From a virus, in the IMG/VR virus record IMGVR_UViG_3300001472_002929, positions 1 to 21,725 of that record: DNA of 21,725 bases; one strand, 5' to 3'. Both the position numbers and the translations under genes were made by a program. Below the pieces are notes generated by a model, which saw only the letters and a list, made by a program, of their open reading frames with translations, was not told the origin of the DNA and did not search any database. This document shows, piece by piece, positions 1 through 21,725 of this stretch; position 1 is the first letter of the stretch; each line of letters starts with the position of its first letter.

Positions 1-884
1 CTTCTGTTAAATACAAAAGAACCATTTCTACCATAGTCAGACTTAATGTTGTGTACTAATGATATTAAGTTATCACCAGTAATAGCTGTGTTAGAACCTG
101 AATCTATTGATGCAACATCACTGTTGGTCATAAATCCTTCAGGTTTTCCTACTGCGTTACCACTTACAAAAGCAGCACCTTCAGCTTTAGCAAATTGCTC
201 ACTAAATTCTGATTGCATTTCTGCTTCTAAGTTAAACACTGAATCTTCTAAGTCTTGCTCAGAAATATCTACTAAAGCATATTGCTCATGTGCAGGTAAT
301 TCTTCAAGTCCTACTTGATATCCAGTAGTTTCGCTTCTAGTACCACTTTCAGCTACCCACTGTGCTGCAAAAGTTCCAGTCCTTTTTGGGATTTGGATAC
401 TTCTACTACCAGTGCTTCTGATTCTTGCAATACTTCTAATCGGTGATATTTCAGTAATATCTTTGATTAGCTCTTTTACATATTCAGGTGGTGCTAAATA
501 ACCACCAGTTGAATCATTGCTTACAGTAAGTGCTTTCTTTTCAGCTACATCAAGACCTTCTATGCCTTTTCTGCAGTATGAGTCAAATGCACCCATGTAT
601 TCATCTACTTGCTTGGATTCAAAACCTGAATTTGGTCGTGTAACGATTGTTTCAAGTTTCTCAATTTGGCTTTTGATGTTGTCAGCGTTAAGTTCAGCAG
701 TCGTTAGTTTTTGATTAATGTCTTCGTAAGAATCCATTTTAGCTTCCATCTTTGCTAATTTCTCGTCTACATATGCTGTACTTTCGCCTTTCTCTATCAT
801 TTCTAATCTAGAGTCATTTACCTTTTTAAATTCTTCAAAGGTTGAGCCTAAATCAGAAATAGCATTTTTTATATCTTCCGACAT
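1..884 (-). CDS. Major capsid protein, HK97 family (C-terminus off the window)
   Basis: This is the building block of the icosahedral phage head. Reading from the ATG at 884-882, 294 residues are visible before the window ends; the family is usually around 400 residues, so the C-terminal quarter is missing. The first ~95 residues are charged and helical, like the delta/scaffold region that the prohead protease removes. They are followed by the typical HK97-fold start: a Ser-Thr-Gly-Gly-Tyr-Leu-Ala-Pro segment, then VKELIKDITEISPIRSIARI, and later a Gly-Asn-Ala-Val-Gly-Lys-Pro-Glu-Gly segment. The ATG has a clear AGGAG site that overlaps the TAA of the upstream protease gene, so it belongs to the same minus-strand head operon. 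Family and order are clear; only the cleavage site is inferred. Confidence 0.93.
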   Translation of the reverse strand, partial: MSEDIKNAISDLGSTFEEFKKVNDSRLEMIEKGESTAYVDEKLAKMEAKMDSYEDINQKLTTAELNADNIKSQIEKLETIVTRPNSGFESKQVDEYMGAFDSYCRKGIEGLDVAEKKALTVSNDSTGGYLAPPEYVKELIKDITEISPIRSIARIRSTGSRSIQIPKRTGTFAAQWVAESGTRSETTGYQVGLEELPAHEQYALVDISEQDLEDSVFNLEAEMQSEFSEQFAKAEGAAFVSGNAVGKPEGFMTNSDVASIDSGSNTAITGDNLISLVHNIKSDYGRNGSFVFNR

Positions 885-896
885 AATAATCTCCTA

Positions 897-2138
897 TTAA
901 GATTTTAAGGTTAAAGTTAAGTTCTTTATGGCATCTACCAATTCAACATTAGTATCAACATCTCGTTGACCGAATGCATCTGTGACTGCTTTTGCAGCCA
1001 TCTTTGCTTCTGAACGAGAAAGACTGAAAGCATCTCGCATTCCATTCTCCCATTCTCTAATGGAAATTTCTTCACCTTTCACTGAACGAACAGTTGCCTG
1101 TGGGTTCATTGGAAAAGTTACTAAACTAACTTCCATCAAATCTACTTCTTTAATAATACGCTTGTTACCACGCTTATCATAAGTTACTTCTTTTGGGTTT
1201 ACTCTAAAGCCTATTGATAGACCATCTAAAGCACCCATTTTTAATAATTCATAGGCTTCTGCACCTGCTTGTGTTTTTAAAGCAAGTCTACCTTTTACAA
1301 CCAACCCATGTTCATCTTCTTTGATCTCATCAAAAACACCAATAGGCATATCTGATTTATGTTGATATAAAAGTTTTACATTTTGTGGTTTTCTACTTTT
1401 TAAAGATTTTGCAAATGCACCAGCTTCTATTACATCATTGCCTAAGTCTTTGTTTCCGAATACAGAACCATAACCTTCAAATGTGCCATAGTTTTTATCT
1501 TCATCTTCATCATAGTAGGCTTTGATATTTGATTTGATTTCAATAAAAGATTTCATATCAGAAACATTGTCTTTTACATCTTCACCAGTAGCTTCTATGT
1601 ATTCTTCATGCGTAGCACATGGCATATATATTTTGTTCCCATCTTCATCATGTGAATGTGTACCACTACAACCAATTTGTTTTGCTCTAGCTATTGCTTC
1701 ATCTAAATTATCAAAGACATCTTTTCTAATTTCTTGTTTAGAACCAATTTTTGTAAGAGTTGACATTCTGTGACCGACAACCACATCTGACGGTTCACCA
1801 GCACGATAAACCCTTATTAATACTGCAGGATTATCTTCTGTTGCATTTAAAGTAAAATCTGTATCAGGTACATTTAATGTACCACTACTTACAATTCTTG
1901 TTATTTTACCTCTTGCTCTACCACCACTTGAATTCCAACTAACCATATCACCAGTTTTTAGTGAACCTGCTTCAGCTTTATTGTCAATAGAATCTTCTTT
2001 ATTTGAATCGTACTCACTAGTACAGACAGCTAATCTTTGCTCGGAATTTATATATTCACTCGCCATAGTGTCATCTCCCATACATCTATTTAAAAATTCT
2101 TGCCTAGACTCGCTATTTTGTAGTTTCGGTATAGGCAT
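897..2138 (-). CDS. HK97 prohead protease (peptidase U35) with long modular N-terminus
   Basis: This serine protease matures the procapsid by cleaving the capsid delta domain and scaffold. The protease domain occupies about residues 195-355, with the motif LLYQHKSDMPIG (His260) and GLSIGFR (Ser308) as likely catalytic residues. Three extra modules precede it: a short Cys/Met segment at 14-43 (FLNRCMGDD, then LAVCTSEY) that I recall from other phage head proteins; a TUDOR-like segment at about 61-130 (GDMVSWNSSGGRARGKI) like PF11160/DUF2945; and a segment at about 143-183 with GCSGTHSHDEDG and YMPCATHEEY. At 413 residues it is about twice the size of a minimal U35 protease. The conserved N-terminal module supports the ATG at 2138, although no good ribosome site precedes it. 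The gene lies between the head-morphogenesis and capsid genes, as usual. Confidence 0.92.
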   Translation of the reverse strand: MPIPKLQNSESRQEFLNRCMGDDTMASEYINSEQRLAVCTSEYDSNKEDSIDNKAEAGSLKTGDMVSWNSSGGRARGKITRIVSSGTLNVPDTDFTLNATEDNPAVLIRVYRAGEPSDVVVGHRMSTLTKIGSKQEIRKDVFDNLDEAIARAKQIGCSGTHSHDEDGNKIYMPCATHEEYIEATGEDVKDNVSDMKSFIEIKSNIKAYYDEDEDKNYGTFEGYGSVFGNKDLGNDVIEAGAFAKSLKSRKPQNVKLLYQHKSDMPIGVFDEIKEDEHGLVVKGRLALKTQAGAEAYELLKMGALDGLSIGFRVNPKEVTYDKRGNKRIIKEVDLMEVSLVTFPMNPQATVRSVKGEEISIREWENGMRDAFSLSRSEAKMAAKAVTDAFGQRDVDTNVELVDAIKNLTLTLKS

Positions 2139-2164
2139 ATTATCTACATATAGTACATCAGGTG

Positions 2165-2986
2165 TTAGTCTAGCACAATATCTTGCTCATCTGCATAGAT
2201 AATTACACATCTACAATTGATTACATTTTTAGCACCACCTGCACTATCACCTGCAAATTCCATTTCTGTACCACCAACCACAAATTTTTCATCCATATCT
2301 ACTGTTTGACCATTTGCACTAGCATGTGTAGGTCTTGTTCTTAAATCACCAGTAGATACCCATTTTTTTAACATTTTGATACCTAAGTCTTTTTGTGCTG
2401 TTAAGTGGTAGGAATGATTACTAAAACTAGCAGCACTATGTGTTTCTGTTCGTGCGATCAATGCAGCACGACTTCTACTAATTGGTAAAAACTTATCTGA
2501 TACAAGTTTTGCTATTTGGGGTAATGTAAGATTGTCTGCTCTGCCTTTTTCTATAAGGTTACTAATTCTGTTAGCCATTCTTTGGGTTATGCCTGATAGT
2601 ACTAATTGTCTTGTATTAAAGTATGTATTTACTACTTGTTCAAAATCTGTGCTTCTACCAAAAACAAATGCTTCATCTGCTTTTTGTGTATTGTAGTATT
2701 TATCTTCGTTGTATTTGTACATGGTTTGGAATGTTCTTTTATAATGCCCAAGTACTAATGGCATAAAATCTTCATTCAAAGTTTGTGTAGCAATATCAGG
2801 ATTGTATATACCATATTCTTTATAAAGATATAGTTGTACATTTAAGAACTTTCTAAAAAGTGTTCTAAGGTTTTTATAAAATCGTTTTTCTAAATTGTTT
2901 CTTATAACAAGTTGTTTTCTAGCTTCTTTTCTAGCATTGATACGACCTTGTCTAAATGTGTTAAATTGTTTTTTTGCTAATTTCAT
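2165..2986 (-). CDS. Phage head morphogenesis / minor capsid protein (SPP1 gp7 / Mu F-like)
   Basis: This is a minor head protein of the Phage_Mu_F/SPP1 gp7 type, which acts with the portal during procapsid assembly. The first ~70 residues are very basic and helical. The diagnostic region is C-terminal: ARTETHSAAS at about 179-188, then a KKWVSTGDLRTRPTHA segment, an acidic MDEKF/EMEFAGD stretch, and NVINCRCVIIYADE near the end, which is the family's His/Cys-containing signature. At 273 residues it fits the family's usual size. It lies between portal and protease in the head operon. The start ATG has no clear Shine-Dalgarno; the 72-bp gap before it holds short direct repeats instead. Exact role in assembly is inferred from family. 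Confidence 0.88.
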   Translation of the reverse strand: MKLAKKQFNTFRQGRINARKEARKQLVIRNNLEKRFYKNLRTLFRKFLNVQLYLYKEYGIYNPDIATQTLNEDFMPLVLGHYKRTFQTMYKYNEDKYYNTQKADEAFVFGRSTDFEQVVNTYFNTRQLVLSGITQRMANRISNLIEKGRADNLTLPQIAKLVSDKFLPISRSRAALIARTETHSAASFSNHSYHLTAQKDLGIKMLKKWVSTGDLRTRPTHASANGQTVDMDEKFVVGGTEMEFAGDSAGGAKNVINCRCVIIYADEQDIVLD

Positions 2987-3005
2987 GTAATATTTGCGAA
3001 AAAAA

Positions 3006-3048
3006 GGCTTCTGAGGTGGCTTCTGTTAGCTTCTTTGCTATAGGTTAA
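3006..3048. promoter_or_regulatory. Short GCTTCT direct repeats and TATAG element in the portal/head-protein gap
   Basis: The 72-bp gap between portal stop and head-morphogenesis start contains three GCTTCT direct repeats on the plus strand, at steps of 12 and 10 bases, then TAGCTTCTTT at 3027-3036, TATAG and TTAA. A very similar arrangement occurs at 11462-11497 upstream of the PAPS-reductase-like gene. Read on the minus strand both give TTAAC, TATA and AAAGAAGCTA in the same order, so this may be a shared internal promoter or processing site. No inverted repeat strong enough for a terminator is present. Confidence 0.35.
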
Positions 3049-3058
3049 GGGTCTTGCT

Positions 3059-4744
3059 TTAACTGTTTTGTTCCCTTTCTATTTGGTTTCTTACCTTAGT
3101 AGACCAACTGAAACCTGCATCTCCACCCCAAAGAGCCCATGCTATTCTACCTGCACTTGGATAACCTTCTTGTCCTTGTTTAAAACCTTGTGCTTGTTTA
3201 TCTACTTCATGTCTACTAAAAAAACTATACATTCTTTTAACTGTTGATATGGATAATCTTTCCTTGTCTATTAATTGATTTGCACGAGCAACACCTACAG
3301 TAGTACCACCCCTTTTAAACTTTTTTCTCCATTGCAAACCTCTTGCTGCTTCTTCTGCCATAGAATTATTAGGTCTTGTATCAATATCAGATAAGGCTTT
3401 ATCCATTTCTAACCATTCACTTATTTCTTTATCCATTTCTTCTTCATCTTCTTCTGCATAATCTGATAAATCTTCTTCATTGATTGGATTGACAGGTTTT
3501 TCAACACTTTCATCACTAATAGGAAATAAGTTAGCTGATACATATAATTCATCTGCACCATCTATAGGTTCTAAACCAATAATTTCTCTTGCTTCGTTAC
3601 GAGTCATAATACCTTCACGAACTGCACTTGTTACATTTTCATATGTTTTTCTTTTTCTTTCTGCAAGAGCAGGAATAGAATCAATGTCAAATTCAAGTGT
3701 TAAGTTATCTCCAAACATAGGCACTAACCATTCGTTCATATCAGATGATATTTTTCGTAAATGTGGGATAATTGTTTCTTCATATAGAGCAAGTCTTGCT
3801 TCAGCAACATTAGAATAAGTTTGTGAATCAGGTACACCTACTAATTGACTGGGTACACCAAAACATAAAGCGATATCTGTTGCACTCATATTTTTGAGAT
3901 TCAAAAAGTCCATGTCTTTTGGTGATAATCCCATTTCTTTCCAATCAAAATCACCTTCTAGCAACATAGGTCTACCTGCATTACCTGCACCACTAAACCT
4001 GTTGTTTAAATCTGTAAGTAATTGTTGTCTTTGTGATTCTGATAAATTAACAGAAAAACCTGAATCATCTTGTGGTTTAAATATAACAGCACCACTTGGT
4101 CTCGCTCCATTTTGTAATAAGTTTACATTGTGTTTGCTAGACATATTAAATTGGTCTACTTCTACAGCAGCGGCACTCATAGGACTTAAACCATAATAAT
4201 CATCTAAGGGATTCCATAGTTTTACATGTTTTACTTCACTAAAACCATTATCTTGGTCTACTAAATATGTTTGTTGTACTCTTCCATTAATTACATATTC
4301 ATAACTATCTGGAATAGCACCACCGCTACCTTTAATATTTATTCTATCAGGTCTTAATTGATGTAATTCTTTTGGTGCACCTAATTCACTACCTACTTTA
4401 AGTACATAAGCATTACCACTAAGAAGCACATACCCAAACAAGCTGTTAAAGAATTCGCTGTAAGACTGTAGTGGGTTTGGTCTATTGAGTAAGTCAATAA
4501 GGGGGTGTTGTTCAACAATTTGATCTCCTGATTTTATTATAAAAGGTACAGCACTTGCACCTTTGCTGATTTCATTAACACATCTATATACAATAGCATT
4601 TTTAAGATAACCTTCTTTAGCTAAATCTTGGTACTTGTAAGTTTTTGCTTCTTCAGTTCCAACACCAAAATAACCCATCATGTTTGAGTTTTTTTGTTCA
4701 GGTTTTATGTTAAATACTCTTTGAAAAAATGTTTGTTCTGCCAT
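3059..4744 (-). CDS. Portal protein, HK97 type, with an extra C-terminal domain
   Basis: This forms the dodecameric ring at one head vertex through which DNA is packaged and to which the tail attaches. Residues ~30-405 carry the phage portal domain: NAIVYRCVNEISKGAS near residue 50, a segment around FGYVLLSGNAYVLKV, LWNPLDDYYGLSPMSAA near 177-192, and the later VPSQLVGVPDSQTYSNVAEAR region. An acidic linker (~420-445) follows. A separate ~90-residue domain then runs from about 463 to 555 (ARGLQWRKKFKRGGTTVGVA and GYPSAGRIAWALWGGDAG), a segment I recall attached to other phage head proteins without a known function. At 561 residues it is longer than the usual 400-450. The ATG overlaps the terminase stop by one base (TAATG), which suggests translational coupling. 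Confidence 0.93.
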   Translation of the reverse strand: MAEQTFFQRVFNIKPEQKNSNMMGYFGVGTEEAKTYKYQDLAKEGYLKNAIVYRCVNEISKGASAVPFIIKSGDQIVEQHPLIDLLNRPNPLQSYSEFFNSLFGYVLLSGNAYVLKVGSELGAPKELHQLRPDRINIKGSGGAIPDSYEYVINGRVQQTYLVDQDNGFSEVKHVKLWNPLDDYYGLSPMSAAAVEVDQFNMSSKHNVNLLQNGARPSGAVIFKPQDDSGFSVNLSESQRQQLLTDLNNRFSGAGNAGRPMLLEGDFDWKEMGLSPKDMDFLNLKNMSATDIALCFGVPSQLVGVPDSQTYSNVAEARLALYEETIIPHLRKISSDMNEWLVPMFGDNLTLEFDIDSIPALAERKRKTYENVTSAVREGIMTRNEAREIIGLEPIDGADELYVSANLFPISDESVEKPVNPINEEDLSDYAEEDEEEMDKEISEWLEMDKALSDIDTRPNNSMAEEAARGLQWRKKFKRGGTTVGVARANQLIDKERLSISTVKRMYSFFSRHEVDKQAQGFKQGQEGYPSAGRIAWALWGGDAGFSWSTKVRNQIEREQNS

Positions 4745-6054
4745 TAGCTTATTCTCCAGTTTACTTGTCCTTTTGATTTGCTTAGTTCAGTTAAACCCCA
4801 AACCAAAGCATCTAATCTATCAGGACTCGGTTTCAGCTGACCTACATATGAACACATTTGTGATTCTAAATCTGCAAATATTCCCATATGATGTACACGC
4901 TTCTGCTCGTATAGTGCTGCAATAGGTTCTGCTCTTAACATTTTACCCCTTGTAGCTCTAACTGACCTGTAAGAAACATTAGTATCTTTATCCCTAATGA
5001 CCTTCTCTACTAAATCGCCACCATTATTAACTTCAGCTATTATTCTATCTGCTTCCCATTCATAGTAAGCATTTAATACTATTCTACCCCAACTATCAGC
5101 AGTATGTCTTCCTGATAAGTCTTCTAATACATAATACTCGTTATTTCTATCTTTGCCTACCACAACAATACCAGTCTCATCGCTGTCTGCTCCTGAAGTT
5201 ACAGCAGGGTCTACAGCTACTATTATCTGTTGTAAATCTCGTTCATCTTCTTTATTTAACCTTGTTGATTCAATCATTTCATTGCTCCACAAAGCACCCT
5301 CTACATCATCTAGTATTTCTGCATATAATTCCTGTCTACCTAATGCAGTTCCTTCATACCTTTCCCTCATCATTTCTAATGCACTATCTGCTAAGTTTTC
5401 TTGGTTTTCAAAAGTATTACCTTTTGTTAAATGTACATCATTCCTTACTACTAAATCTTTCAATATCTTAATTGGTTTAGGTGTTGTAGTTATTAAACAT
5501 TGTGGGTTGTCACCAAGTCTTAAACCAAACATAAGCTGGTCAAAAGCATCAGGGTATTGCCAAGATGCTAATTCATCACACCATGCTCTATGGAACTGTG
5601 GACCCCTTAATCTTTCAGGGCTATGTGCTGCAAATCCTACTATTTTAGAGCCATTAAATAATCTGATCTCCATGTTTGCACTAGCAAATCCATTTGTACC
5701 AAAAGAAGCATCCATACAATCACTTGGTATGATAGATAACAAGCCACTAGGACCACCAAAACATACTCTTCTCAAATCACCAAACGTAGGAGCTACAACT
5801 GCACTTATAGTATTTGGATTTCTAAGTGCGTAAATAGCTATGTCTTGTGCACCAGTTTTTGTTTTACCCCACCCACGACCAGCTAATATTAACCAAATAA
5901 AAAAATCTTTATCTAGTGGTACTATTTGTTTTGGTCTAGCTGTCTTTAACCATTCAGTGTATAGAGCTATCGCTTTCTTTTGACTTTGCTCTTGCAACCG
6001 AGTCAAGCAGTTCCATAGCTTCTCTGAAGGCATCTGTGTCTGTAACTTCTGCAT
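4744..6054 (-). CDS. terL: Terminase large subunit (packaging ATPase/nuclease)
   Basis: This is the motor that pumps DNA through the portal and cuts the concatemer. The ATPase domain shows a Walker A-like LAGRGWGKTKTG at residues 57-68 and a Walker B with RAWCDELASW at 156-165 (Asp160, Glu161). A SSTTPKP-like coupling motif appears as ITTTPKPIK at ~188-196. The RNase H-like nuclease domain has IVAVDPAVTSG (Asp282), IIAEVNNGGDLV (Glu341) and SPDRLDALVWGLTEL (Asp412/Asp415). The assigned ATG at 6054 overlaps the small subunit gene by 101 bases and has no clear ribosome site; the in-frame ATG at 6033 (residue 8) is an alternative. Its stop overlaps the portal start. Confidence 0.95.
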   Translation of the reverse strand: MQKLQTQMPSEKLWNCLTRLQEQSQKKAIALYTEWLKTARPKQIVPLDKDFFIWLILAGRGWGKTKTGAQDIAIYALRNPNTISAVVAPTFGDLRRVCFGGPSGLLSIIPSDCMDASFGTNGFASANMEIRLFNGSKIVGFAAHSPERLRGPQFHRAWCDELASWQYPDAFDQLMFGLRLGDNPQCLITTTPKPIKILKDLVVRNDVHLTKGNTFENQENLADSALEMMRERYEGTALGRQELYAEILDDVEGALWSNEMIESTRLNKEDERDLQQIIVAVDPAVTSGADSDETGIVVVGKDRNNEYYVLEDLSGRHTADSWGRIVLNAYYEWEADRIIAEVNNGGDLVEKVIRDKDTNVSYRSVRATRGKMLRAEPIAALYEQKRVHHMGIFADLESQMCSYVGQLKPSPDRLDALVWGLTELSKSKGQVNWRIS

Positions 6055-6514
6055 TTAGTTTCATGTTTTCTGTTGATTCACCTAGTGCTAGTTTTCCAAG
6101 TTTTTGTGCTTGTAGACTTGCTTGTGCTATTTGATTCAACATTTGGGTTGTCATAGTCGTTGTACCTTGTTGTCTTTTCATTGCGTTCTCTTGAAATAAG
6201 ATACCAATTTCATTGAACATAAACTTTGCCATAGTTAAAGCGTTATCATCTAATGTAATAGATTCTTGAACTAATACCTTTTGTCGTTCAGCATCAAGTT
6301 TTTGCATAAACTCATCATGAAACCTTTCTTGTTGGTGTTTCCAACTTTCTTTTTGCGACCATTTATAAAGTGTGCTTCTTGCTACTTTATGTTTAAGTGC
6401 TAATGCATCTATTGTTTGATATTTGCGTTCGGTACTACCTAAATCTATACCTTGTACAAATTCGGTTCGTATTTTTTCTGCAAGTTCTTTTGTAAGTTTT
6501 TTTGTTTTTGCCAC
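5954..6514 (-). CDS. Probable terminase small subunit
   Basis: This is likely the DNA-recognition subunit of the packaging enzyme. A helix-turn-helix is visible at about residues 33-58 (TIDALALKHKVARSTLYKWS), preceded by a basic N-terminus. A long helical middle region that could oligomerise follows, then an acidic C-terminus (TEVTDTD-like and MELLDSVARA) that could contact the large subunit. The assignment rests mainly on position, immediately upstream of and overlapping the large subunit, and on this architecture, because small terminases diverge strongly. The start is GTG at 6514 (an in-frame TAA lies just before it) without a clear Shine-Dalgarno. It is the first gene of the rightmost minus-strand structural operon and faces the plus-strand block across a 137-bp divergent gap. 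Confidence 0.75.
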   Translation of the reverse strand: MAKTKKLTKELAEKIRTEFVQGIDLGSTERKYQTIDALALKHKVARSTLYKWSQKESWKHQQERFHDEFMQKLDAERQKVLVQESITLDDNALTMAKFMFNEIGILFQENAMKRQQGTTTMTTQMLNQIAQASLQAQKLGKLALGESTENMKLNAEVTDTDAFREAMELLDSVARAKSKESDSSIH

Positions 6515-6586
6515 TTAAAATTAACCAATAAATCTCTAATAATCCAAGTAGTCTAGCACACAATAAATAAAATATACAAAATGGGT

Positions 6587-6638
6587 TTGCAATATTTCTA
6601 TATGGGGTTATAATTACAACTATTGAAACTTGAAATTT
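6587..6638 (+). promoter_or_regulatory. Plus-strand promoter with palindromic -10 and ACTTGAAATTT motif
   Basis: In the divergent gap 6515-6651, TTGCAA at 6587-6592 and TATAAT at 6609-6614 are 16 bases apart, giving a good sigma70-type promoter for the 6652 operon. The -10 lies in GTTATAATTAC (6607-6617), one mismatch from the perfect 5-1-5 palindrome seen at two other plus-strand promoters. Just downstream of the predicted transcription start is ACTTGAAATTT (6628-6638), which recurs in two other control regions. An AAGGAAAA ribosome site precedes the ATG at 6652. I see no equally good minus-strand promoter for the terminase operon, though one must be in or near this gap. Confidence 0.7.
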
Positions 6639-6651
6639 AAAAGGAAAATAT

Positions 6652-6861
6652 ATGAATATAACTACAAATGAAAAAAAAATAATCAATTCACTTACCATGT
6701 CTTGTATTAAACATAACTACCCTGAATTCGTTAAGGAGTTTGGTTACAAGAGTGCAGATGATCGCTTAGAAAAATTGTTTGGTAACACTTGGTTAGAATG
6801 TCGTGAATTAGTATGGCAATGGTACGACCAAGAATATAAGGGGTTAGGACATGATAGTTAA
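6652..6861 (+). CDS. Small protein of unknown function
   Basis: This 69-residue acidic protein is not recognised. It is predicted to be mostly helical, with aromatic-rich segments (NTWLECRELVWQWYDQEYKG near the end) and no membrane segment or signal peptide. The start is supported by an AAGGA ribosome site about 8 bases upstream and by the promoter at 6587-6614. It is the first gene of a plus-strand operon, and its end overlaps the next gene by 11 bases, so the two are probably translated together. An early-expressed host-takeover role would fit the position but is only inference. Confidence 0.7.
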   Translation: MNITTNEKKIINSLTMSCIKHNYPEFVKEFGYKSADDRLEKLFGNTWLECRELVWQWYDQEYKGLGHDS

Positions 6862-7045
6862 AACATTTCAACAAGCCTGTTACAAATGGGCATGTCATGT
6901 AGAAGACAATTTAGGTACTAAGTTAAACGAACACTCACACCCTACACAAGAAGATAGTGAAGAAAAAAATAGCGTTTGGATATTAAAAAATCACTTTGGT
7001 GTTCTATGTGTAATAGATAAAGAAACAGGTGAGGTTGTAACATGA
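6851..7045 (+). CDS. Small protein of unknown function
   Basis: This 64-residue protein begins inside the previous gene, with AAGGGG seven bases before its ATG. It ends by overlapping the next start by four bases (ATGA). The sequence has two Cys in ACYKWACHVED, a polar middle rich in Asn, His and Glu, and a C-terminal strand-like segment (SVWILKNHFGVLCVIDKETG) that suggests a small beta fold. I do not recognise a family. Tight packing between two well-supported starts makes it a credible gene. Confidence 0.7.
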   Translation: MIVKTFQQACYKWACHVEDNLGTKLNEHSHPTQEDSEEKNSVWILKNHFGVLCVIDKETGEVVT

Positions 7046-8046
7046 ACAAATCAGTATTAGAAAAATTGTTACATTCACATAATTTATTTAAATATGGTGA
7101 GCAGGGTTATGAGGTGTTTGCACAAAATTTTGCACCACTACCCCATGTACAAGTTGTAAAAGCAAACACAACACAAGAAGAAAGGAATATTAATTACAAT
7201 AAACTTGGTGAATTCTTAAAAGTCTGTTCAGAAGGTATATCACAAGCACATAAATTTTACATACAACATGAATCAGATGGTTTGACTAATGATGAACTAG
7301 AGAAGGTTGGTAATGATGTAAAGATGATGATGCCATATGAAAATACTTTTATACAATGGAATAAAAAAACTATGGTTGAAGCAATAGAACCTGAAACATA
7401 TGAAAGTAAACATATGGAAAAAAATCTTACATATAATCTTTGGTGTTATGAACGAGAAACAGGTGAGAATGAAACGCTAACAACTTGTGCTGTGTTTATA
7501 TATGACCATGATGGTGGTATGTTCCATAGTGATTACACTTTCTATGACCTGCATTGGGATAATGAAACAGGTGATTACACATATTGGATACACGAAAAAA
7601 GTCCCTTTAAAGAATTTATAGATACTGATTCTGATTCTAATGGTGTTTACATGAATAGAACTTTAAACATGAATGTACAGTTATGTAATGACATTATTTT
7701 TAGACTTAATTTGTTATTACAGTTTCCTACAATATGCGATACAGAAAATAGAAAAGGTTTAGCACCAACTAACAGACCAACATTCTTAGACCCTAGAAAA
7801 TTTAAACAAAGCACTATGAACTCTAAACCAACATGGGAACATAAAGTACTAAAAATAAATATGTTTGAAAATTCAACAGGTTTGATCTCTAGTAAAAATA
7901 CAGCAAGAAGTAGTGGTACAAAATTTCATGGTGTAAGAAAACATTTAAGAAAACTACCAACAGGTAAACACACTTTTGTTAAAGCACACTTTAGAGGTGC
8001 AAAAGAACATGGTGTTATTACAAAAGACTATGAAATAAACAATTAA
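7042..8046 (+). CDS. Conserved-looking phage protein of unknown function (334 aa)
   Basis: This is the last gene of the first plus-strand operon, with GAGG eight bases before the ATG. The protein is soluble, with no signal peptide or membrane segment. The middle region (~145-215) is rich in aromatic residues and Asp (AVFIYDHDGGMFHSDYTFYD). The C-terminal ~45 residues form a basic block with FHGVRKHLRKLPTGKHTFVK and FRGAKEHGVITKDYEI, resembling C-terminal segments I recall in other marine phage hypotheticals. That block could bind nucleic acid, but this is inference. It is too large to be a simple inhibitor peptide and may be an enzyme-sized accessory factor. No function is assigned. Confidence 0.75.
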   Translation: MNKSVLEKLLHSHNLFKYGEQGYEVFAQNFAPLPHVQVVKANTTQEERNINYNKLGEFLKVCSEGISQAHKFYIQHESDGLTNDELEKVGNDVKMMMPYENTFIQWNKKTMVEAIEPETYESKHMEKNLTYNLWCYERETGENETLTTCAVFIYDHDGGMFHSDYTFYDLHWDNETGDYTYWIHEKSPFKEFIDTDSDSNGVYMNRTLNMNVQLCNDIIFRLNLLLQFPTICDTENRKGLAPTNRPTFLDPRKFKQSTMNSKPTWEHKVLKINMFENSTGLISSKNTARSSGTKFHGVRKHLRKLPTGKHTFVKAHFRGAKEHGVITKDYEINN

Positions 8047-8075
8047 AATTAATTGAATTATTTAGTTCCTGACTA

Positions 8076-8108
8076 TTGTTTTTGATGTACTAGTTGTTAT
8101 AATAACTA
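8076..8108 (+). promoter_or_regulatory. Promoter with palindromic -10 upstream of the amidoligase operon
   Basis: TTGTTT at 8076-8081 and TATAAT at 8098-8103 are 16 bases apart. The -10 sits inside GTTATAATAAC (8096-8106), a perfect inverted repeat of GTTAT around a central A, which could be an operator. The 16-mer GTTGTTATAATAACTA (8093-8108) is repeated exactly at 18038-18053. A strong AAAGGAG ribosome site follows before the ATG at 8139. Confidence 0.75.
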
Positions 8109-8138
8109 CATCAAGATGATATTTAAAAAGGAGAAAAA

Positions 8139-8984
8139 ATGACATTTGATAATAAAAGAACTTTCGGAGTAGAGATTGAGTTTATTGGTAACAATAATCA
8201 AAGGGTTACTTTAGAAGAAATTAATCAGTACCTTGCTAATCATAGTGCTGATTTCAGAATGCACACTGCTTACTACAGTGATACTAACGCTACTATATGG
8301 AGATTAAAAACTGATTCTTCTGTTAGTGGTAGTGGTTACGGTCTAGAAGTCGTTTCACCAGTACTTAAAGGTGATAAGGGTTATCAAGACTTAATGCTTG
8401 TTATGGATGCTATCAACAACACAGGTGCTACTATAAATAGAACTTGTGGATTGCATGTTCATGTAGGTGTAAGTGATTGGAGAATCAAACATTTTAGAAA
8501 TCTTTTCAAAAGATATACTAAGTTTGAACAAGCTATTGATAGTGTTATGCCAATTTCTAGAAGAAGTTCACACAATGACTACTGTCGTTCAACAGCAAGA
8601 TGTTTTTCATACAATGCAAGTCTTAGTAATGCATTTGATGTAATAGATGGTATGAGAAGTGCTAGACAAATATCTAATCATATAGGTACTAGATACACAA
8701 AATTAAATATAGATTCTTTTTGGAAACATGGAACTATTGAATTTAGACATCATGCAGGTACAACTGACAAAGATAAGATCGCCAACTGGTTAAAGTTAGT
8801 TATGACTATGGTACAAGCAGCTGACCAAATGAGAAGTGTAAAGGTTAAATCAGATGATACTTTTACAGATTACACAAACAAGTTTAGTTTAATGATTAAA
8901 GGATTAGGACAAGTACAAGATACTTTAATTGACGCAACTACTAAAAGATTTTTCACAAAGAGAAGGAGAGAATTATGCAGTTAG
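8139..8984 (+). CDS. Amidoligase-family enzyme (COOH-NH2 ligase, glutamine-synthetase fold)
   Basis: Members of this family (PF12224) are predicted to form amide bonds between a carboxylate and an amine at the cost of ATP, making peptide tags or small metabolites. The family marks are clear: FGVEIEFIG at residues 9-17, LEVVSPVL at ~69-76, CGLHVHVG at 103-110, TRYTKLNI near 184-191, and TIEFRHHAGT at 199-208. These supply the Glu, His and Arg residues expected to bind metal and ATP. Length (281) is typical. It has its own promoter and a strong AGGAG site, and overlaps the next gene by 10 bases. Two genes downstream is a gamma-glutamylcyclotransferase-like protein, a pairing described for amidoligases by Iyer and colleagues. 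The phage substrate is unknown. Confidence 0.9.
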   Translation: MTFDNKRTFGVEIEFIGNNNQRVTLEEINQYLANHSADFRMHTAYYSDTNATIWRLKTDSSVSGSGYGLEVVSPVLKGDKGYQDLMLVMDAINNTGATINRTCGLHVHVGVSDWRIKHFRNLFKRYTKFEQAIDSVMPISRRSSHNDYCRSTARCFSYNASLSNAFDVIDGMRSARQISNHIGTRYTKLNIDSFWKHGTIEFRHHAGTTDKDKIANWLKLVMTMVQAADQMRSVKVKSDDTFTDYTNKFSLMIKGLGQVQDTLIDATTKRFFTKRRRELCS

Positions 8985-9208
8985 AATATACAGTAAAAGG
9001 TGGTGGAATCCTTAGAGGTTTCACCAAAGAAGATATAGCTTATTCACTATACGAGTTATCACTAGCACCAAGTTGTTGTTTTCAAGACTGGTTACAAGAT
9101 ACAGCTATACGAATCAATACACAGTTTGGTTATGTTATTAGATACCAATACCCACATCATTTTGTAGATGACCTTGCTAGACATGGTCTTATTATGAGGA
9201 GTGTGTAA
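8975..9208 (+). CDS. Small unknown protein between amidoligase and cyclotransferase genes
   Basis: This 77-residue protein is not recognised. It starts inside the amidoligase gene after an excellent AGAAGGAG site and its TAA overlaps the following ATG (TAATG), so all three genes are translationally linked. It contains a Gly-rich start (KGGGILRG), a Cys pair (APSCCFQDWL) and an aromatic C-terminal half (FGYVIRYQYPHH). No signal or membrane segment is seen. Because it is locked between an amide-forming and an amide-cleaving enzyme, it could be an accessory subunit or even the modified protein; that is inference from position alone. Confidence 0.75.
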   Translation: MQLEYTVKGGGILRGFTKEDIAYSLYELSLAPSCCFQDWLQDTAIRINTQFGYVIRYQYPHHFVDDLARHGLIMRSV

Positions 9209-9678
9209 TGTTTTACTTTGCTTATGGTGCTAACCTTAATATAGAAAATATGAAATATAGATGCCCTAATGCTAAACCGATTGTTAAGTTTAGTATGCCT
9301 AACTATAAATTAGTTTTTAAAGGTGTTGCTGATATTGAATACAGTCTTAATGATTCTGTAGAGGGTGTACTTTGGGATATTACTGATACATGCGAACAAG
9401 CATTAGATGTCTTTGAAGGTTATCCATACCTTTATCGTAAAGAATATTTTACTGTAAAGATGGGTGGAACACTTGCAGAAGATTTTGGAGACAATACAGA
9501 TGTAATGTTTTATGCAATGAATAGAACTGATTATGGTGAACCTAATCTAAGTTATTTTAATTGTATTCTTGATGGTTATGTTGCTAACAAACTAGATACA
9601 GATTTTCTATATGATGCACTTCTCCATGCACAAGAAAATCATTCAGTATATAAATACGAATCTAAGTCTTGGAAGTAA
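9208..9678 (+). CDS. Gamma-glutamylcyclotransferase-like (GGCT/AIG2) protein
   Basis: This fold cleaves gamma-glutamyl-amines or peptides by cyclising the glutamyl group to 5-oxoproline. The substrate-binding motif YGANL is at residues 6-10, followed by NMKYRCP. The likely catalytic acid is Glu70 in LDVFEGYP, the counterpart of the family's conserved Glu. Length (156) is standard. GAGGAG precedes the start, which overlaps the upstream stop. With the amidoligase, it forms a probable make-and-release pair, so it may trim or recycle the amidoligase product or protect against a host peptide. The gene ends directly at a hairpin that separates it from the convergent minus-strand genes. Confidence 0.88.
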   Translation: MFYFAYGANLNIENMKYRCPNAKPIVKFSMPNYKLVFKGVADIEYSLNDSVEGVLWDITDTCEQALDVFEGYPYLYRKEYFTVKMGGTLAEDFGDNTDVMFYAMNRTDYGEPNLSYFNCILDGYVANKLDTDFLYDALLHAQENHSVYKYESKSWK

Positions 9679-9680
9679 CT

Positions 9681-9715
9681 TTAGTGGGTGTGGTTAAGTA
9701 GACTACACCCATTAA
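9681..9715. terminator. Bidirectional hairpin between convergent operons
   Basis: GGGTGTGG at 9686-9693 pairs with CTACACCC at 9703-9710 around a 9-base loop, with one G-T pair. Flanking bases extend the stem to about 13 pairs, reaching into the stop codon of the minus-strand IbrB-like gene. There is no long T tract on either side, so it may be a weak or factor-assisted terminator. Its position, exactly between two convergent gene ends 33 bases apart, is the main support. Confidence 0.65.
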
Positions 9716-10248
9716 TCAAACTCCCTACCTTCTACATCAGGAACCCAACCTTTAGTAAATTCTTCTTGTGAACCTTTTTCAGTCATAGGTTGATAATCAT
9801 AAAGTCTATCTATTTCCTCTTGTTCCATGCCTAATAAATCTTTAAGTTGTTTATCTGTATAGTTATGACCTTCTTTCATTTTCCTAACAATCCCAGTCAT
9901 TGGTAAAATTCCATGATTACCTCTTGCTCTGTTATGAATTATAGTGGCACACATTTGTTGTGCTTCATCTACCATTTCATCTAAAAATACTACAGGAACA
10001 TAACCATTCGTGAGATCAGAAATGTCTGTGTCTCCTGACACTGTCCATCTATGAAAGCCATCAACTATTTCATATGTGCTTCTTACTACTATTGGTTGTG
10101 TCCACCCACATAATTTAATGCTTGTTTTAAGAAGTTCTAATTCTACTGGTGCTACTTTGTTTGGGTTATAGTCATTTGCTTTTAGCTTTGACCTTTTGAC
10201 CCATTTCATAGCGTTGATGGGTTGATTATCTTTACCTTTTTGTACCAT
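9712..10248 (-). CDS. IbrB-like protein with ParB/Srx nuclease-type domain
   Basis: The N-terminal half is a ParB/sulfiredoxin-fold domain: VKRSKLKANDYNPNKVA at ~17-33, then a LLKTSIKLCGWTQPIVV segment, and IVDGFHRWTVSG at ~61-72 with the GFHR nucleotide-binding motif. A helical C-terminal part (~100-165) resembles the ParB helix-turn-helix region (GMEQEEIDRLYDYQP). The size (178) and the pairing with an upstream PAPS-reductase-like gene match E. coli IbrB/IbrA (YbdM/YbdN). It overlaps the ibrA-like gene by 17 bases and has GAGGT upstream of its ATG. The biochemical activity of the IbrA/IbrB pair is not established to my knowledge; related folds act as nucleases, NTPases or kinases. Confidence 0.82.
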   Translation of the reverse strand: MVQKGKDNQPINAMKWVKRSKLKANDYNPNKVAPVELELLKTSIKLCGWTQPIVVRSTYEIVDGFHRWTVSGDTDISDLTNGYVPVVFLDEMVDEAQQMCATIIHNRARGNHGILPMTGIVRKMKEGHNYTDKQLKDLLGMEQEEIDRLYDYQPMTEKGSQEEFTKGWVPDVEGREFD

Positions 10249-11446
10249 GTCTTTCTACCTCATATGCTTTCTTTTGTGCTGCATATTGTTTTTTATTATT
10301 AGTAAACATTGGTTGTTTACGACCTTTAAAATCACCACGCATAGCAATACGCAATAAAAACTTCCAACCAATACCTGATTCAGGGTGATGTGTTCCCATC
10401 ATAGGCTCTGATGTTTTTTTAAAATGATTACCAACAAAATCATTTATAACTTGTGCAATTTTAGACCGATAGGGTTCAGGATGCTTATTTAAAAAGTACT
10501 GTATAAATTCTTCCCATGAGGTATCTTTTGGTTTTTCAGGAAGTCCACCAAAAGCATAAAGTTCAGTGTTTGCGTATCTTGCTGCTGTTGCTGCACCAGG
10601 CACCCTGCTTTGCATTTTATCCCACAACTTAGGAAATGCTATGCTGTATTGCCATAACCCACGCATTGGTTCTTCACCATATGGGGGTGCACACCTTTGT
10701 TGTAAATGAGTTAATCCAACTTTTTCTAATATGTCGTATGTTATGTTGTAATCCCAACCATATTTTTTTGGTGCACTCCATACATCAACTGTTTTCATGT
10801 CGTAAATAGGACAAACTTTGACACAATTAGCTAAAGCAGTTTTTGATTTAAGATTAATCATATAATCCTCATACCTTTTTTCACTGGTTTGTAAAATAGT
10901 TCTATATCGCATTAAACTTTCTTCTGACCTTATGCCCATAATAATACCCACTTCACCCCAGTCTTGTGGTGGAAACAACAAACCATTACATTCAGGAACA
11001 GTAGGTCTTTCTTCTATTTTTTTTGGGAAGTTTGGAATATCTTCTAAACCAACAACACTTTTATGTGTAGGATATGGTCTACACCATTTATCTCTGTCTT
11101 CAGGTGCCCATGGCCACCAATGTGGGTGATTGCGACTACAACCATTTCTATGTTTGACTGGTAGACACAACCAATTCATTTTGATCTCAGGAAGATTAGC
11201 AACTCGTTCTACATAATCTATTGTTTCGTATGGAATTGCTTCTTCATCAAAAAAGTAAACATGAAGAGGTAGTTTGTTTCTTTTTTTTGCAACTTCTAAA
11301 GTCATATTTAAACAAACAGTAGAGTCTTTACCACCACTAAACATAACTACAACATTATCAAAAATATCATATGTTCTATTAATTCGTTCTAAAGCTAAAG
11401 TATAGACATCTTTCTGTATATCTCGTTTTTTTGCTATTTTTGACAT
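10232..11446 (-). CDS. IbrA-like PAPS-reductase-family protein (PP-loop ATP pyrophosphatase)
   Basis: The protein carries the PP-loop VVMFSGGKDSTVCL at ~33-46, which in PAPS reductases, DndC and tRNA-thiolating enzymes binds ATP or PAPS and activates a substrate. HVYFFDEEAIP follows at ~62-72. Two Cys/His/Trp-rich stretches (HRNGCSRNHPHWWPW and DKWCRPYPTHK) and a later CVKVCP pair could bind metal or zinc. A region at ~180-195 (EVGIIMGIRSEESLMRYRT) matches the family's second conserved block. The 404-residue length and the IbrB-like partner fit the IbrA/YbdN subgroup (DUF3440-type). The ATG has AGAAGG upstream. Possible roles include sulfur-dependent nucleic acid modification or control of host genes; both are inference. 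Confidence 0.86.
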   Translation of the reverse strand: MSKIAKKRDIQKDVYTLALERINRTYDIFDNVVVMFSGGKDSTVCLNMTLEVAKKRNKLPLHVYFFDEEAIPYETIDYVERVANLPEIKMNWLCLPVKHRNGCSRNHPHWWPWAPEDRDKWCRPYPTHKSVVGLEDIPNFPKKIEERPTVPECNGLLFPPQDWGEVGIIMGIRSEESLMRYRTILQTSEKRYEDYMINLKSKTALANCVKVCPIYDMKTVDVWSAPKKYGWDYNITYDILEKVGLTHLQQRCAPPYGEEPMRGLWQYSIAFPKLWDKMQSRVPGAATAARYANTELYAFGGLPEKPKDTSWEEFIQYFLNKHPEPYRSKIAQVINDFVGNHFKKTSEPMMGTHHPESGIGWKFLLRIAMRGDFKGRKQPMFTNNKKQYAAQKKAYEVERHGTKR

Positions 11447-11461
11447 AAATTAACCTTCTCT

Positions 11462-11497
11462 AAGGCTTGTGAGTAGCTTCTTTAATTATAGTTAATA
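11462..11497. promoter_or_regulatory. Second copy of the GCTTCT/TATAG element upstream of ibrA-like gene
   Basis: This 60-bp gap carries AAGGCTTGTGAG and TAGCTTCTTT (11474-11483), then TATAG and TTAA, in the same order as in the gap at 3006-3048. On the minus strand it reads TTAAC, TATAAT (11490-11485) and AAAGAAGCTA, so a promoter for the IbrA/IbrB-like pair is possible, although no convincing -35 is visible. Confidence 0.4.
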
Positions 11498-11506
11498 CCC
11501 TAGAAC

Positions 11507-12205
11507 CTACCCTTTTCCATGATTTATATAGGTTCTGTTCAACATTGGGTGGTTTGTATCGCTTGGACCAAAGTCTGAATCAGGGTGGTATGCAATTATA
11601 TCCATATAATTTTCACTAGTTCTAAAACTATGCACTTCACCTTCTTCTAAACAAAACATCATACCTTTTGATAAATCTTCTTCCCAGCCACTTCTCTTGC
11701 CTTCAGGTTTTTGAAATGCTTCACCTTTACCGCCTATCACAATACCCATTCTAATGCTTGGGTGTAAATGTTGTGTTTGGTCTATTCCCATAGGAAAATG
11801 TAAATAGTTTAAACATGGGTCTCCTAATCTTGGTGGCATTACTAACAATGAATCAGTACAACCATCAATGTATGACAATCTTCCACTTTTTTCTGAAGCA
11901 CCGACCATATCTATACCATTAAAACCATAACGAACAATCCAAAACATTTGAGAGTCATCTTCTTGCATAAATGCTTCTGTCATTTCATTAGGGTTAGTTT
12001 TTAAAGTAAAGAAATCACCTTTTTTAACATTCCATTCTCTATTGCCTGTATCAATAGCAAAAGAACCTGTTGTTACAAAACCATAAATGTTACCTACAGT
12101 TGGTTCTAAGTCATAATTATCAGATATAGATATCATTTTTGTTGGATACATAGATTCAACTTGGTCTATTATTTCACCATGCGTAGGATTCGGTATTAGT
12201 ATCAT
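11507..12205 (-). CDS. Cupin-fold protein of unknown substrate
   Basis: The C-terminal half has a cupin metal site: HLHPSIRMGIVIGGKGEAF at ~146-164 (His146, His148 and Glu162) and GMMFCLEEGEVHSF at 181-194 (His192). The N-terminal half (about 37-90) has a degenerate beta barrel (GFVTTGSFAI and KKGDFFTLKT), so this may be a bicupin with one active site. Cupins act as dioxygenases, isomerases, epimerases or small-molecule binders, and sequence alone does not decide. GAGGAAA precedes the ATG, which overlaps the upstream ParB-like stop by four bases. Its place between a ParB-like protein and a PAPS-reductase-like protein suggests a metabolic or modification step in the same pathway. Confidence 0.82.
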   Translation of the reverse strand: MILIPNPTHGEIIDQVESMYPTKMISISDNYDLEPTVGNIYGFVTTGSFAIDTGNREWNVKKGDFFTLKTNPNEMTEAFMQEDDSQMFWIVRYGFNGIDMVGASEKSGRLSYIDGCTDSLLVMPPRLGDPCLNYLHFPMGIDQTQHLHPSIRMGIVIGGKGEAFQKPEGKRSGWEEDLSKGMMFCLEEGEVHSFRTSENYMDIIAYHPDSDFGPSDTNHPMLNRTYINHGKG

Positions 12206-12783
12206 TTTTTTTTCCTCAATAAATATAACAATGCGTTATTTTTTGTTTGCAAGTCATTTTGATCTCTTGCAGTTTCTAAGATTTTTGTTACCTCTTCTCT
12301 ATCTTCTTTTTCAAGATAAAATGTCAAAGGAACTGTAGTTGTTAAATCATTTGCATTGTAGCCAACCTGTGCTTCATCTATCTTAACATCAGCAAAAGCT
12401 GTGTCAAAAGGTCGGAACTCAATTTCAGTAGGTTTAAAACCAGCAACATCAATACCTTGTAGTTTTTCTAATTCAAGTTCTAAAATTTTATCTTCCCAAA
12501 CAGTAAGTTCTCCAACTTTATTATCAGCTAATCTGTATGCGTTTATATTTATCTCGTTATCGTCATATATTTTACAAGGCACTTTATCAATACCTAATTT
12601 TTTAGCTGCTAAAAGTCTTGTATGACCTGCAACAATAACATTATTTTCATCTATAACTATTGCTTGTTGAAATCCATGTTTGTGTAATGATTTTGCAACT
12701 TCATCAATTGCACTTTCTGAAATTACTCTAGGGTTTTGAAAGTAAGGAACTATATCTTCAGTCTTTTTGTATAAAATATCCAT
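12202..12783 (-). CDS. ParB/Srx-domain protein (methyltransferase-associated type, without the methyltransferase)
   Basis: Residues ~1-95 form a ParB N-terminal-like domain: the IVPYFQNPRVIS start, DEVAKSLHKHGFQQAIVI, then VIVAGHTRLLAAKKLG (GHTR at 53-56, the nucleotide-binding motif) and INAYRLADNKV. In many phages and prophages this form is fused to a DNA methyltransferase; here the protein ends after a ~100-residue C-terminal region without such a domain. That region (~100-193) is poorly conserved by eye and ends in a basic tail. It opens the minus-strand cluster with the cupin, IbrA-like and IbrB-like proteins and is distinct from the second ParB protein. No ribosome site is visible before the ATG. 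Confidence 0.85.
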   Translation of the reverse strand: MDILYKKTEDIVPYFQNPRVISESAIDEVAKSLHKHGFQQAIVIDENNVIVAGHTRLLAAKKLGIDKVPCKIYDDNEININAYRLADNKVGELTVWEDKILELELEKLQGIDVAGFKPTEIEFRPFDTAFADVKIDEAQVGYNANDLTTTVPLTFYLEKEDREEVTKILETARDQNDLQTKNNALLYLLRKKK

Positions 12784-12885
12784 ATTGGGTTATCTTATAC
12801 AGAAATTGCTAGTCTGACAACCCTTCCAACAGCATCTTATGACATAGGTAATACCTTTACCTTAACGAAGTTAATGGATTTATAG
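12784..12885 (-). promoter_or_regulatory. Gap with candidate minus-strand promoter and two small inverted repeats
   Basis: On the minus strand TTGTCA (12820-12815) and TAAGAT (12797-12792) are 17 bases apart. That would start transcription almost at the ATG of the ParB-like gene, which also lacks a ribosome site, so a leaderless message is possible. Two short inverted repeats lie upstream: GGTAA/TTACC at 12847-12861 and TTAAC/GTTAA at 12862-12874. They may end transcription from the helicase gene or bind a regulator. Each element alone is weak. Confidence 0.35.
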
Positions 12886-14616
12886 CTATTCAGTCCAATG
12901 TGGTGGGATATCCATGTTTCCAAAATAATCATCAAATGGTTCAAATATTCTTTTTTTAGAATTAAAACTAAACTTAGCACTACCAATAGAACCATATAAA
13001 TCCTGTTCTCTTATTTTTCTAGTAATAACTTCGCTAGTATTATCATCAAAATCTCTATGTACTGTTAAGATTACATCTGATTGATTATTCCAATGACTAG
13101 CTCCACTTATATCATATGCAGTTGGTGGTGTGTACCCACCATCACCCATTTTTTGCAATTTAGTAGGGTGTGCAACCACCCAAAAAACTATGTCATGTAC
13201 CCTAGCAAATCTTTTACATTTAGAAATAAAATCTCTAATATGTTCATCTTCCCTTTTACCACCAGTACGACTAGCATTTACTTCATTGTATGGGTCTACT
13301 ACCACACCATTACAACCATGTTTTAATATTGCGCCTTTACTTATATTTAATATGTGCTCAATAGTAGGTACTTCATCTTTAGTTTCAATAAAAAAGAAAT
13401 GGTCATCTAAAAATTTCATACCATCACGAAGTTCGCTTGTAGACATTCTGTTTTCTTCCCCAATATCAAATGGTTTTTCAGCGATCATTTGCACCATTCT
13501 TCTAAGGTGCATTTGTGTACTGTGTTCAGGTGAAAACAATGCAAATTTCCATCCATAGGTTTTTGCTAATTTAATTAAAATCATATCTAAAAAATAACTT
13601 TTACCATGATTCGGTATGCCTGTAACAGTATGGAAAGTACCCTTCATAATTTTGTATATTCTGTCAAGATTGCTATATCCTATTTCAACAGGTTTTGTAT
13701 AGTTACCATTATATAAATCAATAACAGCACCAGTGTAATCACCACTTCTATATAAACCATCTACAGGATATGGAACTGCATTTGTTACTATTTGTTTTAA
13801 CCTGTCAACACCATGATTTATAAGTATATCGTTTGCATCTTTGCAATCACTAGGTCTTTCTACAAACCAACAAATATCTTTACCAAATCTATGTAACAAC
13901 TCTTTATGTAAACTGTTACCAGCTGAATCATTGTCAACAAATAAAATTACTTTTGTAGCTTTTAAATTGCAATTTTTTAAAGGCAAAAATCTTTTATCAT
14001 CTTCTTTTAAATTTACATTTTTAGGTGCACCATCAGGAAGTGTTGTAACATTTGTATAACCTGCTTCATATAACGCAAGACAATCCATTTCGCCTTCTAC
14101 AATTATAATGGTGTCTTCATTATGTACATTTTCATAGTTATATAATGATTTTTTTCCATTAACTGATTGTTTAAATTTTTTATCAGCACTCCTGTACTTC
14201 ACATTCACAATATCATTGTTTAAATTGAAGTATGGCAAACCTATCCAATAGTCATTTTCCATATATATATTAAAAGCATCTACTGTTTCTTTGCTTATAT
14301 GCCTACTTGCAAAAAAACTATACATTTTAGATGGTTTAGATGGTTCTTTTGGTACAACAGGTGGTACATATATTTTTTCAGGTCTATTAATTTTTGTTTC
14401 TCCCTTCCAACCAGTACTTGCATTTAGACCACCTGTAAATTCACAATGATGACAAAACCAAACACACTTACCTGATGGCTCTATTGTTAGAGCTAGTGGA
14501 TTGTCTTTTGGGTTGTGGTTATGTGGTTGACAACTTGGACACTTAATTTTTTGTGTACCAACTTCTGTATTTTTTGGTGATATACCTTGTTTTCTTAATT
14601 CATTATCAATATTCAT
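12886..14616 (-). CDS. Primase-helicase (T7 gp4/Twinkle-like)
   Basis: This single protein would unwind DNA and prime the lagging strand at the phage fork. The zinc ribbon is CPSC at 26-29 and CHHC at 55-58. The TOPRIM domain follows with IIIVEGEMDCLAL (Glu175) and VILFVDNDSAGN (Asp228, Asp230). The RecA-like helicase domain begins near residue 312 (YSNLDRIYKIMKGTFH), with Walker A GIPNHGKS at 333-340, FALFSPEHS at ~358-366, Walker B GVVVDPYNEV with Asp441, and FWVVAHPTK at 478-486. Length (576) matches T7 gp4. It starts two bases after the stop of the upstream replication gene, so the two are coupled. No DNA polymerase lies in the window. Confidence 0.94.
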   Translation of the reverse strand: MNIDNELRKQGISPKNTEVGTQKIKCPSCQPHNHNPKDNPLALTIEPSGKCVWFCHHCEFTGGLNASTGWKGETKINRPEKIYVPPVVPKEPSKPSKMYSFFASRHISKETVDAFNIYMENDYWIGLPYFNLNNDIVNVKYRSADKKFKQSVNGKKSLYNYENVHNEDTIIIVEGEMDCLALYEAGYTNVTTLPDGAPKNVNLKEDDKRFLPLKNCNLKATKVILFVDNDSAGNSLHKELLHRFGKDICWFVERPSDCKDANDILINHGVDRLKQIVTNAVPYPVDGLYRSGDYTGAVIDLYNGNYTKPVEIGYSNLDRIYKIMKGTFHTVTGIPNHGKSYFLDMILIKLAKTYGWKFALFSPEHSTQMHLRRMVQMIAEKPFDIGEENRMSTSELRDGMKFLDDHFFFIETKDEVPTIEHILNISKGAILKHGCNGVVVDPYNEVNASRTGGKREDEHIRDFISKCKRFARVHDIVFWVVAHPTKLQKMGDGGYTPPTAYDISGASHWNNQSDVILTVHRDFDDNTSEVITRKIREQDLYGSIGSAKFSFNSKKRIFEPFDDYFGNMDIPPHWTE

Positions 14617-14618
14617 TT

Positions 14619-15233
14619 TTACCCCGCTAAGTTATTCAATGATTGTTTTTTAATTTCTATGTTTTGATTTTCATAATCTAAAAATCTTTTTTGGTTTAAC
14701 CATGTGCTTGGGTGTGGTATAAACTTTTCTTCAGTTTTTTGATTTTTGATCTCATTAGAAAATCTAATTGCACAAACAGTTAATTTTTTTGGTGTAATAG
14801 TTTTTGTAGCTACAATCCATTTTTGATGTGTAAGGTGTTTATTAATCTTTCTAGGATATGAATCCCAAAAGTCTTTAAAGTCTTGGTCATATTTGTCCAC
14901 ACCACTTTCTTTATTAACTTTAGTATCTTCTTTAGTATTATAGGTCGTGGGTGTCCTAACAGGTTGGACATTGGTGTCCACCCCTAATAATAATGTATAT
15001 AAATTGCTTGTACCTAATCTTTGTTCAATTTTTAACAATCCAAGGTCTACAAGTTGACTAGTGCATCTTCGGATTGACCTATCAGATACACCAACTAATT
15101 TTGCTAAATGTTTTTCACTTGGATAACTAGAATTGTTTTCATTTGCATAATTGCAAAGTATCATTAAAACTAATTTTGCTGTTGGATTTGGTATATCTTT
15201 TTTTATACACCACGATAACGCTTGAATTGACAT
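14619..15233 (-). CDS. Helix-turn-helix replication protein
   Basis: This is probably the origin-binding or loader protein acting before the helicase. Residues ~1-85 form a winged helix-turn-helix of the HTH_36 type (NPTAKLVLMILCNYANENNS, then KHLAKLVGVSDRSIRRCTSQ and DLGLLKI). A polar linker follows. The C-terminal part carries DFWDSYPRKINKH near 127-139 and FIPHPSTWLNQKRFLDYE at ~171-188, both common at the end of phage replication initiators of the lambda O/DnaT-like group. Only three bases separate its stop from the helicase ATG. A hairpin with the ACTTGAAATTT motif lies just upstream and may be an operator. Confidence 0.82.
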   Translation of the reverse strand: MSIQALSWCIKKDIPNPTAKLVLMILCNYANENNSSYPSEKHLAKLVGVSDRSIRRCTSQLVDLGLLKIEQRLGTSNLYTLLLGVDTNVQPVRTPTTYNTKEDTKVNKESGVDKYDQDFKDFWDSYPRKINKHLTHQKWIVATKTITPKKLTVCAIRFSNEIKNQKTEEKFIPHPSTWLNQKRFLDYENQNIEIKKQSLNNLAG

Positions 15234-15252
15234 TCAGACATTTTGGGCTAGT

Positions 15253-15274
15253 TAGGACAAAATTTCAAGTCCTA
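15253..15274. promoter_or_regulatory. Inverted repeat with ACTTGAAATTT upstream of replication gene
   Basis: TAGGAC (15253-15258) and GTCCTA (15269-15274) form a six-base inverted repeat around a 10-base centre. On the minus strand the right arm and centre read ACTTGAAATTT (15270-15260), identical to motifs at 6628-6638 and 15536-15546. It lies between the regulator stop and the replication-gene start, partly over that stop codon. It could be an operator or a small hairpin in the message. Confidence 0.45.
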
Positions 15275-15475
15275 TATATCATAAAAATCATTTGCTGAAA
15301 CTTCTCCATTAGTAACTGTAGAAATTTTACGCATATCATCTTTTCTTGGTATTCTTTGTCCATTACACCATTTATCAATAGCACCTTTACTTACATTGGT
15401 GTTATTGTTCTGTAAATATAAAAGAAAGTCATCATGTGTCAAACCTTCTTTTTTAAGCCATGTTGATAATTTCAT
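15272..15475 (-). CDS. Small Cro/YdaS-like transcriptional regulator
   Basis: This 67-residue protein is almost entirely one helix-turn-helix domain: MKLSTWLKKEGLTHDDFLLY, then VSKGAIDKWCNGQRIPR as the recognition region, and MRKISTVTNGEVSANDFYD at the end, closely resembling Cro/YdaS-type regulators. The reading frame stays open 36 codons further upstream, but that part is unlike a regulator, lies over the control region, and overlaps the divergent gene, so I place the start at 15475, where AGAAGG is unusually close to the ATG. The gene is divergent from the recombination operon and just before the replication genes, the classic place for a switch protein. Whether the phage is temperate cannot be told, as no integrase is in view. 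Confidence 0.8.
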   Translation of the reverse strand: MKLSTWLKKEGLTHDDFLLYLQNNNTNVSKGAIDKWCNGQRIPRKDDMRKISTVTNGEVSANDFYDI

Positions 15476-15497
15476 GCCTTCTAGTCTATCATATAAT

Positions 15498-15546
15498 TTG
15501 CAATTAACCCAGTTTGTCCTTATAATTAGTGCATAACTTGAAATTT
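15498..15546 (+). promoter_or_regulatory. Promoter and operator-like motif of the recombination operon
   Basis: TTGCAA at 15498-15503 and TATAAT at 15521-15526 are 17 bases apart, facing the plus-strand exonuclease gene. ACTTGAAATTT (15536-15546) begins about three bases after the predicted transcription start, where a bound repressor would block the promoter. The same TTGCAA, TATAAT and ACTTGAAATTT combination occurs at 6587-6638. The minus-strand promoter of the Cro-like gene must overlap this 78-bp gap, but I see only a weak TATGAT (15493-15488) for it. Confidence 0.65.
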
Positions 15547-15553
15547 GAAATTT

Positions 15554-16357
15554 ATGAAAACAAACGACAAAGCATTTGAACAATATGGGGTTAAATATCT
15601 AAGCCCCTCGGCGATCAACAAATTCAGAAAAAACCCTGCTAAATGGTTAGTTAATATAGCAGGATATAGAGATAAAATATTTTCCCCTGCTATGACATAT
15701 GGTATTGCAATAGAGCAAGGTATAACTATGGGTGTTATGACTTCTGCTTCTATTAATGATTGTATTGATTCTGCTATGAATGAATATGACCAAATATATA
15801 AAAAGATAGAAGAAGAAAAAGCTAATTATGATTTTGGTAAATGTTTAGAAAAACAAATTTCTGTAGGTGAGGTGTTAGAAAAAATAATACCTATGTACAG
15901 ACAATTTGGTACACCAGTTGCTTGTCAAGAATGGGTAGAAATTTATTTAGACTTGCCTATTCCATTTAAAGGTATAGTTGATTTGTTGTATGAAGATTCT
16001 GTAAGAGACTTGAAAACAACAGGAATAATGCCTAAAGATATAATTAAAACTGATTATCAAAATCAATTAAGTATGTATGCATTAGCTACAAGCAAAAAAC
16101 CATTTGTAGATTATGTGTATGTAACAAAATATAAAAGAGAACTTATTAGTAAAGAAGTTACTAATGTTGATGAAAATATAAAAAACATGAGAAGAATTGC
16201 AATGAAGATGTGGCAACTGCTGTCATTTTCTAGTGATATTCATGAAGTCTGTGCTATGTCTTGTTTAGAACCTGATATATCTAATGAAGATTTTATGAAT
16301 CAATGGAGTGATACTGAAATCAAAGGTGCCACTAAATTATTTAATTTGAATATTTGA
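15554..16357 (+). CDS. PD-(D/E)XK exonuclease, RecB/Cas4-like
   Basis: This is a likely DNA exonuclease that makes single strands for the annealing protein next door. The core motifs are in order: YLSPSAINKFRKNPAKWL (~15-32), GIAIEQG with Glu54, PFKGIVDLLYED with Asp143, VRDLKTT with Asp152 and Lys154, and YQNQLSMYAL at 168-177 (the QxxxY element of RecB-type nucleases). I do not see the Cys cluster that marks iron-sulfur Cas4 enzymes. The ATG at 15554 is chosen over a TTG at 15545; neither has a Shine-Dalgarno. The ERF gene starts 12 bases after its stop. Confidence 0.87.
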   Translation: MKTNDKAFEQYGVKYLSPSAINKFRKNPAKWLVNIAGYRDKIFSPAMTYGIAIEQGITMGVMTSASINDCIDSAMNEYDQIYKKIEEEKANYDFGKCLEKQISVGEVLEKIIPMYRQFGTPVACQEWVEIYLDLPIPFKGIVDLLYEDSVRDLKTTGIMPKDIIKTDYQNQLSMYALATSKKPFVDYVYVTKYKRELISKEVTNVDENIKNMRRIAMKMWQLLSFSSDIHEVCAMSCLEPDISNEDFMNQWSDTEIKGATKLFNLNI

Positions 16358-16369
16358 GGAAATATATAT

Positions 16370-16987
16370 ATGAATAACTTAATCAATGCTTTATTACAAG
16401 CACAAAAAGAAATAGAACATGCAACCAAAGATGCTAATAACCCATTTTTCAAAAGTGGTTATGCAACATTAGAGCAAGTAATAAATACAGTAAAAGAACC
16501 ACTTAACAATAATGGTATTTACTTTCAACAAAACAGTGCACTAAATGAGCATGGTGCAGTATGTGAAACTGTTTTTTATGGACATGATGGACAACTAAGT
16601 GCAGGTCAAATTTTTGTTCCTGCTGATAAACATGACCCCCAAGCCTTTGGTAGTGCTCTTACATATAGTCGTAGATATAGTTTGTCTATGGCTTGTGGAA
16701 TAGGTTCATCTGATGATGATGGTGAAACAGCACAACAAAGAGATAAAGGTAAATACAAAATGATTGGAACAAATGGAAAAGTTGTTTTATCTCGTGATAG
16801 TGAAAAAGAATACTTAAAAGATTGTGGAAGAATGATGAAAGATGCCAACAATGTACTTAGTAAAAAAGTTTACAAAGCTAATGTTGAAACAATTAAAAAA
16901 GCTAAAGATGCTAGTAGTGGTGAAATCAAACAATCATATGAAAATTTAATAGCTTTATATGAGGGTAATAATGAATCCAAAGAATAA
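16370..16987 (+). CDS. ERF-family single-strand annealing protein
   Basis: ERF proteins bind single-stranded DNA and anneal complementary strands during phage recombination and replication. The family signature is clear: NPFFKSGYATLEQVI at ~24-38, KEPLNNNGIYFQQ, and the strongly conserved DPQAFGSALTYSRRYSLSMACGIGSSDDDGE block from 89 to 119 (given here in full only to mark its extent: DPQAFGSALTYS, RRYSLSMACGI and DDDGE). The rest is a variable helical tail (to 205). GAGGAA precedes the start. Being next to a RecB-like exonuclease makes a two-part recombination system comparable in logic to lambda exo/beta. Confidence 0.9.
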   Translation: MNNLINALLQAQKEIEHATKDANNPFFKSGYATLEQVINTVKEPLNNNGIYFQQNSALNEHGAVCETVFYGHDGQLSAGQIFVPADKHDPQAFGSALTYSRRYSLSMACGIGSSDDDGETAQQRDKGKYKMIGTNGKVVLSRDSEKEYLKDCGRMMKDANNVLSKKVYKANVETIKKAKDASSGEIKQSYENLIALYEGNNESKE

Positions 16988-17246
16988 ACCAACATTACAT
17001 GATTGTGTTTACATGGTAATGTCGCAAGGTAACTGGTGGGCACCACATGAGCTTAAATTATTTATTTTAAATAAATTTAATAAGGCTTGTAGTGAAAGTG
17101 GTTTAACTGCATCTATGCGTGATTTTAGAAAACCTGAATACAGGGAAAAATATAAATTACCATTAGGTGAAGTATTAGAGAAGAAAAGAAACTATAACAA
17201 TAGTAGTGGTTGGAAGTATAAATTAATAATTAAAAAAGAGGTATAA
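16971..17246 (+). CDS. Small winged-helix-like protein of unknown function
   Basis: The start is placed at 16971, where GAGGG precedes the ATG at good distance; the frame is also open from an ATG at 16959. The 91-residue product has an N-terminal helix-turn-helix-like region (TLHDCVYMVMSQGNWWAPHE, then a helix and SGLTASMRDFRKPEYREK) and a basic end with strands (SSGWKYKLIIKK). This resembles small winged-helix proteins found beside phage recombination genes, so DNA binding is likely but not shown. Its first bases overlap the end of the ERF gene by 17, indicating coupled translation. Confidence 0.7.
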   Translation: MNPKNKPTLHDCVYMVMSQGNWWAPHELKLFILNKFNKACSESGLTASMRDFRKPEYREKYKLPLGEVLEKKRNYNNSSGWKYKLIIKKEV

Positions 17247-17247
17247 C

Positions 17248-17649
17248 ATGTCAGAAGAAAAGAAGTTTGATAAAAAAGAAAAAAGTGGTGCTTTGTGGGT
17301 TGATAACAATGCACAAATTTTACGCAAAGGCTCTATGTTATGGAAATTTGCCGATGAAGATAATCACAAAGAAGAAAAAAGATATTTCTCACTTGTTGAA
17401 AGCGAGAATAATTTAGGTCAAAAAAAGTTAGAACTTGTAATGTCAGTAGGTTTAGTTTTTGTAAATGATAAAAAGTTTTCAGAAGATAGTCCTGATATAA
17501 GTGGAAATGTAACTATTGATAATAAGGTATATAAATTTTATGGTCGTAAAAAAGAAGCAAAAGATGGTCTGCCTTATACTTCATGTCAATTAGTAGAAAA
17601 AAATGATGAAATTTTTGTTAAAGAGCAAGAAGAAAAACTTCCATTCTAA
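17248..17649 (+). CDS. Putative single-stranded DNA-binding protein
   Basis: No sequence family is certain. The 133-residue protein is beta-rich, with strand-like segments SGALWVDNNAQI, ELVMSVGLVFVN, DNKVYKFYGRKKEA and YTSCQLVEKND. Its acidic C-terminus finishes in EEKLPF, resembling the acidic Pro-Phe tail that lets SSB proteins recruit partners. With its position after ERF and before an HNH nuclease, and one base after the preceding stop, a phage SSB is the best guess; a DUF736-like beta protein is an alternative. GAGGT precedes the ATG, and the next gene begins at the base right after its stop. Confidence 0.6.
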   Translation: MSEEKKFDKKEKSGALWVDNNAQILRKGSMLWKFADEDNHKEEKRYFSLVESENNLGQKKLELVMSVGLVFVNDKKFSEDSPDISGNVTIDNKVYKFYGRKKEAKDGLPYTSCQLVEKNDEIFVKEQEEKLPF

Positions 17650-17991
17650 ATGTCTAAAAGACTTGTAAATAAGAAACATCTTATGTGGGTAAGAACCCTG
17701 CCTTGCTTTATAAGTAGGTCAGGCTTCTTGTCTTGCGATGGTTCTATACAAGCACATCATTTGTTAAAACCTAGTGATGGTAAGCGTGGATGGTCTCTTA
17801 AAGCAGGTGATGACCAAGTTATACCACTTTGTCAGTTCCACCATGCACAGTTACATACTAAGTTTGGTAATGAATATAAATTTTTACTACATTATGGTTT
17901 TAAAGAAACAGCAGGGCAAGAGTATGCAAAACAATTATATGAAGGAGATCAAAATTGGATAAGTGAAAGTTTTGATGATTTACCATTTTAA
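17650..17991 (+). CDS. HNH-type nuclease, probable recombination endonuclease
   Basis: The 113-residue protein has a metal-binding HNH-like core: Cys19 and Cys29 (LPCFISRSGFLSCDGS), QAHHLL with His36-His37, and VIPLCQFHHAQLH with Cys61, His64-His65 and His69, followed by a helix. The pattern resembles DUF968 and other small phage Holliday-junction or structure-specific nucleases of the NinG/Rap sort. The C-terminus ends DDLPF, again like the SSB tail. The ATG is directly after the previous stop with no ribosome site, so translation is probably coupled. It closes the recombination operon; a promoter for the next block follows. Confidence 0.8.
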   Translation: MSKRLVNKKHLMWVRTLPCFISRSGFLSCDGSIQAHHLLKPSDGKRGWSLKAGDDQVIPLCQFHHAQLHTKFGNEYKFLLHYGFKETAGQEYAKQLYEGDQNWISESFDDLPF

Positions 17992-18017
17992 AAATAATTA
18001 ATTTATTTTGTCTTAGA

Positions 18018-18053
18018 GGGTTGTATTTATAACCCATGTTGTTATAATAACTA
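18018..18053 (+). promoter_or_regulatory. Promoter with palindromic -10 for the small-gene operon
   Basis: TTGTAT (18021-18026) and TATAAT (18043-18048) are 16 bases apart, with GTTATAATAAC at 18041-18051. The 16-mer GTTGTTATAATAACTA (18038-18053) repeats that at 8093-8108. A second inverted repeat, GGGTT (18018-18022) with AACCC (18031-18035), overlaps the -35 and could bind a regulator or fold as a weak terminator for the upstream operon. AAAGGAG precedes the gene at 18091, as at the amidoligase gene. Confidence 0.75.
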
Positions 18054-18090
18054 TATGAATAACACAATGACATTTGAAAAGGAGAAAAAA

Positions 18091-18339
18091 ATGAATATTG
18101 AAATTGATACAACACAAAGTACTGACCAAATGATTGAACAGGTACTTCCAACATTGCTAGACGCAATCAAAGAAAAAGCATATGTAAATGGTTACAAAGC
18201 AAGTGATACAGAAGCACTTGGTTTAGTAGTCAGTAAGTTCACTAAGTGGAACTTGGGTGCAATCTTAAACGTAACATCAGAAGCATTAGAAGATGCTAAC
18301 TATGAAGATGTTGCAAAACAAATAGATAGAATATCGTAA
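18091..18339 (+). CDS. Small acidic protein of unknown function
   Basis: I set the start at 18091, where AAAGGAGA lies seven to twelve bases upstream; an ATG at 18055 is in frame but sits at the predicted transcription start. The 82-residue product is acidic and predicted helical (DQMIEQVLPTLLDAIKEKAY, then TEALGLVVSKFTKWNLGAIL and ALEDANYEDVAKQIDRIS). No family is recognised. It is the first gene of a nine-gene plus-strand run and should be the most strongly expressed of them, with the best ribosome site. Confidence 0.75.
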   Translation: MNIEIDTTQSTDQMIEQVLPTLLDAIKEKAYVNGYKASDTEALGLVVSKFTKWNLGAILNVTSEALEDANYEDVAKQIDRIS

Positions 18340-18350
18340 GGGGTAAATAA

Positions 18351-18506
18351 ATGAAATATGAGTTATGGGTATATTTACAAGCAAACGATTTTTGGTTTAA
18401 AGCTATGACATCTACAAATCAAGATGTAATAGATGCAAAGAAAAAAAGACTTGTAAAACAAGGTCACAAAGTAAAAGAAAGCATTAATTACATAGGAGTA
18501 AATTAA
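18351..18506 (+). CDS. Small protein of unknown function (51 aa)
   Basis: This short gene is supported by AAGGGG eight bases before the ATG and by exact packing between neighbours: it starts 11 bases after one stop and ends one base before the next start. The product reads MKYELWVYLQANDFWFKAMT, then a basic helix (VIDAKKKRLVKQGHKVKESI). The pattern of a strand, an aromatic-rich turn and a basic helix could be a small alpha/beta fold. No function is assigned. Confidence 0.7.
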   Translation: MKYELWVYLQANDFWFKAMTSTNQDVIDAKKKRLVKQGHKVKESINYIGVN

Positions 18507-18507
18507 T

Positions 18508-18738
18508 ATGGCACTTATAGATGGAAAACAACTAGTAGAACTAAGAAAACAATATGATGTCTCACAAACAGAACTTGCTGAATACTTAGGCTATATGGTT
18601 AAAGGAAAACCTAACAGGAGTATGATCGCTAGGTATGAGAATGGATATGCCAAGATTAATCCTAGAATTAGTAAATTAATAGAAAACTATTTTATGAATC
18701 ACAACATATGTGAAACTTATGACGAGGGGGTTAAGTAA
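18508..18738 (+). CDS. XRE-family helix-turn-helix regulator
   Basis: This 76-residue protein has a Cro/C1-type helix-turn-helix: VELRKQYDVSQTELAEYLGY with the second helix starting at VSQTELAEYLG, and a recognition part SMIARYENGYAKINPRIS. An inserted loop (MVKGKPNR) between the two is slightly longer than usual. AGGAG precedes the ATG, and its TAA overlaps the next start (TAATG). It may regulate the plus-strand operon it belongs to, for example through the palindromic -10 sites, but this is inference. It is unrelated in sequence to the Cro/YdaS-like protein at 15272-15475. Confidence 0.82.
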   Translation: MALIDGKQLVELRKQYDVSQTELAEYLGYMVKGKPNRSMIARYENGYAKINPRISKLIENYFMNHNICETYDEGVK

Positions 18739-19127
18739 TGTTTAAGTTAGTAGATGTAATAGTGATAGACCCATTTAAACAAGAGGTGAGATGGGAAAGT
18801 TTTAATGACAATGGTGACCCAAAAGAATTAACAGAAATTATGGGTTGCACAACTATTGATGTAGTAAAACTTGGTGGTAATGTCATTATGTTTGTTGATG
18901 ATAATGGCTTAATGTATGACAACAGATATTTCTCATTTAAGACTGCAGAAAAAACACAAGCATTTGCAGGTATTTGTGTTCTAGCATTAACAGATGGTGA
19001 GGGTGGTACTAAATGTTTTGATAGAGATATTGGTTCTGTAAGAGAAATAGTACAGTGGAAACATGAGGGTTATAAAGAAGAACCATTTATGGCTTTTGTA
19101 CCTCTTGACGATACAGTTTTACATTAG
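18738..19127 (+). CDS. DUF3846-like protein
   Basis: The 129-residue protein looks like the DUF3846 group found in phages: an N-terminal VDVIVIDPFKQEVRWESF, an ELTEIMGCTTIDVVKLGG block, IMFVDDNGLMYDNRYFSF, and a late AGICVLALTDGEGGTKCF. The alternating hydrophobic pattern suggests a beta-rich fold. The function of the family is unknown to me. GAGGGGG lies upstream of the ATG, which overlaps the previous stop. Confidence 0.6.
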   Translation: MFKLVDVIVIDPFKQEVRWESFNDNGDPKELTEIMGCTTIDVVKLGGNVIMFVDDNGLMYDNRYFSFKTAEKTQAFAGICVLALTDGEGGTKCFDRDIGSVREIVQWKHEGYKEEPFMAFVPLDDTVLH

Positions 19128-19128
19128 T

Positions 19129-19302
19129 ATGCAATTATCAAATAAATATTATTTTGAATTTATTGATGCAATTAGAGAAACTAATCAAGTTAATATATTT
19201 GAAACACCAAAACTATTAAGACAACATTTTGATTTAACTAAACAAGAGTCATATCAAATATTTAAAAATTGGATTACAAATTATGAAAAAATTAAAATTT
19301 AG
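19129..19302 (+). CDS. Small phage protein of unknown function (57 aa)
   Basis: I choose the ATG at 19129, one base after the preceding stop, because it gives the compact sequence MQLSNKYYFEFIDAIRETNQ with VNIFETPKLLRQHFDLTKQE and a helical end. This pattern resembles a short protein I recall in marine phages (an N-terminal helix, an FETPKLL-like turn and a final helix). The upstream extension to 19063 lies inside the neighbouring gene. No Shine-Dalgarno is visible, so translation is probably coupled to the upstream gene. Confidence 0.65.
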   Translation: MQLSNKYYFEFIDAIRETNQVNIFETPKLLRQHFDLTKQESYQIFKNWITNYEKIKI

Positions 19303-19465
19303 TGGCGCTAAAAACACACAAGTAGTAAGTTTCAAAGTAGACCCACAAACAAATAAAAACCTTACAGCTTTAAGAAATCTTTACACAAAAGAAACAAAGA
19401 GAAAAGTTACTACTGGAGAAATAGTTAAAAAACTTATAAACATTCATTATGAAGAAATAAAATGA
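19283..19465 (+). CDS. Small basic protein, possibly ribbon-helix-helix
   Basis: The 60-residue product is strongly basic. QVVSFKVDPQTNKNLTALRN gives a strand followed by a helix, and KVTTGEIVKKLINIHYEE gives a second helix, the layout of ribbon-helix-helix DNA-binding proteins such as Arc or CopG. It overlaps the previous gene by 20 bases without a visible ribosome site and overlaps the next start by four bases (ATGA). A DNA-binding regulator is a fair guess. Confidence 0.6.
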   Translation: MKKLKFSGAKNTQVVSFKVDPQTNKNLTALRNLYTKETKRKVTTGEIVKKLINIHYEEIK

Positions 19466-19656
19466 GCAAAAAAGTTATAAACATAAATAAAAACAGAAGT
19501 AAAAAAGATATTATGCAAACATATAAACAAATGTATATTTCTGTCCATAAGGAAATTATTGATATGCATGAGCAATCAATGATAAATTATAATCAATATA
19601 AAACTTTATTAAATAGACTTAATGAAGTTGTTAATGACGTGGGGGATAAAAAATGA
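19462..19656 (+). CDS. Small helical protein of unknown function
   Basis: A 64-residue Lys- and Asn-rich protein predicted to form two long helices (KDIMQTYKQMYISVHKEIID and NYNQYKTLLNRLNEVVNDVG), possibly a helical hairpin. It has no recognised family. Both ends overlap neighbours by four bases (ATGA), and the upstream GAAG is only a weak ribosome site, so it depends on coupled translation. Confidence 0.6.
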   Translation: MSKKVININKNRSKKDIMQTYKQMYISVHKEIIDMHEQSMINYNQYKTLLNRLNEVVNDVGDKK

Positions 19657-19835
19657 ATGAATTTTTATATGATGATACAGCACCATACAATGTCAACTTT
19701 AATAGATGGTATGTTGCTAACTGTATTGAAAGAGAACAATACAAAGAAAAAAAACTAGCTTTTGATGAAGCTGAATTTACATTTAGAAAAATGTGGGGTT
19801 TTAAGAAATTAGAAGAAAAGGTATTTGCTAATTGA
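19653..19835 (+). CDS. Small protein of unknown function (60 aa)
   Basis: A short, aromatic-rich product (FLYDDTAPYNVNFNRWYVAN, then a helix YKEKKLAFDEAEFTFRKMWG). GGGGG lies ten bases before the ATG, which overlaps the preceding stop. No family is recognised. Its TGA overlaps a TTG start codon for one further tiny gene. Confidence 0.6.
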   Translation: MNEFLYDDTAPYNVNFNRWYVANCIEREQYKEKKLAFDEAEFTFRKMWGFKKLEEKVFAN

Positions 19836-19954
19836 GTATTGATAAAGAATTAAAACAAGCAGAACTAGAACTAAAGGTTATTGAGAAGATACTAAAAGAA
19901 AAACAGGATATATTGTTTATTTTGAAATTTCTTTCTTCTCAGAAGAATACATAA
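19832..19954 (+). CDS. Possible 40-residue coiled-coil protein with TTG start
   Basis: A TTG overlapping the previous stop (TTGA) follows AAAAGG by about ten bases and opens a 40-codon frame: SIDKELKQAELELKVIEKIL, then KEKQDILFILKF and a polar tail. The Leu/Ile spacing suggests an amphipathic helix or coiled coil. It is below usual length cut-offs and its last 38 bases overlap the convergent minus-strand gene at 19917-20147, so it could be only run-on sequence; the ribosome site and start overlap favour a real gene. Confidence 0.45.
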   Translation: MSIDKELKQAELELKVIEKILKEKQDILFILKFLSSQKNT

Positions 19955-20147
19955 TATTAAGACCTGCTAAAGTACAAAGACGATTTTTTTCATCTTTGCC
20001 TTTTTCAGTGAGATCATACTTTTGACCATTAACTTTTATGTAACCTTCTGTAATTAGATTTGTTAATAAATCACTTGGTATTTCATCATCAAACATTACT
20101 GTCAATATACCACCAAGTCTTTTAGTTTGTGTTTTGCTTAAAGCCAT
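19917..20147 (-). CDS. Small unknown protein, possibly winged-helix
   Basis: This 76-residue protein is the last gene of the minus-strand lysis side. The middle (LLTNLITEGYIKVNGQKYDLT followed by EKGKDEKNRL) has the wing pattern of winged-helix proteins, and the N-terminus is basic. No ribosome site is seen before the ATG. Its 3' end overlaps the possible tiny gene on the other strand, with no strong terminator between, only a short TTCTT/AAGAA repeat at 19934-19947. Function is not assigned. Confidence 0.6.
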   Translation of the reverse strand: MALSKTQTKRLGGILTVMFDDEIPSDLLTNLITEGYIKVNGQKYDLTEKGKDEKNRLCTLAGLNIMYSSEKKEISK

Positions 20148-20210
20148 ATATTTATCATGTATAAAATTAATATTGCTATTGTTAAATAGAGCATAGGCTC
20201 ATATCTTGAC

Positions 20211-20654
20211 CTAAACATGCTCCCAATCGTTACCTTCAAACAATAGTGCTTCTGCTAATCTTCTTCTAGTTAAACCTTCTAAAACTTTGCCACCAGCTTT
20301 GTTCCAGCGTTTAATTTGTGCAGGAACATCTTCATATTGACCATTGTTTAAAACTTTCAACATGGTTGAACTTTTTAAATTACCTCCACCTAAGTTATAT
20401 GTCCAAGATACAATAGCATCAAATTGATGTTGATGTAGAGGTACATTTATGTAATTTAAAAGATACTTTTCATATACTTTTAAATCTTCTATTAACATAT
20501 ATTCAGCTTGTTCTTGACCTATTTCATGGTGTTCTTCTACACCTTCTGTATGTCCATAACCTATAGTCAAGACACCTGCTGCACATTTATATGCTTGAAG
20601 TTCACAACCTTCAAATTTTTTAATTAACGAGATTCCTTCTTTTGATGTAAACAT
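20211..20654 (-). CDS. Endolysin, GH24 lysozyme (T4/P21 type)
   Basis: This enzyme cleaves the glycan strands of peptidoglycan to release progeny. The active site is FEGCELQAYKCAAGVLTIGY: Glu15, Cys24 in the place of T4 Asp20, and Thr30 in IGYGHT, the Glu-Cys-Thr set seen in many lambdoid-type endolysins. FDAIVSWTYNLGGGNLKSST and a C-terminal GLTRRRLAEALLFEG also match. I place the start at 20654, because a frame-open extension to 20795 lies in the nuclease gene and GGGGGG precedes the 20654 ATG. The 147-residue protein has no signal or anchor segment, so it should need a holin for release. Confidence 0.92.
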   Translation of the reverse strand: MFTSKEGISLIKKFEGCELQAYKCAAGVLTIGYGHTEGVEEHHEIGQEQAEYMLIEDLKVYEKYLLNYINVPLHQHQFDAIVSWTYNLGGGNLKSSTMLKVLNNGQYEDVPAQIKRWNKAGGKVLEGLTRRRLAEALLFEGNDWEHV

Positions 20655-20655
20655 A

Positions 20656-21051
20656 TTATTCCCCCCACGTTCCATCTTCCAAAATTTTAGCAGTCTTTTT
20701 ACCACCCCAGTATTCAACTGCATGTTTTTCATTAATAAGCATTTGACAAATACTTTTTCCATCTTCTGTATAAGGTATACCAAGTATTCTGCCATATTTA
20801 CCCTTTCCTAATGACTGTATTTTAAATGAACCTACACATAGCTCTATAAGTCTATCTTTAGCTTTTAATCCTAATGCTTTTTCTTTTAAATTTCTTGTTC
20901 GTGATTCAGGAGTATCTATACCTGCTAATCGCACTCTTTGTTTATGCAACTTTACATCAAAACCTAAATCAAGCACTACATCTATGGTGTCTCCATCTAC
21001 TACCCTATCAAGTATTGCGTTATATACAAATGGTGTAATGCTATCAGACAT
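20656..21051 (-). CDS. Thermonuclease-like (SNase-fold) protein
   Basis: The protein has the staphylococcal nuclease OB-fold signature: RVVDGDTIDVVLDLGF (Asp19, Asp21, Thr22), RVRLAGIDTPESR with Arg41, Asp46 and Glu49, and GKYGRILG with Arg88, which correspond to the metal and catalytic residues. These proteins cut DNA and RNA with calcium. The 131-residue length fits without a signal peptide, so it may act in the cytoplasm, degrading host DNA, or be released at lysis. It lies between holin and lysozyme genes; its stop is a base from the lysozyme start and its ATG follows the holin stop by two bases. Confidence 0.88.
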   Translation of the reverse strand: MSDSITPFVYNAILDRVVDGDTIDVVLDLGFDVKLHKQRVRLAGIDTPESRTRNLKEKALGLKAKDRLIELCVGSFKIQSLGKGKYGRILGIPYTEDGKSICQMLINEKHAVEYWGGKKTAKILEDGTWGE

Positions 21052-21053
21052 GG

Positions 21054-21218
21054 CTATTGCTTAGCCTTGCCTATGTTAAACGCTAACATTTCAATAAGTT
21101 TATATAACTTACCAATCATCGCGTCATCTTTTGGTGTAGGAGTTAAACTACAAATGATACTTGCTAATGCAATAACACCAGTAATAATTCCTAACCATTC
21201 TCCTATAAATCCAAACAT
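21054..21218 (-). CDS. Probable holin (54 aa, one transmembrane segment)
   Basis: This short gene has a strong AAGGAG ribosome site. The product begins MFGFIGEWLGIITGVIALAS with hydrophobic residues to ~25 (IIC), then LTPTPKDDAMIGKLYKLIEM and a basic amphipathic end. A single membrane segment followed by TPTPKDD and a helix is a pattern I recall in small holin-like genes of marine phages. It would form the pores that let the signal-less lysozyme reach the cell wall. It sits directly upstream of the nuclease and lysozyme genes. Confidence 0.72.
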   Translation of the reverse strand: MFGFIGEWLGIITGVIALASIICSLTPTPKDDAMIGKLYKLIEMLAFNIGKAKQ

Positions 21219-21262
21219 AATTGTTCTCCTTTTATTTATGGAGCTTTAATTCTATCATCTAT

Positions 21263-21643
21263 CTAGTCTGTGTTGTCAACTGTTACCTTTCTGTAATAGA
21301 CTACAACATCTTTTAATTCAGTAATATATCGCTTTAATTCTTGCATGTTATAAGCCATTACTTCGTAATCAGGTATAGTCATAGCTAGAAAAACAAGCTC
21401 GCCTTCTTGTTCTTCAATCATTGCTAATTGCTCTTCCCAGTTCTCAGGAGTTATTACAATCCATCTTGGTTCTTGGAGATCAATTTCTCTAGGCATAATA
21501 GGTTGCACTATTTTCCTATCTAATGGTTTTGCTGTTACTTCTATCTGCTTAGTCGGTATCAGACTGCAACTGCAAACCATCATCAAGACCATCAACTGTA
21601 CTGCTGATTTTTTCAATGTCTTCCATGATATGTTTTGTTCCAT
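21263..21643 (-). CDS. Putative lipoprotein, possible spanin-like (Rz/Rz1-type) component
   Basis: The N-terminus has Lys-Thr-Leu-Lys-Lys, a hydrophobic stretch and Cys24/Cys26 in MMVCSCSL, a plausible lipoprotein signal with cleavage before Cys26. The mature part has Pro-rich and aromatic segments (PRWIVITPENWEEQL) and ends MQELKRYITELKDVVVYYRK. Outer membrane lipoproteins in this position are often spanin subunits that fuse inner and outer membranes at lysis. GAGGAAG precedes the ATG. The gene begins within the end of the upstream gene in another frame, an arrangement typical of spanin pairs but also of compact phage genomes. Confidence 0.62.
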   Translation of the reverse strand: MEQNISWKTLKKSAVQLMVLMMVCSCSLIPTKQIEVTAKPLDRKIVQPIMPREIDLQEPRWIVITPENWEEQLAMIEEQEGELVFLAMTIPDYEVMAYNMQELKRYITELKDVVVYYRKVTVDNTD

Positions 21644-21725
21644 TGTTTATCTTCCTCTCCATTTCTATTGGGTCAGCTAATATTTTAGATGCCAGTTCAT
21701 AGTTCTGTATAAATTGTGTATATCT
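21549..21725 (-). CDS. C-terminal fragment of an unknown gene
   Basis: The window ends inside this gene; 58 codons run in frame from base 21725 to TAA at 21551-21549. The visible end reads RYTQFIQNYELASKILADPI, then EMERKINNGTKHIMEDIEKI and an acidic tail. It is soluble and helical where seen. The lipoprotein gene overlaps its last 95 bases in another frame. It could be a tail-region protein or the partner of the lipoprotein; the sequence visible does not decide. Confidence 0.6.
   Translation of the reverse strand, partial: RYTQFIQNYELASKILADPIEMERKINNGTKHIMEDIEKISSTVDGLDDGLQLQSDTD

Follow-up and report, generated by a model that had tools for sequence, protein, structure and literature searches.

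Background

IbrA and IbrB occur widely in phages and are generally annotated either as sulfur-metabolism genes or as prophage coactivators; the switching on of prophage eib genes is the one IbrAB phenotype on record (Sandt 2002). In one marine viral stretch of 21,725 nucleotides (IMG/VR record IMGVR_UViG_3300001472_002929; hereafter the window), the pair stands together with a cupin gene and a second ParB-fold gene, raising the question of what such a four-gene cassette would make and on what it would act.

Gene layout and integrity of the cassette

Open reading frame calls placed four genes on the minus strand, namely ParB1 (12202-12783), a cupin (11507-12205), IbrA (10232-11446), and IbrB (9712-10248). 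These reproduce exactly the reading frames, coordinates, and strand of an earlier sequence-only reading, along with the overlaps it had seen in two gene pairs (4 bp for ParB1/cupin, 17 bp for IbrA/IbrB), and the gap between the cupin and IbrA is 60 bp. About two dozen related contigs keep the same order in synteny, and phages with different backbones and several unrelated terminases also carry the cassette. Further, dN/dS is low for all four genes, at dS near saturation, and judging from these sequence comparisons all four are under strong purifying selection. In the window, a primase-helicase gene adjoins the cassette, which lies within the replication transcription unit, and in the window and its nearest relatives convergent genes separate it from the terminase. 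A hairpin (9684-9708) sits between the convergent IbrB and GGACT genes; its minus-strand RNA fold is predicted at -19.7 kcal/mol (z = -2.96), and it is probably the transcript-end signal that closes the cassette. The earlier remark that no methyltransferase is present also held more widely, as neither C5- nor N6/N4-type DNA methyltransferases were found in 13 of the 14 cassette-bearing records.

Predicted proteins

IbrA (404 aa) is a PP-loop ATP pyrophosphatase of the PAPS-reductase/FAD-synthase superfamily with a DUF3440 region, as matches to PF01507 (PAPS_reduct; E=4e-10, 40.4 bits against a cut-off of 22.5), to half of the PF11922 profile (DUF3440; E=8e-11, 42.5 bits against 25), and to phrog_2302 (E=9e-82) indicate. 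Its ATP-binding FSGGKDS motif (residues 36-42, at 11321-11341) is invariant in the IbrA alignment, Gly38 nearly so, and the PP-loop and GxRxxES/PxYDxxxxDVW motifs are intact. An AlphaFold2 model (pLDDT 89) has its best target-normalised TM score, 0.69, with the PAPS domain of human FAD synthase, and the nearest folds are adenylyl-transfer enzymes, i.e., FAD synthase, CysD, APS/PAPS reductase, and TilS. The placement of IbrA in the PAPS-reductase/DndC superfamily by the sequence-only reading is supported. Plain sulfur auxiliary metabolism of the cysH type was ruled out by family cut-offs, IbrA scoring 13.7 bits against the 165.1 required for TIGR00434 and 16.7 against 154 for NF002537.

The two remaining partners of the PP-loop enzyme and the cupin share the ParB/Srx fold. 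IbrB (178 aa), the partner of IbrA, matches PF02195 (E=4e-7, 30.4 bits, cut-off 26.3) and phrog_2159 (E=6e-59), and carries a DGFHR motif (residues 63-67, at about 10048-10062) and an HNRARG motif (residues 105-110, at about 9919-9936); of 172 IbrB sequences, 171 have DG[FYE]HR and 168 have N[RK]A[RK]G. The protein thereby has the ParB_N fold, both motifs, and the position beside IbrA by which IbrB is recognized, and its retained ParB-fold NTP-binding motifs agree with the earlier suggestion that ParB-fold proteins can be NTPases or kinases. ParB1 (193 aa; PF02195 E=2.4e-7, phrog_620 E=3e-40, ParB-MTase phrog_498 E=2e-32), with a GHTR motif at residues 53-56 (about 12616-12627), is of the type that forms the N-terminal domain of ParB-methyltransferase fusions. 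Here it consists of the ParB domain with a conserved C-terminal tail, and no DNA methyltransferase is fused to it or adjoins it.

The cupin (232 aa) falls marginally below the Pfam cut-off for Cupin_2 (E=3.5e-6, 27.1 bits vs 27.2) and apparently belongs to an undescribed bicupin family. Its AlphaFold2 model (pLDDT 93) returned 309 cupin-type PDB matches at E<=0.001, bicupins included, while a PDB search by sequence gave no match. Alignments show residues 105-231 to be nearly invariant, with His146, His148, and His192 invariant and Arg152 at the position where cupins usually have Glu; the three histidines probably form a three-His metal site, and together with the modelled double-stranded beta-helix this HxH...H arrangement places the protein in the cupin superfamily. 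Its reaction was not settled by structure, as the matches were generic bicupins (ureidoglycine aminohydrolase type, quercetin dioxygenase, AerE, and MncA). The family is encoded on 447 viral stretches, and in large phages elsewhere it pairs with AsnB-type (asparagine-synthetase-like) PP-loop proteins, as do three of four bacterial relatives.

Conserved association and an interchangeable slot

The sequence-only reading had staked its proposal on a conserved association of the cupin and the first ParB gene with IbrA/IbrB, and a survey of gene neighbourhoods found that association conserved. Among IbrA-fetched loci that were <75% identical and had full flanks, IbrB was present in all 52. The window IbrA falls in a separate, well-supported clade (clade II, n=25) that adds ParB1 and a cupin, with IbrB in 25/25 loci, ParB1 in 22/25, a cupin in 21/25, and all four genes in 19/25, whereas the classical clade (clade I, n=27) has IbrB in 27/27 and ParB1 and a cupin in 2/27 each. 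Fisher p-values of 2e-8 and 3e-9, uncorrected for kinship, describe this clade contrast alone, because a pairwise phylogenetic comparison of cupin and ParB1 presence had too few independent pairs. The four-gene association is kept with deeply diverged IbrA (37-53% identity to that of the window), and the view of the four genes as a real functional cluster is supported.

The slot beside IbrA/IbrB is interchangeable, holding a cupin, an ectoine-synthase cupin, a GNAT, an aldehyde dehydrogenase, a symporter (SSF), or a solute-binding protein (TctC). Cupins are linked to the pair independently through the window-type family, a canonical cupin (loci L027, L066, L071, and L077), and the ectoine-synthase cupin, which adjoins IbrA/IbrB in locus L131 and Pseudoalteromonas phage XCL1123 and is fused to IbrB in mycobacteriophage Gaia. 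A GNAT lies between IbrA and IbrB in nine clade I loci. The SSF, TctC, and aldehyde dehydrogenase genes are rarer, each turning up in the slot in no more than one to three single lineages of clade II, and may have been picked up by chance. An SNF2 helicase adjoins clade I IbrA, and a second gene of PAPS-reductase type is present at some loci. About 50 B3-type mycobacteriophage records combine a ParB1-like gene with IbrA and IbrB. A link to the Rosebush-type 7-deazaguanine phages was considered and dropped, the matches being other mycobacteriophages and Rosebush not being among those listed.

Proposed function and its alternatives

Our tentative reading, which we hold to fall short of probable, is that the cassette is an ATP-dependent chemical modification system that adds an organic group, likeliest to phage DNA or nucleotides, and so serves a protective purpose. 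IbrA, as a PP-loop, AMP-forming enzyme, would adenylate a substrate oxygen (a base carbonyl or phosphate of DNA or a nucleotide, or a small-molecule carboxylate) and would then join the AMP-activated intermediate to a small organic group, which the metallo-cupin would make or tailor; elsewhere among phages, the cupin's place would be taken by a GNAT, an ectoine-synthase-like cupin, or different small-molecule genes. IbrB and ParB1 would be the nucleotide- and DNA-binding parts that gate the reaction or direct it to its target. The likeliest target would be the phage's own DNA or nucleotides, shielded in this way from host nucleases before packaging, and phage DNA is a plausible substrate. In favor of the reading are the conserved four-gene association and purifying selection, the intact PP-loop motifs with adenylyl-transfer enzymes as nearest folds, the independent cupin links and small-molecule genes of the slot, the AsnB-type partners of the cupin family, and a DNA context of terminase, SNF2 helicase, and primase-helicase neighbours.

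A close analogue in mechanism is TilS, a PP-loop enzyme by which a tRNA base carbonyl is adenylated and the AMP is displaced by an amine. With TilS-like chemistry a methyltransferase or hydroxymethylase handle would therefore be unnecessary. Counting against the reading, no handle-installing enzyme (C5-MTase or thymidylate synthase) was found in the 14 cassette-bearing records, so that a known base-hypermodification route is absent from them, and the published eib phenotype also weighs on that side. A more specific version, which we regard as possible if doubtful, is a new hypermodification of phage DNA or deoxynucleotides in which the PP-loop enzyme would act directly on an ordinary base or phosphate, handle-free, under two ParB-fold controllers, and a swappable tailoring gene (bicupin, ectoine-synthase cupin, GNAT, and others) would vary the group that is added.

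It is rather unlikely that the cassette has no DNA target and instead produces or degrades a metabolite or a nucleotide signal, either for auxiliary metabolism or to counter defence, the ParB/Srx proteins then being kinases or NTPases. The slot genes are small-molecule enzymes and transporters, the cupin's bacterial relatives adjoin AsnB-type synthetases in apparent metabolite clusters, and ParB/Srx proteins include the free-serine kinase SbnI/SerK, to which there are weak profile matches. However, two ParB-fold genes, a position next to terminase and replication genes, and the SNF2 helicase fit DNA better, and no complete biosynthetic pathway lies alongside the cassette.

We consider it improbable that the cassette is a gene-regulation module, with IbrA/IbrB coactivating the transcription of prophage genes and ParB1 and the cupin sensing ligands or binding DNA. 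The published naming of the pair from E. coli ECOR-9, the ParB fold, and the similarity of the cupin to AraC-type cupins all favor regulation, but the PP-loop and three-His cupin sites are both invariant, as in enzymes, swappable slot enzymes are hard to reconcile with a regulator, and eib activation could itself result from DNA modification.

Proximity to the terminase could instead indicate packaging control, in which the cassette would modify or regulate the terminase or the DNA ends for recognition of phage DNA. Of 48 clade II loci, about 32 have the terminase large subunit <=5 kb away, and in the B3-type mycobacteriophage records the IbrB gene runs into the beginning of the terminase gene, yet the replication-unit setting of the cassette in the window and its nearest relatives, with convergent genes before the terminase, and the distance of the terminase from many clade I loci make this very unlikely.

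Slimmer still are the prospects of the leading idea of the sequence-only reading, that IbrA is a DndC-like sulfurtransferase that would introduce sulfur into a base or the backbone of DNA, and its sulfur basis was not borne out in the form proposed. IbrA and DndC share the PP-loop superfamily and a local match (E=1e-8, residues 162-224), Cys94 and Cys103 are kept in 37/39 and 36/39 clade II IbrA sequences, respectively, the second PAPS-reductase-type gene at some loci would suit sulfur chemistry, and host IscS could be the sulfur donor. Against this, IbrA scores 24.7 bits on DndC TIGR03183, where the cut-off is 290.4, and is likewise far below those of CysH; it has no CxxC, and Cys103 is missing from clade I enzymes and is therefore dispensable for the IbrA family as a whole. 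DndD was found in 0/14 cassette-bearing phage records, many of them fragments, and an Aminotran_5 cysteine desulfurase in 0/14, and the 6 kb around each of 84 loci contained no desulfurase motif. Four bacterial genomes searched for a DndC sequence to compare residue by residue had none. The swappable neighbours (cupins, GNAT, symporter, TctC, and aldehyde dehydrogenase) fit a small organic molecule better than sulfur.

Relation to known systems

Dnd-type phosphorothioation thus failed on the DndC score, DndD, and the desulfurase. The Dnd/Ssp/BrxP systems do resemble the cassette in having a PP-loop enzyme (DndC/SspD/BrxP) of the IbrA superfamily, and DndB has been assigned to the ParB superfamily (PMC10853773, PMC12839542), but IbrA is below the family cut-offs, DndA was not found either, and the cassette has a cupin. 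In the Dpd (7-deazaguanine) system, DpdB is a ParB-like ATPase involved in DNA base modification (PMC12839542). The likeness is a ParB-fold protein in a modification system, a role that for the cassette is our proposal, whereas no transglycosylase or queuosine-type gene is present in the window or syntenic neighbourhood, and IbrA is found instead.

The CmoA/CmoX/CmoY system (PMC12783734), the published precedent for our reading, likewise combines a PP-loop AMP-forming enzyme with ParB-domain genes in phages: CmoY, an AMP-forming ligase of the AsnB type, couples glycine to carboxymethyl-dC in DNA, 1,660 ParB-domain genes lie in CmoY neighbourhoods, and AsnB-type PP-loop proteins are also the partners of the window's cupin family in large phages. 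In contrast, IbrA is of the PAPS-reductase/FAD-synthase branch, not AsnB, and the C5-MTase PF00145 occurs in 0/14 cassette-bearing records, several of them 40-65 kb. IbrA shares with TilS and FAD synthase the PP-loop fold (structure matches 1ni5, 2e21, and 8rom) and, by our reading, adenylation chemistry, but is not a member of either sequence family. The closest relative is the IbrA/IbrB pair itself (E. coli ECOR-9 prophage coactivators; phrog_2302/phrog_2159 of many phages), the same two proteins, adjacent and overlapping, which in INPHARED occur in the same hosts in 215 and 221 records, respectively. The window clade adds to this pair ParB1 and a cupin that three different queries found in 0 of 50,697 phage records. 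No phage cassette of cupin, ParB, and PAPS reductase is described in the literature searched, which lay mostly outside subscription journals.

One large IbrA clade is thus tied to ParB1 and to a strongly conserved, enzyme-like cupin whose slot is interchangeable among small-molecule enzymes, and the cassette argues against labelling IbrA/IbrB as PAPS reductase or sulfur auxiliary metabolic genes. IbrAB function becomes directly testable, the B3-type mycobacteriophages being laboratory phages whose virion DNA can be examined.

A four-gene cassette conserved in a phage family

The window is a virus record of 21,725 bases with a G+C content of 32%; it derives from a tailed phage whose head genes (prohead protease, portal, and terminase) are HK97-type. 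Its minus strand carries a cassette of ParB1 (12202-12783), a cupin (11507-12205), IbrA (10232-11446), and IbrB (9712-10248), lying exactly as the sequence-only reading described; all evidence for the cassette rests on mechanically called ORFs in metagenomic or genomic sequence. Both flanking proteins, ParB1 and IbrB, matched ParB_N in the family scans, while the cupin matched Cupin_2 slightly under the cut-off, IbrA matched PAPS_reduct and DUF3440, and phage-family matches for the cassette were phrog_620/498, phrog_2302, and phrog_2159. ParB1 carries no methyltransferase, although it is similar to the N-terminal domain of proteins that fuse ParB to one, and a stable hairpin at the 3′ end probably serves to close the cassette. 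Convergent with it lies a second conserved cluster (8139-9678, plus strand), syntenic across the phage family and encoding an Amidoligase_2 protein (PF12224, E=1e-39), a 77-aa protein, and a gamma-glutamylcyclotransferase-like GGACT protein.

About two dozen IMG/VR contigs share the window's gene order (replication protein, primase-helicase, ParB1, cupin, IbrA, IbrB, then the convergent GGACT/amidoligase genes and terminase), with protein identities to the window from 94-97% down to ~50-70% and dS mostly ~0.7-1.6. Relative to the window, dN/dS was low in all four cassette genes (e.g., 0.02-0.2 for the cupin) and similar to that of the terminase, and in more distant members constraint was stronger than on the primase-helicase. 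Cupin residues 105-231 were almost invariant within this family.

Two IbrA clades and a swappable slot

A profile-guided scan with diverse IbrA queries yielded 80 viral IbrA loci, the best 80 of at least 344 when ranked by similarity to the window. A quick-method tree of 84 representatives (<75% identical) split IbrA along a supported branch (SH-aLRT 99) into clade I, where the classical IbrA sequences fall (E. coli, Streptococcus, and Gaia phages), and clade II, which includes that of the window. Among loci fetched via IbrA rather than via the cupin and flanked on each side by 1.5 kb or more, presence counts that ignore kinship gave IbrB in 25/25 clade II and 27/27 clade I loci, ParB1 in 22/25 and 2/27, and any cupin in 21/25 (16 window-type, 5 other) and 2/27 (both ectoine-synthase type), with all four cassette genes in 19 of the 25 clade II loci. 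Several terminase families adjoin clade II cassettes, which are therefore not merely passengers of one phage lineage. In B3-type mycobacteriophages (~50 near-identical records), exemplified by Mycobacterium phage Gadjet (L223 1-4471), the genome begins with a ParB1-like gene and the genes for IbrB and the terminase large subunit overlap.

Three cupin types were linked to IbrA/IbrB, the minor ones defined by single-sequence searches: the window type, a canonical type (locus L027, Pfam E=4e-13; relatives in L064, L066, L067, L071, and L077), and an ectoine-synthase type (L131, E=2e-40), which is also found in the isolate Pseudoalteromonas phage XCL1123 and, in mycobacteriophage Gaia gp104, forms a fusion with IbrB (E=1e-32). 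In nine clade I loci (L103, L105, L106, L110, L111, L114, L116, L118, and L125), a GNAT acetyltransferase sits between IbrA and IbrB or immediately next to them, and single clade II lineages carry in this slot a sodium:solute symporter, a TctC solute-binding protein, an aldehyde dehydrogenase, or a second PAPS-reductase-type protein. That the slot gene acts together with IbrA/IbrB is suggested most strongly by the fusion and by the recruitment, more than once, of different cupins; slot genes of the rarer kinds could be chance cargo. Individual loci also showed a tandem pair of IbrA genes accompanied by a cupin and an additional PAPS-reductase-type protein (L064 3151-7305, in one 160-kb virus record), a 108-aa ORF judged by eye to be SET-domain-like directly after IbrB (L022 6123-6449, L023 4039-4365), and, in several phages of clade I, immediately ahead of IbrA, an uncharacterised ~130-140-aa family of HTWDKWECYPAG... 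type (L052 5576-6001, L113, L118, L126, L132, and L222 4664-5062).

Predicted chemistry and target

The IbrA PP-loop (F-S-[G]-G-K-D-S) and the G-x-R-x-x-E-S and P-x-Y-D...D-x-W patterns were invariant. Among solved structures, the folds closest to IbrA are those of APS/PAPS reductases and of FAD synthase, which gave the best target-normalised TM-score (0.69); CysD, TilS, NcsA, and LarE come next. This superfamily is of the AMP-forming/adenylyl-transfer class, and TilS is a PP-loop enzyme able to act on an unmodified base. DGFHR and HNRARG motifs were kept in almost all of 172 IbrB sequences and, aligned to ParB/Noc, occupy the nucleotide-binding places of ParB CTPases, suggesting that IbrB binds nucleotide. 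We propose that IbrA would adenylate a substrate oxygen and that AMP would then be displaced by a small group, with the slot enzyme preparing or finishing that group and IbrB and ParB1 binding nucleotide and DNA.

The proposed target is DNA (or a dNTP), given the ParB pair, a terminase near the cassette in ~32/48 clade II loci, SNF2 helicases at clade I loci, and the precedent of CmoY, a phage-encoded PP-loop enzyme that ligates glycine to carboxymethylcytosine in DNA and whose neighbourhoods are rich in ParB-domain genes (PMC12783734). The cassette resembles CmoY loci in pairing a PP-loop enzyme with ParB-domain genes. Rival readings would make the cassette a metabolite system, a transcription coactivator (the source of the published name IbrA/IbrB), a means of packaging control, or a sulfur-transfer system.

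Sulfur transfer, part of the earlier proposal of a sulfur- or phosphate-based modification, is not favoured: IbrA fell far under both the DndC and CysH family cut-offs, DndD and Aminotran_5 (the cysteine desulfurase family) were found in 0/14 cassette-bearing phage records (which are possibly incomplete), and the accessory genes point to an organic group rather than sulfur. Thiolation is less likely but would be compatible with the conservation of Cys94 and Cys103 across clade II. The same 14 possibly incomplete records held no C5-methyltransferase or thymidylate synthase, and only one, of 160 kb, held an N6/N4 methyltransferase.

The cupin family and its other partners

The window-type cupin, apparently an undescribed family, is encoded in 447 viral stretches and occurred in 0/50,697 phage records. 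Its confident AlphaFold2 model (pLDDT 93) matched bicupins of several functions, and His146, His148, His192, Arg109, Arg152, Cys116, His207, and His219 were invariant in 26 diverse members. Where it lacks an IbrA neighbour, in large phages, the cupin adjoins a protein of 344-381 aa whose PP-loop (YSGGIDS) is of asparagine-synthetase type, in most cases together with a ~205-aa protein; the trio also occurs in Paraburkholderia sp. BCC1886, and Asn_synthase proteins lie near the cupin in Myxococcales and Contendobacter genomes (Pfam E=6e-70 and 5e-66). Since the cupin stands beside either IbrA or AsnB-type proteins, a PP-loop ATP pyrophosphatase is the partner that recurs. The cupin and the AsnB-type protein (no Pfam match) of large phages and one Paraburkholderia genome form a separate gene group (L134 7932-10403; L180, L188, L191, L202, L204, and L206), with the uncharacterised ~205-aa protein in several of its loci.
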